A DNA stretch of 64,000 nt from Candidatus Bathyarchaeia archaeon (lineage in GTDB: Archaea; Thermoproteota; Bathyarchaeia; 40CM-2-53-6). The stretch covers positions 1 to 64,000 of the forward strand of contig DASYWW010000015.1 of the NCBI GenBank assembly GCA_035935655.1, in the 5' to 3' direction. Under the pieces are notes generated by a model that did not search any database, had not been told where the DNA came from, and saw nothing but the letters and a program-made list of their open reading frames with translations. Below are positions 1-64,000 of this stretch, in pieces. Numbering within the stretch: the first letter of the stretch is position 1; every line of letters starts with the position of its first letter. Both the position numbers and the translations under genes were made by a program.

Positions 1-1
1 A

Positions 2-301
2 GGAGTGAAGGTAATCTACGTTCCTGCTAGAGACACGTCAAAACGGTGCTCAATATGCGGGTACAAGACCCTAGAGAACACCAGACGAAGACTATGGTGT
101 CCACACTGTGGAGCCACGCTAGACAGGGACGAGAACGCGGCTAGAAACATAGCCGCGGGAGGGCTGAGGTTCAGCCCCAACGGGCCTCCAGGTGAAGCAA
201 TGGTAGAGGAACAGGAACCGGAGAACACGACCCTAATCCTCAAAGTCGATGGAGGCAAGTTAAGTCCAACGACCAACGAAGGCAACAATCAATCCTGCTA
301 G
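2..301 (+). CDS. tnpB: TnpB RNA-guided nuclease, C-terminal part (cut by window edge)
   Basis: This is the C-terminal quarter of a TnpB (IS200/IS605-type, RuvC-like) protein whose start lies outside the window. The zinc ribbon CSIC...CPHC and the third RuvC acidic motif DRDENAARNIA are present. It is almost identical in protein and DNA to the C-terminus of the TnpB at 23555-24712, so the two are recent copies of one family. The last ~30 residues diverge, and the DNA then carries the same short motif (GTCGATGGAGGCAAG, 245-259) that closes the other copy. About 55 nt later TTAACGGAACCC (305-316) resembles the inverted repeat that ends the complete element at 2171-3446. Confidence 0.9.
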   Translation, partial: GVKVIYVPARDTSKRCSICGYKTLENTRRRLWCPHCGATLDRDENAARNIAAGGLRFSPNGPPGEAMVEEQEPENTTLILKVDGGKLSPTTNEGNNQSC

Positions 302-367
302 GATTTAACGGAACCCTAAACCTATAATAATCCGCCGCCCGCCCTAGCCCACAATATCGCTACGGGA

Positions 368-1057
368 ATGATTCTATTGCGGGGAAAGGGCTCCAAGGCC
401 CCGTTCCAACTTCTCACAACACTAATCCTATTCGGAAAAAAGAAACCCATTGAGGAACCCGCCCTGCAAACGACGCCTCTCTCCTCGAAGATAGAACCGT
501 TCCCAATACCCGACACAATCCGCAAAACCGTAACCGAAGCCGACATTGCAAAAGCACGCAACCGGCTCCGAGTAGCCAACCTAGAACGAGACATCATAGG
601 AGACGCACTCACAAAGATCTACGAAGCAGAATCAAAGGGCACAATCAACGAGACAGAAAAAACCCAGATGATACAACCCTACAAGAACGACCTCAAACGC
701 GTAGACGCCGAGATCGACACCTACAAGAAAACAGTAGACCTCTACGAGTTAGAAACGGCCAAGGAAGATCTCTTCAAGAGATTCCAAGAAACTTTCCTCG
801 ACATACAAGCCCGAATAGAAAAGATCCGCCCATCACTCAACCTACCGAACACACCAGATACCAAGCCGGTAGAGCCGAAATCCACACCCGCAAAGATTGA
901 GCAGACAGAGACAACAACAACAACCGAAAACCCACCACCAAAAGAAAAACCCCCGAGAGAAAAGGCCAGAAACAAGGCCGAAGAGAAGATAGAAACCATC
1001 AGGGAAGAAGTCCTTAAGGCCATGGAGCGACTCGAACAGATCGAAACGGAAGGCTAG
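368..1057 (+). CDS. hypothetical coiled-coil protein
   Basis: The 229-residue product is not one I recognise. Residues ~55-150 are rich in E, K, R and heptad-like hydrophobics and should form a long coiled coil. Residues ~155-205 are a low-complexity P/T/E/K linker, and the last ~25 residues are a second charged helix. No signal peptide or enzyme motif is seen. It ends 11 bp before rpiA on the same strand, so the two are probably co-transcribed. The first ~35 residues are less structured and the true start could lie further in. A scaffold or structural role is possible, but function is unknown. Confidence 0.65.
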   Translation: MILLRGKGSKAPFQLLTTLILFGKKKPIEEPALQTTPLSSKIEPFPIPDTIRKTVTEADIAKARNRLRVANLERDIIGDALTKIYEAESKGTINETEKTQMIQPYKNDLKRVDAEIDTYKKTVDLYELETAKEDLFKRFQETFLDIQARIEKIRPSLNLPNTPDTKPVEPKSTPAKIEQTETTTTTENPPPKEKPPREKARNKAEEKIETIREEVLKAMERLEQIETEG

Positions 1058-1068
1058 ACCACCGAGAG

Positions 1069-1770
1069 ATGAGCTGGACAGAAAAAGCACGGCTCAGCGC
1101 AGCCGCACAGGCCGTTCGGGAACTCAGAAACGGGATGACCGTCGGCCTCGGAAGCGGCACCACAGTCCTCAAAGCACTCGACCTCGCAGCAGAAAGAATC
1201 AAGAAAGAACACCTCAACATCAGCTGGGTCCCAACAAGCTACCAGATGGAAATGGCCGCCCGTAGACTCGGCCTCAAAACAACCACGCTACCCGAGGACA
1301 TAGAAATCGATCTGGCACTAGATGGCGCCGACCAGGTACAGTGGAGATCACTAGATCTAGTCAAAGGCGGCGGCGCAGCCCTCCTCAGAGAAAAAATAGT
1401 CGACGCGACAACCAAGAAACTCGTCATTATCATTGACGAGAAAAAACTCGCGAAGACGCTAGGCGGAGAACAACCCATCCCCGTTGAGATCACACCCTTC
1501 GCCTATCACTCCACACTAGGCAAGATCCGGAAAATATCCGAAAAAGCAGTACTACGAGAAGCACCGGGCGGCAAAGTCGGACCAGTAATAACCGACAACG
1601 GCAACCTGATCATCGACGCCTACTACCGCAACCTCCGAAGACCAGACATCATCAACGAAAAACTCAAACAGATCCCAGGAGTAATAGAGACAGGACTCTT
1701 CTTGGAGATGTGCGACACGGCTTATGTGGGTCGAAAGGATGGAAAAGTCGACATCCTACGTCGAAGCTAG
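1069..1770 (+). CDS. rpiA: ribose-5-phosphate isomerase A
   Basis: The product (233 aa, normal length for the family) interconverts ribose-5-phosphate and ribulose-5-phosphate for nucleotide and aromatic precursor supply. Family motifs are clear: VGLGSGTT near residue 25 (phosphate binding), DGADQV near 85 with the catalytic acidic residues, KGGGAALLREKIV near 100 with the catalytic Glu and Lys, and a C-terminal ETGLF segment. The ATG is 11 bp after the upstream coiled-coil gene, which suggests one transcript. In archaea lacking an oxidative pentose phosphate pathway this enzyme usually works with the reverse ribulose monophosphate route; that part is family knowledge. Confidence 0.95.
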   Translation: MSWTEKARLSAAAQAVRELRNGMTVGLGSGTTVLKALDLAAERIKKEHLNISWVPTSYQMEMAARRLGLKTTTLPEDIEIDLALDGADQVQWRSLDLVKGGGAALLREKIVDATTKKLVIIIDEKKLAKTLGGEQPIPVEITPFAYHSTLGKIRKISEKAVLREAPGGKVGPVITDNGNLIIDAYYRNLRRPDIINEKLKQIPGVIETGLFLEMCDTAYVGRKDGKVDILRRS

Positions 1771-1776
1771 AAGAAG

Positions 1777-2169
1777 TTATTCCTGCCTGGCGTACTCTTC
1801 CTCTCTAGCTTCCTCCGCCTCGCTATCAGCGTCGTAATCGCTCTTCTCCTCCTCATCCTCGACAAATTCCCTGGGAAGCCCAACCTCTTCAAGACGTAAC
1901 TTTGTCCATTCCTTTCCGCAATCCCTACATTTGTAAGCAAATTTGTAGGTAACAAACGCCTCCGGATGGTCAGCCACCCTCTCTCCAGTCTCGATTGGCA
2001 ATCCCATCTTGAAGAAAACGTCCTTCTCCTTGAGCGCCTCAGCCGTGTCTATCACAGTCTTAGACAGCAGCTCAGCGGCAAGGAACTTGTGACAGAAGGG
2101 GCATTCTTCCAATACCAAGGAGGAGTCATGAGGGATTCCAATGATGAGACAGATTAGCCTTACTAGCAA
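1777..2169 (-). CDS. zinc-ribbon protein with acidic tail
   Basis: The 130-residue product has a CPFC pair near residue 25 and a CRDC pair near 82, which together would bind one zinc. The last ~35 residues are strongly acidic (EEEKSDYDADSEAEE). No enzyme motif is visible and I do not recognise the family; a nucleic-acid or protein adaptor role is a guess. The ORF can open with TTG at 2169, but that codon lies in the 8-bp target duplication of the TnpB element next door. A TTG at 2118 (MVLEECPFC...) is an equally good start. The element has inserted at or just before the 5' end, so the native promoter was probably displaced. It converges on rpiA. Confidence 0.7.
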   Translation of the reverse strand: MLVRLICLIIGIPHDSSLVLEECPFCHKFLAAELLSKTVIDTAEALKEKDVFFKMGLPIETGERVADHPEAFVTYKFAYKCRDCGKEWTKLRLEEVGLPREFVEDEEEKSDYDADSEAEEAREEEYARQE

Positions 2170-2170
2170 A
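2163..2170. repeat. 8-bp target site duplication, left copy
   Basis: CTAGCAAA sits directly outside the left inverted repeat of the TnpB element and is repeated exactly at 3447-3454 directly outside the right one. This is the signature of cut-and-paste or replicative insertion by a DDE-type transposase, and it marks the insertion point. Confidence 0.9.
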
Positions 2171-2237
2171 GGTTCTGTTAACTTATCGTCGGATGCCTCT
2201 CTGACCTATCTTTAGGATTTGGCGCTCGTTGTTTGTC

Positions 2238-3368
2238 GTGTTGGGTGTTAAGTCGGTCTGGCAGCATTGTGCCCCATCGCGAGAGGTTGTTGTACTACTG
2301 GAGGTGTTCAGACGGATGGTCAACGAGTCTCTACGGGTTGGTCTAGCTAACGACGTGTCTTCGCTGAGAAGGCTTTCACTCCTCTCCTATAGCCAGTTGG
2401 CCCAGTACGATTCCCCTAGCTACTACAAGCTCTGCGCGATATCACGCGCCGCAGGAATACTGGCCGCTAGAAAGAAGTCTGTCAGGAGAGGTCTCACCAC
2501 TAGGACCCCGTACGCCTTCAGACAACAGCTCGTCTCCTGCTACGGGTTCAAGATAGAGAACGGATACTTGCGCATTCCTGTATCAAGAGGGAAACGCGCC
2601 AGCATAATCTTGACCAAGCATACGCTAGAGGTCATATCACAACCGGGAGTCATAGTCCGCTCTTTCACCCTCACCGGGAACAGGTTGAGCCTCTGCATCG
2701 CCCGCGACACTCCCAGGATAGAATGCGCCTCCACGGTAGGTGTGGATCGCAATCTTCGTAATCTCACGGTTGGAAACGACCAGGAGACGACTCACTATGA
2801 TCTCTCAGAGACGGCGCGTATAGCCAGTACCACGGTGCGCATAGTATCCTCTTTCAGACGAAACGATCATAGAGTAAGAACGGCGATAGCGTCCAAGTAT
2901 GGACGGCGAAGAACCGCTAGAACCGGTCACCTACTCCACAACGCCACAAAGACGATCGTCACCTTAGCACATCAACAGAAGACAGCGATAGTTCTCGAGA
3001 ACATCGAGGGCATCCGATCCCTCTATCGAAAGGGTAACGGTCAGGGCAGAAAGTATCGGTGTAAAATGAACGGCTGGAGCTTCCGTGAAGCTCAACGACA
3101 GATAGAGTACAAGGCGCGATGGATGGGCCTCCCAGTAATCCGTTTGTCTAGGCGTGAGACCAGAGGTTCGAGTGTGACTTGTCCGAGATGCGGGGAGAGA
3201 CTCCAATCAGACAAGCGACTAGAACGCAAGCTCTGGTGCAGCAATTGTCGAACAGTAATGGACCGGGACATGGTCGCGGCCGTTAACTTGTCTCGGCGGG
3301 GACGGGTGAGGTTCGCACGTTCCCTGCCTCACATTAGTGAGGCGCAAGGCGGGCAGTTGAAGCAGTGA
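2238..3368 (+). CDS. tnpB: TnpB RNA-guided RuvC-type nuclease
   Basis: TnpB proteins are RNA-guided DNA endonucleases of IS200/IS605 and related elements. Numbered from a TTG at 2229, the RuvC triad is complete: Asp173 in VGVDRNLRN, Glu257 in IVLENIEG and Asp345/347 in MDRDMVAAVN. The zinc ribbon TCPRC...LWCSNC lies between the last two motifs. The GTG at 2238 was chosen because VLGVK aligns with the GTG-initiated VLAVK of the copy at 23555. The N-terminal ~165 residues match the usual wedge/REC region. The protein is clearly divergent from the copies at 2-301 and 23555-24712, so it is a second subfamily. Confidence 0.92.
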   Translation: MLGVKSVWQHCAPSREVVVLLEVFRRMVNESLRVGLANDVSSLRRLSLLSYSQLAQYDSPSYYKLCAISRAAGILAARKKSVRRGLTTRTPYAFRQQLVSCYGFKIENGYLRIPVSRGKRASIILTKHTLEVISQPGVIVRSFTLTGNRLSLCIARDTPRIECASTVGVDRNLRNLTVGNDQETTHYDLSETARIASTTVRIVSSFRRNDHRVRTAIASKYGRRRTARTGHLLHNATKTIVTLAHQQKTAIVLENIEGIRSLYRKGNGQGRKYRCKMNGWSFREAQRQIEYKARWMGLPVIRLSRRETRGSSVTCPRCGERLQSDKRLERKLWCSNCRTVMDRDMVAAVNLSRRGRVRFARSLPHISEAQGGQLKQ

Positions 3369-3433
3369 AGGGGAACCCGACGCCTACGGTAATCCCCGGA
3401 GTCGATGTCCCGAAGCTAACTCATCATAAGAAG
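3300..3433 (+). ncRNA. putative TnpB guide RNA (omega/reRNA) scaffold
   Basis: Guide RNAs of TnpB elements normally overlap the 3' end of tnpB and run past it. Here a 25-nt stretch starting TGAAGCAGTGAAGGGGAA (3358-3382) is identical to 24631-24655 in the other element, although it contains the stop codon here and is mid-coding there. Such nucleotide conservation independent of reading frame points to an RNA. The likely scaffold end is at GAAGCTAAC (3412-3420). Only ~26 nt then remain before the right element end, so the guide portion would lie largely inside the element. Exact ends are inferred. Confidence 0.5.
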
Positions 3434-3446
3434 AGTTAACAGAACC

Positions 3447-3454
3447 CTAGCAAA
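3447..3454. repeat. 8-bp target site duplication, right copy
   Basis: CTAGCAAA immediately follows the right inverted repeat and matches the left copy at 2163-2170 exactly. Confidence 0.9.
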
Positions 3455-3574
3455 GCACCATGAGGAGGTGCCCAGTCGCGCTCTCGTCAGCAGTTCTCAA
3501 GAAATAGTGAGAAGCTGAGAACGGTGACGGGTTACGGAAACCGCCACATTCGTGCTCTCAAGAACGACCGAGAA

Positions 3575-3701
3575 TGCCGGGGGCGGGAGTCTCGGACAGA
3601 GGTGTTTTCGAACCCGCGACTTCCGGATCTCCCACACTGAAGATATGAGTCCGGCGCTGTGGTTCCCCTTTCGGGGTCTGACCAGGCTGAGCCACCCCGG
3701 C
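3575..3701 (-). tRNA. elongator tRNA-Met (CAT) interrupted by three introns
   Basis: Read on the minus strand, the acceptor GCCGGGG (3701-3695) pairs with CCCCGGC (3582-3576) and the discriminator is A. Removing three inserts gives a 75-nt cloverleaf: D stem GCTC/GAGC, anticodon stem CCGGA/TCCGG with loop CTCATAA, and T stem GCGGG/CCCGC with loop TTCGAAT. The inserts are 19 nt in the 3' half of the D stem (3658-3676), 15 nt at the canonical 37/38 site (3629-3643) and 18 nt in the T loop (3589-3606, near position 59/60). The anticodon CAT is 3647-3645. Boundaries may shift by 1-2 nt. Multi-intron tRNAs are known in Thermoproteales; splicing would need the bulge-helix-bulge endonuclease. A TATA-like CTTTTAG lies ~25 bp upstream. 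Confidence 0.88.
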
Positions 3702-3830
3702 AGAACAGCCGCCGAACGACTGCGGCTAAAAGCATTCCTGACAAATCATTAAACAACACCTCAGCCCCGGCCTTCGAGCTCGGGAGAAGACGCTCATCTG
3801 AAAAAATACGACTTTCAGACCCTCGATGAC

Positions 3831-5036
3831 GTGGAAACAAAAGACAAGAGAGTCTTTCTCAGAGTTGACATCAACGTCCCTCTAGATCCCTCGACACACC
3901 AGATACTTGATGATACGCGGATCAGAGCCACCTCCAAGACCCTTACCGAGCTGGATGAGGCGCGCGTTACCCTCGGTTCCCATCAGAGCCGACCTGGAAA
4001 GGACGACTTCACTTCTCTTGAGCCTCATGCAAACATTCTGGCGCAGTACTGTTCGCAACGGGTCAGTTTCGTTGACGACGTAATCGGTCCTCACGCCATC
4101 CAGAAGATCAACAAGGTCCAGCCCGGGGAGATACTGGTTCTCGACAACCTGAGATTTTGCGCGGAGGAAAACATCGACGACAAAGCGGAAAAACTCGTCA
4201 AGACACACTTCGTCCGACGCCTCGCACCACTATTCGACTTGTACGTGGACGATGCTTTCGCGACGGCCCACAGGTCCCAGCCATCCATCGCAGGTCTACC
4301 AGAATTGTTGCCGAGCGCAGCCGGGCGCTTGATGGAAAGAGAGCTGAATGCGGTCTCAACTCTCCTCGAGGAACCCAAGAGACCATGCGTCTATGCTCTC
4401 GGCGGATCAAAAGTTGAGGACAAGATTCCTGTCATTGAAAATATACTCTCGCGGGGAAAAGCAGACAAGATCCTTCTTGGAGGGGTACCTGCGAAACTTT
4501 TCCTACGAGCACGAGATGTAAGGACAAAGATCAATGACGAACAAATACGGGACATTAAACAGTTCATGGACCGAGCACAGAACTTGACGCAAAAATACGC
4601 GGATCATATAGAAGCCCCGCTGGACCTAGCGTACGAAGACAAGCAGGGTAAGAGAGTCGACCGCCCAGTCAACTCACCGCACACGAACGAGGAAGCTCTT
4701 GACATCGGCTCTAAGACGCTTGAGAAATATTCAAAGATCGTAAGAGGAGCAGCGACCGCGGTCGCCAATGGCCCGTTAGGCGTGTTTGAGAGAAACGGGT
4801 TCGACAGAGGAACGAAAGAACTGTTGGAGTCAATGGCCGAGAGTAACGGCTACACGGTTATCGGAGGCGGACACCTTGTCGGCCTAGCATCAATTCATGG
4901 GATAGAAGAAAAATTCAGCCACGTCAGCACCGCTGGCGGTGCAATGCTCTCTCTCTTATCCGGCCAAAGCCTACCGGGTGTAGATGCGCTTGTGCGAGCG
5001 ACCGCAAGAACGCGGAATCCAAACCCGCCAGCCTAG
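3831..5036 (+). CDS. pgk: phosphoglycerate kinase
   Basis: PGK transfers the acyl phosphate of 1,3-bisphosphoglycerate to ADP in glycolysis, and runs in reverse in gluconeogenesis. The N-terminal RVDINVPLDP substrate motif, the GSHQSRPG segment and DAFATAHR are visible, as is YALGGSKVEDK near residue 180. The C-terminal GGGH glycine-rich nucleotide-loop segment and STAGGAML close the protein. The 401 aa from this GTG is slightly short: the usual archaeal opening YDFQTLDDV is encoded in frame immediately upstream, with only a CTG (3798) available as start. The gene is divergent from tRNA-Met and precedes tRNA-Thr. Confidence 0.93.
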   Translation: METKDKRVFLRVDINVPLDPSTHQILDDTRIRATSKTLTELDEARVTLGSHQSRPGKDDFTSLEPHANILAQYCSQRVSFVDDVIGPHAIQKINKVQPGEILVLDNLRFCAEENIDDKAEKLVKTHFVRRLAPLFDLYVDDAFATAHRSQPSIAGLPELLPSAAGRLMERELNAVSTLLEEPKRPCVYALGGSKVEDKIPVIENILSRGKADKILLGGVPAKLFLRARDVRTKINDEQIRDIKQFMDRAQNLTQKYADHIEAPLDLAYEDKQGKRVDRPVNSPHTNEEALDIGSKTLEKYSKIVRGAATAVANGPLGVFERNGFDRGTKELLESMAESNGYTVIGGGHLVGLASIHGIEEKFSHVSTAGGAMLSLLSGQSLPGVDALVRATARTRNPNPPA

Positions 5037-5052
5037 AATACGATCATGCCGA

Positions 5053-5065
5053 GAGATTTTATCTT
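5053..5065 (+). promoter_or_regulatory. TATA-like box for tRNA-Thr
   Basis: GAGATTTTATCTT lies about 30-40 bp before the first acceptor base of tRNA-Thr, near the usual place for an archaeal BRE/TATA promoter. The assignment rests on position and AT-richness only. Confidence 0.5.
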
Positions 5066-5093
5066 AGACGGGTCCCGAGACAGTTCGATGATC

Positions 5094-5182
5094 GCCCCGG
5101 TAGCTCAGTGGTAGAGCGACGGCTTTGTAACCTCGAAAAAAAAAGCCGTAGGTCATGGGTTCAACCCCCATCCGGGGCTCCA
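5094..5182 (+). tRNA. tRNA-Thr (TGT) with a 14-nt intron
   Basis: Acceptor GCCCCGG (5094-5100) pairs with CCGGGGC (5172-5178), and the terminal CCA is encoded (5180-5182). The anticodon stem ACGGC/GCCGT brackets loop TTTGTAA, and the T stem ATGGG/CCCAT brackets TTCAACC. Between the loop and the 3' anticodon stem there are 14 extra bases, 5131-5144 (five mixed bases, then nine A), which fits an intron at the canonical 37/38 site; exact ends may shift by one base. It is a very short intron ending in an A9 run. Confidence 0.93.
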
Positions 5183-5302
5183 ATGAGGCCTCCCGGGACA
5201 TTCACAGGCGTAAAAACTCCAGGAATCCGGTCGATGCCAACCAACAAAATGGATCTGACTTAATGAGCAAGACCAAGGTACCCGTACAACAGGCGAATCG
5301 CC

Positions 5303-5722
5303 TTGAAGAAGTGTCCTGGATGCGGATCGCTGGAGGCGGACGAGGACATAACCTGTGGGGTATGCGGCTACTATCTTCGCGATATCTCGCCAATGCAGGA
5401 ATCAATTGACCAGAGTATCGAGGAGGATGCGGCGAAGGAGACACTAGGAGAGATCCGATTTGAGAAGCACGATGTCAACGTGGCACGAAAGGAGTGGATT
5501 GTTGGATTTGTCGTCGGCTTAAGCGCATTGATTCTTGGTTTTTGGCTACTCTTTTCAGGTCTATCGAACTATGCTGGCTTTTCGAAGCTGTCTGACTTTG
5601 GAGTCTTGATAGGGATCTATCTCATTGGCTTCGGGATGGTAACCTTGGAGACAATCTTCGACTTGTTCGAAGGAGCCCCATACCACGGGTGGGGCTGGTT
5701 TGGCTGGATCGGAAGGCGTTGA
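5303..5722 (+). CDS. zinc-ribbon membrane protein
   Basis: The 139-residue product starts from a TTG with a small zinc ribbon (CPGC...CGVC, residues 4-21). An acidic linker and two hydrophobic segments follow (about residues 66-88 and 97-117). Such zinc-ribbon plus transmembrane architectures are common in archaea and have no fixed function. The N-terminus is presumably cytoplasmic. No partner gene is obvious; the gene stands alone after tRNA-Thr. Confidence 0.72.
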   Translation: MKKCPGCGSLEADEDITCGVCGYYLRDISPMQESIDQSIEEDAAKETLGEIRFEKHDVNVARKEWIVGFVVGLSALILGFWLLFSGLSNYAGFSKLSDFGVLIGIYLIGFGMVTLETIFDLFEGAPYHGWGWFGWIGRR

Positions 5723-5916
5723 TGAGGACTCCTACAATCGTCTGGAGCGAGGGGCGGACACGCGTCGTAACCGACCTCCACACGGGTGTCGCTCAGGAGA
5801 ACTTTCGACATTCCTAGGTCACTCTGGTCCACCGCAGTTATCTTTGTACAGCCAGCCATTCCAAACTCGGATAAATCTAAATACGCGTAAATGGACTCCA
5901 CGATTCCGGTCTGAAA

Positions 5917-6549
5917 TTGAAACCAATCGAGACTCGTTCAACAAACGAAACAACAAGTCCCAGCAAATCTCGAATCAACCGATCTTCAACCCCGCTTTTG
6001 ACCCTAATTACGGTCCTGGCCGTCCTGGCCACTATTCCTGCCTTGCCCTACGCCGCGCACGGCATACAATCTCCCAGCCAGTCCACGTTCGACTTCAAAA
6101 TGTCAAACTCAAACAACATCGCCGTTGTCCAAGGTGGCGAGGGATCAAACACCATAACCGTCACACTTGAGAGAGGTACAGCCGGGTTTGTTCTCCTGTC
6201 CTGCGGACCTCTCCCGACAGGCGCAACCTGCTCGTTCAACCCCCAGACGCAAGTCCCGACCTTCACAAGCACTCTAACAATCGCCACCTCATTCTCCACT
6301 CCCGTTGGTGCGGTAACTGTTACAGCCTTTGGTTCGGGCGGAGGACTAACAAACTCGACCCAGTTCACGTTGAATGTGAAGCCTGCTGGAAGCGTAGGCG
6401 GCACTAGCCTCCCCACGACAGGAGGCAACCAGCTAATACCCTTCGCCGGGATTGGACTGGCCGCGCTGGCCCTCATCGGAGCAGCAGTCTACGGCATACG
6501 AAACCGATCGAGAACTGGCGGATCCGCGACAAGTCTGAAAAAACTGTAA
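5917..6549 (+). CDS. secreted, C-terminally anchored surface protein
   Basis: The 210-residue product has an N-terminal hydrophobic segment (about residues 25-47, ending near PYAAHG) that fits a signal peptide or anchor. The ectodomain is Thr/Ser/Gly-rich and beta-type, with NTITVTLERGTAGFVLLSC and a typical Ig-like/PKD-like strand pattern. A Gly/Thr linker leads to a C-terminal transmembrane helix (about 172-192) followed by basic residues. The ectodomain resembles the Ig-like tails of the secreted proteins at 45944 and 59787. It is probably a cell-envelope protein with its bulk outside. Confidence 0.7.
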   Translation: MKPIETRSTNETTSPSKSRINRSSTPLLTLITVLAVLATIPALPYAAHGIQSPSQSTFDFKMSNSNNIAVVQGGEGSNTITVTLERGTAGFVLLSCGPLPTGATCSFNPQTQVPTFTSTLTIATSFSTPVGAVTVTAFGSGGGLTNSTQFTLNVKPAGSVGGTSLPTTGGNQLIPFAGIGLAALALIGAAVYGIRNRSRTGGSATSLKKL

Positions 6550-6673
6550 ACCCCCGCCAACAAGATCATCAACAAAGGCCGCGCACAGCCTGTCCCAACC
6601 TAACACCGGCAGCACCAACCCCATATCGCACAACCACAAGAGACTCAAGATTCTCGCACTGGCAATCGTCGCC

Positions 6674-7402
6674 TTGATGACTTTCTCGTATGTCAGTGGC
6701 CTCACAGGGCTTCTCGGAAACAACCAATCCACGACGAATGACTGTGTCGGCAATCCTCAACGACCAGCAAGCCAGTCTTCAGTGAAAAGGGTTGCACTAG
6801 TAGACGGGCTTAGTTCTTTGTATCCACATCCCCAATTCGTTAGTGGAATCAGAAGAATCATGAACGAGACTGGATACAGTTTCGACTATTTTTCCGAGGG
6901 AGCTGCAACTCTTGACTTCTTCTTCAACCTGCCAAGCCAAGGTTATTCGATAATCATCCTTCGAGTGGAGGGAGTAAACATTCGCGTGGGAGATGCTTCA
7001 CCAGTGGCTTTCGCGACCTCTGACCAGTATGGGTCTCAAAGAGTTAGCGATCAGGTGAGAAATGATCTTGGCGTTATCGAGGCCAATGGGCGCACGTATT
7101 TTGCGATGACACCGAAAGCCATTTCGCAGCTTATGTGTGGCCGTTTCTCAGGAACCACCGTTCTCGTGATGGCATGCAACAGTCTGAGCGACTCTTCTCT
7201 CGCTCAAGCATTCATTGAGAAAGGTGCCAAGTCTTTCATCGGGTGGAACGGCAGCATAACCATCGTTCATGATGATCGAGTCTTTACCGCTGTTGCCGGT
7301 CTGTTGACACTGGGCGTCCAAGCTAGCTCAGCAGTTCGGTATGCGAGCAACTTGTTCGGGCCAGATCCTATCTGGGGCGGAACCCTGTCTAGTTACGACT
7401 GA
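6674..7402 (+). CDS. secreted protein with caspase/CHAT-like core (tentative)
   Basis: The 242-residue product has a hydrophobic N-terminus. The frame continues upstream as KRLKILALAIVALMTF without a standard start codon, so the true N-terminus is uncertain. The core alternates beta strands with helices. TVLVMACNSLSDSSLAQAF followed by GAKSFIGWNG resembles the Cys-bearing strand of clan CD peptidases (CHAT, C25). At the place where the His motif would be (IIILRVEGVN) there is no histidine, so activity is doubtful. The fold assignment is inference from pattern only. No partner gene is evident. Confidence 0.55.
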   Translation: MMTFSYVSGLTGLLGNNQSTTNDCVGNPQRPASQSSVKRVALVDGLSSLYPHPQFVSGIRRIMNETGYSFDYFSEGAATLDFFFNLPSQGYSIIILRVEGVNIRVGDASPVAFATSDQYGSQRVSDQVRNDLGVIEANGRTYFAMTPKAISQLMCGRFSGTTVLVMACNSLSDSSLAQAFIEKGAKSFIGWNGSITIVHDDRVFTAVAGLLTLGVQASSAVRYASNLFGPDPIWGGTLSSYD

Positions 7403-7456
7403 ACGATTCTCTGGCGATGTGCTAAGACCTCAGCATGTGATGAACCTAACGGATTC

Positions 7457-8896
7457 TCAACGAGGTCCCCTTAGGAACGAGAATATTGCTGATCCCAAAA
7501 TCAATAATGCCAGGACGATGAGGGAGTGCTGGAGTCCAGCCAGGAAGATTCCTACGTCGCCGCCAGCCAGCTGAGTAATCCCTCCCACACTCACTCTTCC
7601 CAGGTTCACAAGCTTGGAGTACGGAACATCTGCAGTCATTAATGCCAAGACAAGCGGAATGCTGGCGACGATGCTCGTGTTGATAATGGTGGCTCTTACA
7701 CCCGACGATATTCCGCGTTTGGAGCTTGGAACAGAGCCCATTACAGAGCTTGCGTTCGGGCTGCGAAACAGTCCAATACCGAACCCGACAACGGCCAGCC
7801 AAAGCGCTATCTGAGAATAAGGTGTCTCCAGATTGAACCCGGAAAGAACGAAGAAACCGATAGAGGCGATGAGCAAGCCCAAAGTGCTCAGCCCTCTGGC
7901 ACCCCATTTGTCAGAGAGCCATCCGCTTATTGGCCCGACAAGAATCAGAGTTACATCCAGAGGGATGAGGAAGATTCCTGCGTGAAGGGGGTCGTACCCT
8001 CTCACGAGTTGAAAGTAAAGTGTCATTACGAACGCTAAAGCTGCGAAGGCCAGTCCGCTCAGGAGGTTGGCTATGTTGCCCGCAGTGAACAGACGGATCT
8101 TGAACAGGGACATGTCGAGAGCTGGGTACTTGGCCTTTCGCTCTATCATTACGAAGAATACCAGGCAAAGGATGCTTGTACCAACCACGGCTTGGTTTAC
8201 AAAATTCGTTAGGCTGCCGAGAGTGAGGCCCAAGAGTAGTAGTGTTATTGCGATGGAGAATGTGATCGCTCCGGGGGCATCGAATTTTTCCCCTACTGCC
8301 GGGCGGGAAATCTCCATCAACCGTTTCCGCGACCAATAGGTCCCAAAGATTCCCACTGGAACATTCACGAGAAATATGGAACGCCAAGTGAAGAGCTGGA
8401 TGAGCACGCCGCTCAGAGTGTATCCTGTTATTGTGCCAGCGTTGATCGCAACCTGGTTTATTCCGATTCCTTTCCCGAGATCCCTGCCGGAAAAAGCGTC
8501 AGTAACAATCGCAACACTGTTGACGAACAACAGAGCAGCTCCAATGCCCTGGACCAACCTGAAGGCAAGAAGCGCTTCAGCGGTGGGGGAAAGACCGGAG
8601 AGGAGAGAGCCGAACGTGAAAATGGCGAAACCCATGTTGTAAAGCCGGACTCGCCCATGAATGTCCGCCCAGCGCCCGATGCCGACGAGGAGAACTGTGA
8701 TCATGAGGCGATATATTGTAATGATCCAGACGCCAACGACAAGGTTTGTTTTTAGATCCGAGACGACCTGCGGAAGCCCAACCACCACGATGCTGGAGTC
8801 AAGGGTCGCCATGAAAATTCCGACGGTGGTGACCGTCAGAACAACCCACTTGTACTCCAAGAGAACCCCAGACGTGCAACAGAAGTATTTTTCCAA
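7457..8896 (-). CDS. MFS multidrug exporter, DHA2 (14-TM) family
   Basis: The ~470-residue polytopic protein has the DHA2/EmrB hallmarks: motif D1 MATLDSSIVVVGLP near the N-terminus, GRWADIHGRVRLYNMGF (motif A) and RLVQGIGAAL (motif B). LVNVPVGIFG follows in the middle, and about 14 hydrophobic segments are present. It would export a small toxic compound or metabolite against the proton gradient. The ORF opens at TTG 8896, but a second TTG at 8860 gives MEYKWVVLTVTTVG, the usual family start. A TATA-like TTTATATTA sits at about 8917-8925. It is monocistronic. Confidence 0.9.
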   Translation of the reverse strand: MEKYFCCTSGVLLEYKWVVLTVTTVGIFMATLDSSIVVVGLPQVVSDLKTNLVVGVWIITIYRLMITVLLVGIGRWADIHGRVRLYNMGFAIFTFGSLLSGLSPTAEALLAFRLVQGIGAALLFVNSVAIVTDAFSGRDLGKGIGINQVAINAGTITGYTLSGVLIQLFTWRSIFLVNVPVGIFGTYWSRKRLMEISRPAVGEKFDAPGAITFSIAITLLLLGLTLGSLTNFVNQAVVGTSILCLVFFVMIERKAKYPALDMSLFKIRLFTAGNIANLLSGLAFAALAFVMTLYFQLVRGYDPLHAGIFLIPLDVTLILVGPISGWLSDKWGARGLSTLGLLIASIGFFVLSGFNLETPYSQIALWLAVVGFGIGLFRSPNASSVMGSVPSSKRGISSGVRATIINTSIVASIPLVLALMTADVPYSKLVNLGRVSVGGITQLAGGDVGIFLAGLQHSLIVLALLILGSAIFSFLRGPR

Positions 8897-9125
8897 GAGA
8901 ACCTAAAACCAGTAATATAAAGTCCGACCAAAATCTCCGAAACCATGACGGTTTCTCCGCCGCCAGTCCTAGGATTCAACATCTCGAAGGCTAGGCGCCA
9001 TGAAACACCTATCAGCGCTAACTGCCCGTCCTCTGAATCAGCTCTCATGACAGACATTCTGCTTATTCTTTTCTGAGGCGAAAGCATTTCTTTAACATGC
9101 AAACGCACGAGCGAATGACTCCAGC

Positions 9126-9494
9126 TTGAGTAGGCCCCAAACTAGACTCGTCGACGAACTGTTCGCGCTCGACTCCCGAATACGCTATGTCGCCCTATTA
9201 GACCGCAACAGCAAACTCCTAGAGTCCCGAATGCGGTCAAATGTAATGAGTCTAACCCCTGAGACGTACGACCGGAAATTCATGAGCAGCGTTCCACCTA
9301 TGATCCTGGACACGCTCTCCCAGCTGGAAAACCAGTGCGGACCCCTCGCACATATTTCCATACAATATCAGAAAGTCGACCTCGTCATCTTTCCTCACAA
9401 CAACCAGATTGTCGCCATCAGCCTTGAACCCGGCCCCCTTGAGCCGATACTACGCAAACTCAGGGACAGTCTCAACCTTCACATTCACCTCTGA
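9126..9494 (+). CDS. Roadblock/LC7-like small protein
   Basis: The 122-residue soluble alpha/beta protein opens with a helix followed by RIRYVALLDRNSKLLESRMR, ends with a strand-rich half (HISIQYQKVDLVIFPHN) and a final helix. This is the shape of Roadblock/LC7-type regulatory domains and of small archaeal families related to them. The exact family is uncertain. It lies 22 bp before a DtxR-type regulator on the same strand, so a signalling or regulatory link is plausible. Confidence 0.6.
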   Translation: MSRPQTRLVDELFALDSRIRYVALLDRNSKLLESRMRSNVMSLTPETYDRKFMSSVPPMILDTLSQLENQCGPLAHISIQYQKVDLVIFPHNNQIVAISLEPGPLEPILRKLRDSLNLHIHL

Positions 9495-9516
9495 AAGAGA
9501 ATCCTTCGGAAGCCAA

Positions 9517-10023
9517 ATGTCCAAATCGCAACGTGTGGGAAGAATGGCTCGAACTAGACCGGAAAAGGGTCAACTCGCGAAACTAGCCCGTGCCCACAGA
9601 CCTAGCGCCAAAGGACAGACACCTCGAAAAGAAGACTATGTGGAGATCATCTACGAACTAATCCGTGAGAAAGGATACGCGAAACCTGTCGACATAGCCA
9701 AACACCTGCACGTTCGGCCGCCAACAGTCACCGGAATGCTCGACAGGCTACATTCGGAACAGCTCATACTCCACGAAAAATACGGTGGCATCACTCTTAC
9801 CGAGGAAGGGGAAAACATGGCCCGAGCTCTGGGACAGCGCCACGCCCTTCTTGTCGCGTTTCTCAAACTATTCGGCGTGGAGGAGACATCGGCCCAGAAA
9901 GACACAGAAGGCTTGGAACACTACATTGACTCACGCACTCTGGATCTTCTGGCAAAATTCGTCAAATATGTGGATCTAAACCCTCAATGGTGGAGCCTGT
10001 TTAGGAAGCAGGCAAAGGTCTGA
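9517..10023 (+). CDS. DtxR/MntR-type metal-dependent transcription regulator
   Basis: After a basic N-terminus, KEDYVEIIYELIREKGYAKP and VDIAKHLHVRPPTVTGMLDR form the winged helix-turn-helix of the DtxR/MntR family. RHALLVAFLKLFGVE and the DTEGLEHYI helix that follow are the metal-binding and dimerisation region, where GLEHYI keeps the Glu and His that ligate metal in relatives. The C-terminal SH3-like domain of long DtxR proteins is absent, which makes this an MntR-like short form. Starts at 9517 or 9544 are possible. It probably represses manganese or iron transport genes elsewhere. Confidence 0.85.
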   Translation: MSKSQRVGRMARTRPEKGQLAKLARAHRPSAKGQTPRKEDYVEIIYELIREKGYAKPVDIAKHLHVRPPTVTGMLDRLHSEQLILHEKYGGITLTEEGENMARALGQRHALLVAFLKLFGVEETSAQKDTEGLEHYIDSRTLDLLAKFVKYVDLNPQWWSLFRKQAKV

Positions 10024-10162
10024 ATCAGCAGCTTCCCTCTTTACAAGCCGAACAAGACGACTTTTGAGGATTGTCTAGCAATTTGGGCAGCTCCCGAGGA
10101 ACGGAACCAGAACTGATTGAGCTTGTGAAACGTTAAACAAGGAACGAAATCATTTCTCCAAT

Positions 10163-11482
10163 ATGGTCGTTCAGCCGAGGGAAAAGTACCAGCAGGTCTT
10201 CCAGCTGCTACAAGCCCATCACGAATGGTTCGCAGGAGCCCTGCCGCTAATCGCAAGCGAAAATATTCCTAGCCCCGCAGTCAAAGAAGCCATCCTCTCC
10301 GACTTTGGTAATCGCTACGCAGAAGGCTGGACTGGCGAAAGAGTCTACGCGGGTTGCCGATACATTGATCAAGTTGAACAGATCTGCATCGACCTCGCTA
10401 AGGACCTATTCCAAGTGGACTTCGCTGACGTTCGGCCTATATCTGGAGTGTGCGCGAATCTAGTTGCTTACACAACTTTCACGAGCCCTGGTGATACTAT
10501 CATGGCGTTAGCGATTCCAGCCGGAGGCCACATCAGCATGGGCAAGAAAGAATTTGGTGGAACTGCTGGCTCGGTGAGAGGACTCGGCGTCGAGTATTTC
10601 CCATTCGATACAGAAGAAATGAACATTGACGTTGATGCGACCGAGAAGAAGATCAAAAAACTAGCCGCGGAAGGGAAGAGACCCACGTTAGCCATGTTCG
10701 GCGGCTCGGTCCTTCCGTTTCCACATCCCCTCAAGGAACTTGTGCCGATTTTTCAAGAACACGGCACCAAGAGTTGTTTCGACGCCGCACACGTCGCAGG
10801 CCTTGTCGCAGGTCACCAATTCCAAGACCCGATGCATGAAGGCGTAGACGCTATGACGTGCAGCACCCACAAGACTTTGCCTGGACCACAGGGTGGAATG
10901 ATACTTTCCCATCCGGAAAACGCGGACACGATCAAGAAGGCAACTTTTCCAGGCAATGTAAGCAACCACCACCTTCACCATCTGGCTGGAAAAGCGATAA
11001 TGTTTGCTGAGATGCTCGCGTATGGTAGGGAGTATGCTGCCCAGATTGTGAAGAACAGCAAAGCTCTAGCTCAAGCCCTCCACGAGTTCGGATTCAAAGT
11101 TCTCGGCGAGAAGAAGGGCTTCACTAAATCTCATCTGCTGGTGGCGGACATTACGAAGTACGGCGATGGAAAGACAATCGAGAAGAAACTGGAGGATGCG
11201 AACATTATTCTCAACCGAAACCTTCTCCCCTATGATATCAAGGAAGGAAGACACTTCGAAGCTCCGGGAGGAATACGAGCCGGGGTCTCAGAAGTTACCA
11301 GGCTCGGGATGAAAGAATCAGAAATGAAAGAGATAGCGCATATGATGCACCGGATCGTCGTCAAGAACGAAGACCCGAAAAAGGTCGGCAAGGACGTTAA
11401 CGAATTCCGGAAGGAATTCACAAGAGTACATTACGCGTTCGAGTCGACAAGAGACGCGTATGAATACATCCAACTACGTTAG
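10163..11482 (+). CDS. glyA: serine hydroxymethyltransferase
   Basis: The product (439 aa) is a PLP enzyme interconverting serine and glycine with a folate or archaeal pterin C1 carrier. Visible signatures are LIASENIPSPAVKEA near residue 30, GNRYAEGWTGERVYAGC near 48 and DAAHVAGLVAG near 205. CSTHKTLPGPQGG carries the PLP-binding lysine near 237. The length and the insertion-poor C-terminus fit archaeal SHMT. The start ATG is followed by Sec61-beta 58 bp downstream of the stop, perhaps on one transcript. Confidence 0.96.
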   Translation: MVVQPREKYQQVFQLLQAHHEWFAGALPLIASENIPSPAVKEAILSDFGNRYAEGWTGERVYAGCRYIDQVEQICIDLAKDLFQVDFADVRPISGVCANLVAYTTFTSPGDTIMALAIPAGGHISMGKKEFGGTAGSVRGLGVEYFPFDTEEMNIDVDATEKKIKKLAAEGKRPTLAMFGGSVLPFPHPLKELVPIFQEHGTKSCFDAAHVAGLVAGHQFQDPMHEGVDAMTCSTHKTLPGPQGGMILSHPENADTIKKATFPGNVSNHHLHHLAGKAIMFAEMLAYGREYAAQIVKNSKALAQALHEFGFKVLGEKKGFTKSHLLVADITKYGDGKTIEKKLEDANIILNRNLLPYDIKEGRHFEAPGGIRAGVSEVTRLGMKESEMKEIAHMMHRIVVKNEDPKKVGKDVNEFRKEFTRVHYAFESTRDAYEYIQLR

Positions 11483-11540
11483 CCACGCCAGCCTTATTAC
11501 AGGCCAGCCAACTCGAGCACACAAAGAAGGATAGAGACTT

Positions 11541-11723
11541 GTGACCAAGCGCGAGAAGAGACGCCGAGACGAGGCACCGATGCCAGCAGCAAGCGCTGGA
11601 CTATTGCGATTTTTCGAAGAAGACACACCAGGCATCAAGCTAAGTCCCCAACTCGTTGTCATCTCTGGGGTGGGTCTAGTCGCTCTCGCGCTCATCGCCT
11701 ACTTCCTGCTGCCCGTCAGTTGA
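11541..11723 (+). CDS. secG: preprotein translocase Sec61-beta subunit
   Basis: The 60-residue protein has the typical archaeal Sec-beta layout: a basic N-terminus (MTKREKRRRDEAP), then PMPAASAGLLRFFEED, then KLSPQLVVISG leading to a single C-terminal transmembrane helix. It is the third subunit of the SecYE-beta channel. It lies just after glyA and converges on the beta-CASP nuclease gene. Confidence 0.92.
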   Translation: MTKREKRRRDEAPMPAASAGLLRFFEEDTPGIKLSPQLVVISGVGLVALALIAYFLLPVS

Positions 11724-11749
11724 GCAATTCGGTTATCGTTACTAGAGAG

Positions 11750-12808
11750 CTAGTAATCTTCGAACAATGTTCTCTGGTTAATCGCTGGCAGGCCACTTGC
11801 CTCAAGTCCAAGCTCCGACTTGATCGACCTACCAAGCTCCTCGGCAAAACCGGTGAAAATGTAGACTTTCTCAGGTTCGCAGGCTTTGACAAACGACATT
11901 AGCTGCTCGAAGTCGGCGTGACTGCTCAAGGGAAATGCTGCGGTGCGCCCTCCGAGGGAGAGAGCCCATCCCGTCGCATATGCGCGCCCAGTTTTCCTGC
12001 CGATGCTCCTCCTATCGTTTGGGGTGGTAACGTAGACACATGGATTCTTCTCAAGAATTTCGCTTCCGTCGGTGGAGGTTGAGGTCATCCACTCCAAGGC
12101 GTGACCGCCTTTTCGGTAAGCGGTGTTGACTCCGTCTAGAACGGGATTAACGATCACAGGCAGGTGCGTGTAGAGATTGAATAGACGGACGATTTCTTGG
12201 GCCTTACCTGCCGCGTAGACGTGTAGGCACGGGATGCACCCCTGCTTTATCATCTCGACTGCCCATTCTACAACGCCGGCGTAGATGGTCTCCCTAGAAG
12301 GAAAATGGTAGAATGGCGAGCCGTAGGTTGCTTCGATGACTAGTACATCGCATTTGTGGGGCTGTGCTGCTTTTGTTGTGAGTGTGTCAACGCAGTTAAT
12401 GTCTCCAGTGTAAAGTATCGACGTTGAGGGTGTGTGTAGTAGATACTGGGCTGATCCGAGCATGTGCCCAGCGTTCAGGGCTTTTACTTCTATGTCGTCT
12501 ATGGTGACCTTGTGGTTGAGATCAATCGGTTTGAAATTCGAGACCTTGTGAGAGTTTAGAGCGCTGTGGATTTCTCTTGTCTCGATGGTGGATTGTTTTG
12601 TTCCCTTATGTCCGAATCCGCGGGTGTGGTCGCTGTGCGCATGGGAGACCAGGACTCTCGACTTGGGGGAGAGCTTGCGGAGCTTGATAGGGTCTAGGAC
12701 GATTGTGACGTTGGATGTGGCGACGACTAGGCCGTCGAGCCAGGCGAACTTATCGCCGCGCGTTGGCCTTCCCTTCTGAAATCGTCTCAAGCCTCTGGAT
12801 CGCGTCAA
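11750..12808 (-). CDS. beta-CASP metallo-beta-lactamase-fold nuclease
   Basis: The product (up to 352 aa) carries the metal site SHAHSDHTRG (HxHxDH), a second histidine in GHMLGSAQ, and YTGDINC with the motif-4 Asp. The later SSHADF histidine belongs to the beta-CASP half, so it belongs to the family of RNA 3'-end processing and DNA-repair nucleases (CPSF73/Ysh1, SNM1-like). About 350 aa fits the short archaeal exonuclease-like group. The annotated start overlaps the preceding LSm-like gene by ~60 bp, and a start further in is possible. Translational coupling with that gene supports an RNA-related role. Confidence 0.87.
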   Translation of the reverse strand: MTRSRGLRRFQKGRPTRGDKFAWLDGLVVATSNVTIVLDPIKLRKLSPKSRVLVSHAHSDHTRGFGHKGTKQSTIETREIHSALNSHKVSNFKPIDLNHKVTIDDIEVKALNAGHMLGSAQYLLHTPSTSILYTGDINCVDTLTTKAAQPHKCDVLVIEATYGSPFYHFPSRETIYAGVVEWAVEMIKQGCIPCLHVYAAGKAQEIVRLFNLYTHLPVIVNPVLDGVNTAYRKGGHALEWMTSTSTDGSEILEKNPCVYVTTPNDRRSIGRKTGRAYATGWALSLGGRTAAFPLSSHADFEQLMSFVKACEPEKVYIFTGFAEELGRSIKSELGLEASGLPAINQRTLFEDY

Positions 12809-13076
12809 GATGCAGGAAAATCTCGCCCTTCGGCTCCCTGTTTACAATCTGGGGGATCGGGCTGACGACTGTCGAACGTAGAATCACCGCGTCAGACTCA
12901 GACAGCCAGATTCCGGGCGGCTGATGCGAGACAACCGCGACCTTTCCCTCATAGCCAAAGTCGCGATTGATGACAGCCAACACTTTCTTGCCTACCAGCC
13001 TTTCCAGCATGTGGAATACTGTAGGGCTGGCAGAGTCCAAGGATCGCGAGATCACGTCCGAAGGGAGAGGACTCAC
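12750..13076 (-). CDS. LSm/Sm-like small protein
   Basis: The 108-residue product contains LVGKKVLAVINRDFGYEGKV and WLSESDAVILR, which resemble Sm motif 1 and its following strands. The Sm2 motif is not clear. Sm-like proteins bind U-rich RNA as rings; here the link is tentative. The gene overlaps the beta-CASP nuclease start and is divergent from Alba across a 148-bp gap. A TTTAAAAG stretch at 13090-13097 could serve as TATA box. The RNA-binding fold and the RNA-nuclease neighbour point in the same direction. Confidence 0.6.
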   Translation of the reverse strand: MSPLPSDVISRSLDSASPTVFHMLERLVGKKVLAVINRDFGYEGKVAVVSHQPPGIWLSESDAVILRSTVVSPIPQIVNREPKGEIFLHLDAIQRLETISEGKANARR

Positions 13077-13224
13077 TCGGCCGGTCCTTTAAAAGCAGGA
13101 CTCAGGAAAAACAGAACGAAAATAGCGATTCTATCACGAGTCAGTCCTCGCATCAAACAGTCCCGGTTTGGCAAGGTTAATCTGCGGGGAACAGGTAACC
13201 AACCACAATCGCACAGGCGACACC

Positions 13225-13551
13225 ATGTCAAACACTTTGCCCGAGACGGACATCGAGGATGGATTCGAAGAAGTAGAAGAAGTAGCGCCAAACATTGTCA
13301 GGATTGGTAAGAAGCCTACGATGAACTATGTGGTTGCTTGCGTAACACTTTTCAACACTGGCGTTCCAGAAGTCATGGTCCGGGCTCGCGGCCAATCCAT
13401 CAACAAAGCTGTCGAGACGGTTGAGATGCTGAGAAGAGCCTTCTTCAAGAATGTCCAAATTCATTCTGTGGACATAGGGACCGAAGAGGTTCAACGGGAA
13501 GATGGATCGATGGCGAGTCTCTCAACGATAGAGATTACTCTAGGCAATTAG
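13225..13551 (+). CDS. albA: Alba DNA/RNA-binding chromatin protein
   Basis: The 108-residue protein has an acidic N-terminal extension of ~20 residues, then the Alba core: RIGKKPTMNYVVAC with the nucleic-acid-contacting lysine pair, VRARGQSINKAVETVEMLRR, and the C-terminal IEITLG strand. Alba dimers coat DNA and RNA in archaea. The ATG at 13225 was chosen over an in-frame upstream start because the family begins close to the core. It is divergent from the LSm-like gene. Confidence 0.95.
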   Translation: MSNTLPETDIEDGFEEVEEVAPNIVRIGKKPTMNYVVACVTLFNTGVPEVMVRARGQSINKAVETVEMLRRAFFKNVQIHSVDIGTEEVQREDGSMASLSTIEITLGN

Positions 13552-13592
13552 GCTAGAACAGATAATCTGCGCCAATCTTATTAGCCGCTCTC

Positions 13593-14960
13593 ATGGCAGG
13601 GCGCGCGATAGCGATGCCGGCCGCGAAATATCCAAAGATTGTTGTTACTCCTCCAGGACCGAAAGCCAGAGCGTTGCTCAAAGAGGACGAAGCTCTGATC
13701 TCGCCGTCCCTTGTCAGATTCTACCCTCTCGCAGCTGAATCAGGCCAAGGGTGCATCGTAAAGGATGTTGATGGAAACGAGTTCATCGACTTCAACTCAG
13801 GTCTTGTTTGTCTAGCTGTGGGTCATTCTCACCCGAAAGTCGTGAGTGCAATAAAGGCCCAGGCCGAGAAACTGATTCATTATTCGTGGACGGACTTTTA
13901 CTACGAAAAAGTCGTCCAACTATCAAAAGAGCTAGTGAAGATAACTCCGGGAAACTTCCAGAAGAAAGTCTTCCTAAGCAATAGCGGCACAGAGGCCATT
14001 GAAGCTGCGATGAAGTTGGCCAAATGGCATTCTCGTAAGCACAGCTTTCTCAGCTTCATCGGCGCTTTCCATGGGAGAACTCTGGGAGCGTTGAGCCTTA
14101 CCGCCAGCAAGCCGGTTCAACGTCGTCACTTCTTTCCGATGGTTCCTGGTGACACGCATGTTCCGTTTGCCTATTGCTATAGATGTCCCTTCAAGATGAC
14201 CTATCCTGAGTGCGACATGTACTGTGTCGATTTTATCCAGGAACAAGTTCTCGACAAGTATCTCCCGCCGGAAGATGTTGCCGCGTTCTTCATCGAACCA
14301 GTTCAGGGAGAGGGCGGATACGTAGTTCCTCCAGCTGACTACTTCCAGCGGCTGAGAAAATTGCTGGACAAGAATGGGATCCTGATGGTTGACGACGAGG
14401 TTCAGTCTGGGATGGGAAGGACTGGACGCTGGTTCGGGATCGAGCACTGGGGTGTAGAACCGGATATTATCACTACGTCAAAGGCGCTCGCGTCTGGGAT
14501 GCCAATTGGTGCGACGGTTGCGAACACTGAGTTGATGGACTGGGAGGGAGGGTCTCATGCTAACACGTTCGGTGGGAATCCGGTGTCGTGTGCCGCGGCC
14601 CTCGAAGTCATCAATGCGATCAGAGATGAGCACTTGATGGAGAACGCGACCAAACAAGGCGACTACATGATCAAACGCTTGAAGGAGATGCAGGAGAAAT
14701 ACGATATTATCGGCGATGTTAGAGGGAAGGGGCTGATGATCGGCGCGGAGATTGTGAAGGATCCGAAGACCAAAGAGTCAGGTGATAACGAGGCGCACGA
14801 GATCATGATGAAATCGTTCCGACGAGGACTAGCAATGATCACTGCAGGACACTCGACGCTCCGCATCGCACCTCCGCTAATCATAACTCGGGACCTTGTG
14901 GATTCTGGACTAGAGATTCTGGAAGGCGCGGTAAAGGAAGTAGCCAAATCCACCAAGTAG
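13593..14960 (+). CDS. class III PLP aminotransferase (GABA/ornithine type or amino-acid racemase)
   Basis: The 455-residue product has fold-type I class III features: DFNSGLVCLAVGHSHPKV, SNSGTEAIEAAMKLAKW, AFHGRTLGALSLT, VDDEVQSGMGRTG and TSKALASGMPIGA with the PLP lysine. The small cysteine insertion YCYRCPF...CDMYC is typical of the archaeal subgroup that includes Pyrococcus 4-aminobutyrate/ornithine aminotransferases and a broad-specificity amino-acid racemase. Substrate cannot be read from the sequence. It follows Alba by ~40 bp but is unlikely to be functionally linked. Confidence 0.9.
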   Translation: MAGRAIAMPAAKYPKIVVTPPGPKARALLKEDEALISPSLVRFYPLAAESGQGCIVKDVDGNEFIDFNSGLVCLAVGHSHPKVVSAIKAQAEKLIHYSWTDFYYEKVVQLSKELVKITPGNFQKKVFLSNSGTEAIEAAMKLAKWHSRKHSFLSFIGAFHGRTLGALSLTASKPVQRRHFFPMVPGDTHVPFAYCYRCPFKMTYPECDMYCVDFIQEQVLDKYLPPEDVAAFFIEPVQGEGGYVVPPADYFQRLRKLLDKNGILMVDDEVQSGMGRTGRWFGIEHWGVEPDIITTSKALASGMPIGATVANTELMDWEGGSHANTFGGNPVSCAAALEVINAIRDEHLMENATKQGDYMIKRLKEMQEKYDIIGDVRGKGLMIGAEIVKDPKTKESGDNEAHEIMMKSFRRGLAMITAGHSTLRIAPPLIITRDLVDSGLEILEGAVKEVAKSTK

Positions 14961-14989
14961 AGGCACTTCCTTCGATCATAGACGGTCTC

Positions 14990-15115
14990 CTCCAGGAGTC
15001 CACGAAGGAAGAGCGGCCCGTAAGGTTGTGCTGAACGTGGAATTCTCCGTGTTTCACGAAGGGCGGGGCGCGGGAAAATCAGGCACACGGGGGGTCATAT
15101 AGGAGCTAGCGAAAA
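14990..15115. repeat. dispersed repeat, module B, copy 1
   Basis: This stretch matches 25420-25525 at roughly 75-80% by eye, including GCTGAACGTG, CGTTTCA.GAAGGGCGGGG and GGGGGGTCAT. It sits between the aminotransferase stop and module A. The order B-A here is reversed relative to the second copy, where A precedes B. Confidence 0.65.
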
Positions 15116-15240
15116 AGAAATGTTTACAGAAAGAAATGGTTAGAAGAAGAGAAATTAGGTTTCAAACAAGATTGTCGAGCAAGGAGGAGTACTTTTTTGA
15201 AATCTTCAGGGGTTTGCTAACTTCACACGGGACCGCCGAA

Positions 15241-15465
15241 AGCACTCTTGCGTCGCCAGGTCTGCTCGCTAGTACCCCCCTTTTGCAGTGAAAGATTTCC
15301 TGCCTGGCACCGATTCCAGGCGAATCTCCCGATTCCGGGCACGATTCAGGCTTAGATGAGAAGACGTTTGCGGGAGTTATCATTGCCATTCCCGAACGAT
15401 TCCAGAGCGAAATCTAGGGGTAGTCCTAGAATCGTGATCAGGGCTGATAATAGGCGAATTTGGGA
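15241..15465. repeat. dispersed repeat, module A, copy 1
   Basis: This matches 25191-25415, sharing CACTCTTGCGTC, CTCGCTAGT.CCCCC, AAAGATTTCCTG, GCGAAATCTAGG/TCGAAATCTAGG and ATCAGGGCTGATAAT. Indels break any common reading frame, so conservation is at the nucleotide level. With module B it fills the 14961-15544 gap, where no gene is seen. Confidence 0.7.
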
Positions 15466-15544
15466 TCAGAACCGAGAAGTCTCGCAGGGCCGGCGCCAGC
15501 AAGGACAGTTATTTTGCTAAATATGTGGACTAGAAGCTCAGAAT

Positions 15545-16231
15545 ATGGGCGAACCGGTCCTACCCAAGGTTGAACCTGACCTTGTCGGAATCTGGAAGAA
15601 GAATGTCTGGTGGTTCGGTCTCCGCTGGCCATTCAGCACCGTCCTCTTCTCCTGGGTCACAGTCGCCGCGACGCTCGCTCCCGAGTTCCACATTTACCGT
15701 TACCTATTGACAATGCTAGCGGGATTCTTCGGCCTAGTCATCGGAGCACACTATATCGACATAACAGCGAGCAAGGACAAGTATCTCCCCTACTTCCCAA
15801 AAATGAACCGAGGAGCTATCAGAGCAGCTGGCGTTCTTGCGGTGCTAGCAGGCATGGCCGTGGGAGTCTACATGTCATTCCTCTACTCCCTATGGTTCCT
15901 CGTGTTCGTAATCCTCGGAGGATTCTTCGCCCTCTTCTATCCCATAGAGAAACCCAAGTGGCTCCACACCTATCCCGGCTTTGGCTTAGCCTGGGGTTTC
16001 ATGCCCGTCCTAGCTAGCTACTACATTCAAGCAACACGAATAGATCTCTTAGGCCTTGGCTTGGCGGTCTTCCTCGGAATAACGGTAGTCGAGATGCACC
16101 ACATGGCCGTGCTAACAAACGAGAAAGAATACAGCGGCGACATGACGAAAAATGCCAGGCTATTGTTGAAGATTCATAGGGCAGCGGCCTACACTATCGG
16201 ACTAATCTTACTATTATCACGACTCATCTAG
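15545..16231 (+). CDS. polytopic membrane protein (UbiA-like, uncertain)
   Basis: The 228-residue product has about seven hydrophobic segments. GAHYIDITASKDKYLP after the second one recalls the first aspartate motif region of UbiA prenyltransferases (NxxxDxxxD), but the second Asp motif is not evident and the protein is shorter than the family. VVEMHHMAVLTNEKEYSGD in the C-terminal third is distinctive. A role in lipid or isoprenoid metabolism is possible but not shown. It overlaps the 3' end of the convergent secreted-protein gene by 15 bp. Confidence 0.6.
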   Translation: MGEPVLPKVEPDLVGIWKKNVWWFGLRWPFSTVLFSWVTVAATLAPEFHIYRYLLTMLAGFFGLVIGAHYIDITASKDKYLPYFPKMNRGAIRAAGVLAVLAGMAVGVYMSFLYSLWFLVFVILGGFFALFYPIEKPKWLHTYPGFGLAWGFMPVLASYYIQATRIDLLGLGLAVFLGITVVEMHHMAVLTNEKEYSGDMTKNARLLLKIHRAAAYTIGLILLLSRLI

Positions 16232-16708
16232 TCCGGCTTGAATCGACCAAACCGGGTAGATAGCATTCCAAGAATTCACAGAATCATAGACCAGCGGTCC
16301 TACGAAAGTGATCTGCCTGCCAACGAGAGGTACCGCGATCGCGGCTTGACCTCGGGGGATCAGCTCCAACACTAGCCAGCCATTCTGGTTGTTGAGATTT
16401 CCAACATCGAGCAGTTTCTCATATTGTGAACTAACACTAACATCGATTCGCGAATCACTGTCATTCCGAAGAGTGACAGACTTCACCACTCCGCTTGCCA
16501 CCTCGCAGTTTGAGATGACCCGTAGGCGGAGAGGATTGGACACTCCTGCCAAAGGATCACCTTTCCGACATTGAGGCGACGGAGGCGCCGCCACTCGTTG
16601 TGGAGCGGACTGGTTCGTTGCATTAAACCGGACCATGAGGAATGCGGACAAGACCATCAAGAATATTGGGACCGCGAGATAGCGCCGTCGAAACTTCACG
16701 CTAACCAA
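16217..16708 (-). CDS. secreted OB-fold-like protein
   Basis: The 163-residue product has an N-terminal signal peptide or anchor (residues ~8-28). The domain begins NPLRLRVISNCEVASGVVKS and continues with RIDVSVSSQYEKLL, NQNGWLVLELIP and QITFVGPLVYD. This beta-barrel pattern is seen in small secreted archaeal proteins related to OB folds. The usual acidic Asp-Gly-Asp turn is replaced by NDSDSR. The ligand is unknown. Confidence 0.6.
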   Translation of the reverse strand: MVSVKFRRRYLAVPIFLMVLSAFLMVRFNATNQSAPQRVAAPPSPQCRKGDPLAGVSNPLRLRVISNCEVASGVVKSVTLRNDSDSRIDVSVSSQYEKLLDVGNLNNQNGWLVLELIPRGQAAIAVPLVGRQITFVGPLVYDSVNSWNAIYPVWSIQAGLDES

Positions 16709-16782
16709 GTCAAGATTTCTTGAACGTCCACATTTAACTCTGCAACATGAACTGCTTCCCTCGTTGATCAGTCCCGGATTTG

Positions 16783-17223
16783 CTAGATCTTGGCTGGGCT
16801 CTTTGAACCTAGAATTGCACAGAGCTCCTCTTCGACGGTGCCGAATTTTTTCGGGGTCTCAACGAATCTTCCCATTTCCTTCCAGTTCTTGTCGTAAACA
16901 ATAATGGTAGGGATTGCCCGGATGTTGAATTCCTCTGCCATGTCCCGGTAAGCGTCATAGTCCACAACGCGAGCTTGCAGCATATTGTTCTTCGCCATTA
17001 TCAATGACTTCGCCAGACCTGGGATGTAGGCGACGCAGTCGGAGCACCAGTCTGCCGAGAACACAATCAAGTGATGTTTCTCGTCAACCCTTTCAAGCGT
17101 GTCTATCGAGTTAGCTTTGGGACGGTACTCCTGTAGTCGACGCTTCATAGACTGACGCGACTTCTCGACTTTGACCTCGTTGATGTAGTCGAAAGGGTCC
17201 TTTCCTACTCTTAGCGCCATCAT
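16783..17223 (-). CDS. thioredoxin-fold protein
   Basis: The 146-residue product has FSADWCSDCVAYIP with a CSDC active site near residue 57, and a later AIPTIIVYD cis-proline motif near 105. These are the two hallmarks of thioredoxins. An N-terminal extension of ~45 basic residues is unusual. The C-x-D-C dipeptide suggests a tuned redox potential; the substrate is unknown. It lies 18 bp after the RPA gene, so it may share the RPA-Lhr transcript. Confidence 0.85.
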   Translation of the reverse strand: MMALRVGKDPFDYINEVKVEKSRQSMKRRLQEYRPKANSIDTLERVDEKHHLIVFSADWCSDCVAYIPGLAKSLIMAKNNMLQARVVDYDAYRDMAEEFNIRAIPTIIVYDKNWKEMGRFVETPKKFGTVEEELCAILGSKSPAKI

Positions 17224-17241
17224 GGGCTTTCAGCAGAATCT

Positions 17242-18378
17242 CTATGATTTCTCGATCTGGGTTAGAAACACGGTCGACGCTTCCAGTTCTCCGTTCGATG
17301 ATTCTCGGGCCTTGATGCCTGTCAATCTTATCGCGTCTCCCATTCTTAGGCTTTCCACAATTTGGGCATGATTATCCCACAGGGCGATCCTGATCTTACC
17401 TGTACCATCTTCCACCCTAATATTTGAGACCCTTGTTCTCCGACCTTCCCTCGTCTCGATCTCCCGAGACTCAGATCGCTCAACGACCACTCCACGTGTA
17501 GTGTAGAGCTTGGGACCCGGTTTGATCGATGCGATTGTGACAGGAGGAGGAGACTCGATATCGACGAGTGTCTCTTTTGTAATAGAGGATCTTGCTCCAG
17601 CGTTCAAGTAAACCATTCCATTCCGCTCTGTGATCCATGGATTCTTGATTGTGATTACGCTTCCTTCTCCCATCGAAAGAACCGTTTCCATGTTAGAATC
17701 CCAGAACTTCGCCATCGTGAGACCTTCCTCGTTCTCGCACAATGCCCAGGCTGGACCGTTCTCTCCTCGGCTTTTCTGCAACTTTCTAATACGGACCCGC
17801 ACTGATTCGGGAGAGACGCTGGCTGACGGGCTCTCCTGCGCTCCGAGGGAACTGAGTGCGAGACCTGCCATCGGGGTTTTGCTCAGGATTTCGATACTGC
17901 TACGAGATCCAAGGTGAAACTCGACCTCGCCCGCAAGTCCCAGCCTGGTGTAGCCGTGCGAAAAGCGGAGCTTGGACCCGTTTCCGAGCTGTTCTTTCTC
18001 GACGATTTCCGCTGTAGCGTCCCACAGAACACAGGTGATCTGGCCAGAGCTGTCCTTCAGTTTGACCCTGACAAGTTTGCCGACAGACCCGTCGGACCGC
18101 TGAAATTCACGCAACTGACTTATCGAGAGAATTTCTCCCGAGATTGTTGCGTCCGAGAGCCCCGCCTGGACGCTTGAAATCCGTTGATCTGAGATGTTAA
18201 TCGATTCACCCGATAAACCCGCAAGCTGCTGTGCTAGAAGTCGAACAGCTCCTTCGTCGGACAGCAGGCCATGCGATTCTAGCTTCTTCCGTTCTATCAT
18301 CGAGAGGAGTTCCTCTCTTGGGAGATCCGGGTTCTTTGCAAGGATTTGATTGAGAAGATTCTCGGAAGAGTCTATCAT
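17242..18378 (-). CDS. replication protein A-like ssDNA-binding protein
   Basis: The 378-residue product has a helical N-terminus (residues ~1-65) and then two or three OB folds. One contains ISGEILSISQLREFQRSDG...RVKLKDSSGQITCVLWD (~80-120), and the last contains VSNIRVEDGTGKIRIALWDN followed by GDAIRLTGIKARE (~315-355). The G.I..V.LWD pattern is diagnostic of archaeal RPA subunits. It protects single-stranded DNA in replication and repair. No zinc finger is seen. It ends 6 bp from lhr on the same strand, so the pair is likely co-expressed. Confidence 0.88.
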   Translation of the reverse strand: MIDSSENLLNQILAKNPDLPREELLSMIERKKLESHGLLSDEGAVRLLAQQLAGLSGESINISDQRISSVQAGLSDATISGEILSISQLREFQRSDGSVGKLVRVKLKDSSGQITCVLWDATAEIVEKEQLGNGSKLRFSHGYTRLGLAGEVEFHLGSRSSIEILSKTPMAGLALSSLGAQESPSASVSPESVRVRIRKLQKSRGENGPAWALCENEEGLTMAKFWDSNMETVLSMGEGSVITIKNPWITERNGMVYLNAGARSSITKETLVDIESPPPVTIASIKPGPKLYTTRGVVVERSESREIETREGRRTRVSNIRVEDGTGKIRIALWDNHAQIVESLRMGDAIRLTGIKARESSNGELEASTVFLTQIEKS

Positions 18379-18384
18379 GAGGTT

Positions 18385-21207
18385 CTAGTCCCAGAACATT
18401 CGGGTACGCTCGAAGTCTCGCTCGGCCCTTAGAACGCTCAGGTATAAGTCATCTTCTCTCCCCAAACGGTTTCTGAGAATTCGAGTCGCGGTAGTTGGTC
18501 CAACACCTCTAGCTGCCAAAACTATGCCCGCTCTCTTTCCGTAATTCTGAATCAGTCCAGCGGACCGCCATGCCGTCATCCATTCCTTCTCCTCCTCGGG
18601 AGTCAACTTAGTTCCTCTCTTTTTCTTGTTGATGATCGGGCCGAGCGCATCGTTGCTTCGGTATGTTGCAGCGACCAAGGATGATCGGCATTTCGGACAT
18701 CGTACTACGTCCCGTAGAGTGTCAACTCCTCGGATGCTGTCCCATTCGCCGCAGTTCATGCAGAGAAGTCGTAGATTGGTTGACAGTAGTCTGCTCTTCA
18801 CGACCTCGATGATGGAAGCTTCTTCGACTGCCGGTCTGAGTAGACCGTGTGGAACGATCCTGTCTAGAATTGGAAGAGCAAACGGGGTACATTGACCAAC
18901 GTCCCGGATAGTTTCGATCGCAATCTCCCCTAGTCCAACTCTTTCGAGAACTCTTCTGGCGCCTTTGACGTCGAGTTTCTCTGTGAAGAGTTCTCTTCGA
19001 GCCTCATCATTCGCAATGGATGTCTTGAAGATGTCAACCAAGAGACGTGCCTGGCGAGCCTTGTACTCTGCTTCTCGACCAACTGCGCCAAGTCTCCGCA
19101 GGACGTGCCAGTGCCTCCAAGCGAACAAGTCGGAAGCATCGATGGTATCTCGAACGATCTTCTCCATATCGTCAGCGGAAAGTTTTCTGAATTCTTCTGC
19201 CACTAACAGCGCGCTGACGGGACGTGGAAAGATGAGGGCGAATCGATACTGGTCGACCTGTGTGCCGATGTTGGAGCCCAACCGGGACCCGAACAAGGCA
19301 GCCATCGCTGTTGCGAGAGTCTCGTTGACGAGGTTTCCGAAGCAAGAGTGGACCACCACGCTGTTCTCAAAACTCTCAACAAGGACGAGCTGATCGGAAG
19401 GAATCGGAGCCTGACGCTTCTGAGCAGAAAGTGTGGACTCCACCCGCTCAATCTCGCTCTTCTCAAGAAAGCCTTCAGGTAGAATTCCATCCGATAGGAC
19501 TCTTCGCGCGCGCCCAACTTCTTCGGCGACGTCAATCTGGACAGGGATCATGTCTCCCTCCCAGCCGGGAATTGCGGTTAGGCTTGGAGGGGCCGCCTCC
19601 ACCTCAACATGATACTGCTCCTCGTCTACGGATAGAACCTTCCAAGTCTGACCGTGCAGAATGAACTCTGTCCCGCTGGCGCATCTTCGCGCGACAAAGT
19701 CTTGATCAAGACTTCCGATACGCCTCTTTCGAAAGAAGTCGAACACTGTGTACTTCTGAACGTCGGGTATGACCGAGAGGTTGGTGAAATAATACTGAAT
19801 TGCCTTAGGATTGCGAGCCGTGAGAAACTGGTCGAACTTTCTCAACAATCTCAACTCATCGAGCTGGGCGATAACGCGGCCGAGTTCTACTGGATCTATT
19901 TCGCGAAACGGGTAGGAGCGATGGACGACTTCGCCGATTTCCTCAATTGTCATTCGACCTTTCTGAAGCAGTAGGCCGATTATCTGGTGGGCGAGAACAT
20001 CGTAGGCGTTCTCATGAATGATCGGCCGCTCTAGCCTTCCCTCTCTGGCTCGCTGAATCAGAACCGCGGATTCTAGTATGTCGTCCGTGTTGATGGTTAG
20101 AATGACTCCGCGAGAAGTTCCGCCTAGAGTGTGTCCGCTGCGACCGACGCGCTGAACTAGCCTCGTCGTTTCTCGTGGGGACGTGTATTGGATGATGAAG
20201 TCGACGGTGCCGATGTCGATCCCTAGCTCCAGAGAGCTTGTGCAGATGAGGGCTTTGAGTTTGCCTTCTTGGAATTCCTTCTCGGCTTCTTCCCGCAACT
20301 CTCTCGACAGAGACCCGTGGTGCACTCGGACAGGAATCCCGGCTCCGATTGCCTGAATCTGGGCGGCTAACGCCTCGGCATGTTCGCGCGTGTTGGTGAA
20401 CACCAGGGTGGATTTGTGGGATTGGATGATATTGAGTATCATTCGAGCTCGAGAAACGGTAGAGGCCGGTAGACCCAGGTTGACTGATTCCTTCTGATCT
20501 CCGGAGCTGGGATGAACGGAACGGACGCTGATCTGAAGTTCCCTAGTCTCATCAGAACGGAGTACTGCAACTCTTCGTCCCGTCCCGACGAGAAATTGTC
20601 CGATGCGCTCAGGCTCTCCGATGGTGGCGGACAGTCCGATTCTCTGGAACTCAACGCCTGTGAGCTCTCTGAGTCGTTCTAGTGCGAATGATAGTTGGAC
20701 ACCTCTCTCGTCAGTCGCTAGCTCATGGACTTCGTCAACTACGACCCACCTAACCGAACGGAGATGTTCTTTCATTCTCTTCCCGATCAGGATAGCTTGG
20801 AGGGTCTCGGGAGTCGTGATCATGACATCGGGCGGGCTCTTTGCCTGTCGAGACCTCGCGCTGATCGGAGTGTCTCCATGACGGACCTGGATCTTGATGT
20901 CCAGATCCTTTCCCATCTCCTCGAGTCGGCGCAGAAGGTCTCTGTTGAGAGCACGTAGCGGGGTTACGTAGAGCACGGATATCCCTCGAGATCTTGCTTC
21001 AGCTCTCGCTTCGATGAGCTTGTCTAGTACGGGGAGCATAGCGGCGAGGGTCTTGCCGGTGCCTGTTGGAGCGATGAGTAGGACGTTTTCGCCGCTTAGA
21101 ATTGCGGGTATGGCGAGCTCTTGGATTGGGCTGGCCTCTAGGAAGCCTTCTTTCTCAAGCCTCTGTAGGACTGGGGGTTTGAGGGTTGAGAATGCCGAGC
21201 TCCGCAT
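18385..21207 (-). CDS. lhr: Lhr-type superfamily 2 helicase
   Basis: The 940-residue product carries APTGTGKTLAAMLP (Walker A), VVDEVHEL (DEVH), LSATIGEPE and TNTREHAEALA, followed by VHHGSLSRELR and LVQRVGRSGHTLGG (motif VI). Beyond the two RecA domains come the winged-helix and Lhr-core domains, and a zinc ribbon CMNCGE...CPKC near residues 830-850. Lhr unwinds RNA:DNA and branched DNA in repair. The C-terminus ends with an HhH-like GARGVGPTTATRILRNR. RPA follows directly, and the Lhr-associated phosphoesterase lies 750 bp upstream on the other strand. Confidence 0.95.
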   Translation of the reverse strand: MRSSAFSTLKPPVLQRLEKEGFLEASPIQELAIPAILSGENVLLIAPTGTGKTLAAMLPVLDKLIEARAEARSRGISVLYVTPLRALNRDLLRRLEEMGKDLDIKIQVRHGDTPISARSRQAKSPPDVMITTPETLQAILIGKRMKEHLRSVRWVVVDEVHELATDERGVQLSFALERLRELTGVEFQRIGLSATIGEPERIGQFLVGTGRRVAVLRSDETRELQISVRSVHPSSGDQKESVNLGLPASTVSRARMILNIIQSHKSTLVFTNTREHAEALAAQIQAIGAGIPVRVHHGSLSRELREEAEKEFQEGKLKALICTSSLELGIDIGTVDFIIQYTSPRETTRLVQRVGRSGHTLGGTSRGVILTINTDDILESAVLIQRAREGRLERPIIHENAYDVLAHQIIGLLLQKGRMTIEEIGEVVHRSYPFREIDPVELGRVIAQLDELRLLRKFDQFLTARNPKAIQYYFTNLSVIPDVQKYTVFDFFRKRRIGSLDQDFVARRCASGTEFILHGQTWKVLSVDEEQYHVEVEAAPPSLTAIPGWEGDMIPVQIDVAEEVGRARRVLSDGILPEGFLEKSEIERVESTLSAQKRQAPIPSDQLVLVESFENSVVVHSCFGNLVNETLATAMAALFGSRLGSNIGTQVDQYRFALIFPRPVSALLVAEEFRKLSADDMEKIVRDTIDASDLFAWRHWHVLRRLGAVGREAEYKARQARLLVDIFKTSIANDEARRELFTEKLDVKGARRVLERVGLGEIAIETIRDVGQCTPFALPILDRIVPHGLLRPAVEEASIIEVVKSRLLSTNLRLLCMNCGEWDSIRGVDTLRDVVRCPKCRSSLVAATYRSNDALGPIINKKKRGTKLTPEEEKEWMTAWRSAGLIQNYGKRAGIVLAARGVGPTTATRILRNRLGREDDLYLSVLRAERDFERTRMFWD

Positions 21208-21236
21208 CTACTCTACTAATCGTCCGCTAGGACGAT

Positions 21237-21389
21237 TTATTCTTCTTCCTCTGCGGCCTTCTTCTTTCCTTCCCCTGGTCGCTCAGCTGCGATGTAGAGG
21301 AAGATCAGGATGAGACAGACGAAACTGAAGATGTAGAGCAGGAGTTGGAGTAGGGCGAACTCCTGGTTAGGGTCAAGATTGTAGGACAC
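21237..21389 (-). CDS. 50-aa single-span membrane protein
   Basis: A GTG-initiated frame encodes a short N-terminus (VSYNLDPNQEFALLQ), one strong transmembrane helix (LLLYIFSFVCLILIFLYIA) and a Lys/Glu-rich tail (GEGKKKAAEEEE), ending in TAA just before lhr. The clear membrane topology and tight packing upstream of lhr argue for a real gene. I do not recognise it. It could be a small subunit of a membrane complex. Confidence 0.6.
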   Translation of the reverse strand: MSYNLDPNQEFALLQLLLYIFSFVCLILIFLYIAAERPGEGKKKAAEEEE

Positions 21390-21448
21390 TTCGGCTCACA
21401 CGGGTTCGTTCTCGACAACCCTCGGAAACGGCTACTAAAACCTTGAGA

Positions 21449-21856
21449 TTACTCTCGTGGTGCAATCGTGGTAAATTTCGAGGTAATCTCCGGGTAGCGC
21501 GCGTCAGTTACCTCCGTCACATCTTGCTTGCTCACAGCCTCGGAGAGCTGTTGAGCGATGATATGATAGCATAATTGTTTCTTGTGCTCCATTACACGGA
21601 AATAGTAATCGTCGCATGTGCAGAACATGCTGTCCGGGAGAACTTGATAGTCCCGGCCCCGACCAGTGACCACCCAGACGGTCCGTCGGCTCGGCGTGAA
21701 CTGGTACTTCCGAACTTTCCCCGCTTCGACCAGGTCTAGGGCTTGTTGGAACCTCTTCTGGAAAACATTCGTTAGCATCTGCTTTTGCTCCTCAGAGAGG
21801 ATCTTTGTCCGAACTATCTCCTGACACGCAGCCTTGAGTATCCTGTTTTCGTTCAC
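21449..21856 (-). CDS. SWIM zinc-finger protein
   Basis: The 135-residue product has a helical N-terminal half and a SWIM motif: CTCDDYY...CYHI (CxCx-n-CxH, residues ~80-98) after a beta hairpin (WVVTGRGRDYQVLP). SWIM domains mediate DNA or protein binding, often in recombination factors (Shu2-like) and SNF2 partners. Its position upstream of lhr and RPA, with the Lhr-associated phosphoesterase divergent, suggests a repair function. Confidence 0.82.
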   Translation of the reverse strand: MNENRILKAACQEIVRTKILSEEQKQMLTNVFQKRFQQALDLVEAGKVRKYQFTPSRRTVWVVTGRGRDYQVLPDSMFCTCDDYYFRVMEHKKQLCYHIIAQQLSEAVSKQDVTEVTDARYPEITSKFTTIAPRE

Positions 21857-21954
21857 GGTCGGTGGCGAACTAGATCCCTACTTGGATAGTTGTCACGCGC
21901 TAAGAATACCTTTTCATTGAAGAGAGACGAATTTGAGCGGGGCAGGCATACTTA

Positions 21955-22824
21955 GTGGCCGCGGATGTTACTGTCAAATCAGTGGCGGACCGACCAGCTC
22001 TTCTCATAGAGCGCAAGGGAGAACGGGTCCTGGTCATCGCTGACCTCCATCTCGGATGGGAGGTGACCCTAGCACACCAGGGAATACATGTGCCCTCTCA
22101 GGTGCCTCGACTGCTCGAAAAGCTGCGAAAAATTCTTGCAGAAACGAATCCGAAACGGTTGGTTTTACTCGGGGATGTGAAGCATGCTGTCTCGAAGGTT
22201 GAACTGGAGGAGTGGAAGTACGTCCCGGAATTCTTCGATAGCCTCGTCGAGATCATACCCGATGTAGAAGTGGTTCCTGGAAATCATGATGGTAACCTTG
22301 AGCCTTTGACTCCCTCGTCGGTTAAGATCAACAAATCTAATGGAATGGTTCTCTGGGATACTGTTGGATTATTCCATGGCCATGCTTGGCCGGCGCCGCC
22401 CCTACTCGGTTGCAAGTTCCTAGTGATGGGTCACTTGCATCCAGTGGTTGTTTTCAAAGACCCGCTGGGATTCAGGATTACACGGCAGGCATGGGTGAGG
22501 GCGAAGAGCGATGGGAAGAAGTTGGCGGAGGGAGTGTTGAGACGCGAAGATGCGAAGTTCAATGGGGACGCGGCTGATGAAGTGAAGAAAAAATTCGGGG
22601 TCACTATTGCCGATGCTGACTGTATCATTATGCCGTCATTCAACGATTATCTGGGAGGACAACCGATCAACAAGAACTACCAGGAAGGATGGACGGAACT
22701 CTACAAGGAGTACATGGGACCCGTCCTGCGTTCAGGGGCGGTGGATTTTGAAAATGGCGAGGCGTACTTGTTCGATGGAACATTTCTAGGCAAGGTAGAG
22801 GATTTACGACGTCTCGCGCAGTAA
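21955..22824 (+). CDS. Lhr-associated metallophosphoesterase
   Basis: Metal-binding motifs in order are VIADLHLGWE (DxH), LLGDVKHAV (GDxxH), VPGNHDG (GNHD) and LFHGHAWP followed by MGHLHPVV (GHxH). This is the calcineurin-like fold of the YkuE/MPE family found next to lhr in many archaea and bacteria. The 289 residues are normal. It may hydrolyse phosphodiesters in nucleic acids during Lhr-linked repair. The start GTG at 21955 was taken because a conserved strand follows. It is convergent with the zinc-finger gene. Confidence 0.9.
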   Translation: MAADVTVKSVADRPALLIERKGERVLVIADLHLGWEVTLAHQGIHVPSQVPRLLEKLRKILAETNPKRLVLLGDVKHAVSKVELEEWKYVPEFFDSLVEIIPDVEVVPGNHDGNLEPLTPSSVKINKSNGMVLWDTVGLFHGHAWPAPPLLGCKFLVMGHLHPVVVFKDPLGFRITRQAWVRAKSDGKKLAEGVLRREDAKFNGDAADEVKKKFGVTIADADCIIMPSFNDYLGGQPINKNYQEGWTELYKEYMGPVLRSGAVDFENGEAYLFDGTFLGKVEDLRRLAQ

Positions 22825-22836
22825 AGATCTTATCTG

Positions 22837-23229
22837 CTAGTTTTGTTCGCGAGGCGCGAGCCTAGCGAGTATCTTACTAGTGTCTCCACCGTTCAGTTTG
22901 GCGATCTCGCGTAGAAGGTCATAGTAGGATCTGACGTGTCGCTTTCCATCGCGGCCATGGTAGAGGCTTACGTTGGCATACATTGTTGTTACCAGTTCGT
23001 GGTTGTACATTGGATATTGTGTGTCGCTGAGTCCTAGTTCGCCTAGTTGTTGGCTGATGGCTCCCTCGCGGAGGTCGAGAACTTTCCTGCCCTTTCGCTG
23101 GCGGTTTCTATTCTTTAATCGCGTTCCTTCGATTCGACAGTCGTCGCTGCAGTATTTCTCGGAGAACCAGCCTAGAAATTTGCGTTTACAGACGACGCAT
23201 GTCTTGAGGACTTTCTTGTCGACAGCCAT
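22837..23229 (-). CDS. small zinc-finger protein
   Basis: From the ATG at 23229 the 130-residue product starts KKVLKTCVVCKRKFLGWFSEKYCSDDCR, a CxxC...CxxxC treble-clef or MYND-like zinc site, followed by basic NRNRQRKGRK. The rest is alpha-helical and charged (RSYYDLLREIAKLNG). A longer frame extends upstream to 23403 but is low in coding character. Function is not recognised. Basic residues next to the zinc site suggest nucleic-acid binding. Confidence 0.65.
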   Translation of the reverse strand: MAVDKKVLKTCVVCKRKFLGWFSEKYCSDDCRIEGTRLKNRNRQRKGRKVLDLREGAISQQLGELGLSDTQYPMYNHELVTTMYANVSLYHGRDGKRHVRSYYDLLREIAKLNGGDTSKILARLAPREQN

Positions 23230-23554
23230 GTTCTTGTAACCGTGTGTCTTTGGTCCCGTATCCCTTCGCTTGTTGGATATATGGTAGAGAGGTACCGGTA
23301 TAAAACTGGCATGCCTCCGACGGACCTTAACCGGCATGGATGATCGGTTGACCCTGCCATGTACTACGCAAAAGGCATAGTTCCGCGAAACTCTTTGGGT
23401 CATTTTTTTGTTAGAAAAGACACTGCAAACTCTTCGTTGGATTGAAGGATTGTTAACTCTTTCTGGATGACGATTCGCTCTCGTGCGGCCGGGTTCGTCA
23501 TCCTCTCTGGCTATTTAGCACGAAAAGCAATTCCCTTGTTTGGGTCGCGGCCGA

Positions 23555-24712
23555 GTGCTGGCGGTGAAGACGATCAGACAGAAAAACCATGCCTCAGCCG
23601 AACTTTTACGGCTCCTAGACGAGTTCAGACATATGGTGAACGTCTGCATCGCTATCGGAACAAAAGAGAACGTTTCCAGTCTCAAGACTCTATCGTCGAA
23701 GTCCTATCATCATCTCAGTCGTGACATCCTTGGCTACTACAGGCTGTGTGCCGTCAGTACGGCTACCGGGATTCTTCACAACCATCGAAAGGCCAACAAG
23801 AAGATGAACCCCCGGGCAACCGTTCCGTATGCTAGGAGGTTGATGTTGACCACGTGCTACGGGTTCAAAATCCAGAATGGTCTTCTCAGAGTCCCGGTTA
23901 AACCTCGAGAGTACGTGTATGTCAAGCTAAACAGTCATACGCTCCAGGTCCTCTCAGGGCTCAATGTCCACTCGGTTACCTTTACACCCGACGCGCTCAG
24001 TATCAGCTACTCGAAAGAGACAGTTGAGATCGAGCCCGAAGGATACATTGGGGTAGATCGTAACCTGGACAACGTGACAACTGCATCAGCGAATGGAATG
24101 GTCAAGACATTCGACTTGTCAAAGGCGACCGGGATCAAGTCTACATACCGGTTTGTCAAGAGTCGATTCAAGAGAAACGACTCCCGAACAAGAGCGCAGA
24201 TCTTTTCCAAGTATGGAGAGAAGCAGCGGAACCGTGTACTACCAATACTCCACAACGTGTCCAAGAGAATTGTCGAGAATGCGAAGACTCGACGGTATGG
24301 CATAATAATGGAGAGACTGACCGGGATGAGAAGACTCTTTCAGAAAGATAATGGGCAGAGCAGAAACTATCGGGCGAGGATGAACAGTTGGAGTTATGGA
24401 GAGCTGCAGCGACAGGTAGAGTATAAGGCGCGATGGGAAGGAGTGAAGGTAATCTACGTTCCTGCTAGGAACACGTCCAAACGGTGCTCAATATGCGGGT
24501 ACAAGACCCTAGAGAGCACCAGACGAAGACTATGGTGTCCACACTGTGGAGCCACGCTAGACAGGGATGAGAACGCGGCTAGGAACATAGCTGCGAGAGG
24601 GCTGAGGTTCAGCCCCAACGGGCCTCCAGATGAAGCAGTGAAGGGGAACCCGACGACGACGGTAATCCTCAGAGTCGATGGAGGCAAGCTAGGTCGTTTC
24701 GCGCAGATCTAG
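23555..24712 (+). CDS. tnpB: TnpB RNA-guided RuvC-type nuclease
   Basis: This is a full-length TnpB with an intact RuvC triad: GVDRNLDNVT (Asp ~173 counted from 23540), GIIMERLTGM (Glu ~258) and LDRDENAARNIA (Asp ~341). The zinc ribbon CSICGYKTLE...CPHCG lies before the last motif. The GTG at 23555 (VLAVKTIRQ) is preferred over TTG 23540 because both full copies align from there. The C-terminal coding sequence overlaps the proposed guide RNA scaffold. Confidence 0.93.
   Translation: MLAVKTIRQKNHASAELLRLLDEFRHMVNVCIAIGTKENVSSLKTLSSKSYHHLSRDILGYYRLCAVSTATGILHNHRKANKKMNPRATVPYARRLMLTTCYGFKIQNGLLRVPVKPREYVYVKLNSHTLQVLSGLNVHSVTFTPDALSISYSKETVEIEPEGYIGVDRNLDNVTTASANGMVKTFDLSKATGIKSTYRFVKSRFKRNDSRTRAQIFSKYGEKQRNRVLPILHNVSKRIVENAKTRRYGIIMERLTGMRRLFQKDNGQSRNYRARMNSWSYGELQRQVEYKARWEGVKVIYVPARNTSKRCSICGYKTLESTRRRLWCPHCGATLDRDENAARNIAARGLRFSPNGPPDEAVKGNPTTTVILRVDGGKLGRFAQI
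24600..24712 (+). ncRNA. putative TnpB guide RNA (omega/reRNA) scaffold
   Basis: The 3' end of tnpB contains the same 25-nt block (24631-24655) found across and after the stop codon in the other subfamily at 3358-3382. It also has GTCGATGGAGGCAAG (24674-24688), shared with 245-259. After GCAAGCTAG (24684-24692) the copies diverge, which is where a guide would begin. Ends are inferred. Confidence 0.5.
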
Positions 24713-24778
24713 CAGAACCCGCAAATGAATTATATATGAACAGAATTGACCGCACGCTCTAAGGCGCCTTAGTGAGTT

Positions 24779-25189
24779 ATGCGGATAGTAGGTTCTACAA
24801 CTGGAGAGAGGAGTGCAGGTCGGGTCTTTCTTTCTGAAGGAATTCTGAATGAACCGATTACTCGCGAGGTCTTGATCGGGATGAAGGCTCGGGGTTTGAG
24901 GAGGCGTCTTTGGTTTAGCTCTCTTTCTCGTATGGAGAGGGGTTTGGTGGACTTGACGATACGGTGGGTGGACAAGGTGCGCAGCGGACTGATGGCGGAG
25001 ACGTTGATGCGGATACTGGCGAAGCTGGCGATGGCATTGGAGACAGGTATCGGAAGAGTCCTAGCTAAGGGAAGAATACTCGCTACCAGGGCGAGTGAGC
25101 TGGCTGTAGAATGGGGTAACGGTTCCGCCTTCGTATGGCGGTTTGAAACGGCCTTCGCTAACGCGATGGGCCTCGGGATTCTCGGATAA
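24779..25189 (+). CDS. conserved-looking hypothetical protein
   Basis: The 136-residue, ATG-started product is basic and mostly helical. It includes GMKARGLRRRLWFSSLSRME and a repeated small-residue helix (TLMRILAKLAMALETGIGRV). No signal peptide or clear transmembrane helix is seen. It lies between the second TnpB element and the second copy of the dispersed repeat. The absence of a recognised family leaves function open. A co-extensive minus-strand frame is judged a shadow because its composition is poor. Confidence 0.5.
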   Translation: MRIVGSTTGERSAGRVFLSEGILNEPITREVLIGMKARGLRRRLWFSSLSRMERGLVDLTIRWVDKVRSGLMAETLMRILAKLAMALETGIGRVLAKGRILATRASELAVEWGNGSAFVWRFETAFANAMGLGILG

Positions 25190-25190
25190 A

Positions 25191-25415
25191 CCACTCTTGC
25201 GTCACGGGATGCACTCGCTAGTCCCCCCCTTTTGATCGAAAGATTTCCTGTCTGGCACAGACTCCGGCGAGACAGCTGATTCGGGGCGCGATACAGGCTT
25301 TGACGGAAACGCGTTTGCTGGTGCTAACCCGGTTTTCACGAACGATTTACGATCGAAATCTAGGCATGGTTCAGAATCGAGATCAGGGCTGATAATGGGC
25401 GATTTCCAAGAATGG
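25191..25415. repeat. dispersed repeat, module A, copy 2
   Basis: This copy matches 15241-15465 and begins two bases after the stop codon of the hypothetical gene. Unlike copy 1, module B follows directly (25420-25525). Confidence 0.7.
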
Positions 25416-25419
25416 TTCG

Positions 25420-25525
25420 GGCCATGAAGGAAGAAGGGCCACGCGAGAGCAGCTGAACGTGCGATTCTCAGCGTTTCATGAAGGGCGGGGCGCGCGAAAA
25501 ACAAACCCCCCGGGGGGTCATGATT
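25420..25525. repeat. dispersed repeat, module B, copy 2
   Basis: This copy matches 14990-15115 and ends with a C6G6 run plus GGTCAT. TTAGTTAACAG follows at 25528-25538, echoing the AGTTAACAG core of the TnpB element ends. No gene is seen from here to 25701. Confidence 0.65.
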
Positions 25526-25701
25526 TAGTTAACAGAAAAAAAGATGCGCGAGGCCTCCGAATCCACCGACAGGCTACGAGAATCTTCCAAGACAACCAGC
25601 TGGATCGAAGCGCGAGAGATCAGAAAAATGGCTAGATTCCGAACGGAAACAGTGATGGGCTTGGCCTCCAACTGAAGAAGATCAGAGAGATCCCCACAGC
25701 G

Positions 25702-27165
25702 TTGGGGAGAGCAGTAAGATCCAAGAGATTTGCCCTTGCAGCGTTTCTAGTACCAGTCTTCATACGATCAATACCAGAGATCCTCGTCGGACCCTACCCT
25801 GTAGGATGGGACACCATCGCATTCTACGTCCCCAACACCCTAGACTGGGCAGCAGGAAAAGCAGGGTTCCTAGAAATTCTAGGGACTGCCCCGCTGATGT
25901 ACATGATCTCGGTGCCCGTGCATATTCTGACAAGAGTGAATCCTGTCTGGATCTTCAAGGTCATGGGACCCATCCTGTACGGAACCATGATCTGGGCACT
26001 GTTTAGGTTCCTACGAATCGGACTAAAGTGGCCAGACAAACAAGCAATCGGAGGCGCGCTACTAACATCACTGTATTTTGTGACATTGAGAATCAGCTGG
26101 GACCTCTACAGAAACATGCTCGGACTAACATTCATCCTCGTGAGCCTCCCTTTGATCGAGGACATGGAGGGTCCCAGAAAACAAGCCCTGCTATCTGCGT
26201 TGATAATATTGGCCGTCGCCGCAGACCAGCTTACCGGAGTAATCGCATTGGTCTTGGTAGGGGCTAGAGCCCTCAAAGCGCTAGCTAGAAAGCAACAGGA
26301 CGAATTCGCAGGAATGGTGAAGTTAGCCTTGCCGGGAGTCGTTCTGTTTCTCGCAACGGCATACGCGGGATTGATCGTCCCCGGAATCGGACTCGTCAGC
26401 CAACAAGCCCCAGTGCCAACTCTCACTAGTGCGAGTTTGAGCCTTGGATTCCTGGGATACGCGTATCTAGCCCTAGTCCCGCTGATACTCATCGGATTTC
26501 GAAAGGTTCCGAACATTGAGCTTCGAACCTGGTCCGTCTTCTGTATCGCAACCGTTGCTACGGCCATGCTGCCCTTCTTCGGCCCGATCGTCCAGAGTTA
26601 TCGATGGTCACTTCTCTTGGATATACCAATCTGCATTTTCGCTACAGCAGGGTTCTACAAGATATTAGAATCTGTTCCCCCGAGAATTGGTTGGGGCCGA
26701 AATTTCCATAAACTAATTTTGCCAACATTCTCCACTGTTCTAATGGTCTCAGCAATGCTCTACATTGCGCTCCCTGCCCAGCAGGCGATGGTGTACTACA
26801 CTGTGTACTCGGAATTGTTACCAACTTCCATGGTCCAAGACACAATCCCACTGTCTGACCTAGGAAATTTGAGATCGCTACTGGACTCTGCAGCTGCGAG
26901 AATCAATCCAGAAACAGTCCTGATAACCCACCAAGCGATCTACGGTTGGGCTAGAGCCTACCTCCCTTCACTGAATAGTCAATTGATCAACTATCAGTAC
27001 AACGCTCCCCTACGAGGTGTTGAGATCGCGAGATCAGAGGGATACTTCTCGATTCTGATGATATGGTGGATAGATGGGTCGGGCTGGCACAACCAACCAA
27101 CCGTCCCGGCCGGCTTCAGCGTTCTCCTCCAGAACGGGGATCTAGCCCTCTACACGTATAACTAG
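25702..27165 (+). CDS. GT-C-like polytopic membrane protein
   Basis: The 487-residue product has around ten or more transmembrane helices. GPYPVGWDTIAFYVPN after the first one puts an aspartate in the first extracytoplasmic loop, as in GT-C glycosyltransferases. A C-terminal soluble part follows (~400-487) with aromatic-rich NYQYNAPLRG and MIWWIDGSGWHNQP. It may transfer sugar from a polyprenyl-phosphate donor. It opens a plus-strand run of glycan genes. The start TTG is uncertain; in-frame basic residues precede it. Confidence 0.7.
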   Translation: MGRAVRSKRFALAAFLVPVFIRSIPEILVGPYPVGWDTIAFYVPNTLDWAAGKAGFLEILGTAPLMYMISVPVHILTRVNPVWIFKVMGPILYGTMIWALFRFLRIGLKWPDKQAIGGALLTSLYFVTLRISWDLYRNMLGLTFILVSLPLIEDMEGPRKQALLSALIILAVAADQLTGVIALVLVGARALKALARKQQDEFAGMVKLALPGVVLFLATAYAGLIVPGIGLVSQQAPVPTLTSASLSLGFLGYAYLALVPLILIGFRKVPNIELRTWSVFCIATVATAMLPFFGPIVQSYRWSLLLDIPICIFATAGFYKILESVPPRIGWGRNFHKLILPTFSTVLMVSAMLYIALPAQQAMVYYTVYSELLPTSMVQDTIPLSDLGNLRSLLDSAAARINPETVLITHQAIYGWARAYLPSLNSQLINYQYNAPLRGVEIARSEGYFSILMIWWIDGSGWHNQPTVPAGFSVLLQNGDLALYTYN

Positions 27166-27273
27166 AGGATTCAAAGCGAAATTTGTTCGATGGTTACATT
27201 ACCACCGGGAACAAGGGACTGAATAGAAACGAAAGTCAATCAGCTGAAGAACTACTTCAGGTCGAACCCAGGG

Positions 27274-27477
27274 ATGCCGTTCGTACTCGCGTTCATGACT
27301 CTTCTAATCTCGGCTGCCACTCTACTAGCAACCGGCAGACCGAAGGAGGCCGATAACATTGCAAACTACGCTTTCTACTCCCTCGTTCTTGGCATCGCGA
27401 TCCAAGTAATAGTCACGATACGGGAGAGCCGAAAACATTCTCACCCCAGCAACAGTAGACCGCCTGACTCGGCCTGA
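27274..27477 (+). CDS. small two-span membrane protein
   Basis: The 67-residue product has two hydrophobic helices joined by GRPKEADNIANYAFYS and ends with a polar tail. In frame upstream, NQLKNYFRSNPG extends it without a standard start. It sits between the GT-C-like protein and the dolichol-phosphate-sugar synthase-like gene, so it may be an accessory subunit of surface glycosylation. No family is recognised. Confidence 0.6.
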   Translation: MPFVLAFMTLLISAATLLATGRPKEADNIANYAFYSLVLGIAIQVIVTIRESRKHSHPSNSRPPDSA

Positions 27478-27499
27478 GTCAGAACTTGTCGAAGGTTTT

Positions 27500-28252
27500 G
27501 TGAAGAATAGGATTTCCATCGTCATGCCTGCGTACAACGAAGGGGACTGCATCGGAAGAAGCATCGCAGACGTGAACAAGCAGTTTGCAGCCATGTCCGA
27601 AGACTACGAGATAATCGTCGTTGATGATGGGAGCGATGATGATACCCGAAAAATCGTCGAAGAACTCACAAACAAGAAGTTCAAGATCGTAGGGTATGAC
27701 ATGAATCAGGGCAAGGGGCACGCAATCAAAGTGGGCCTCTACCACGCCACGGGACAGTTTGCCTTCCTCATCGACAGCGACTCTGAAATTCACGCCAAAG
27801 AACTGATGAATTATGTCAACGCACTAGAATCGGCAGATTTCGCGATCGGGTCTAAGCGACACCCCCTCTCAACAGTTCGAACCCCCACGATGCGTCGATT
27901 TCTCAGCCTCGGATTCAACATCCTCGAACGTCTCCTTACGGGAGTAAACGCAACAGACACGCAAGCTGGGCTAAAAGCCGCAAGGAGCTCAGCCCTATAC
28001 CAAGTTCTGCCTCTCCTTTCTGTAAAGAGATACGCCTTCGACGCCGAGCTGTTGGCGGTAGCCTCACTCTTCAATTTCACGATAAAGGAACTACCCGTTA
28101 ACATTGACCTAAAGGCTACGTTCAGCGCCCGACAAGTTTTCCGAATGCTCGTCGACCTTCTTGGAATCGCGTACCGATTACGGATAAAGCGGTGGTATCA
28201 GGCAAACAAAGCTTCAATGTCGGACACATATGATCCAATAATTCAGTGGTAG
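27500..28252 (+). CDS. GT2 dolichyl-phosphate sugar synthase-like glycosyltransferase
   Basis: The 250-residue GT-A fold protein has ISIVMPAYNEGDCIGRSI, IIVVDDGSDDDT, NQGKGHAIKVG and FLIDSDSE (DxD-like metal site), then FAIGSKR and DTQAGLKAARS. This order is that of dolichol-phosphate mannose or glucose synthases (DPM1-like). It lacks C-terminal membrane helices, like eukaryotic DPM1. It would charge the lipid carrier for the GT-C proteins nearby. Its stop overlaps the next glycosyltransferase start. Confidence 0.88.
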   Translation: MKNRISIVMPAYNEGDCIGRSIADVNKQFAAMSEDYEIIVVDDGSDDDTRKIVEELTNKKFKIVGYDMNQGKGHAIKVGLYHATGQFAFLIDSDSEIHAKELMNYVNALESADFAIGSKRHPLSTVRTPTMRRFLSLGFNILERLLTGVNATDTQAGLKAARSSALYQVLPLLSVKRYAFDAELLAVASLFNFTIKELPVNIDLKATFSARQVFRMLVDLLGIAYRLRIKRWYQANKASMSDTYDPIIQW

Positions 28253-29277
28253 AAACGGCTCAAGGAATCCTTCCACATCATGACCCTCCATTAGTATCGA
28301 TCATAGTGGCCTGCATGGCAATTGATTCTTACACAACTGAGTGCATCCAGGGGTGCCTGCAACTTGACTATCCACGATTCGAGCTCCTAGTGTTACCCGA
28401 CTTCGATGGAACCCTACACGAAGACCGGATTCGGGTCCTACCAACAGGACCTGTGAAACCTTCTGAAAAGAGGAACATGGGCGTGGACGCTGCAAAGGGT
28501 GAAGTCATCGCCTTTATTGATGGAGATGCCTATCCCGACAAAGACTGGCTGAGGAATTGCATCAAGTATTTTGATGATCCTAAGGTCTCCGCTGTTGGAG
28601 GACCGGGTCTCACTCCTCAGTCCGATAGCGCAATGCAGAAGGCGAGTGGCGAAATATTATCATCATTTCTTGGATCTGGACCATTGAGCTTCAGACATTC
28701 GGCTAAGCTTCCTCGAAGATGTGATGATCTACCTACGGTCAATCTGATTGTTCGCCGATCCGCATTCCAAGATGTGGGGGGATTCGACTCCACATATTGG
28801 CCTGGAGAAGATACGAAGTTTTGTCGAGATTTGGTCTACAGAATGGGTGGGGACGCTCTATATGCACCTGATGTGATGGTCTATCATCACCGCAGATTGC
28901 TGTTTCGTCCTCACCTGAAACAGATCGCTGGGTACGGGCTTCACCGAGGGTATTTTTCGAAGAAATTTCCCGAGAACAGTAGGCGACTTCTATACTTCAT
29001 TCCTTCGCTCTTCCTACTGGGCATTCCCGCGATCTTGCTCTTGGGTTATCTTGACGAAGGTTTTAGGTATCTGTCTCTCCTTGCTCTGCTCGCCTATTTT
29101 CTCCTGATTGGGATTGGAGCTGTGATGATCGGCTTCAGACGGCGGAGTCCCAACCTTGTGGGTCCAATCTTCCTTGGAGCGTTTGCAACTCACCTTTGGT
29201 ATGGCGCATATTTCATCAAAGGTCTTCTTTCTAGAAAAATTGACACGCACGCGGCCAGTTACAAATCTAATATATGA
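28246..29277 (+). CDS. GT2 glycosyltransferase with membrane tail
   Basis: The 343-residue product has PPLVSIIVACM, KPSEKRNMGVDAAKGEVIAFIDGDAYPD (DxD) and GGPGLTPQ. FDSTYWPGEDTKFC carries the ED catalytic-base motif, followed by two or three C-terminal transmembrane helices (~250-325). It resembles membrane-bound inverting GT2 enzymes of polysaccharide assembly. The 7-bp overlap with the previous gene indicates translational coupling. Confidence 0.87.
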   Translation: MVETAQGILPHHDPPLVSIIVACMAIDSYTTECIQGCLQLDYPRFELLVLPDFDGTLHEDRIRVLPTGPVKPSEKRNMGVDAAKGEVIAFIDGDAYPDKDWLRNCIKYFDDPKVSAVGGPGLTPQSDSAMQKASGEILSSFLGSGPLSFRHSAKLPRRCDDLPTVNLIVRRSAFQDVGGFDSTYWPGEDTKFCRDLVYRMGGDALYAPDVMVYHHRRLLFRPHLKQIAGYGLHRGYFSKKFPENSRRLLYFIPSLFLLGIPAILLLGYLDEGFRYLSLLALLAYFLLIGIGAVMIGFRRRSPNLVGPIFLGAFATHLWYGAYFIKGLLSRKIDTHAASYKSNI

Positions 29278-29318
29278 CGCACGTCAACGGCGCCGTTTGA
29301 AATAAGGCCTGTCGCTAC

Positions 29319-30785
29319 TTGAAAGTCTCTGTTTCTTACCCACCTATTCCTACCGACAAAGGAACTCCACTTCTTTCTCAGAATAGGCAGTTCCAGTATT
29401 TCAACGAGCCCACTTACATTTACCCCATGGTTCCAGCGTCCGCCGCTACTATGCTCAAAGCTGCAGGCTATGAGACCAAATGGGACGATGCCATTTCGGA
29501 GCAGAAATCCTATGACCAGTGGTTGCACGAGATAGCCAAGGAAACCCCTGACCTAGTCGCGATCGAAGCTAAGGCCCCTGTGATAAAGCGCTACTGGAAG
29601 AGTATTTCCGATATCAAACGGGTCAGTCCAGGCACGAAGACTGTTCTGTGTGGCGACCACGTGACTGCCTACCCTGAAGAAACGCTCCGAAATAGTGAGG
29701 TAGATTACGTAATTACCGGTGGAGACTTCGACTTCTCCATCAAGAGTCTCGCCGACTACCTCGATGGAAGAGGTAAGATGGAACCGGGAGTTTGGTACAG
29801 AGTCAATGGATCGTTCGAGTCAACTGGGAAGTTTTCGCAACGACACAACTTGAGCGAGGCTCCGCTCATCGACCGAGACCTCACCAAGTGGAGGCTCTAC
29901 AGCGTCCACAATGGCAACTACAAGTACACTCCAGGGACATACACGATGGTAGGAAGAGACTGCTGGTATAGGGCGGGAGGCGGATGCACGTTCTGTTCTT
30001 GGACAATCCACTATCCCTCCTTCAATGTCAGGAGACCAGAATCCTACCTGCAAGAAGTCGGAATTCTAAGCGAGAAGTATGGCGTCAAGGAGGTATTCGA
30101 CGACACAGGTACTTTCCCTGTCGGAGAATGGCTCCAGAAATTCTGCAACGGCATGATCCAAACTGGACTCAACAAGAAGATCCTCATCGGTTGCAACATG
30201 CGATTCGGAGCTCTTTCGGCTGAAGATTACAGACTGATGAAGAAGGCAGGGTTTAGGTTCATTCTCTACGGGTTGGAATCTGCCAACCAGAAAACACTAG
30301 ACATGCTGAACAAAGGAGTCACTGAGAAGGAGCAGATAGACACCTGTAAGATGGCGAGCGAAGCTGGACTTGATCCCCATCTCACCATAATGTTCGGGTA
30401 CCCATGGGAGACCAGGGACGAAGCAATGAAGACAGTCAATACTGCAAAATATTTGTTAAAGAAAGGATATGCGAAAACTTGGCAAGTAACCATTGTCATC
30501 CCATACCCTGGAACCATGCTTTTCGAGCAGGCAAAAGCAAACGGTTGGTTGAAGACCGAAGACTGGGATAGATATGACATGAGGGAACCGATATTGAAAA
30601 CTCCGATGAGGGATGAAGAAGTGATGGAAATAGTACAAGGACTCTACAAGGTAGCCTTTGACCCGGAATTCATTATTCGGAAGGTGGTTTCTATTCGAAG
30701 TCTTCGTGATGTGAAATTCATGGTTCGGGGAGCCAAGAATATTTTTGGTCACGTAAAGGATTTTTCCCCGAACCAGCTCTCGTGA
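29319..30785 (+). CDS. B12-binding-type radical SAM enzyme with CX7CX2C cluster motif
   Basis: Residues ~1-150 form a cobalamin-binding-like Rossmann domain (MVPASAATMLKAAGYET, DLVAIEAKAP, TVLCGDHVTAYPEE); no DxHxxG motif is seen, as in many such enzymes. The radical SAM domain follows, but its cysteines are C215-x7-C223-x2-C226 (RDCWYRAGGGCTFCSW) rather than CxxxCxxC. Later YGLESANQKTLDMLNKG and TIMFGYPWETRDE match the class-B fold (TIM barrel). Members methylate unreactive carbons or remodel lipids. In this cluster a sugar or lipid C-methylation is plausible. Confidence 0.83.
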   Translation: MKVSVSYPPIPTDKGTPLLSQNRQFQYFNEPTYIYPMVPASAATMLKAAGYETKWDDAISEQKSYDQWLHEIAKETPDLVAIEAKAPVIKRYWKSISDIKRVSPGTKTVLCGDHVTAYPEETLRNSEVDYVITGGDFDFSIKSLADYLDGRGKMEPGVWYRVNGSFESTGKFSQRHNLSEAPLIDRDLTKWRLYSVHNGNYKYTPGTYTMVGRDCWYRAGGGCTFCSWTIHYPSFNVRRPESYLQEVGILSEKYGVKEVFDDTGTFPVGEWLQKFCNGMIQTGLNKKILIGCNMRFGALSAEDYRLMKKAGFRFILYGLESANQKTLDMLNKGVTEKEQIDTCKMASEAGLDPHLTIMFGYPWETRDEAMKTVNTAKYLLKKGYAKTWQVTIVIPYPGTMLFEQAKANGWLKTEDWDRYDMREPILKTPMRDEEVMEIVQGLYKVAFDPEFIIRKVVSIRSLRDVKFMVRGAKNIFGHVKDFSPNQLS

Positions 30786-30847
30786 GTCTAGCCTCAACAA
30801 GAGCCCGCAGAGGCATTCCGCTAAGGTTACTCTAGACGAGGAATCTT

Positions 30848-32035
30848 ATGTTCCGGATACAAGTCTTAGCAAACCACTTCCTGTCCCCCGATATCCTCGG
30901 AGGCGGAGACAGGGTTTTCATTGAACTTTGTCGCAACTGGCAACGGAAAGGGGTAGAGGTAAGCGTAGCGTGCCCGAAGAACGGCAAGACTCTGTGCGAA
31001 AGTTGCGGGCTTGATGCGGACTACGAAATTATCCCCGGCTCGTTCCTCGAGAGGGCACCATCTCTGTTGGCTATCCCACTGCTCTTCATAGCTAGGGCTC
31101 TAAACACCTGCGTCATGAGGCTACCCTACGGGAAGCAAATCATGTTGTACACTCCAGGGGATTTCATCTGTAATGTCATCCCAGCCGCCTTCTTAAGGCG
31201 CGTCTGCGGGGATCGTGCTACGTGGGCGGCCCACGTGTTCTTTGTGATACCTCCTCCTTTTTCAAGACAACTCTCCTTCGTCAGGGATGTGATTTCGTTC
31301 TTCTTGCAAAGATTGAGCTTTTCCTTGATGAGGCGATACGCCGACCTTGTGATAGTACTGAATTCAACGACTAGGGGCCAACTGATCCGATGTGGCATAC
31401 CTGAAGAAAAAATCTTCATCTCGAGCGGAGGAGTTGACCTAGCCCAAATTGAAGCCGCGGAAAGTGGAATTGACTCCCCCTACGACGCGTGCTTTGTTGG
31501 AAGAATTCATCCTGGGAAAGGTGTGCTCGACCTAGCCGAAATTTGGGAAAAGGTAGTCGCCATCAAAAGCGATGCGAGACTCGCGATCGTCGGTAGCGGC
31601 TCGCCGTACTATGTTGACATGTTGGTTGAATCACTTCGTGCTAAAAACATAGCTCGCAACGTGGACATGCTAGGGTTCAGAGCTTCCCCCTTCGGACTGA
31701 TGAAGTCCAGCAAGATTCTCCTTTATCCAGACCATGAAGCCGGGTACGGTTGGGGATTAGCTGTGTGCGAAGCTCTCGCCTGTGGAATCCCTGTAGTCGC
31801 TTACGATCTCCCCGTGTACAGAGAGTTCTTTCAAGAGGGAATGTCTCTGGTCAGATTCAGAAACACTGCCGAATTTGCCAAAGCTACACTTGACGTATTG
31901 GACAACGATAGCAAACGAAAAGACCTGGGGCGGAGAGGCAAGGATTTTGTCCGGAAGTATGACTGGAAAGGTGTTTCGGATACCCTCTTATCGGCACTCG
32001 AGGAAATTCCCAGGGGAGAGCCAATCGTATCCTAG
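30848..32035 (+). CDS. GT4 glycosyltransferase
   Basis: The 395-residue GT-B fold protein starts with SPDILGGGDRVFIELCRNW (acceptor-domain glycine loop). In the donor domain it has DACFVGRIHPGKGVLDL, LAIVGSGSPYY, NVDMLGFR and a final VCEALACGIPVVAYD, in which the GT4 catalytic EX7E appears as EAGYGWGLAVCE. It would retain anomeric configuration and use a nucleotide sugar. It follows the radical SAM gene by 62 bp and overlaps the next gene. Confidence 0.9.
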   Translation: MFRIQVLANHFLSPDILGGGDRVFIELCRNWQRKGVEVSVACPKNGKTLCESCGLDADYEIIPGSFLERAPSLLAIPLLFIARALNTCVMRLPYGKQIMLYTPGDFICNVIPAAFLRRVCGDRATWAAHVFFVIPPPFSRQLSFVRDVISFFLQRLSFSLMRRYADLVIVLNSTTRGQLIRCGIPEEKIFISSGGVDLAQIEAAESGIDSPYDACFVGRIHPGKGVLDLAEIWEKVVAIKSDARLAIVGSGSPYYVDMLVESLRAKNIARNVDMLGFRASPFGLMKSSKILLYPDHEAGYGWGLAVCEALACGIPVVAYDLPVYREFFQEGMSLVRFRNTAEFAKATLDVLDNDSKRKDLGRRGKDFVRKYDWKGVSDTLLSALEEIPRGEPIVS

Positions 32036-32723
32036 AAAACATCCTTATTTGGTATGGTACCATTTCGAAAGCGTCTCTGACATAGAGTCGCAGTCTCCTC
32101 CCCGAGCTGTCGTCGTCGATCTCGGATGCGGAGAAGGACTCCTGTTAAACATGATGAAGCGCGGGCGCACCCTTATCGGCGTTGATGTTTCAAAAAACTG
32201 TCTTCGACAGATCATTGAGAATAGTTCTGCTCAATTCTGCATTATGTCTATGGCAGAAAACGTGCCTTTGCAAGACAATGTCGCGGATGTTGTGGTATCT
32301 CACCAAGCGATAGAGCATGTGGCTGACCAACGCAGGGCCATCGCAGAGGCCTCGCGCATCTTAAGGCCTGATGGATTACTGATTGCCTCGACCCCTGTCA
32401 AGGGACTTCTTGGTCGTCTCTTTGCAAGATCCCGAAATGCAAGGGGCGAAAGAGTACTTTCACCCGACCATGTGAGCGAATACAAGTCGGAAGCTGAAAT
32501 CGTCGATTCTTTCGTAAGACAAAGCGGCGGGGCTCTCACGCCTGTGAAGGTCCGGCGGAAAAGTGTGAAAGTGCCGGCCAGTCGAATGATTCCCTGGCTC
32601 TATGACAAGGGCTATGTTGGACCAATGCTCCCAGCCTTTCTATACTACTCCGACGTGTATGTCGTCTTTCGAAAGAATGGCTTCGCTAAAACGATAGAAA
32701 ATGCCCTCAACTCGCAGGAATGA
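31971..32723 (+). CDS. SAM-dependent methyltransferase
   Basis: Class I Rossmann methyltransferase: VVVDLGCGEGLLLNMM (motif I), TLIGVDVSK, VADVVVSHQAIEHV (motif post-II) and ILRPDGLLIASTP (motif III). The GTG at 31971 gives 250 aa and a 65-bp overlap with the GT4 gene; a TTG at 32049 would start just after that gene ends. The frame stays open further upstream, but that part reads as GT4 shadow. It probably methylates a sugar or lipid intermediate. Confidence 0.85.
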   Translation: MFRIPSYRHSRKFPGESQSYPRKHPYLVWYHFESVSDIESQSPPRAVVVDLGCGEGLLLNMMKRGRTLIGVDVSKNCLRQIIENSSAQFCIMSMAENVPLQDNVADVVVSHQAIEHVADQRRAIAEASRILRPDGLLIASTPVKGLLGRLFARSRNARGERVLSPDHVSEYKSEAEIVDSFVRQSGGALTPVKVRRKSVKVPASRMIPWLYDKGYVGPMLPAFLYYSDVYVVFRKNGFAKTIENALNSQE

Positions 32724-32750
32724 ATCCTCGCCGCAAGAGAGTCGTCTAAT

Positions 32751-33779
32751 ATGAGGGTTCTTGTTACTGGTGGCTGTGGCCTTCTAGGCTCACATACGTG
32801 CGAGTATTTTGCAAACAAGGGCGATGAAGTTGTCGCCTTCGACAATCTTACTGAATACGAGCTTCTGAGGACAGGTTATGATCGAAACTCGGCCCGAAGA
32901 CACATTGTGGATCTCCTCAATAAGGTCGGTGCAACAATCATCAGGGGCGACATAAGAAACTACGAGGAACTTTCCGCCGCCGCAAAAGGGTCCGATTATG
33001 TGGTTCACACTGCTGCGCAACCTGCCATGACCATCAGCATCGAGAATCCTGATCTCGATTTTTCAACCAACGTAGTTGGCACGCTCAACGTTCTGAAAGT
33101 CGCCAAGTCGCTTAGCATTCCAGTCGTTTCTTGTTCAAGCATTCACGTGTATGGAAACAAAATCAACAACACACTAAAGGAAACCGAGAAACGATACGTG
33201 TCAGACCCCCCTGAGATAGATGAACAGCGTCCTGTTATGCAAGGGACAGTTACGCCGCTGCATGCTTCGAAGAGATCCGGCGAACTGTATTGCCAAGCAT
33301 TCATAGACAGTTATGGATTACGTGCGGCTGTATTTCGTCTCACAGGAATGTATGGACCCCGCCAATTTGGCGGCGAAGACCACGGCTGGGTTGCGAACTT
33401 TACCATCAGAACGATATTGAACAAACCGATAACGGTTTTCGGAACCGGAAAGCAGGTCAGGGACATTGTGTATGTTTCAGACGTCGCAGAAGCGTTCTAC
33501 GCCTTCTACAAGAGGGGAAAACCTGGGATCTACAACATTGGGGGAGGAAAAAAGTTCAGCGTTTCCCTGCTGGAGTGCCTCGATCTGATCCAGAAGACAA
33601 CGAAACGAAAGCCTAAGGTCACATTCGGGCCGGAGAGATTGGGCGACCTTCGATACTTTGCCTGCGATATCTCGAAGGCGACAGAACTCCTCGGATGGAC
33701 GCCAAGGATTTCCCCGGTAGAGGGCATTGAGAAACTTGCTGCTTGGGTCGAGACAAACAAGACCTTATTTGCGAACTGA
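32751..33779 (+). CDS. CDP-paratose 2-epimerase-like SDR with altered catalytic Tyr
   Basis: The 342-residue extended SDR has RVLVTGGCGLLGSHTCEYF (NAD site), SCSSIHVYGN (active-site Ser) and GMYGPRQFGGEDHGWVANF, with GTGKQVRDIVYVSDVAEAF characteristic of RfbE-type CDP-sugar 2-epimerases. The catalytic YxxxK is replaced: TPLHASKRSGE has Leu170 where Tyr is expected, while Lys174 remains. Either the enzyme uses another residue or it has a different reaction. It lies in the middle of the glycan cluster. Confidence 0.85.
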   Translation: MRVLVTGGCGLLGSHTCEYFANKGDEVVAFDNLTEYELLRTGYDRNSARRHIVDLLNKVGATIIRGDIRNYEELSAAAKGSDYVVHTAAQPAMTISIENPDLDFSTNVVGTLNVLKVAKSLSIPVVSCSSIHVYGNKINNTLKETEKRYVSDPPEIDEQRPVMQGTVTPLHASKRSGELYCQAFIDSYGLRAAVFRLTGMYGPRQFGGEDHGWVANFTIRTILNKPITVFGTGKQVRDIVYVSDVAEAFYAFYKRGKPGIYNIGGGKKFSVSLLECLDLIQKTTKRKPKVTFGPERLGDLRYFACDISKATELLGWTPRISPVEGIEKLAAWVETNKTLFAN

Positions 33780-33801
33780 GCGAAGAATAGCTCTCAAGAA
33801 C

Positions 33802-34695
33802 GTGGGCTTGGGCGAGCATCTCCTCTCAGAAAGGTGTCGAGCAACGGCTACTAATCATGCAGCAACATCCTTGGTATCGATAATTATCCCGACGCAAAAT
33901 TCCTCTCCGACCCTTGGCATCTGTCTTAGGTCAATTCAATCCCAAACCTATCCCCACACAAACATAGTCATCGTCGACGGCAATAGCACCGACACCACAG
34001 AAAACATCGCCAAGAGATATGGCGCTCAAGTTATTCGGACCCATCGCTCTCGGTCAGCCGCTCGGAACATTGGCGCATTCGCTGCGCTGGGAGAATACCT
34101 CCTATTTCTTGACTCCGATATGGAACTGACTTCCGATGTCATTTCCAACTGTGTAGAGACCACACGCAAACATTGCCTTGATGGAGTCATGATTCCTGAA
34201 GTCAGAGTAGGCAAGGGTTTCTGGGCTAAGTGTCGCGCACTAGAACGAGCGACCTATGTCGGCGATCCGCTCATAGAATCCGCGAGATTTTTCCAGAAGA
34301 AAGCGATTCTTTCATTGGGAGCATTCGATGAAGATCTCGAAGCCGGCGAGGATTGGGATCTTCAGAGAAGACTGGAAGAATCCCATTGCAAAATAGGAAC
34401 TATTAGCAATTGCATAAGGCATCATGAAGGCAATCTCACACTAGGCCATCTGGTCTCGAAGCGATACTATTACGGAAAGACCATAATGAAGTATGTCAAG
34501 AAGAATTCTTCGCGAGCACGAAGTCAGTTCGTCCCTATCCGGCTTAACTATATCAGAAACTGGAGAATGCTTATCTCAAATCCTCAGTACGCTCTGGGAA
34601 TGATTCTCATGAGAATGGTTGAAAACATCGCTGTCATGACGGCAATTCTCGCCTCGTCTACATGGGATAAGAGAACATCCCCACCATCGGGTTAG
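33802..34695 (+). CDS. GT2 glycosyltransferase
   Basis: VSIIIPTQNSSPTLGICLRS, IVIVDGNSTDTTENIAKRYG, RSAARNIGA and LLFLDSDMEL (DxD) are the GT2 core, and AGEDWDLQRRLEES provides the ED base motif near residue 195. A hydrophobic segment closes the protein. The GTG at 33802 avoids overlap with the epimerase; TTG 33727 is also open. The substrate is unknown. Confidence 0.87.
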   Translation: MGLGEHLLSERCRATATNHAATSLVSIIIPTQNSSPTLGICLRSIQSQTYPHTNIVIVDGNSTDTTENIAKRYGAQVIRTHRSRSAARNIGAFAALGEYLLFLDSDMELTSDVISNCVETTRKHCLDGVMIPEVRVGKGFWAKCRALERATYVGDPLIESARFFQKKAILSLGAFDEDLEAGEDWDLQRRLEESHCKIGTISNCIRHHEGNLTLGHLVSKRYYYGKTIMKYVKKNSSRARSQFVPIRLNYIRNWRMLISNPQYALGMILMRMVENIAVMTAILASSTWDKRTSPPSG

Positions 34696-34709
34696 TCTCG
34701 AAAGTACGC

Positions 34710-35993
34710 GTGCGAATGCTGACAAAAGTGAAAGACTACGCGACAGAGCATCACGAACTCGATACACACGACGATCGAATCGTAGAACCTTCGAGAAATT
34801 CAACTCGCATGACCATTCGGACCGTTCGTCTCCTTCCGAAGAGGGTTCTCATCATTGGTCATAGGTCCGAGATTTACGGTCCCGTACAGGCTCTAGTAAA
34901 TTTCTCAGAGAAAAACTTCAGCGAAGTCTCCGTCATACTACACCCACTACCACAATCCAGAATTGACAGCACTACATATAGAACATTCAACGAAGGAAAA
35001 GCGACGTACTCCTCAAGCAAGCGAATCTTTGGCCGATCTGAAATGCTATGCTTCATTCAACACGTTTTCTGGGCATTCTTCCTTGTCATCACAAAGACCA
35101 ACGGTAGGTTCGACTTGTGCGTCGGAATAGACAATTTGAACGCCTTCTGCGCAATCATGCTCCGCAAGTTAGGTCTTGTCAGCGATGTAGTGTTCTATGT
35201 AATCGATTATACTCCAAGAAGATTTCGAAACCCAGTGAAAAACGTGTCATATCACTGGCTCGATCAGTTATGCGTGAAGCATGCCGGCCGGGTTTGGAAT
35301 TTGTCAGACAGAATGGCAGAGGTCAGAATGAGGCAAGGAGTCGATAATGAAAGAAACCTGGTGGTGCCCGTGGGCGTTGAGCTGGAAAAGGTAAAATTCG
35401 CACCTGCAAGTGATATCGACCGAAACCGTCTCGTATTTGTAAGCCATCTGACTCGGTCGAAAGGTGGGGAACTTCTAATTTCTGCAATGAAAGATCTTCA
35501 AGATAGGGGTATCTACGCCAAATTGGACATAATCGGAACCGGACCTTTTGAACAACATCTGCGAGAGTTGGTTGCAAAAGCGAATCTAGGTGAGAGAATA
35601 GAATTTCTGGGTCTGGTTCGCCATGATGAACTCCTACGTTACCTATCGATGTACGGGATCGCTGTCGCTCCATACATGGAGGACCCCGACAGCATCACTT
35701 ACCTCGCGGACCCAACGAAACCGAAGGAGTATCTAGCCTGCGGTTTGCCGGTAATAATCACTAGGGTCCCATGGATCGCAAAAGAAATTGAGAGAAGAGA
35801 GATGGGAATCGCAATCAAATACGATAAACAGGAGTTAGTGGATGCAATCATCCGGCTCTTGCAAGATGAAGAATTCTATCAGAGGTGTCGCACAAATGCT
35901 GAGGCATTTTCAGCGAGACTTGGTTGGGATAGCGTTTTCGAATCAGCATTTCACAAGAGCATCTCGAGGATGTTCGCCACAGAACCGAGATAG
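34710..35993 (+). CDS. GT4 glycosyltransferase
   Basis: The 427-residue GT-B protein has an N-terminal domain with RVLIIGHRSEIYGPVQALVNF and a donor domain with RLVFVSHLTRSKGGELL, LDIIGTGPFEQHL, RIEFLGLVRHDELLRYL and KPKEYLACGLPVIIT. The C-terminal helix SARLGWDSVFESAF is typical. It begins 14 bp after the previous GT2, so it is probably co-transcribed. The first ~30 residues from the GTG are poorly conserved-looking. Confidence 0.88.
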   Translation: MRMLTKVKDYATEHHELDTHDDRIVEPSRNSTRMTIRTVRLLPKRVLIIGHRSEIYGPVQALVNFSEKNFSEVSVILHPLPQSRIDSTTYRTFNEGKATYSSSKRIFGRSEMLCFIQHVFWAFFLVITKTNGRFDLCVGIDNLNAFCAIMLRKLGLVSDVVFYVIDYTPRRFRNPVKNVSYHWLDQLCVKHAGRVWNLSDRMAEVRMRQGVDNERNLVVPVGVELEKVKFAPASDIDRNRLVFVSHLTRSKGGELLISAMKDLQDRGIYAKLDIIGTGPFEQHLRELVAKANLGERIEFLGLVRHDELLRYLSMYGIAVAPYMEDPDSITYLADPTKPKEYLACGLPVIITRVPWIAKEIERREMGIAIKYDKQELVDAIIRLLQDEEFYQRCRTNAEAFSARLGWDSVFESAFHKSISRMFATEPR

Positions 35994-36014
35994 TACCATT
36001 TCTCCAAAAGAACG

Positions 36015-36902
36015 GTGAGCATTTCGGAGCACGAAAGAGGACAGCAACGGTATTTTGACGCCGAATTCGAGGGCTACTCCAGATATCAACTGGAAAACTG
36101 GAGAAGAAGTTTCCTCAATAGAATTTTCACTGCGTTAGGAATAGGAAGCACGCGGAACGAATCATACCTTGACATTGGAGTTGGAGGGTCCGGTTACACA
36201 GTTATCGAAGCCACGCGAAAAGGATGTGTGTCGGTCGGCGTAGATATCTCATCAGAAGGAGTTAGAAAGGCTAAGACCTTTGCAAACTCAGAACTCGGGC
36301 GAAATGCGAACTTTGATTTCGTGGTTGGTTCGATCGACAATTTACCATTCAAGGACGAAACGTTCGCTAAGATAAGCACCATCGCGGTTCTGGAACATGT
36401 ACCTGATGACAAAAGAGCAATTTTGGAAATGTCTAGGGTGAGCAAACCCGACGGGGAGGTCTTTATCACCGTTCCGAATGCATACTCAAGAATCTTTCCA
36501 ATCTTCTGGCTACCTTACTTTTTTTGGGACAAGAGGGTGGGTCATCTTCGACACTACAAAGCGGAGGACTTGATACGGCAGTTTTCGAACTGCCGATTCA
36601 CTCCTAAAGATATGCGATATTCAGGCCACGCTTACAAGCTAATTCAAATCTTGCTATCGTTTGTTCGCCCCAACATGACCCGCGGAAACTCCAAACTCTG
36701 GTGGAAGATGGAAGAGTTGGACCTAAGGAACTCATCGAGGGCGGGAGGACTTCAGCTCAACATAGTCCTGAAGAAAGGGAAAGTCCTGAAATTCCCCCTC
36801 GAGATGAATCTTGATCCGGGACCAAGAACTGACCTGAAGAAAACGCACGCAGGATTAATACAGTCAACCAGCTTTGCTCGGCACCCACCGGACAGATGGT
36901 GA
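36015..36902 (+). CDS. SAM-dependent methyltransferase
   Basis: Class I methyltransferase with YLDIGVGGSGYTVIEA (motif I), VSVGVDISSEG, FAKISTIAVLEHVPD, MSRVSKPDGEVFITVPN and a C-terminal region with aromatic residues (FWLPYFFWDKRVGHLRHYK). This latter pattern is common in methyltransferases of glycan gene clusters. It starts 21 bp after the GT4 gene. The 295-residue frame ends inside the first codons of the next gene. Confidence 0.86.
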   Translation: MSISEHERGQQRYFDAEFEGYSRYQLENWRRSFLNRIFTALGIGSTRNESYLDIGVGGSGYTVIEATRKGCVSVGVDISSEGVRKAKTFANSELGRNANFDFVVGSIDNLPFKDETFAKISTIAVLEHVPDDKRAILEMSRVSKPDGEVFITVPNAYSRIFPIFWLPYFFWDKRVGHLRHYKAEDLIRQFSNCRFTPKDMRYSGHAYKLIQILLSFVRPNMTRGNSKLWWKMEELDLRNSSRAGGLQLNIVLKKGKVLKFPLEMNLDPGPRTDLKKTHAGLIQSTSFARHPPDRW

Positions 36903-39900
36903 AAAGATATTGAGGACACAAGTAAGATTCGCGAGAGAGGCTCTGGCTGTTTCATCTTACGTATTGGTTTCTCTTCTCAGCTTGATTCGCATTCTTGTGT
37001 CCCCCGGAGTAATCTCCTACTTGTTCGATTGGGATGTCCCACCGTTTACTCAACAGTTCGTGACCGCTCTGAACACTAGAACATACTCATGGAATCCCTA
37101 CGTAGTCATGGGAACGCCCTATACAGTTGGCAATGACACATTCTACTATTTCTTCCTAAGAGCTCTCGCGCCATTAGGAGGAGCGGACGTCAGTAAGCTT
37201 CTGCTCGTGTTTGTGTTCGCACTTTCGGGCTATGGGATGTTTTCCTTGTGCAGACAATTGAAAGTCAGTCCGCTAACTTCATGGGGAAGCGGGCTCCTTT
37301 ACATGCTGTCTCCGTTCGTCTACCTGGAACTACTTGCTGGACACATTCCCTCTGTGTTCAGCTATGCAATCGCGCCGGTCTACTTGTGCTCTCTGATCAG
37401 CGCTCTAAAGGCTCCTCAACTCAAGAGGATACTCCTGAGCGGATTGATCCTAGCGATCGGTTGGACCTACATAGACTTCGTAATTATCTTACCCCTAGTT
37501 TCCCTTGCGCTTATCTTGGCCTGGAAAGGCCCTCTGAGAGTCAAATCGAGAGTATTCTTCGGTTCCGGTCTTGAAGCCGTTGGGCTTCATTCTTTCTGGA
37601 TCTTACCGCTCGTTAACGACCTTTTTTCTGGCAACATAGTTCTAAGAACGCCCGGTGAGGCTTCCCGACTGTTCATCAGGCTCTCTGTTGTCTACGGCAG
37701 CAGTTCTCCTTTGATAGACACTTTCCGATTGAAAACCTTCTTTCTATCTGACGACCCCTCATCTTGGCCGGCACTCTGGACAGGCCAAATCGCATGGCTG
37801 GCACTCAGCTTTTTGATTCCTCTCCTCGCATTCGCGGCTGTCACGCTTCGTAGAGACAGAATAACGCTTAGCCTATCCATCCTGGCACTAGGTGGCGTAA
37901 TTCTTTCCTCAGGAGTGACAGTTCTTGGATCTTCCTACGCATGGTTGATTCTGAACGTGCCTTACTTCGACATATTCACAGCTGTCCACCGGTGGTTACC
38001 GCTAGCCATTATTCCGTACTCAATTCTTGTGGGTATAACGTTTGATAGAATTGGAGCTCTTGCAGACCCCATATTCAAGTACGTTCCCTCCCGAGCTAGT
38101 GCCTCGATTGCAAAGGCAGAACATGGCATTTCGATTTTGTTCAGAGTACGCGGAAGCAGGAGAAAGGGTCTCGGTGTGCTTCTATCTGCAATGATCCTAG
38201 TATCAATGGTGGTGGGTTTTGCTGGAAGCTTCTTCATGTTTCCACCAAGGCTTCTCGAGGGCCGTTTGCATACTTACACATTTAACCAAGGTGAGCCTCA
38301 GGTCTATCAATTCCTTGCCGGGACCCAAGGAGATTTCAGAATTGCAAATTTTCCTCTGCTTGGGGATCTCGGGCTTTCTGGACAATCCTCTGCTGGCGCG
38401 GATCCACTAGGAGTATATCCACCGAAATCCGCGATCGAATTTGGGCAGGGATTTAGCTCGATTAGCGACCCTGCCGCTTACACCCGATTCCTGAGCCTAA
38501 CATCATACTTGGGCAAGACGAATGACATCGACAAACTCCTCGGCCTTGCGAACGTGAGATACATCGTTTATTATCACAACCGAACTGATGAAATCCAGCG
38601 AGCTTTGTATGCTCCGTGGTATCCTGGGCAACAAGATGTCTTGCTGCACAACTTCTTCGCAGCTCAGTCCGGCCTTAAAGTAATCACAGACAATGGAAAC
38701 ATAACCGTTTACGAGAATCAAGCCTACACTCCCCACATTTACGGAGTCAATAACATGGACATTATCACCGGGGATAGATCTGCACTTTTGGCACTTGCCA
38801 AGCTCGAGAACTATTCTATTAGTAACAATGCTTTGGTTTTCTCTGGCCAAATTCCATACAGCGATGCGAGAAATACGTTCAATCTTGCTCGAGGAATTGT
38901 CGTCGTTGATGGCGATATTATGGATCTGGTGTTGCCATTTCTGCCCAGCGAATACACGATTAATCCCGGGTTTTATTCAACTCAATCAAGTTGGTTGTCG
39001 ATTGACAACGAATGGTGGGGAAAGTGGAGATTCTCTTCTGCGGAAAACTTCGGGGATGGATTGTTCACTCGGAATCCTAACGATGCAGTCACCATCTCAT
39101 TTGACGCAAAACAAGACTCGTTGTATGACATCTGGGCGAAGCTCTACTATGATTCATCTTCGTTTTCCACTAGATTCGATATCGACGGCAAAACCCTCTC
39201 GCAAGTCGACACGTATCTTCCTTCTGATATGGGATTCCAGTGGATGCAAGTGGGTTCAATTGAACTCGGAAAAGGCAGTCATAACATACTTGTGACGAAC
39301 GGCAATATCGGCACTACGTCTCTGTTACAGCTACTCGTAGTGCCTCACGATATTCTATCATCCGCTGAGGCGAAGGTGAATCTCTTGACGGAAAACAAAA
39401 CGTTAACGTTTCTAACGAAACCACTTGCGACCACTGCAGAACTCTTTAATTCAACCCAGTTGTTGAGGAGTATCTACTTCATTCCCGGTGCAGATCGAAC
39501 AAGCAAACTCTCCTACGACTACTCACTGCCGGACAACTCCTTCCAGCTGAGAGCAACTTTCAACCAAACTGGGTCTGTTAATGAGGCCGTGCTGGGACAC
39601 ATCGACATCGGAACTCCTTACACTTTGGCCGAGATGCAATCCTTGGAGTTGACCTTGCAACTATCAAATCCATCACTGCAGTTCTTCGAGATAAAGTTCA
39701 ATCTTGACACTACAGGAGGTGGAGTCGCAGACACGGTAATACCTATCCTCCATTCTCCTTCTGACCTCTCCCCTAACCTCGATTCGAGGCTGAGCTTCAA
39801 TCTAGCTTCTCTCGCGCAGACCTACAGTCTGAATGCAGACAAGACCAGGCTGGTAGGACTTCAAGTTGTGTTTCAAAAGACAGCCGGAAAGGACCTTTCG

Positions 39901-40632
39901 AGCAACCCTCGAACGGTTACCTTTGCAATAAAAAATCTCAACATCGTCAAGAACAAACAACAGTTTGACTTCAATGCTTCATACGGCAACGCGATAATAG
40001 GAAACGCGAGAGCGTCTGTATCAGTTTCCAACTCGGGAGTTTATCAGCTTATGGCAAGAATAAAGGCGAACAGCGACAGCAATGTGACGTTGAGCGAAGA
40101 CGGAAACTCAATCGTTACCCTGTCAATGGCCCCCACCAAGGAGTACAAATGGGTGAACTTCGGACAATCATACATTTACAGCGGTAAACATGAAGTTGCA
40201 ATTGACTCGATCGGCTCGACCACGATAGACCTGGTTATGATCGAAAGCTCACCTGCTAATGATGCGAATTTCGCTAACCCAACGCTGACATTCGACAGGA
40301 TTGACCCGACAAAGTACGTAGTTACTACGAACCAAACAAAATCAATGTTCCTCATCTTCATGGAGAACTATGACCCCTCCTGGTCGATCTCAGTTGCTAA
40401 CTCATTGCACCTACGCGCCTACGGGTTGTCAAACGTGTATTATGTTTCAAATCCCCCCGCCGAAATGTCCCTAACTTATTCAAGGCAATTCCTGTTTTCT
40501 ATTGGGTCAACGATAACCGAAGCAATTTGGGGATTGCTTGCTATGGCGGTCATTGTGCCTACGAGGTTCTGGAACCGATTGACCAAGAAAGTCCCATTTC
40601 GAAAGAACTTGCGCGGCCGGTTTCCGAAATGA
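36874..40632 (+). CDS. very large GT-C-like membrane protein with extracellular beta domains
   Basis: The ~1,250-residue product has about a dozen transmembrane helices in residues ~20-460, with YLFDWDVPPFTQQF carrying an Asp pair in the first extracytoplasmic loop. A ~750-residue ectodomain follows with several jelly-roll-like stretches (YDIWAKLYYDSSSFSTRFDIDGKTL; YQLMARIKANSDSNVTLSED) and one final helix. The layout resembles membrane arabinosyl/mannosyltransferase-like proteins with carbohydrate-binding tails. TTG 36910 gives a non-overlapping start. It is probably the terminal transferase or anchor of the cluster. Confidence 0.72.
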   Translation: MLGTHRTDGEKILRTQVRFAREALAVSSYVLVSLLSLIRILVSPGVISYLFDWDVPPFTQQFVTALNTRTYSWNPYVVMGTPYTVGNDTFYYFFLRALAPLGGADVSKLLLVFVFALSGYGMFSLCRQLKVSPLTSWGSGLLYMLSPFVYLELLAGHIPSVFSYAIAPVYLCSLISALKAPQLKRILLSGLILAIGWTYIDFVIILPLVSLALILAWKGPLRVKSRVFFGSGLEAVGLHSFWILPLVNDLFSGNIVLRTPGEASRLFIRLSVVYGSSSPLIDTFRLKTFFLSDDPSSWPALWTGQIAWLALSFLIPLLAFAAVTLRRDRITLSLSILALGGVILSSGVTVLGSSYAWLILNVPYFDIFTAVHRWLPLAIIPYSILVGITFDRIGALADPIFKYVPSRASASIAKAEHGISILFRVRGSRRKGLGVLLSAMILVSMVVGFAGSFFMFPPRLLEGRLHTYTFNQGEPQVYQFLAGTQGDFRIANFPLLGDLGLSGQSSAGADPLGVYPPKSAIEFGQGFSSISDPAAYTRFLSLTSYLGKTNDIDKLLGLANVRYIVYYHNRTDEIQRALYAPWYPGQQDVLLHNFFAAQSGLKVITDNGNITVYENQAYTPHIYGVNNMDIITGDRSALLALAKLENYSISNNALVFSGQIPYSDARNTFNLARGIVVVDGDIMDLVLPFLPSEYTINPGFYSTQSSWLSIDNEWWGKWRFSSAENFGDGLFTRNPNDAVTISFDAKQDSLYDIWAKLYYDSSSFSTRFDIDGKTLSQVDTYLPSDMGFQWMQVGSIELGKGSHNILVTNGNIGTTSLLQLLVVPHDILSSAEAKVNLLTENKTLTFLTKPLATTAELFNSTQLLRSIYFIPGADRTSKLSYDYSLPDNSFQLRATFNQTGSVNEAVLGHIDIGTPYTLAEMQSLELTLQLSNPSLQFFEIKFNLDTTGGGVADTVIPILHSPSDLSPNLDSRLSFNLASLAQTYSLNADKTRLVGLQVVFQKTAGKDLSSNPRTVTFAIKNLNIVKNKQQFDFNASYGNAIIGNARASVSVSNSGVYQLMARIKANSDSNVTLSEDGNSIVTLSMAPTKEYKWVNFGQSYIYSGKHEVAIDSIGSTTIDLVMIESSPANDANFANPTLTFDRIDPTKYVVTTNQTKSMFLIFMENYDPSWSISVANSLHLRAYGLSNVYYVSNPPAEMSLTYSRQFLFSIGSTITEAIWGLLAMAVIVPTRFWNRLTKKVPFRKNLRGRFPK

Positions 40633-40681
40633 TACGATGCATCGACAACTTGCCCCGCTCGACGAAGCTCTCGTGAATCGT

Positions 40682-41419
40682 ATGAAAGCGCTGATTCTAG
40701 CTGCCGGGAGGGGGAAGCGACTTGGTAACGCCTATGACCAAAGCAAATGCATGCTAGAGATCGACTCGAAACCCCTGATTGAATACAGTCTCGACTCTGC
40801 CGTTGCTACAAGGGCGCAGGAACTAGTCATCGTAGTCGGTCACAGAGCAGATGAAATAATGAAAAGATACGGAAGGGAGTACAGAGGCAGACCTATACAA
40901 TACGCTTTACAGGAGAATCAGAATGGGCTTGTCCATGCTATTGAATGCGCGGAGAAGCCCATTGCCGGAGAGGACTTTCTATTACTTCTCGGGGACGAAA
41001 TAATGCTCAGACCCTGCCACGAAGCGATGATTCATCAATTCGTGGCTCAGAGGCCGTTTGCGATATGTGGCGTGCTTATCGAGAAGCGTAGACATCGAAT
41101 AAGTAAAACCTACTCAATCATTCAAGATGAGTCTAGAAAAATCTGTAGGCTGATCGAAAAGCCGCGGAATCCCGCGAATGACTGGATGGGCACAGGCAGT
41201 TGCATATTTAGGAATGAAATCTACTCTTATGTCGAGCGTACCCCCTTGAATCAGAACAGAGGCGAAAGAGAACTCCCTGATTTGATCCAATGCGCGATTG
41301 ACGACGGTGAAGAGATAAAGTCGTTCACGATATGTGAAAAATATTTCAACATCAACTCTCCAGAAGATCTGCGAGAGGCAACAGAGAATTCTCTACTGCT
41401 ATCGCCTACAAGCTCTTAG
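40682..41419 (+). CDS. sugar-nucleotide pyrophosphorylase-like nucleotidyltransferase
   Basis: From the ATG at 40682: MKALILAAGRGKRLG (nucleotide loop), SKCMLEIDSKPLIEYSL, LLLLGDEIM and RLIEKPRNP (sugar-binding Glu-Lys-Pro). This is the NTP_transferase fold of enzymes that make NDP-sugars. GTGSCIFRNEIYSYVE further supports it. It would supply an activated sugar to the glycosyltransferases upstream and is the last gene of the run. The longer frame from 40637 lacks family similarity. Confidence 0.86.
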   Translation: MKALILAAGRGKRLGNAYDQSKCMLEIDSKPLIEYSLDSAVATRAQELVIVVGHRADEIMKRYGREYRGRPIQYALQENQNGLVHAIECAEKPIAGEDFLLLLGDEIMLRPCHEAMIHQFVAQRPFAICGVLIEKRRHRISKTYSIIQDESRKICRLIEKPRNPANDWMGTGSCIFRNEIYSYVERTPLNQNRGERELPDLIQCAIDDGEEIKSFTICEKYFNINSPEDLREATENSLLLSPTSS

Positions 41420-41474
41420 TTCAGGGTTGTTACGAATTCTCGCGCCAACTGGAGGTTGGATCCCTCTCTTCGGC

Positions 41475-41560
41475 ACGCCTTCCTCAACACCCACTCCCCT
41501 GAGAGCTCGCCCTTTCGAATTCGTAGTTCATAATTTCTGGCATCAATCCGGCTATGGTTA
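41475..41560 (-). pseudogene. weak galU 5'-end relic
   Basis: The minus strand reads GTGTTGAGGAAGGCG, close to the start of the galU relic at 49773. It is preceded at a similar distance (about 32 bp) by GAAATTATGAACTAC, which resembles the conserved galU promoter block. Downstream similarity stops quickly. It is plausible mainly because the other relics exist. Confidence 0.35.
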
Positions 41561-41568
41561 AACCGACA

Positions 41569-41834
41569 AGAAGCATCTCCGGATCTTCCTCCTAACGATC
41601 ATCGACTACGCCGCCCTAGCAACAAACCTCCACCTGACCCCACTCTTCCGTCTCCCCACCCTCCTAGTCATCTTCGCATTCTCCTTCCTGATCGTCTGCC
41701 GACAGCTTTTCGTCTTCCGAGAGACTGACTTCGAACTCTTAGGGAATGCTCTTCCCGATGCGTTGAGGTCGGTTTTAGTAGTGGAGCGCCTCCTTGTTCG
41801 GGAGAGAGTGGATTCGGAAAAAATTGGGGATTAG
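41569..41834 (+). pseudogene. membrane-protein gene fragment, no start codon
   Basis: An open frame ending in TAG at 41832 encodes two hydrophobic segments (FLLTIIDYAALATNL; PTLLVIFAFSFLIVC), then RQLFVFRETDFELLGNALPD and a charged tail. An in-frame stop lies just before it and no ATG, GTG or TTG can serve the whole reading frame. A frameshifted relative is found at 47143-47340. It is read as the 3' part of a lost membrane-protein gene. Confidence 0.6.
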
Positions 41835-41855
41835 TATTTGAGGGGCTTTCTGGTC

Positions 41856-42335
41856 TCAGTAGCTGATGGTTCCGGTGAAGGTGCCCGAGAAGGTTCCTCC
41901 TGTCATTGAGGTCTGAACGATAGTAACGTGAGCTGTCGTTGAGCCCGAGGCATCTGAAAATCGACCTGTACCTCCAGTGATAGTGCTAGATGCGGTAAGC
42001 TGGAAAACGTGTGGATTGGAAGTCGGACAGAAAACGTCATTCGCGGTTTCGAAAAGCTTGTCACCATTTGCTGCCGTAGTAGTGACCTGTTCTTTTGCGG
42101 TGAATCCTCCGCATTCTGACGGGCCACCCATGGTGCTTGTTGCCTCAAAGACTACCTTTCCGAGATGCGATTCATGCCCCTCACCCGATATGGACGCCGT
42201 GGTTTGGGATGTGAGGGTAAAGGTGCCTGAAACAGTTGCGCTGTAAGGTCTTGAATGTGTAGCGAATGCAGCTGGAAACGCACCGAGCACCATCAGAACG
42301 GCTAGGGTAATGGGAACCAGAATCATTCTTTTCAT
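41856..42335 (-). CDS. secreted beta-barrel-like protein
   Basis: The ATG at 42335 (MKRMILVPITLAVLMVLGA) is preceded by a strong ribosome site, GGGAGGTG, so it is preferred over the upstream GTG. A signal peptide ends near AFATHS. The mature ~130 residues are Thr/Ser/Gly-rich with alternating strands and two cysteines (ECGGF; DVFCP). The final TGGTGRFSDASGS...GTFSGTFTGTISY recalls allene-oxide-cyclase-like or avidin-like secreted barrels. Function is unknown. Confidence 0.72.
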   Translation of the reverse strand: MKRMILVPITLAVLMVLGAFPAAFATHSRPYSATVSGTFTLTSQTTASISGEGHESHLGKVVFEATSTMGGPSECGGFTAKEQVTTTAANGDKLFETANDVFCPTSNPHVFQLTASSTITGGTGRFSDASGSTTAHVTIVQTSMTGGTFSGTFTGTISY

Positions 42336-42350
42336 TCTTCTTCTATACAC

Positions 42351-42690
42351 CTCCCTTTCCAGTCGGTTTGTCGGAGGACCCAGCGGCTTTCGAGTCTCGG
42401 AGAGTGAACCGTTTTACATCAACTTACGCTGAAGGGGCGAATTGTGTAGACCCATGGCGGCTGCGTCGAACGCAATGGGTCGTAGCCGGATGCAGAACCG
42501 CGCCTCTTTGATTATGAGTATTTCACAGTTGTGCTATCTGTGGAATGAAAAAGATGTAAGAAGCGTCCCATCGCAAGGATTCCATTGTCAAAGTGTTCTT
42601 GGATAACATTATATTGACAATAGGGACGACCAGTTCCTTAATGTTGATTGCGAATGGACATTATCGGGGCATGAGCGAGGATTCCACTGG
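42351..42690. other. intergenic region without recognised gene
   Basis: This stretch separates the secreted-protein gene from the divergent ABC-2 operon. Apart from the ribosome site of the former at its left edge, I see no conserved frame, tRNA or repeat. Confidence 0.5.
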
Positions 42691-43773
42691 TTGGCTTTCC
42701 TTTATGGCGAGTTAGGAGCTGGGCTAGCCACAGGCGCTCCTTCGCAACCAGCGGGAGCAACAGATGCCAACCGCGTAGGCGGTTCGCCTGCACAAACTCC
42801 ACAACCGCGGTTTGAAAGACAGTCACAGGCGGCCGGAATAACCCGCGACTCCGACGCACTAAGGGCCCGCGGAAAACCGGCCGGCCTTGGGAGGCGACTG
42901 GCATCAATCATCCGGTATGAGTCTACCTGGGACCGGAGGAAATTCTGGCCCTACGGATCGACAGCTCTGATCCTGTTTTTCAGCCTGGCTATCATACTGA
43001 TTCTCAGTCTAATCCCAGCGTCGATCTCCGGCGAGCTAAGGGCTTCAGGGTGGATGTACAGCATCGTCGTTCTCGTAGGTCTCCCAACAGGTTTCCTCGC
43101 CTTCCTTGTCGGAGAGGCCTCTACGTCAGGGACCATTGGTCATGAACGGGACAAAGGGACTCTGGCAAATCTTCTCGTCCAGCCCCTCCGCCGCTCCGAG
43201 GTCTTCCTTGGAAAATACCTCGCCAAGTTGATCTGGTTCCTAGTTCTCTCCACCGCTATCGTGGTCCTAATGCTCGTCTCATCGAGGATACTCTTGGGGC
43301 CCCAGATCCATATTCAATACGCACCCATCATTATCCTAGATCTGACCCTGACATTTCTCTTCTTCGCAGCTCTCGCTCAATTCCTAAGCTGTTTCTTCCG
43401 CCGATCAAGAACAGTCTTCTTCATCATAGTCCTAATGTGGCTTGTAGTGACCATAACCACAAGCACCTTGACCGGACTGACACTTCTATCATCCGTGTCT
43501 AGCGGAAAGACTCCCGCCCTCGTCGGGTGGCTCCTTACCTTTAACCCGCTGAGCTACTCCGACATGACTCTTGCAGGGACTGTGTTGTATCTGGCTCCGC
43601 TCAGCATTTTATCGTCCAGTACCATGTTCTCTGGGCCCGGGTACGTTCTGGGATCCATTGGCTTCGGGACGCTTGGCTTTGCCGAGAAAAGTACGATAGG
43701 CCTTCTCTTCGGCACACTGGGCTTCTTGGCACTAGGCTGGATTGCGTTCCGGCGAATCGAGATCACAGGATGA
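42691..43773 (+). CDS. ABC-2 type transporter permease
   Basis: The conserved part starts at GLGRRLASIIRYESTWDRRKFWPYG (~residue 67) and contains six transmembrane segments. GTIGHERDKGTLANLLVQPLRRSEVFLGKYLAKL is the classic cytoplasmic coupling segment of ABC-2 permeases. The first ~60 residues from the TTG are low-complexity (AGATDANRVGGSPAQT) and the start is uncertain. Its stop overlaps the start of the ATPase by 4 bp (ATGA). It probably exports a lipid, drug or peptide. Confidence 0.86.
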   Translation: MAFLYGELGAGLATGAPSQPAGATDANRVGGSPAQTPQPRFERQSQAAGITRDSDALRARGKPAGLGRRLASIIRYESTWDRRKFWPYGSTALILFFSLAIILILSLIPASISGELRASGWMYSIVVLVGLPTGFLAFLVGEASTSGTIGHERDKGTLANLLVQPLRRSEVFLGKYLAKLIWFLVLSTAIVVLMLVSSRILLGPQIHIQYAPIIILDLTLTFLFFAALAQFLSCFFRRSRTVFFIIVLMWLVVTITTSTLTGLTLLSSVSSGKTPALVGWLLTFNPLSYSDMTLAGTVLYLAPLSILSSSTMFSGPGYVLGSIGFGTLGFAEKSTIGLLFGTLGFLALGWIAFRRIEITG

Positions 43774-44747
43774 GTAAGACATTGACATCCTCCTCACCAG
43801 GTCCCGCGCTCACGGTTGAAGGCCTCACCAAACTCTACGGAGGATCTGGAAACGGTGTGAGGGACTTGAAGCTAAGCGTTCCCCGCGGCAGCCTTCACGG
43901 TTTTCTGGGCCGAAATGGTGCCGGAAAGACAACAACAATGAAGTGCATCATGGGACTCCTCCGCCGAGACAAAGGTCGATTTTCACTTTTCGGGGAACCC
44001 TACGATCCATTCCGCAGCTTCCAGCTTCGTCGGCGAATCGGGTACTCTCCCGAGCTCCCCACGTTTCCCGCCCATCTCAAAGGTCGCGAGGTACTTGAGC
44101 AGTATGGGCGGATGCGAGGACTCAGGAAGACTGAAGCTCGTTATGAAACATCTCTCCTCCTACGCCAGCTCGAGCTGACCGAGGCAGCCGACCAGAAGGC
44201 AATGACGTACAGTAAGGGTATGAAGGCGAAACTTGGAATCGCAATCGCGATGCTCGGCGACCCAGAGTTGCTAATCCTAGATGAGCCCACCTCTGGCCTC
44301 GACCCTGTCGCCATCTCGGATCTCCGAAAGCTGTTGCGCGGCCTCGTCTCTGGGGCAGAGGGAGGCCGGACCGTTCTATTGTCATCTCATCAGATGTACG
44401 AAGTCCAGCAGCTCTGTACAAGCGTCACAATCATCGACCAGGGCGTCACCAAGGCCGAGGGACACCTCATTCAATTAATGCAACAGGTGAAGAGAAGCTC
44501 CGCTTACCGTGCAGAGTTCGCCCGCTTGGATGAGCCGCTCGTAGCCGCGATACGGTCGCTCCCCGACGTGTCAACCGTTGAACCTGCTTCAGGAGTCTCA
44601 AAGACGCTACGGATACAGGCCAAGCCCAACGTCGATCTACGCGAGACCTTGGCACGGCTCGCCGTCAACCAGGGCACGCTTCTGCTATCCTGCGAACAGG
44701 AGACGCTTGCGGTCGAAGACGTGTTTCTCTCATTCGTACAGGCCTAG
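43770..44747 (+). CDS. ABC transporter ATP-binding protein
   Basis: The 325-residue product has GRNGAGKTTTMKCIMGL (Walker A), GYSPELPTFP (Q-loop equivalent with Glu), YSKGMKAKLGIA (signature), LLILDEPTSGLD (Walker B) and LLSSHQM (switch His). The C-terminal ~90 residues form the accessory domain common to ABC-2 ATPases. It is translationally coupled to the permease and forms a DrrA/NatA-like exporter. Confidence 0.93.
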   Translation: MSKTLTSSSPGPALTVEGLTKLYGGSGNGVRDLKLSVPRGSLHGFLGRNGAGKTTTMKCIMGLLRRDKGRFSLFGEPYDPFRSFQLRRRIGYSPELPTFPAHLKGREVLEQYGRMRGLRKTEARYETSLLLRQLELTEAADQKAMTYSKGMKAKLGIAIAMLGDPELLILDEPTSGLDPVAISDLRKLLRGLVSGAEGGRTVLLSSHQMYEVQQLCTSVTIIDQGVTKAEGHLIQLMQQVKRSSAYRAEFARLDEPLVAAIRSLPDVSTVEPASGVSKTLRIQAKPNVDLRETLARLAVNQGTLLLSCEQETLAVEDVFLSFVQA

Positions 44748-44954
44748 ACCCCTGAAGATCGTAGAGGCCCAAGATGCCTCGACTCTACGAGTGAGCTGGC
44801 TCAGCGTGTCTTAGTATTGGCGAGGAATAAATAGGAAAGAAAAGGGGACTTGTAAGCCCGCAAATCGACCACCCTCAGTCGAAGGAGAGAGGTTGTTGAT
44901 TGACCTATCCCGGTGGGCTATTGTCGATGATACGAGTGAAAGGGAATATTGACC

Positions 44955-45608
44955 CTAGTCAGAGTCGCCACAATTCGTCTGTTGCGAAGAATTCTGCCCG
45001 TCCGCGTTGCAATCATGAGTATCTAGGTTCCTAACAATTGGAAAACCGAAGCTAGATTCGCTGGTACCCCAGGAGGAAAGTGCTATACGTGCAGCCCCCA
45101 AGGCACCTATTCGGCTGTCGGTGATGTTCCAGTAGCCAACTCCGTCGATCGAGATCTTTAGGTTGTCCCCTCGGAAAACCATCTTGACGGTGTGCGGGTC
45201 GAAGGGGCTGAGACTTGTTTGGATCCCGTTATTTGTGTAAGTGGTCGAGGTGGAAATCACTAGGTTGATTATGCCGTTGGTCCAGATATCCATGAATACC
45301 TTGTTGGAAAAGTCAACATACTTTCCATTGGCGCGTGCAGTATAATAGGGACAGCAAGTCGAACCTGTGCCAATCGTATTGATCGTCTGCATCCTAAAGA
45401 TCACAGTTCGATCCGAAGCGAACGTTTGACTTGAGACAACCTCCGCTGAGACGCCCTGCCCCGTCAAGCCGGTACTATTGATCGCCCAATAACCTTGCAG
45501 GACCGTCCAGCTGACGACCTCGTGGCGTTGTGATGAATCCGTGGCAGAAGAGGAGGGAGCTAGAACCGTCATGAGAACTAGAGCAATTACTAGGAGATAG
45601 ATCTTCAT
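44955..45608 (-). CDS. secreted LamG-like (jelly-roll) protein
   Basis: The 217-residue product has a clear signal peptide (MKIYLLVIALVLMTVLAPSSSA). The mature part reads WTVLQGYWAINSTGLTGQG, ASDRTVIFRMQTI, PFDPHTVKMVFRGDNLKISIDGVGYWNI and SRIGALGAARIALSSWG. This is the strand pattern of concanavalin/LamG domains, often carbohydrate-binding. Four cysteines could form disulfides. No membrane anchor follows, so it may be released. Confidence 0.75.
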   Translation of the reverse strand: MKIYLLVIALVLMTVLAPSSSATDSSQRHEVVSWTVLQGYWAINSTGLTGQGVSAEVVSSQTFASDRTVIFRMQTINTIGTGSTCCPYYTARANGKYVDFSNKVFMDIWTNGIINLVISTSTTYTNNGIQTSLSPFDPHTVKMVFRGDNLKISIDGVGYWNITDSRIGALGAARIALSSWGTSESSFGFPIVRNLDTHDCNADGQNSSQQTNCGDSD

Positions 45609-45943
45609 CGATCGTCGGCATCCGCCGGCAGAGTATTAAATCCATCCCTGTCCAAGTGGCCAATGAAACACTATCGGCGTAGTTGCGCGGGTAGCTCGCA
45701 AAGAGCTGGTTGGTTTTCTTCAGCCCGTAGCTCATCTGCACTGACATAAGAATTTGGCCTCCTGTTCCAAGCGCACTAAAGCCAACTCTCGATTATGTTG
45801 AAAACCTTAGTTCGCGAAAAAGTTAGCCTAGACGAAACATGATCTAGGAGACCGTCCGGTCACTGAGTAACGCAATAGTATTTTCAATGTTCCAAGTGCC
45901 TCTTTCTATTTCAATCCTGAGATACCGGAGGTGTTAAATTGCG
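45609..45943. other. intergenic region between divergent secreted-protein genes
   Basis: No coding region, tRNA or repeat is recognised. It must hold promoters for both flanking genes. GGAGGTG at 45927-45933 is the ribosome site for the gene at 45944. Confidence 0.5.
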
Positions 45944-47056
45944 ATGGAGAACGGAACTCAAAGCACAACTTTGTCGAAGATAAAGAGTAGGTTGCTCCTA
46001 ATCGCGGTGCTCCTCTTGGGCGCTATTTGGATAATGCCGTTCCAGAATGTTCATGCTTCGCCTGTCGCGACGAGGCTTCCCGGTGTCAAAGTGGGCGACA
46101 ACGCGACCTATGCCTATGCAAGCCTTGCCTTCCAAACTAGTAATGCGACAGCGTTTCAAAACCCCAACGGTTTCTTGAGCAGCGTCAGCCAAATAACAGC
46201 TCGAATTACAGGAGTGTCGGGAACGAACGTAACTTTTGCGGCTACTTACTATTTCCCGAACGGAACATCATTTCTCTTCGATTCGGTGAATACTGACGTG
46301 CAAACTCAGAGCTCTTGTATCACATTCTACCTCGTGACTGGTTCCTATTCCTTCTGTAGCCTCGAGAACATCCAGAACGGCGGCTCAGTGAGTCTTATCG
46401 CAGCTGGGTTACAAGCACCCGACGCTATCGGAGCAAATCCGTCTGTAATCCTGAACCAGACAGTGACCCGGACAATTCTTGGAGCTCAGAGAACACTAAA
46501 CTTTCTGAATCTCACATCGGTCACACAGGGAGGATTCCTGTGTCCCTTCGGGACAATTATTCTTGCCTGCACGTCTACTTTGACCATGGGGGTAGCTTGG
46601 GACCAGGCATCTGGAATCCCGGTGCAAGAGATAATCTCTGTTTCTGCCACATCACCAGTGGGCACTGCAACCTGGCTCCAGGAGCCTGTACTCGTGGGTA
46701 CGAACATTTGGACAGGATCAACCCCAGATTTCAGCATGACATCCGACCCGTCCGCAGTCACCCTCCAGAAAGGGGAGGAAGGGTCCTCAATTGTCACTCT
46801 GACAAGCTCGAACGGTTTCGCCGCGACGGTTAATCTGCAAGCTTCGACATCTTCCCCCAAGCTTTCATGCTCGCTCAGCGATACGAGCGTCACGCTCAAC
46901 CCCTCTGGCACCTCATCTTCAACGATTTCCTGTCGTGGCTCAAAGGGCACCTACACTGTAACGGTAATGGCCACTGTAGCAGACCTGTCACATTCGACAA
47001 CACTAACTTACATTGTCCTAAGTGGACAACACAGACATCATGACAACGACGACTGA
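45944..47056 (+). CDS. secreted protein with C-terminal Ig-like domain
   Basis: The 370-residue product has an N-terminal hydrophobic segment (LLLIAVLLLGAIWIM), then a ~230-residue beta domain rich in Asn-X-Ser/Thr, including MGVAWDQASGIPVQEI. After TPDFSMTSDPS a ~90-residue Ig-like module closes the protein. A paralogue at 59787 has the same order (WDQASGI; TPDFALTV). GGAGGTG ten bases before the ATG is a strong ribosome site. The end is a polar HRHHDNDD tail without anchor. Confidence 0.78.
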   Translation: MENGTQSTTLSKIKSRLLLIAVLLLGAIWIMPFQNVHASPVATRLPGVKVGDNATYAYASLAFQTSNATAFQNPNGFLSSVSQITARITGVSGTNVTFAATYYFPNGTSFLFDSVNTDVQTQSSCITFYLVTGSYSFCSLENIQNGGSVSLIAAGLQAPDAIGANPSVILNQTVTRTILGAQRTLNFLNLTSVTQGGFLCPFGTIILACTSTLTMGVAWDQASGIPVQEIISVSATSPVGTATWLQEPVLVGTNIWTGSTPDFSMTSDPSAVTLQKGEEGSSIVTLTSSNGFAATVNLQASTSSPKLSCSLSDTSVTLNPSGTSSSTISCRGSKGTYTVTVMATVADLSHSTTLTYIVLSGQHRHHDNDD

Positions 47057-47081
47057 CAACAATGGCATTGTAACGGGACCC

Positions 47082-47089
47082 TTTTTTTT
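47082..47089 (+). terminator. oligo-T terminator
   Basis: Eight consecutive T follow the stop codon of the secreted-protein gene by 25 bp. Archaeal RNA polymerase terminates at such runs without needing a hairpin. Confidence 0.6.
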
Positions 47090-47104
47090 CCAAATCGTTC
47101 ATCG

Positions 47105-47142
47105 TATCTTAGCTGCTGAGAGTAGGCTTGTTCCCACCTAGC
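47105..47142 (-). pseudogene. short galU 5'-end relic
   Basis: The minus strand contains GTGGGAACAAGCCTACTCTC, which matches the GLGTRLLS codons of galU and the relics at 49640 and 54780. Similarity is limited to about 30 bp and joins directly to a membrane-protein relic. Confidence 0.5.
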
Positions 47143-47340
47143 ACCTCTCTCGCGATTGCCCATCCTCGTAGTCGTGTTCATTCTCAGCTTCTCACAATAT
47201 CCCGAGCCCTTTCGGTTTTCACTGAAGCCAACTTCAAACTCTTAGAGGATGCTGTTCCTAGCTTGCCGAGACCGTCTCTAGAAGTCATCGAATGCTTCTT
47301 AGTCTGTAGAAGCGGGGATCTAACCCGAGGGATTCTCAAG
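47143..47340 (+). pseudogene. frameshifted relic of the 41569-41834 membrane protein
   Basis: One frame gives SRLPILVVVFILSF, matching FRLPTLLVIFAFSF of the fragment at 41569-41834. After a frame change, NFKLLEDAVPS matches DFELLGNALPD. The order and spacing are the same in both loci and both lie beside a galU relic, so a shared ancestral locus is likely. Confidence 0.55.
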
Positions 47341-47342
47341 CA

Positions 47343-47906
47343 TTGAGACTTGGCCGAGCGGTTCCTACTATTTTCATGCTGTCAATCCTGGCCGTATCAA
47401 TCGGTCTCGCACTCCAACCAGCGGCTGCCACTGGGTCCGGTATCACAATAGACAATTTCCTTGTCCAGCCGATCACGGGCGTTTCTGGCGGTCAACGACT
47501 CATCAACGTCACTGTCGGGATCACCAACTCTGGGACGGTTGCTCAGAACTTTACCATCAAACTCGTTTGGGACGACACTACTGTCACGAGCCAGAAGGTC
47601 ACAAACTTCGCGCCTGGAGCCAGACGGTTGTTCACATTGGCTCAATCGGTAGCCTTCGATCCGACGACCGGCCATTACGTCGGGGTGTCCGCGGGAGATG
47701 CCTGGGTGGCCATCCCGGTTTATCGGCCTCCAGGCTATGGGACTGGCTCTTCCAATCTTCCACGGTGGAATGACGAGGCCAGTCTCGCCGTTGGTTTGGC
47801 TGTGGCAATCAGCATCTCCATTACTCTGATTCTGTTGAAGATATCTCGGAGAGTCAAGGCGACTCCTTCGGTTACCCCTGCTCCTCCTCAATGTTGTCTA
47901 CTTTAG
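47343..47906 (+). CDS. secreted, membrane-anchored CARDB/Ig-like protein
   Basis: The 187-residue product begins at a TTG and has a signal peptide (residues ~8-30). A single beta-sandwich follows (ITIDNFLVQPITGVSGGQ, LINVTVGITNSGTVAQNFTIKL), with the strand pattern of CARDB adhesion domains. After NLPRWNDEASLAVGL a transmembrane helix and basic RRVK place the domain outside the cell. A role in cell-surface adhesion or S-layer support is possible. Confidence 0.72.
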   Translation: MRLGRAVPTIFMLSILAVSIGLALQPAAATGSGITIDNFLVQPITGVSGGQRLINVTVGITNSGTVAQNFTIKLVWDDTTVTSQKVTNFAPGARRLFTLAQSVAFDPTTGHYVGVSAGDAWVAIPVYRPPGYGTGSSNLPRWNDEASLAVGLAVAISISITLILLKISRRVKATPSVTPAPPQCCLL

Positions 47907-48000
47907 CACAACCTAGAAGAACCACGCGCCAAGAAACACCTACATCCCAGTTGACAGAGACCGCGACCGTCTTCAATGTCCGGTGCGGGCTCGTTTCGGA

Positions 48001-48393
48001 CTAGAGGAAGATGGTTTCTTCTGATAGGTCTTTGAAGTGGGGGTCTCCGGTAACTATTCTCGAGTTGGACCGTCTAGCTGTGGCTAGAATTATCGAGTCG
48101 GCCATTCCCCAGCCTTTCACCCGTTTCTTTCTTTCGAAGTTGAGCTCCCCCGCTGCACGCGCAAGCTCCTCTTCCAGAGGAACGATGCTGGTACGCGCTC
48201 TCACGAAGTCGTATTTGGATCCGAACTCACGGTCCAGTCTCCTATACTTCTCCGAAAGCTCGGCCACGACAATGGCAGGGGTGACCGCGAGCCCGTTGTG
48301 CAAGAAATCCTGAACCTTCACGCCGGCACTGGTTCCGTTGAAATATTCAATCCAGGCAAAAGAGTCCAAGACGACGGCCCGCTGGCGTGCCAT
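48001..48393 (-). CDS. vapC: VapC-type PIN-domain toxin
   Basis: The 130-residue product has the four PIN acidic residues: VLDSFAWIEY, AIVVAELSEKY, WGMADSIILATA and IVTGDPHFKDL. VapC toxins are Mg-dependent RNases that cleave tRNA or rRNA. The start is 13 bp after the VapB stop on the same strand, the usual antitoxin-toxin order. Confidence 0.92.
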   Translation of the reverse strand: MARQRAVVLDSFAWIEYFNGTSAGVKVQDFLHNGLAVTPAIVVAELSEKYRRLDREFGSKYDFVRARTSIVPLEEELARAAGELNFERKKRVKGWGMADSIILATARRSNSRIVTGDPHFKDLSEETIFL

Positions 48394-48406
48394 TTGGCCT
48401 TACCGC

Positions 48407-48640
48407 TCAGTGGGCATCTTTCGTGATCCCTTCGTGTTCCCTTAAAGTCAACTGTACCTTTCGGTGTCTGTCCACTCCGAACATCGAGCTAGGAACCCGG
48501 AGATTCTGGTCCATCAGTTTCTTGATCAACTCGTCAAAGCTCTTAGCGTCCCCTGCCTCTAACAACTTCTTCATTCTCTCCCAGGTCTCTTCCCTAACCG
48601 CAACCGTCTTGGCCATAGTTTCACGTGATACATAATGCAT
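48407..48640 (-). CDS. vapB: VapB-type antitoxin
   Basis: The 77-residue product has a short DNA-binding strand (KTVAVREETWERMKKLL) of ribbon-helix-helix or AbrB-like type, then FDELIKKLMDQN, followed by a charged tail that would block the toxin. It precedes vapC. A start at the internal ATG (MAKTVAVREE) is equally possible. Confidence 0.82.
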   Translation of the reverse strand: MHYVSRETMAKTVAVREETWERMKKLLEAGDAKSFDELIKKLMDQNLRVPSSMFGVDRHRKVQLTLREHEGITKDAH

Positions 48641-48745
48641 AGTGCAAAATATATTGTTTCCGAGGCGCCTCCACCTAGGACCCCTCTAAAGCCGAGCTAT
48701 AGGCTTCAATGAACAAGTTCTCCTTCTTTACCAAGCTAACGCGTT

Positions 48746-49594
48746 TCACCGTACGCCGGTCGCGAACACTACTGGTGCTGTGAAATTCACCTGGTGACCA
48801 TCGTAGTATTTGCTCCATGCCCGGGAAATCTCCTGACCTGCGGTTTTTCTCTGTTCGGGGGTTAAGGTCTTGATCGTTTTGCGGAAGAATATCGCTCCGT
48901 CATGTACCATTTCCCATGCTTGTTCTGGAGAGCCTCGAAATGGGAACGAGATGTTCCTCGCCTCCTGGTGGACCTGTTTGAAGCCAGCTTGACTCAGTGC
49001 TCGAGACAGTTTTCCGGGTTCTGAGAAAGATGATGGGAGAGAGATCGCAGGATCTGGCGCTGATGATTTTGAATATTTCATCAGGACCTCGAGGACGATT
49101 GTCTTGCGAGGATCTCCTTCTGAGGGTCCCCACGCCACAAGTGCGACGCGACCGTTTGGCTTGAGCACTCTGCGCATCTCAGTCAGTGCCCGCTGAACAT
49201 TTCGCGCGTACATTATGCCGAAACGGCAAGTAACAATGTCGAATGTCTCATCCGGAAGCTGTTGGTTTTCCATGTCCACCTCCTGGAAACTAATGTTTGA
49301 GAGTCCCTCATCGACCGCCTTCTCCTTCGCCACCGCCAATAGTTTAGAGGAGAGGTCGGTTGCGGTTACATGCCCAGTAGGTCCTACGACTCTTGCAATG
49401 TCTAGAGCAGGAGACCCACTTCCACTTGCAAGATCCAACACGTTCCCTCCAGGCCTAATCCGGGCAAGTCTGATCAGCGCCTCATTCGTGGCTCTACCCG
49501 AAATCTCGCCTTGCACTCTCCACTTGCGTGCTGCAGCGACACCATCATCCCATTCTAGAGGGGGCTCTACGTTCGACGAATCAGTACTAGACAT
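48746..49594 (-). CDS. SAM-dependent methyltransferase (UbiE/COQ5-like)
   Basis: The 282-residue product has VLDLASGSGSPALDIAR (motif I), VTATDLSSKLLAVAKEKA, FDIVTCRFGIMYA and VLKPNGRVALVAWG. It matches the menaquinone/ubiquinone-type class I methyltransferases, but these motifs occur in many small-molecule enzymes and the substrate is not known. A decayed galU fragment lies just upstream. Confidence 0.87.
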   Translation of the reverse strand: MSSTDSSNVEPPLEWDDGVAAARKWRVQGEISGRATNEALIRLARIRPGGNVLDLASGSGSPALDIARVVGPTGHVTATDLSSKLLAVAKEKAVDEGLSNISFQEVDMENQQLPDETFDIVTCRFGIMYARNVQRALTEMRRVLKPNGRVALVAWGPSEGDPRKTIVLEVLMKYSKSSAPDPAISLPSSFSEPGKLSRALSQAGFKQVHQEARNISFPFRGSPEQAWEMVHDGAIFFRKTIKTLTPEQRKTAGQEISRAWSKYYDGHQVNFTAPVVFATGVR

Positions 49595-49639
49595 TACTGG
49601 GCCCGGCCTTCATTCCGAACTAAAAGCTTGGGCCCCCCG

Positions 49640-49834
49640 TTGAGAGTCCATGAGCAAACACGAATCCCCCTCTTCTCCTTTCCAAAGAATGGCGGCTTTT
49701 CTCTTGGTGTCCTTTTTCGGTGCTGAGAGCAGGCTTGTTCCCAGCCCTGCGCAGGGAGAACCGCTTTCCTCAACACCATGGACTCCGATACCTTAGGGAA
49801 GCCAGAATGTTTGTAGCTTATGATTCCTAGCTCG
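49640..49834 (-). pseudogene. galU 5'-end relic with promoter
   Basis: Reading from TTG at 49773, LRKAVLPA matches the GalU N-terminus, then a 1-nt loss shifts the frame. DNA similarity to galU continues for about 35 codons (PREKPPFFGKEKRG versus PKEMLPVFAKGKNG). AGCTTATGATTCCTAGCTC (49815-49833) matches the galU promoter block at 62631-62650, at the same 42-bp distance from the start. Confidence 0.65.
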
Positions 49835-49920
49835 GTTCATAGATGGGCCCTTAAACTAATACACTGGCGGGCGGTCGCTCACTCCTCGTCCCGACCTTGT
49901 GACTTGAACGCAGGTCCAGT

Positions 49921-51567
49921 CTAGCGAAGCGAGTCCCCAGGATAGACCGAACCGCTGGTCGAATCGTTCTCAGACCCGCTGTGGTCAGGTACCGAGACTA
50001 TTCCCAGGAATTGTTGCTGATTATTCCCGGCATTCCTACCCTGATCATAGTTCGATGCAAACAGAACGTACGCCTTCCCCTCAGCCAAGGCCAATCCAAA
50101 ATAGTCTCCAATGAAAGTCTCACTTCCCCTCGGTCCACCAGGACGGGGAAGCTGGCGAGTGGTCGATCCAGGATTCTGTGGATCCCAAGTTGCATGAGAC
50201 ACGCGAACGTTCGAGCCCAAAGACTCCAAACCCCGAGGACCGTCCTTGTAGAACTGGATCGAGGTGTTTATGCAGAAATTGGCTCTGCCAAAGTCAGCTG
50301 TCAAGATGTTCGGGTCCCCTGACGGGCATTGTAGTCTTCGATCGTAGAATGTCACCGCTACGATCCCATCAGGAGATGCGGCAATAGTAGGCTGGAACTG
50401 GTCAGTACCATCGTCTACGGTGGAAGCATCGTTGACAGAAACCGGACCAGACCAGGATCCGCCACCGTCACGGGACTCTGTAAGCTGAACGTCCAAACCC
50501 TTGCCGCCGTCAACCTCCATGGCAACGAACAGATGACCACTAGCCGGGTCAACCGCAAAGTTGTCAGGAAGACCATCACGGAAGGTAGTGTTTGGAAGGA
50601 CGAACGTTGTCAAGGCCAGGAACGAGGCAGCGAGTCGGGGGGAGGTGAAGGTCACTCCCCCGTCCCGGGAACTCAGAACCCAGACATGAGTCAGTGAAGA
50701 GTTGGGATCAGGGAAACTGGAGTATGAAGAGTAAAGAGTTCCATCGGGTCCGGTTCCAAGAAACACAAACGTGTTGTTAGGCCCGTCAGGTGTGTCGCTG
50801 CTGATAATAATTGGAGTTGTGAAATGCTCTCCCTTGTCACTGGAGACGCTGAACCAGATCTCAGCATTCCCAAGGCTGTCGATTACTGTCCATCCAACAT
50901 AGACACGGTCTCGGAACGGGCTGTGGGGATTGGAGTCTACCGCGATCCACTGCTTGTCCGGAGTCACATCGCTAGTGGGAAAGAATGCGAGAGGAAGTCC
51001 CTGGTTGGCTAGGTTCCAGTGGAATCCTCCATCGGTCGACCTTACAACGCTAACCTCGGCAGCCGGACAACAATTAGCCGCGTCCCCCGTGGAGTTGTAC
51101 TTCAGGTTGAAGGCTAGAACCGCCGAGTACAACGCACCGTTCGAGTCAAACGCCACAACGGGATCAGTCGTGTCCGACCAGCCGTTTCGAGGAGCCGAAC
51201 GACAGTCGAAACCTTGAATGATAGTGTTCTTCCATGACCTTCCTCCATCCCTAGAAACCATTGCGCCATTGTGGAAGAGGTAGTATTGTGGGTTAGAGAA
51301 GAACTTCGAAACTCCAACTAGGTGGTTGTGGTCTGTCGGATCGATGACTATCCATGACTCGCTGTGATGATTGTTGTAGGCGGCATTTCGGATGCACTCT
51401 TCGCTCGTATCAAATGCGCCTCCCCTGACAGGGAAAGTTGTCTGGATGTTCACAATCCCTGCGTTGGTTTTCTCGTATGTTGAGGCTCTAGCTGGGGGAT
51501 AGGCAAGAAGTTGCATGGAGAATAGAGCGAGGATGATAAGGACCGTGGTTCTAGAAACAGCCTTCAC
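49921..51567 (-). CDS. secreted BNR-repeat (sialidase-fold) protein
   Basis: The 548-residue product has a signal peptide (LIILALFSMQLLAYPPARA). At least five Asp-box motifs follow: VSRDGGRSW, RSTDGGFHW, VSSDKGEHF, SSRDGGVTF and ESRDGGGSW, which define a six-bladed sialidase-like propeller. NPHSPFRDRVYVGWTV and FIGDYFGLALAEGK are shared with the paralogue at 55160. Catalytic sialidase residues cannot be confirmed. It may bind or cleave surface glycans. Confidence 0.82.
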   Translation of the reverse strand: MKAVSRTTVLIILALFSMQLLAYPPARASTYEKTNAGIVNIQTTFPVRGGAFDTSEECIRNAAYNNHHSESWIVIDPTDHNHLVGVSKFFSNPQYYLFHNGAMVSRDGGRSWKNTIIQGFDCRSAPRNGWSDTTDPVVAFDSNGALYSAVLAFNLKYNSTGDAANCCPAAEVSVVRSTDGGFHWNLANQGLPLAFFPTSDVTPDKQWIAVDSNPHSPFRDRVYVGWTVIDSLGNAEIWFSVSSDKGEHFTTPIIISSDTPDGPNNTFVFLGTGPDGTLYSSYSSFPDPNSSLTHVWVLSSRDGGVTFTSPRLAASFLALTTFVLPNTTFRDGLPDNFAVDPASGHLFVAMEVDGGKGLDVQLTESRDGGGSWSGPVSVNDASTVDDGTDQFQPTIAASPDGIVAVTFYDRRLQCPSGDPNILTADFGRANFCINTSIQFYKDGPRGLESLGSNVRVSHATWDPQNPGSTTRQLPRPGGPRGSETFIGDYFGLALAEGKAYVLFASNYDQGRNAGNNQQQFLGIVSVPDHSGSENDSTSGSVYPGDSLR

Positions 51568-51696
51568 GGCGAATCTTGCGAGGATTATTACTCGGTGCTT
51601 ATTCTCTCTATCGGTTCAGGTCTCGGCATTTCAAATAAGATGAAGAAAAATTGACACAAGGCCCTGAAGGATGTTTCACCTAAGCTGGGATTCGGA

Positions 51697-52155
51697 CTAG
51701 AGACGTTCCCTTCTAAGCGCGATGCAAAAGACGAGGCCGAGCAGGCCGAAAGCGATGGGGAATACCCAGCCATTGAAGAAGACGAGGCCAAGCAGAAAAC
51801 CGAGCGTGCAGAGGAAGCCTCCGGAGAGTCCGACGATGCTTTTTGTCAGTGAAATATTTCTCTCTTCGAAATTCCCTGAAAGCCCGAACCTCCAGAGAAG
51901 AATCCCGATGGCCAAAAGGGACCCGCCGAAAGCTCCCCAGAAAGCTATACCCCCAAAAAGAATACCGATGAGCGGCAGGGTGAACGGGTAGGTCAGGATC
52001 AATCCCCATAAAACATACTTGCCAACAGCCCGCACCAGTTCGAAGACGCGGTCTCGACGTCCAAACCTGCCCGACGTAACGTAGGTGCTGGCGTCGACCT
52101 CCCAGAACCTTTTCTTCCTGTCGGGCTCTGACGAATCTGGCATGCGAGGATCCAT
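51697..52155 (-). CDS. four-span membrane protein
   Basis: From the ATG at 52155 (MDPRMPDSSEPDRKKRF) the 152-residue product has a polar N-terminus with WEVDASTYVTSGRFGRRDRV, then four hydrophobic segments in two hairpins. A longer frame starts at 52245, but its first 30 residues look non-coding. The family is not recognised. Confidence 0.6.
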   Translation of the reverse strand: MDPRMPDSSEPDRKKRFWEVDASTYVTSGRFGRRDRVFELVRAVGKYVLWGLILTYPFTLPLIGILFGGIAFWGAFGGSLLAIGILLWRFGLSGNFEERNISLTKSIVGLSGGFLCTLGFLLGLVFFNGWVFPIAFGLLGLVFCIALRRERL

Positions 52156-52591
52156 ACTTGCTGAAGCGTAACATTTCTGTCTATCGTAACGTCGATCCTC
52201 GGTTGTGAGAAATCGCATCGGCCAAAGGTTCCGAGCTCGGGGCAAGCGAACCCGAACTCCGGGTTCACCTCAACTAGCAATCTGAAGTGAAACCTGCCGG
52301 GCTCGTCACCGCCGTGTAGGTGTAGTCATTACAGTTCTAGTCTTGGAGAAGAGAAAGCGAAAACAACAATAGCCAAACCGCGGGTTACAAAGTGGTACTT
52401 GGCTCTCATGCTGGTGACGGTTTTTCTGCAGATTGCCTGGTTTTGATCCAGACGATCATTCTGTCAACCCGCTCCTCAAATCCTCCTTGAGGACTGACCA
52501 AATTCATGATCAGCTTCATTATCAGTTCATTTTTAATGTAGCCATAGTTCTGTCATGAGCTTGGACAGATAGCGCTGAGGAGTGAAGTCCC
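52156..52591. other. intergenic region upstream of the intein-bearing epimerase
   Basis: I find no gene or repeat. CATTTTTAATGTAG at about 52525-52540 is the best TATA-like candidate for the epimerase gene, ~55 bp before its TTG. Confidence 0.45.
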
Positions 52592-54754
52592 TTGGAAACT
52601 AAGAAGGTGCTAGTCACAGGCGGAGCCGGATTCATGGGCTCCTGGCTAGTCGACAGTCTCATCGACGCGGGACACGATGTTGTAAGCGCTGACAACCTCC
52701 TAGGCGGGAAAAAAGAGAACGTCAACCCTGACTGCAAGTTCGTCAAAGCCGACCTCGTCAAAAGACAGGAGGTAAAGCCTCTCGTCAAAGGCGTCGACAT
52801 CATATTCCACCTCGCAGCATACGCCGCCGAGGGCCAATCGATTTTCTCCCCAATCTCGATAAACGAGATCAACCTAATCCCGATGAACAATCTCCTTGTC
52901 GAAGCCGTCAACAACAACATCGAACGCTTCATCTTCACCTCCTGTCACGACTGCAAGACAAGACTGGTCACGAAGAAAGGCATCAAGACACTTGACGAAA
53001 TCGATCCCTCGGATACGATCTTCACGCTCAACCCAGGGACAGGATTCCTGGAAGAGGCAGAAATCAACAGAATCCTCTCCTACGATTACAAAGGGGAAAT
53101 GGTGTCGATCCTGGGCCGAAGGGTGGACTCCCTTGTCACGCCAAATCATAGGGTCCTCTATGTTCAAAGCGCAACGCGAAATCCACGGTTGGGGTACGTC
53201 GAGGCAAGACAGGTCTTAGAGAGGCATACTCTGCGCCTGCCGCTGGCGAATGGATGGAATGGAACACCGATGCCAGACCACTATGAATTCCACAACCCAT
53301 CGTTCCATTGGAATGCCGAGAATAGATCAACAAGGATAGCGACCGAGGATCTGTTCTACCTCATCGGGCTCTTCATAGCGGACGGTGTAGCTGACGAAAT
53401 AGACAATCATGCACGAGTTACAGGGCTTTCCGCGAGGGAATACGTCGAGACCCCCCGTGACTCCCATGGGCGCTTTCAGGCCCTAGTCGCTGCCACAGAA
53501 TCCGGCCAAGCGACGGTCACGTACGAGAGGCTGAGCCGGATTAGATTCTGCGTTCCGAAGGAAGACAAGGCACGAACTAGGCTAGAATCAACTCTCGGCC
53601 GAAACGGAATTCATTTCTCATCTTACGCGAATGGAAATGACAAGAACGGAATCATCCAGTTCCATCACCAACCGTTGTACGAACTCTTTAGGGAATGCGG
53701 TCACAACGCAAAAGAGAAGCGGATACCTGGTTGGATGCTTCAAGCTGAAGCCAAATGTCTAAGCGCACTCTTTGAGGGCGTAATGGACGGAGATGGTGAC
53801 AAGACCCACAGATATCTGACTACAGTGTCCTCTCCTCTCGTAAGAGACTTTGCCGAACTTTCATTCAAACTCGGTCTTGCGGTACATGTTCAGGAAGACG
53901 AAGGCTCCGAGACGCGTTTGCGAGATGGGCGACACATACGCGGTGGAAGAACATTTCACATCTCTGTCTCCGAGACGAGACCCTTTCTGACCAGGGATAA
54001 TTTTCACGAAACAGATTACGAGGGAAAAGTCTGGTGTCTTGAAACCGACAACGGAAACTTTCTAGTCGAGCGGAACGGAACCTTCTTCTTTTCAGGCAAC
54101 TCGATGGCTGTTTACGGGGACCAGACTCCGCCATTCGACGAGAGCTTACCGAGGAGGCCTGAGGACCCTTACGGCGCCGCCAAGTCCTACTGTGAAAACG
54201 TGCTTGAGATATTCGCGCGCATACATGGGTTCGAGCACGTCATCATCCGTCCACACAATGTGTACGGCGCGCGACAGAATGTCGCTGACCCGTATCGTAA
54301 CGTGTTGGGAATATGGATCAACAGAATCCTGCGACGAAAGCCCCCGATCATATATGGAGACGGGGAACAATCCAGAGCGTTCAGCTACATTGAAGATGTA
54401 ACACCCGCGATCGCAAACGCCGGATTCACGCCCAAGGCAAAAGGCCAGATCATCAATGTTGGAAGCGACGAGGCCGTCAGTATCCGCAAGGCCTGCGGCT
54501 TGCTCTTGCAAGTAATGGGATCCGAGTTCAAGCCAACTTTCCAAGACGCGCGTCCTGGAGAAGTGAAACACGCATTCTGCACGATTCAGAAATCTATTGA
54601 CCTTCTCGGATATGAGACCCAGCACAGTCTGAAAGACGGTCTCACAAAGATGGTTGCATGGGCGAGACATGTGGGACCCCAACAGCCAACCTACACCCTG
54701 CCGCTCGAGATTACAAGGGGAGCGCCTAAGGTGTGGGTTGAGAGATCTATGTGA
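52592..54754 (+). CDS. NAD-dependent nucleotide-sugar epimerase/dehydratase interrupted by an intein
   Basis: The 720-residue precursor encodes a 334-residue extended SDR split by a 386-residue intein. Extein features are VLVTGGAGFMGSWLVDSL (NAD site), FHLAAYAAEGQS, the reconstituted FTS/SMAVYGD active-site segment, PYGAAKSYCEN with Tyr527 and Lys531, and VYGARQNVADPYRNVL. The mature enzyme would epimerise or dehydrate an NDP-sugar, serving surface glycans. The intact triad means splicing should restore activity. The start is TTG; no operon partner is adjacent. Confidence 0.9.
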   Translation: METKKVLVTGGAGFMGSWLVDSLIDAGHDVVSADNLLGGKKENVNPDCKFVKADLVKRQEVKPLVKGVDIIFHLAAYAAEGQSIFSPISINEINLIPMNNLLVEAVNNNIERFIFTSCHDCKTRLVTKKGIKTLDEIDPSDTIFTLNPGTGFLEEAEINRILSYDYKGEMVSILGRRVDSLVTPNHRVLYVQSATRNPRLGYVEARQVLERHTLRLPLANGWNGTPMPDHYEFHNPSFHWNAENRSTRIATEDLFYLIGLFIADGVADEIDNHARVTGLSAREYVETPRDSHGRFQALVAATESGQATVTYERLSRIRFCVPKEDKARTRLESTLGRNGIHFSSYANGNDKNGIIQFHHQPLYELFRECGHNAKEKRIPGWMLQAEAKCLSALFEGVMDGDGDKTHRYLTTVSSPLVRDFAELSFKLGLAVHVQEDEGSETRLRDGRHIRGGRTFHISVSETRPFLTRDNFHETDYEGKVWCLETDNGNFLVERNGTFFFSGNSMAVYGDQTPPFDESLPRRPEDPYGAAKSYCENVLEIFARIHGFEHVIIRPHNVYGARQNVADPYRNVLGIWINRILRRKPPIIYGDGEQSRAFSYIEDVTPAIANAGFTPKAKGQIINVGSDEAVSIRKACGLLLQVMGSEFKPTFQDARPGEVKHAFCTIQKSIDLLGYETQHSLKDGLTKMVAWARHVGPQQPTYTLPLEITRGAPKVWVERSM
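52943..54100 (+). other. intein with LAGLIDADG homing endonuclease
   Basis: The intein runs from Cys118 (CHDCKTRLVTKKG) to Asn503, followed by extein Ser504. Splicing block B is VTPNHRVLY. The endonuclease has both dodecapeptides, LIGLFIADG (~257-265) and LFEGVMDGDG (~393-402), each with its catalytic Asp. Block F is YEGKVWCLETDNGNFLVERNG. The end is FFFSGN, so the usual penultimate His is Gly. The 386 residues are a normal size for a bifunctional intein, and it looks intact. Confidence 0.92.
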
Positions 54755-54779
54755 CTTGGCTCTTCACCTATCATGTCTC

Positions 54780-54960
54780 CGTCGTCGTTGAAAGAGACAA
54801 CAGCGAAAACAGACATCGTTTCCTGCGGATGTTCTCTTGATTTGCTGAGAGTAGTCTTGTTCCCAGACCCACAGCAGGGACGACCACTTTCCTCAACAGT
54901 ACAGAACCCCCTCCCCGAGAACCGGCGTAAGTGTTTTCACAGTTTATTATTACTAGCTCG
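54780..54960 (-). pseudogene. galU 5'-end relic with promoter
   Basis: From TTG at 54896 the frame reads LRKVVVPAVGLGTRLLSANQ, nearly the GalU N-terminus, then degenerates over ~25 codons to a stop. AGTTTATTATTACTAGCTCG (54941-54960) matches the promoter block at intact galU, at 45 bp from the start instead of 42. Confidence 0.7.
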
Positions 54961-55159
54961 ATTCTGTTGTGCCCAAGTCCCACCCGAGAATCAGAACGAT
55001 TACGCGCCCAATCGGAACTAGGGATCGCGAATTGGATCTGCTGGACAAGGTATGTAGCTCGATAGAGCAGGCATGACCTAGATTGACGAAGCCGCCCAGC
55101 GCTAGACCCGTCTATAGACCCAAGATGTTAAATCTGTATCGGACAAAAACCGGCCGTTT

Positions 55160-57064
55160 ATGAAAATACAGTTTTCAATATTAATGACAACCATCTTCCT
55201 CATCGCAGTCATTGCTTTCCCAGTCCGAACGATAACTCCCTCAGCGAATACTCCTCACCAGTTAGCCCTGTCCCAGTTGACTGTCCAACAGCAGAGACTT
55301 TTGAGCGGCTTATCCCAAGCTTTGCTGAGCGACCACGGTGACAACGGAGACAACAGTGGTGGAGGGCAAGGAAACAATTACACTCCCACCAACCAGAACG
55401 GTTGCGGCTCTCCAAACTATGGGAACAATATCAAGGTAAACCAAGATTGTACTAGAATCAACGGCGGAAGCCCGCAGAACGAGCCCGGCATAGCTATTGA
55501 CAAGTTCAATCCACAACACGTCGTAGCCTCTTACAACGACTATCGCCGTGGAGACGGCACCTGCGGAACCTCGTACAGCCTCGACGGTGGACAGACATGG
55601 AAGGACTCGACAGTCGCCAACAACAATGTTCCGGGCGCACCATACGGCGCGCCTCCTTTTGGCCGCGAATATTTCCAGGCGAGCGGAGACACCTCGGTAG
55701 CCTGGGACACCAGGGGCAATGCCTATGTGGCATGCCAGGAATTTGACCGGCCCTTTACCACCAACAGCAACGACACTAGCAGCGGAATATACGTCTACAG
55801 ATCAACACAGAATAACGGGGGATCATGGAACTACCTTCCAAACTTCGTAGCCGCAAACCCCGATTTTGCAAACGAAGCAAGCCTCCTCGACAAGCCATAC
55901 ATGACAGTCGACAACAATGTTAACAGCCCGTTCCGAGACCGCGTCTACGTCAGCTGGACACTCTTCGCCGCAGACGGAACCGCAAAGATCTATGAGGCAT
56001 ACTCCGCTAGCTATGGACAGACATGGAGCAGCTCAGTCCTCGTAACAACAACCAGCTCCTACTGTCCGAATTCCGTCTCTACACCAGGTACCTGCGACGC
56101 TAACCAAGACTCGCAGCCATTTGTCGCCTCTGACGGAACCCTCTATATCGTCTTCAACAACTACAACAACGCGCTCAGCTCGGCAACCGACAATCGGAAC
56201 CAGATATTGATAGCGAAATCCACCACCGGCGGCGCCAGCTTCAGCCCACTAGTCAAAGTCTCAGACTTTTTCGATCTGCCAGACTGCGCAACTTACCAGA
56301 ACGGACAAGACTTCGGCCGAGCATGCATACCTGAAAAGGGCTCACAGCAAAACTCTGTCTTCCGAGCAGTAAACTACCCAAGCGGCTCCGCTAACCCGAC
56401 AGACCCGAACGCGATCACGGTCACCTTCGGCTCCTACATCAACGTACACTCGAACGAGGCTAACGGATGCGTCCCGAACTCGTTCAGCTCCTCCACAGGC
56501 CAGAACCTCTTCACAGGAGTCAAAACACCCGGAGCATGCAACAACGACATTCTGATCAGCGTCTCAACCAACGCAGGAGCAAGCTTCACAGGCACAACAA
56601 CCGACCCACGAGCACTCGCAACCGTAACCCAAACCACCGGACAGGCAACCACCGATCAGTGGTGGGAATGGGCCTCCTACAACAATAACGGCAGACTCTT
56701 CGTCTCCTACTATGACCGTCAATACGGCAATGACGAGTCTAACGGTCAAATGGACATTAGCGTCTCTGGCTCAATTGACCTTGTACACTTCAGTTCCGTG
56801 CGAGTATCCTCATCGTCAATGCCGTTATCAACCCAGTTCAGAAACGGACGAGGCAACAGTCTCTTCTTCGGCGACTACGCTGGGCTGTCCGCAGTCAATG
56901 CACCGATCCCCATCTGGGCCGACACACGGAACTTCCAACCGTTCCTCTGTCCAGGCACGGCAACACCCGGCAACCCACCGCAACTCTGCAGCGTCCAATT
57001 CAACACAACCGTAAGCAACGATCAAGACATCTACGTATCGGTCAACCTACAAAACATACAATAA
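55160..57064 (+). CDS. secreted BNR-repeat (sialidase-fold) protein
   Basis: The 634-residue product has a signal peptide (residues ~5-30). A low-complexity Asn/Gly linker follows (GDNGDNSGGGQGNNYTPTN). A propeller comes next with YSLDGGQTW, AYSASYGQTW and STTGGASF Asp-box-like repeats and NSPFRDRVYVSWTLFAADG. It is a paralogue of 49921-51567, sharing NEPGIAIDKFNPQHVVASYND-type phrasing and the GDYAGLSAV motif. Several cysteine pairs suggest disulfides outside the cell. No anchor is seen. Confidence 0.82.
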   Translation: MKIQFSILMTTIFLIAVIAFPVRTITPSANTPHQLALSQLTVQQQRLLSGLSQALLSDHGDNGDNSGGGQGNNYTPTNQNGCGSPNYGNNIKVNQDCTRINGGSPQNEPGIAIDKFNPQHVVASYNDYRRGDGTCGTSYSLDGGQTWKDSTVANNNVPGAPYGAPPFGREYFQASGDTSVAWDTRGNAYVACQEFDRPFTTNSNDTSSGIYVYRSTQNNGGSWNYLPNFVAANPDFANEASLLDKPYMTVDNNVNSPFRDRVYVSWTLFAADGTAKIYEAYSASYGQTWSSSVLVTTTSSYCPNSVSTPGTCDANQDSQPFVASDGTLYIVFNNYNNALSSATDNRNQILIAKSTTGGASFSPLVKVSDFFDLPDCATYQNGQDFGRACIPEKGSQQNSVFRAVNYPSGSANPTDPNAITVTFGSYINVHSNEANGCVPNSFSSSTGQNLFTGVKTPGACNNDILISVSTNAGASFTGTTTDPRALATVTQTTGQATTDQWWEWASYNNNGRLFVSYYDRQYGNDESNGQMDISVSGSIDLVHFSSVRVSSSSMPLSTQFRNGRGNSLFFGDYAGLSAVNAPIPIWADTRNFQPFLCPGTATPGNPPQLCSVQFNTTVSNDQDIYVSVNLQNIQ

Positions 57065-57106
57065 TTGAAAGGGGGTCCGAAAACTCTCCTTTCAACCCCT
57101 ATTTTT
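57065..57106 (+). terminator. hairpin plus oligo-T terminator
   Basis: TTGAAAGG (57065-57072) and CCTTTCAA (57088-57095) form a perfect 8-bp stem, and five T follow at 57102-57106, directly after the sialidase-like gene. Confidence 0.65.
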
Positions 57107-57251
57107 CCTGAAATCCAAACACAGTCGATCATATCGAGGTCTTTTCTACAATGTCACAATATCGCACTCACACACTTTCACGCCTTCAGACCGTTCCCTT
57201 ACTTGTTGTTGCAGGCGTTTGTTTCGAGCTGGACGATTCAGATCTGGAGAG

Positions 57252-58578
57252 CTAGGCTGGTGTGCGGGATGGGAAAACTTCGTCAAACTTGGGCAAGGGT
57301 CTTGATTGCGCCCGCCGCTTGCGTCTCCTGTCTATGAAGAGGGCTAATGCTATTGCGACTGGGATGATTACGACGATTGCGAATGAGTAGGGTGGGTTCA
57401 GCCAGAAGAGTATAAGAGTGCTGTCACGGCTATAGGCGGAAACCTGCGCATTCTGATTAGTTGAGCCGGACCCCCCGAGGAACACCCCCCCCCCCCGGTC
57501 CAACCGCGATTGTCTGCGCCATTGAAGCAAGCTGGTCAGGCAGTTCAAGTTTCCATGCCTGATTCAGGTTGGAATCATACTTCATCGTAAACGCTGCCTC
57601 GCTTGACTGTCCAAACAAGTAGACCCCTGATGCGTCCGAGGCGATGGAGGATCCGAAAACCTCCAGGCCGATGGGGGTAAAACTAACGGCCTTGACTAAA
57701 CCCCCGTCGAGACCGTACTTCCGAACGAAACCTAAAGTTGACCATTGTGTCGAGCCGGTAACATAGACAGCCTGTCCACCTCCTGAGACGCCGGTAGACT
57801 CGTCAATCCCCGCTATGCCCGCGAACTCGTCCGTCCTAACTGGGTTCCCATTTTCATCGTACGCTACCATGAAACCATCACTTGTTCCATGAAGGGTTTG
57901 ACCGGGCAGATTTTCCACGACCCATCCAACAAGATAGACACCGGACGATCCGGCATAGACTGCCTTGACTACGCCTGACGAGTTCGCGAACGTGTGACTC
58001 CAGACGAGGGTCCCCCTAGAATCGTATTTCTCGACAAACATTCTGCTGGGATTGTTCTGTTGTGCAGTGCCTGCGACGTAGACTCCTCCGGTTCCAGCTG
58101 ATATCGCTGCCGGCGTCGAATTTGCGTGCGGCACGAGAATCGTCCACATCCTTTGGCCCTGGAGGTCAAACTTGATAATCTGGGTGCCCCCCTTTGCGGC
58201 AGCCGTAAAGTACAGTCCGTCCGTTCCCACAGTTATCGCAGGCCTGTTGGGCGTGTAATTGGTCGAGAGAGAAGAGTCTCCAAAAAACTCGGTCCAAGCC
58301 TGATGCCCGGTCTGGTCATACGCCCTCAGGAAGAACTCTGACGCAGGAGGCCCAGAGACAGTTGGGACAGACGCGGCATATCCCGTTGCAAACAGTCCTG
58401 TAGTCGAAGCTGCCACCGATGTTACCATGTTTGCTTGCCCACCCCCAAACTGGTCTGTCCACAAGGGCACGGGCTTCCAAGCCACGCCACCCGAGAGAGC
58501 AGCACCCACTATGCCCAAGAGCAGGAACGGCACGAGCCCCATCAGGACAATCAAACCGATCGGGCCTAGGTTACTCAT
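57252..58578 (-). CDS. secreted beta-propeller protein frameshifted at a C12 tract
   Basis: The first part (58578 to ~57490) has an N-terminal membrane anchor, then blades with repeated GLYFTA, GVYVAGTAQ, GVYLVGWVV, AVYVTGSTQ and GVYLFGQSS, an outer-surface SBBP-like propeller. At a run of twelve C on the plus strand (G on the sense strand) this frame soon stops. The other frame continues GGGVFLGGSGSTNQNAQVS and adds a C-terminal transmembrane helix with basic tail. Losing one G or gaining two would restore a single ORF. It is either phase-variable or disrupted, or an assembly error. Confidence 0.75.
57485..57496. repeat. C12 homopolymer inside the propeller gene
   Basis: Twelve consecutive C occur within the coding sequence, at the junction of the two frames of the propeller protein. 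Such a run is prone to slippage during replication, transcription and sequencing. Confidence 0.9.
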
Positions 58579-58684
58579 CTCATGACTAGTTGGGGTCTAA
58601 GACAGATATTGTTTCCTCCAAGGACATCTCTACCAGACGCAGTGATAAAGCGTTACGACGAAAGCAGGGAAATGGCACAGGTAT

Positions 58685-59620
58685 CTATTCGACCACTGAC
58701 TTGTTTGCCGGCTTCATGCCGCGATAGAGTCTGAGCGCCTCGGTCAGCCGCCTGATCGATTCTTGAGTATAGGGCTCGCATTGAAACATAATGTGCTGCA
58801 CGCCGAGGTCTGCATAACCGCGCATCGCTTCTGCGATCTCCTCAACTGTGCCGGTTAGGGGATTGTCGATATTGTCGAAGAAGCTCGGTCTCTTCGGCTG
58901 TAGATCAGGGAACCAGAGCGCGATGAACGCTGTGACCCCGAGCGTCTGGGGGTCGCGCCTGACCTCGCGACACGCCGCCTCGATCTTAGCGAACCGCCCG
59001 GTCATGGTTTCAGGCTTACCCATGTAGCCGGTGTTCCAGAGGTCAGCATACCCTGCTGTCAATTTGAGCAAACGTGGACCCTCGCCTCCCACCAGCAACG
59101 GCGGCCCGTCTGACCGCGGACCACGCGGCACGATTTCGCAGTTACGCGCCTCGTAATACCGTCCCGCGAAATCGACATGCCCCTCACGCAGCAGCGGCTT
59201 GAGAATCTGCAAAGCTTCTTCGAACCGATCCACGCGATGATCGAAGGGCAACCCGAACGCTTGATACTCCGGCTCGTTCCAGCCCGCGCCAACCCCGAGA
59301 ATCAATCTCCCGTGACTCACCTCGTCTAGGGTCGTCGCCATTTTCGCTAGTATCGCGGGGTTACGGAAGGAATTGCACGTCACTAGCGTGCCTAGCTCTA
59401 CGCGCCGTGTCGCCTCTGCCAATGCCGCCAGCATGGTCCAGCATTCCCAGATTCCCCGGGTCGGCTGACCAGGATATCGATAGAAGAGATGGTCAGGGAG
59501 CCAGATGCTGTCGAAGCCATCCTTCTCCGCTTGCCGCGCGACCGCACGAATCGAGTCATAAGTACGCTTGGAGTAGTTTTCGCGGTCGTTCGCGATAAAG
59601 ACCAGAAGCCCAATCTTCAC
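58685..59620 (-). CDS. LLM-class F420-dependent oxidoreductase
   Basis: The 311-residue TIM-barrel product has KIGLLVFIANDRENY, GFDSIWLPDHLFYR, ELGTLVTCNSFRNPAILAKM, GRLILGVGAGWNEPEYQAFG and PLLVGGEGPRLLKL. These are signatures of luciferase-like monooxygenases using F420 (hydride transfer to an unknown substrate). LLM proteins are widespread in F420-producing archaea. Its codon usage seems somewhat richer in C/G than its neighbours, which could hint at transfer. Confidence 0.9.
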   Translation of the reverse strand: MKIGLLVFIANDRENYSKRTYDSIRAVARQAEKDGFDSIWLPDHLFYRYPGQPTRGIWECWTMLAALAEATRRVELGTLVTCNSFRNPAILAKMATTLDEVSHGRLILGVGAGWNEPEYQAFGLPFDHRVDRFEEALQILKPLLREGHVDFAGRYYEARNCEIVPRGPRSDGPPLLVGGEGPRLLKLTAGYADLWNTGYMGKPETMTGRFAKIEAACREVRRDPQTLGVTAFIALWFPDLQPKRPSFFDNIDNPLTGTVEEIAEAMRGYADLGVQHIMFQCEPYTQESIRRLTEALRLYRGMKPANKSVVE

Positions 59621-59786
59621 TGCTTGTTCACGCGCCTCTCTCCTACAATATCGAGTATCTCTCAGAGTGAATAGTGAAACTAATCAAAGCTTACCTCTAC
59701 GAGAAATCGGTTAACGGACAAGAGACGCTCCCCGTATTCCCAGATTCTATATATCCCACGATCTGACGGCGATCGGGACCGTCACT

Positions 59787-60899
59787 TTGAACCGGCCATC
59801 CCTCGTCCATCTCCTAGTTTCGATCCTCTTTCTCGCCCTCTTGTCGCCATTCTTTCTCTCCGTTTATGCAACGCCCCCTTACACCGTTGGCATCGCCGAG
59901 GGTCAGTGGGCCATCTACGCTCCAGTCAACGTGACCTATCATGAAATCGGTGTGCAAAATCATCCTGAACCCGAGTCCATCAAGGACCTGAACCTAACAG
60001 ACCATATCACAGCAACCGTCCAACACCTCTACTCCCCAAAAAACGTCACAATACAATCAGTCTCGACCTACAAGAACTCCACAACCCGGACCATATTCTA
60101 TAACGGCGACGTGTCAACCGGAAATGGAAATCTGACCTTCGGACTCATCGCGGGAGGATTATCAGCTGGGGACCATATATGGACCGGAGCCTATTCCGTG
60201 TATACCCCAACGATAAACCAGACCATCCTAATGTCGTATCTCGGCTTAACGAGACCGGTGAATATTCTCAATTTTACACAGCGACCCTACGGGAACCTAG
60301 TCGTCAATCTCGTCTACGTCTGGGACCAGGCGAGTGGGATAACTCTCGAATCCAAGATTCTAGCTGTCCTCCATAATTCAAGCGGCGACGGCGCATACCT
60401 GCAGTATACTGATGTCAAGATCCAATCCACAAACATCTTCTCCAACCCGAGCACTCCAGACTTCGCACTCACCGTAGCAAGTCCTCCCTCCGTAGCGAGC
60501 GGCGTCATAGCCACTTTCACGATAACGATAGCACCGTTCAACGGGTTCACCGACACAGTTACCTTAACCGACACTGTTCCCGCGGGTCTATCCTGCGACA
60601 CGATCAGTCCCAATACAATATCAGGCTCGAGAGTAGTATACTTGAGCTGCTATTCAGCACTCCGCGGCACCTACAACGTAACTATAACGGGATCCAGCGG
60701 CCTCAATACCCACACCAGGACAGCGACGATCAAGGTGACTGCTGCTCCAAGTCAGACACCACCTGCCCCTGCAACGATCCTAGGACTGGCACCAACAATA
60801 TTCTTCGCGATAATCGCGGTCATACTCGCCATTGCAGGAACCGGCGGCCATCTAATCCTGAGATCCAGATCACAAACGAGACAAACAGCCACTAACTAG
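59787..60899 (+). CDS. secreted, anchored Ig-like surface protein
   Basis: The 370-residue product has a signal peptide, a ~200-residue beta domain rich in N-glycosylation sequons (NVTYHE; KNSTTRT) and the conserved WDQASGI. After TPDFALTV an Ig-like module and a proline-rich hinge (PSQTPPAPA) precede a C-terminal transmembrane helix with basic tail. It is a paralogue of 45944-47056 but keeps the anchor. A TATA-like CTATATAT at about 59747-59755 fits the TTG start at 59787. Confidence 0.8.
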   Translation: MNRPSLVHLLVSILFLALLSPFFLSVYATPPYTVGIAEGQWAIYAPVNVTYHEIGVQNHPEPESIKDLNLTDHITATVQHLYSPKNVTIQSVSTYKNSTTRTIFYNGDVSTGNGNLTFGLIAGGLSAGDHIWTGAYSVYTPTINQTILMSYLGLTRPVNILNFTQRPYGNLVVNLVYVWDQASGITLESKILAVLHNSSGDGAYLQYTDVKIQSTNIFSNPSTPDFALTVASPPSVASGVIATFTITIAPFNGFTDTVTLTDTVPAGLSCDTISPNTISGSRVVYLSCYSALRGTYNVTITGSSGLNTHTRTATIKVTAAPSQTPPAPATILGLAPTIFFAIIAVILAIAGTGGHLILRSRSQTRQTATN

Positions 60900-61218
60900 A
60901 TTTTCCCAAAGATCCAGGCGCCGAGAAACCCCTGAACCGCCAGAGACTAAGACCCTCTTTCCCTGAAACGGAATATGATCAATGGACTCCTTGATCTCTT
61001 CTATGTATTCCTCGATCATCGCGTCCATCAATTCTAGCACGAGACCTATCTTATCCCTAGACTAGGATACCTGTTCGTGCGAATAGTATTTGTGCAATGA
61101 GCTTCGAGCCTGCACTCATTTATCTTGGTCATCCTAACCATAGCGTAACCAAGTTACCGGGCAGGAACTCCATTGTTCAAATACCAACGAAAGCGCCTGA
61201 CTAATTCAAGAGAGAACG
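60900..61218. other. intergenic region with a galU 3'-end relic
   Basis: No gene is seen. At 61073-61115 the minus strand reads GCAGGCTCGAAGCTCATTGC then ACAAATACTATTC, matching the last codons of intact galU (WQAQNLSHKHYS, about 61735-61775). It is a fragment of a former second galU copy. Confidence 0.55.
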
Positions 61219-61305
61219 ATGAGCTGCTGCGACTATTGCGACGAAGGATGCGCCTGCGAATGCTGCACAATAGAGGGACCTCGGGCCGAACAAGGAAAGC
61301 GATGA
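61219..61305 (+). CDS. 28-aa cysteine-rich peptide (metallothionein-like)
   Basis: The ATG-started frame encodes MSCCDYCDEGCACECC, eight cysteines in 16 residues, then a polar tail ending at TGA. Clustered Cys-Cys and Cys-x-Cys pairs, with no hydrophobic segment, suggest binding of soft metals such as Zn, Cu, Cd or Hg. The next gene starts 6 bp later and itself has a CCPF motif. I know no exact family; the small size means the coding call rests on composition and context. Confidence 0.55.
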   Translation: MSCCDYCDEGCACECCTIEGPRAEQGKR

Positions 61306-61311
61306 CCACCA

Positions 61312-61653
61312 TTGCTTAGTCCCGAGAGCGATCAAGAGAAAGGAGAGGTATCTCCGTTTTATTGCGATCTTTCAGCCCTAGACCAGGAACAGAGAAAACG
61401 ACACAGCATCCTGGCAAAGGATCTATTCCCGACGCACCTCGAAATCAAAGAACTACCCGACGGCTATGGAATCCGGTTTCCGAACAAACCCCTTCTTTTC
61501 AAAGGATTATCGGAGTGGGCTACTCTGGAGCAACTCTGCTGCCCATTCCTAACACTCACCCTAGAGCTGCAACGTGATCACGGACCCATATGGTTGAAGG
61601 CAACAGGACAAAACGGCGTCAAGGATTTCCTTCGAGCAGAACTCGGGATCTAG
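61312..61653 (+). CDS. CCPF-motif protein, possibly metal-related
   Basis: The ~113-residue product from a TTG has FYCDLSALDQEQRKRHSILAKDLF, then KELPDGYGIRFP, WATLEQLCCPFLTLTLEL and a final GQNGVKDFLRAEL. This pattern belongs to a small family seen near heavy-metal or mercury genes, as far as I recall. The CCPF cysteines and the preceding Cys-rich peptide support soft-metal handling. Confidence 0.68.
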   Translation: MLSPESDQEKGEVSPFYCDLSALDQEQRKRHSILAKDLFPTHLEIKELPDGYGIRFPNKPLLFKGLSEWATLEQLCCPFLTLTLELQRDHGPIWLKATGQNGVKDFLRAELGI

Positions 61654-61719
61654 TCGAGACCTACAGTCAGTGCATGCCAAGGACGCAGAGCCAGATCCGA
61701 AAACTGGAGCCCTTCCAAT

Positions 61720-62589
61720 TCAGTTGGAGGGCTCTTGGGAATAGTGTTTGTGCGATAGGTTCTGTGCCTGCCAGTATAGGTCAGGTGAGCCTATGTCCAG
61801 CCAGATCTCATCTGATTCCACTTTTGTCGTGTACACATTGAGGTTCCAGTCGACCATCTGCTGAATCCCATCGGTCAGTTGCAGCTCGCCTGCGAACCCT
61901 GCCTGCGTCGCCTCCAAGGCCGTGAAAATATTCGAATCAAACACATACACAGGCATAATCGCCAGTTTCGACGCCGGCTTCGACGGCTTCTCAACCAGCC
62001 TCTTCACCCTCACAAGCCCACTCTCAACCATCTCACCCTCTACAATCCCAAACCGCTTCGGATCGTCAACCTCCATCGAGAGAAAGAGAGCGTTGGCCTT
62101 GGACCCCTCACTCATCCGCATCACTCTCCGCAAGTGATCCGCGTTTCTAGAAATGAAATGACTATCCCCCGCATGTACCATGAACTTATCCGATCCAGCA
62201 AACGATTTCGCCTTCAACACCGCATCGCCAAAACCCCGCGGCTCAGGCTGGTTAACCCAAGAAACAGTAGAGCCCTCGATCATCTTGTAGAAATTCTCCA
62301 GATCCGCTGCGGGACCATCTTTCCCCTTGCTGTCAAGCATGGAGACGAAAGAGAGATCAGGAGTAAAGTGGTCCTCTATAGCTCTCTTCCCCCTTCCCAC
62401 AATAAAGCAGAACTCTCTGAAGCCAACCTGGTACAATTGCTCGAAGACAAGTTGTACTATCGGTTTCAGGCAAAGGTCTCCATTTTTTCCTTTGGCGAAG
62501 ACCGGTAGCATTTCTTTCGGTTGCTCTTTCGTTACTGATAAGAGTCTTGTTCCCAGCCCCGCAGCAGGGATAACCGCCTTCTTCAACAA
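61720..62589 (-). CDS. galU: UTP-glucose-1-phosphate uridylyltransferase
   Basis: The 289-residue product has AVIPAAGLGTRLLSVTKEQPKEMLP (nucleotide loop and catalytic Lys), CLKPIVQLVFEQL, EFCFIVGRGKRAIEDHF, KFMVHAGDSHFI with the metal Asp, and LVEKPSKP. It makes UDP-glucose for surface glycans. The TTG start is preceded 42 bp upstream by the promoter block shared with several truncated galU copies. Divergent from an ABC exporter. Confidence 0.92.
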   Translation of the reverse strand: MLKKAVIPAAGLGTRLLSVTKEQPKEMLPVFAKGKNGDLCLKPIVQLVFEQLYQVGFREFCFIVGRGKRAIEDHFTPDLSFVSMLDSKGKDGPAADLENFYKMIEGSTVSWVNQPEPRGFGDAVLKAKSFAGSDKFMVHAGDSHFISRNADHLRRVMRMSEGSKANALFLSMEVDDPKRFGIVEGEMVESGLVRVKRLVEKPSKPASKLAIMPVYVFDSNIFTALEATQAGFAGELQLTDGIQQMVDWNLNVYTTKVESDEIWLDIGSPDLYWQAQNLSHKHYSQEPSN

Positions 62590-62630
62590 CTATAGAATCC
62601 GCTACCTTGAGAGAGAGTGGAGTTGTTTAG

Positions 62631-62650
62631 AGCTTATAATTACTAGCTCC
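62631..62650 (-). promoter_or_regulatory. conserved galU promoter block
   Basis: AGCTTATAATTACTAGCTCC (plus strand) is conserved at 54941-54960 and 49815-49834, each 42-45 bp upstream of a galU start codon. It contains a TATA-like core. Conservation across decayed copies shows that the promoter was duplicated with the gene. Confidence 0.6.
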
Positions 62651-62760
62651 GATAGCAGAGGATATTCGAGTAATACAGAAACGGAACCGGCCTTCCTTTG
62701 ATCAGTAGAACGAGGAACGACCGTGATTCCGAGGGTTTATTCGAGAGATCTGCCATTATC

Positions 62761-64000
62761 ATGGGTAGTATGTTGGGGTCCCGTGTTGCGAAGCGAGCCT
62801 TTGAGGATCTTCGTCCGTATCTTTGGCCGATCGTTGCTATTCTGACAATATCGCTGCTAGCTGTGCCAATAACCCTCATTGTTCCTCTGCCCATCAAACT
62901 CCTAGTTGACAGTGTTCTCGGATCTCAGCCGTTGCCCGGATATCTCACGGTCTTTACAGGATCCCAAGTTTCCAAGAGTATCGCGTTAGGGCTAGCGATC
63001 AGTCTACTCATGGGAACCGCAGTTGTCACATACCTCCAGAACCTGTTGAACGTCTGGTACAGCAACAAGATCGGAAACCGGATGACACTCGACGTCCGAG
63101 CTCGCCTATTCCGACAGATGCAACGCCTATCCATCGCCTACCACGACACCATGGGCGCTGCTGACTCAGCTTACCGTACACTCAACGATGCCCCAATGCT
63201 TCGGTCGTTCGGAATCGACAGCGTCATCCCACTCACAACTTCCATCCTGACTCTCGCCGCAATGATCCTTGTCATGGTCTACCTCGACTGGCAGCTCGCC
63301 CTAGTAGCGCTGCTAGTATCTCCCCTGATGTTCCTCCTTACATTCGTATTCCGGCCGCGAATCCGTGCCGGATGGCGAAAGTACCGAGCCTCAGAGAGCG
63401 CTGCCATGGCAGTGGCACAAGAGAGCCTGGGCGCCTCCAGACTCGTCAAATCGTATGGTCAGGAAGAACGAAAAAACCAGCAGCTAATCTCACACTACGA
63501 CGCAAGTCAGACCGCAGCCCTCAAAGTACAAGTAGACAGCGCAGTCTACAGCCTACTCGTCGGAATCGTAACAGCAGCCGGTCTGGCCGCTGTCCTCTAC
63601 ATAGGAATCGGCCACGTACAAGCAGGCATACTGACCCTTGGCAGCCTTCTGGTCGTGAACTACTATGTGACCCAGCTCTACACCCCCCTCCGAAACGTAG
63701 GCCAGTCAATACTCGACATCCAAATGTCATTGACGGGAGTCGAGAGGTATCGTGCTGTTCTCGACGAAAAACCCGACGTCCCCGAATCACCAAACGCGCT
63801 CCCCCTAGCCAGAGCCAAGGGCAAGATCGCCTTTCAGAAAGTCTCTTTCGAATACACGAAAGGCCACCCAGTACTCCAAGATGTATCATTCGAGCTACCA
63901 GCAGCCAATTGTCTTGGCGTAGTCGGTCCGACCGGCTCAGGCAAGACCACGCTCTCAACCCTCCTCCTACGCCTCTTTGACCCCACCCGAGGCGTAATAA
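62761..64000 (+). CDS. ABC exporter, type IV fold (membrane plus ATPase domains; cut at window end)
   Basis: The ATG at 62761 opens a frame running to the window edge. About 300 residues of six-helix transmembrane domain include the coupling segment AYHDTMGAADSAYRTL and the MALxY-type ALVSPLMF region. The nucleotide-binding domain then begins (IAFQKVSFEYTKGHPVLQDVSFEL) and reaches Walker A GPTGSGKTT before the window ends. This is a half-transporter of the MsbA/lipid or drug exporter type. It is divergent from galU and could export lipid-linked glycans. Confidence 0.9.
   Translation, partial: MGSMLGSRVAKRAFEDLRPYLWPIVAILTISLLAVPITLIVPLPIKLLVDSVLGSQPLPGYLTVFTGSQVSKSIALGLAISLLMGTAVVTYLQNLLNVWYSNKIGNRMTLDVRARLFRQMQRLSIAYHDTMGAADSAYRTLNDAPMLRSFGIDSVIPLTTSILTLAAMILVMVYLDWQLALVALLVSPLMFLLTFVFRPRIRAGWRKYRASESAAMAVAQESLGASRLVKSYGQEERKNQQLISHYDASQTAALKVQVDSAVYSLLVGIVTAAGLAAVLYIGIGHVQAGILTLGSLLVVNYYVTQLYTPLRNVGQSILDIQMSLTGVERYRAVLDEKPDVPESPNALPLARAKGKIAFQKVSFEYTKGHPVLQDVSFELPAANCLGVVGPTGSGKTTLSTLLLRLFDPTRGVI

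What the first reader, a model, noticed from the sequence alone, without database searches (positions are those of the whole stretch)
2163..3454. TnpB inside a TIR-bounded element with an 8-bp target duplication
A tnpB-only unit of 1,276 bp is bounded by a perfect 13-bp inverted repeat (GGTTCTGTTAACT) and flanked by exact 8-bp direct repeats (CTAGCAAA). IS200/IS605 elements, the usual tnpB carriers, lack both features. So this nuclease rides on an element moved by a DDE-type transposase in trans. The end sequence and 8-bp duplication recall IS6-family elements, from memory.
Basis: partly seen in the sequence, partly recalled or inferred. Interest (0 to 1): 0.82.

Follow-up and report, generated by a model that had tools for sequence, protein, structure and literature searches.

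The report
TnpB homing system inside IS6-like elements
In soil archaea (Bathyarchaeia), an RNA-guided DNA-cutting gene and its guide RNA, and dozens of copies of the guide RNA alone, ride on mobile elements of a kind not known to carry them, and nearly every insertion sits next to a short motif that fits the idea that the nuclease defends the inserted copy.

Summary
Window 2171-3446 (1,276 bp) has perfect 13-bp inverted repeats and exact 8-bp direct repeats, and carries a TnpB gene. It is one of a multi-copy family in this genus: about 25 relatives align exactly end to end, many with different exact 8-bp duplications, and two related genomes have the site without the element. No Y1 (IS200/IS605) transposase is detected in 21 genomes of the family. 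SWIM-finger, IS6-type DDE transposases in this genome and order sit in elements with the same GGTTCTGTTA ends and 8-bp duplications, so movement in trans is the best reading. In 42 omegaRNA-bearing insertions the bases left of the duplication are TTR in 32 and NTR in 40; the mirror position on the right shows TTR in 3, and 8 comparable elements without omegaRNA show none. This is expected if the guide is the duplication plus flank and TTR is the TAM. I infer RNA-guided re-cutting of empty sites, which keeps the element in place. No activity was tested. The window's TnpB lacks about 25 C-terminal residues.

The parts
2160..2162 (+). TTA, the inferred TAM, directly left of the 8-bp duplication
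   Evidence: motif statistics
2163..2170 (.). left copy of the 8-bp target-site duplication CTAGCAAA
   Evidence: site without element in G017
2171..2183 (+). left terminal inverted repeat GGTTCTGTTAACT
   Evidence: element boundary shared by many copies
2171..3446 (+). whole TIR-bounded tnpB element, 1,276 bp
2229..3368 (+). tnpB, 379 aa, RuvC residues D173/E257/D345 and four zinc-ligand cysteines present; C-terminal tail about 25 aa shorter than in relatives because of a frame change near the end
3304..3446 (+). conserved structured part of the inferred omegaRNA, overlapping the end of tnpB and the right TIR; its 5' end is not known
   Evidence: covariation; lowered synonymous divergence
3434..3446 (-). 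right terminal inverted repeat, also the 3' strand of the last omegaRNA hairpin
3447..3454 (.). right copy of the 8-bp duplication CTAGCAAA, inferred first 8 nt of the guide
3447..3462 (+). inferred guide CTAGCAAAGCACCATG (16 nt assumed by analogy with ISDra2)
   Evidence: guide length from PMC8612924
1..315 (+). 3' part of a second tnpB element cut by the contig start; C-terminal TnpB 5-301, end repeat ..TTTAACGGAACC at 303-315
23540..24719 (+). third tnpB copy (ORF 23540-24712) with omegaRNA core at 24659-24680 and the same kind of right end ..CTAGCAGAACC ending at 24719; left end degenerate near 23415

Best explanation
This is a non-autonomous, IS6-like element whose passenger is a TnpB/omegaRNA homing module. 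Shown: TIR, 8-bp duplication, multi-copy family, sites without the element, TnpB coding sequence under purifying selection, covarying omegaRNA that ends at the right boundary, and TTR directly left of the duplication in omegaRNA-bearing insertions only. Inferred: a SWIM/IS6-type DDE transposase inserts the element in trans. The omegaRNA then reads out into the flank, so its guide is the 8-bp duplication plus following bases. In the occupied site neither junction has both motif and full target (the left has TTR but only 8 matching bases; the right has the full match but ACC instead of TTR). An allele without the element has TTR plus the full target, is cut by TnpB, and is repaired from the occupied copy. 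This keeps the element in place; insertions not next to TTR get no protection and are lost. Stand-alone omegaRNA elements use TnpB made elsewhere in the genome.
For: Element boundaries and duplications. Sites without the element. Transposase with the same ends and 8-bp duplication. No Y1 transposase. OmegaRNA structure: 94.5% of cells paired, 18 of 33 pairs with changes on both sides, 137 double-change cells against at most 38 when slid by 1-3 columns, 0 of 500 shuffles as high; a pseudoknot helix and a last hairpin overlapping the TIR. dN/dS 0.18 over the TnpB body; synonymous divergence falls from 0.73 to 0.19 where the omegaRNA overlaps. TTR left of the duplication 32/42 and NTR 40/42 (background 0.025 and 0.10), right mirror TTR 3/42 (Fisher 6.6e-11), non-omega elements TTR 0/8 (Fisher 8e-5). 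Orthologous insertions are kept between species with element and flank divergence similar. Donor-joint re-cutting by TnpB is proposed for ISDra2, whose TnpB cleaves such a target in vitro and in E. coli (PMC8612924).
Against: No RNA, cleavage or transposition data. IS6-type transposition is classically replicative (general knowledge), which gives no excised donor site; sites without the element would then have to come from sister copies, incoming DNA or other loss. No intact transposase with exactly this subterminal sequence was found in the genus. The window's own TnpB is truncated at its C-terminus. Only 8 control elements without omegaRNA were available. MAG assemblies break at repeats.
Confidence: 0.78

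Rival explanations
1. The TTR motif is simply the target preference of the transposase, and TnpB/omegaRNA is neutral cargo.
For: Transposases often have target preferences; all omegaRNA-bearing elements here may share one transposase group. AT-richness is also seen further left.
Against: The two ends are inverted repeats, yet the motif is on one side only, fixed to the omegaRNA orientation (32 left against 3 right). Eight elements without omegaRNA, three of them with closely matching TIRs in the same genus (L114, L125, L126), show no TTR on either side. TnpB is under purifying selection.
Confidence: 0.12
2. The elements are decayed IS200/IS605 copies and the repeats are incidental.
For: TnpB and a right-end omegaRNA are IS200/IS605 hallmarks.
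Against: Exact TIRs and variable exact 8-bp duplications in many independent copies; no Y1 transposase in 21 genomes; TTR is 8 bp away from the element, not touching it.
Confidence: 0.02
3. The stand-alone omegaRNAs serve another function, such as host gene regulation by TnpB or a TnpB-like repressor, rather than retention.
For: They are numerous, conserved at orthologous sites between species and lack tnpB. TnpB-derived RNA-guided regulators (TldR) are known in bacteria (PMC13418256, listed).
Against: Each copy's expected guide matches its own insertion site, and the TTR motif marks that site, as a retention function predicts. The TnpB copies keep the D-E-D residues, unlike nuclease-dead regulators (general knowledge).
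Confidence: 0.08

Closest known systems
ISDra2 (IS200/IS605) TnpB/reRNA, Deinococcus radiodurans (PMC8612924)
   Same: TnpB with RuvC D-E-D; RNA from the 3' end of tnpB through the right end; about 16 nt of guide from the flank; TAM on the other side; proposed re-cutting of the donor joint
   Different: ISDra2 has palindromic ends, Y1 TnpA and a TTGAT motif touching the element; here there are TIRs, an 8-bp duplication, no Y1 TnpA in the genome, and the TTR lies one duplication length away
IS6 family (IS26/IS431/IS240 type)
   Same: ends GGYNCTGTT (IS431-like repeat TGGTTCTGTTGCAAAGT in PMC10581047), 8-bp duplication, PF13610 transposase in related elements
   Different: the tnpB and omegaRNA elements carry no transposase; the transposases here also have SWIM and zinc-ribbon domains
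Fanzors on eukaryotic and viral DDE transposons (PMC10711439)
   Same: a TnpB homologue captured by a TIR/TSD cut-and-paste element; the TIR is part of the reRNA
   Different: that paper reports the TSD becoming part of the reRNA scaffold; here the duplication varies freely and fits the guide instead, and the host is an archaeon
MITEs
   Same: short non-autonomous TIR elements with duplications, many copies
   Different: these encode a conserved structured guide RNA at a fixed end

Membership tests
IS200/IS605 | Y1 HUH TnpA available | tested here: not met
   PF01797 in 0 of 21 genomes of the family; control genomes rang
IS200/IS605 | no terminal inverted repeats and no target duplication | tested here: not met
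IS200/IS605 | insertion directly 3' of the TAM | tested here: not met
   TTR lies 8 bp left of the element
IS6 | terminal repeats GG..CTGTT | tested here: met
   IS431-like repeat in PMC10581047
IS6 | 8-bp target duplication | tested here: met
IS6 | PF13610 DDE transposase encoded in the element | tested here: not met
   the element holds tnpB only; the transposase lies in other elements with similar ends
IS6 | actual mobilisation by that transposase | not testable with these tools
   needs a transposition assay
TnpB / OMEGA nucleases | RuvC D-E-D and zinc finger | tested here: met
   D173, E257, D345 and C318/C321/C337/C340 invariant; matches to solved TnpB
TnpB / OMEGA nucleases | structured RNA ending at the element's right boundary | tested here: met
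TnpB / OMEGA nucleases | RNA-guided cleavage next to a TAM | not testable with these tools
   TTR signature only
IS607 | serine recombinase transposase | not tested
   not searched; TIRs and 8-bp duplications argue against IS607, which has neither (PMC6188088 abstract)
MITE | short non-autonomous TIR element with duplication | tested here: met
   stand-alone omegaRNA elements and 147-401 bp derivatives

The most novel reading that the evidence does not exclude
A genome-wide, two-part RNA-guided retention system in archaea: TnpB genes and dozens of TnpB-less omegaRNA elements, all spread by an IS6-like DDE transposase acting in trans, with each insertion creating its own guide from its duplication and flank, and with the TTR motif recording selection by RNA-guided cleavage rather than transposase choice.
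Probability: 0.6. Interest if true: 0.88.

Novelty: new variant of a known kind. Interest (0 to 1): 0.82.

Why it matters
In IS200/IS605 elements the transposase needs the same motif as TnpB, so motif and insertion cannot be told apart. Here the transposase appears not to need TTR, so the TTR next to insertions can be read as a record of what TnpB does in nature: it selects which insertions persist. That makes the debated role of TnpB directly testable. It also gives a prokaryotic counterpart of Fanzor capture by DDE transposons, and stand-alone omegaRNA elements as possible natural multi-guide sets, a conceivable step toward multi-guide, CRISPR-like systems.

Tried and rejected
Chance repeats: rejected. 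First reading of the 351-bp element as a plain MITE: wrong, it carries the omegaRNA at its right end. Stand-alone copies as a known Rfam RNA: no match even at E 0.5. Viral or plasmid carriers in IMG/VR: nothing for TnpB, the transposase, the TIR or the omegaRNA core. Names: one genome-contig scan gave soil Candidatus Bathyarchaeota / Crenarchaeota MAGs as hosts of the nearest relatives. Exact 8-bp duplications with a good left repeat were not found for the other TnpB copies of the own genome; left ends look decayed, right ends intact. Literature searches found no prokaryotic TnpB on a TIR/TSD element, but the library holds only openly licensed papers; Altae-Tran et al. 2023 PNAS was not held.

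Full report
The observation. The window is contig C15 (bases 1-64000) of a 2.5-Mb draft archaeal genome. At 2171-3446 lies a 1,276-bp unit with perfect 13-bp inverted repeats and exact 8-bp direct repeats CTAGCAAA, holding one ORF of 379 aa that matches the TnpB C-terminal domain. The nearest named hosts are soil Candidatus Bathyarchaeota and Crenarchaeota MAGs.

It is a real mobile family. Of 61 genomes searched, 14 carry the sequence, all in the same family; about 25 full copies at 75-84% identity begin and end at the repeats. Different exact 8-bp duplications flank many of them. The window's insertion site is present without the element in G017, aligned end to end at 76% identity with a single CTAGC, and in G009 up to just past the junction.

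The transposase. No Y1 transposase is found in 21 genomes of the family. The own genome holds one intact IS6-type transposase (PF13610, rve, SWIM, zinc ribbon) in a 3,085-bp element with ends GGTTCTGTTA and duplication AGCGAAGA, next to a 4,094-bp cargo element sharing that 8-mer. In the order, further SWIM-DDE transposases lie within elements with the same ends and duplications TGCCGCGA, CACTTGCG and TTAGCGCG. In the genus, broken copies lie in elements beginning GGTTCTGTTAAGTCTTCATCGGAC, close to the ends of the tnpB elements. Movement in trans follows by inference. Other non-autonomous members with closely matching ends carry a Fic protein (L126 by Pfam; L114 by its motif) or a short ORF (L125).

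TnpB. The RuvC residues D173, E257, D345 and four zinc ligands are invariant; dN/dS is 0.18 over the body. The window copy has a frame change near its end and lacks about 25 residues present in relatives.

The omegaRNA. The last 140 or so bases up to the right boundary are the most conserved part. Sixty-five sequences support a 33-pair structure: 94.5% of cells paired, 137 double-change cells against at most 38 when slid, 0 of 500 shuffles as high. The structure was drawn up on this same alignment, so the slid control leans in its favour, but the compensatory changes do not depend on that. A pseudoknot helix (GCTCTC/GAGAGC in stand-alone copies, CGGGGC/GCCCCG in tnpB copies) and a last hairpin whose 3' strand lies in the right TIR carry many compensatory changes. 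Synonymous divergence in tnpB falls from 0.73 to 0.19 where it overlaps this RNA. Rfam has no match.

Stand-alone omegaRNA elements. A search with a 351-bp derivative found well over 60 places in the family where the RNA stands without tnpB. They are TIR elements of about 350-410 bp, left end GGCACTGTCAACTCTTCGG or similar, right end ..GACTTGACAGAACC, again with exact 8-bp duplications.

The motif. In 42 omegaRNA-bearing insertions with a duplication of at least 7/8 (similar sites removed; one shifted repeat of an orthologous site remains), position -11 is T in 34, -10 is T in 40 and -9 is A or G in all 42. TTR is found in 32 against a background of 0.025 (binomial p about 7e-43). The mirrored right flank has TTR in 3 (Fisher 6.6e-11), and 8 non-omega elements have none on either side (Fisher 8e-5). 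With exact duplications only: 26 of 33 TTR, 31 of 33 NTR. In ISDra2 the guide is the flank after the right end and the TAM is the motif left of it in the empty site (PMC8612924). Applied here, the guide is the duplication plus flank, and the TAM must lie directly left of the duplication, which is where TTR is.

Persistence. Several insertions are shared between species at orthologous sites, with element and flank diverged to a similar degree (for example L354/L391: element 84%, flanks 87 and 89%). At one orthologous site a stand-alone element (L371) and a tnpB element (L106) occupy the same position, which I cannot explain.

Mechanism and limits. I infer insertion by the IS6-like transposase, then RNA-guided cutting of alleles without the element and repair from the occupied copy. 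The main rival, a transposase preference for TTR, is disfavoured by the one-sidedness and by the non-omega elements, but those number only eight. IS6 transposition is usually replicative, so how sites without the element arise is open. Nothing was tested at the bench.

Known or new. It works like ISDra2 TnpB but is not an IS200/IS605 member, since three defining features were tested and not met. It resembles an IS6 MITE but carries no transposase. The nearest precedent is Fanzor capture by DDE transposons in eukaryotes (PMC10711439), where the duplication is reported as part of the scaffold rather than the guide. I found no prokaryotic precedent in the library searched, which is incomplete.

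Noticed in passing
L146:315-7501 (own genome contig C27): Two TIR elements back to back share one 8-bp sequence AGCGAAGA at left, middle and right: a 4.1-kb cargo element followed by the 3.1-kb SWIM-DDE transposase element.
   Followed up: partly
L126:1179-3453; L114:3064-3784: Non-autonomous TIR elements with closely matching ends carry Fic-type proteins (L126 by Pfam, L114 by its HxFxEGNKRT-like motif), perhaps another kind of addiction cargo.
   Followed up: partly
L371 and L106: Orthologous sites in two species, with the same duplication position, hold two different elements: a stand-alone omegaRNA and a tnpB element.
   Followed up: partly
L108:1-1468: SWIM part and zinc-ribbon/DDE part of the transposase lie in overlapping different frames; decay or programmed frameshift not decided.
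   Followed up: no
window 1-315 and G000:C18:1-294: Two contigs begin inside the same kind of tnpB element, as expected where assembly breaks at repeats.
   Followed up: no
L188:1375-6637: A 5.3-kb element with identical 30-bp inverted repeats around an SWIM-DDE transposase in a related family; its cargo was not read.
   Followed up: no
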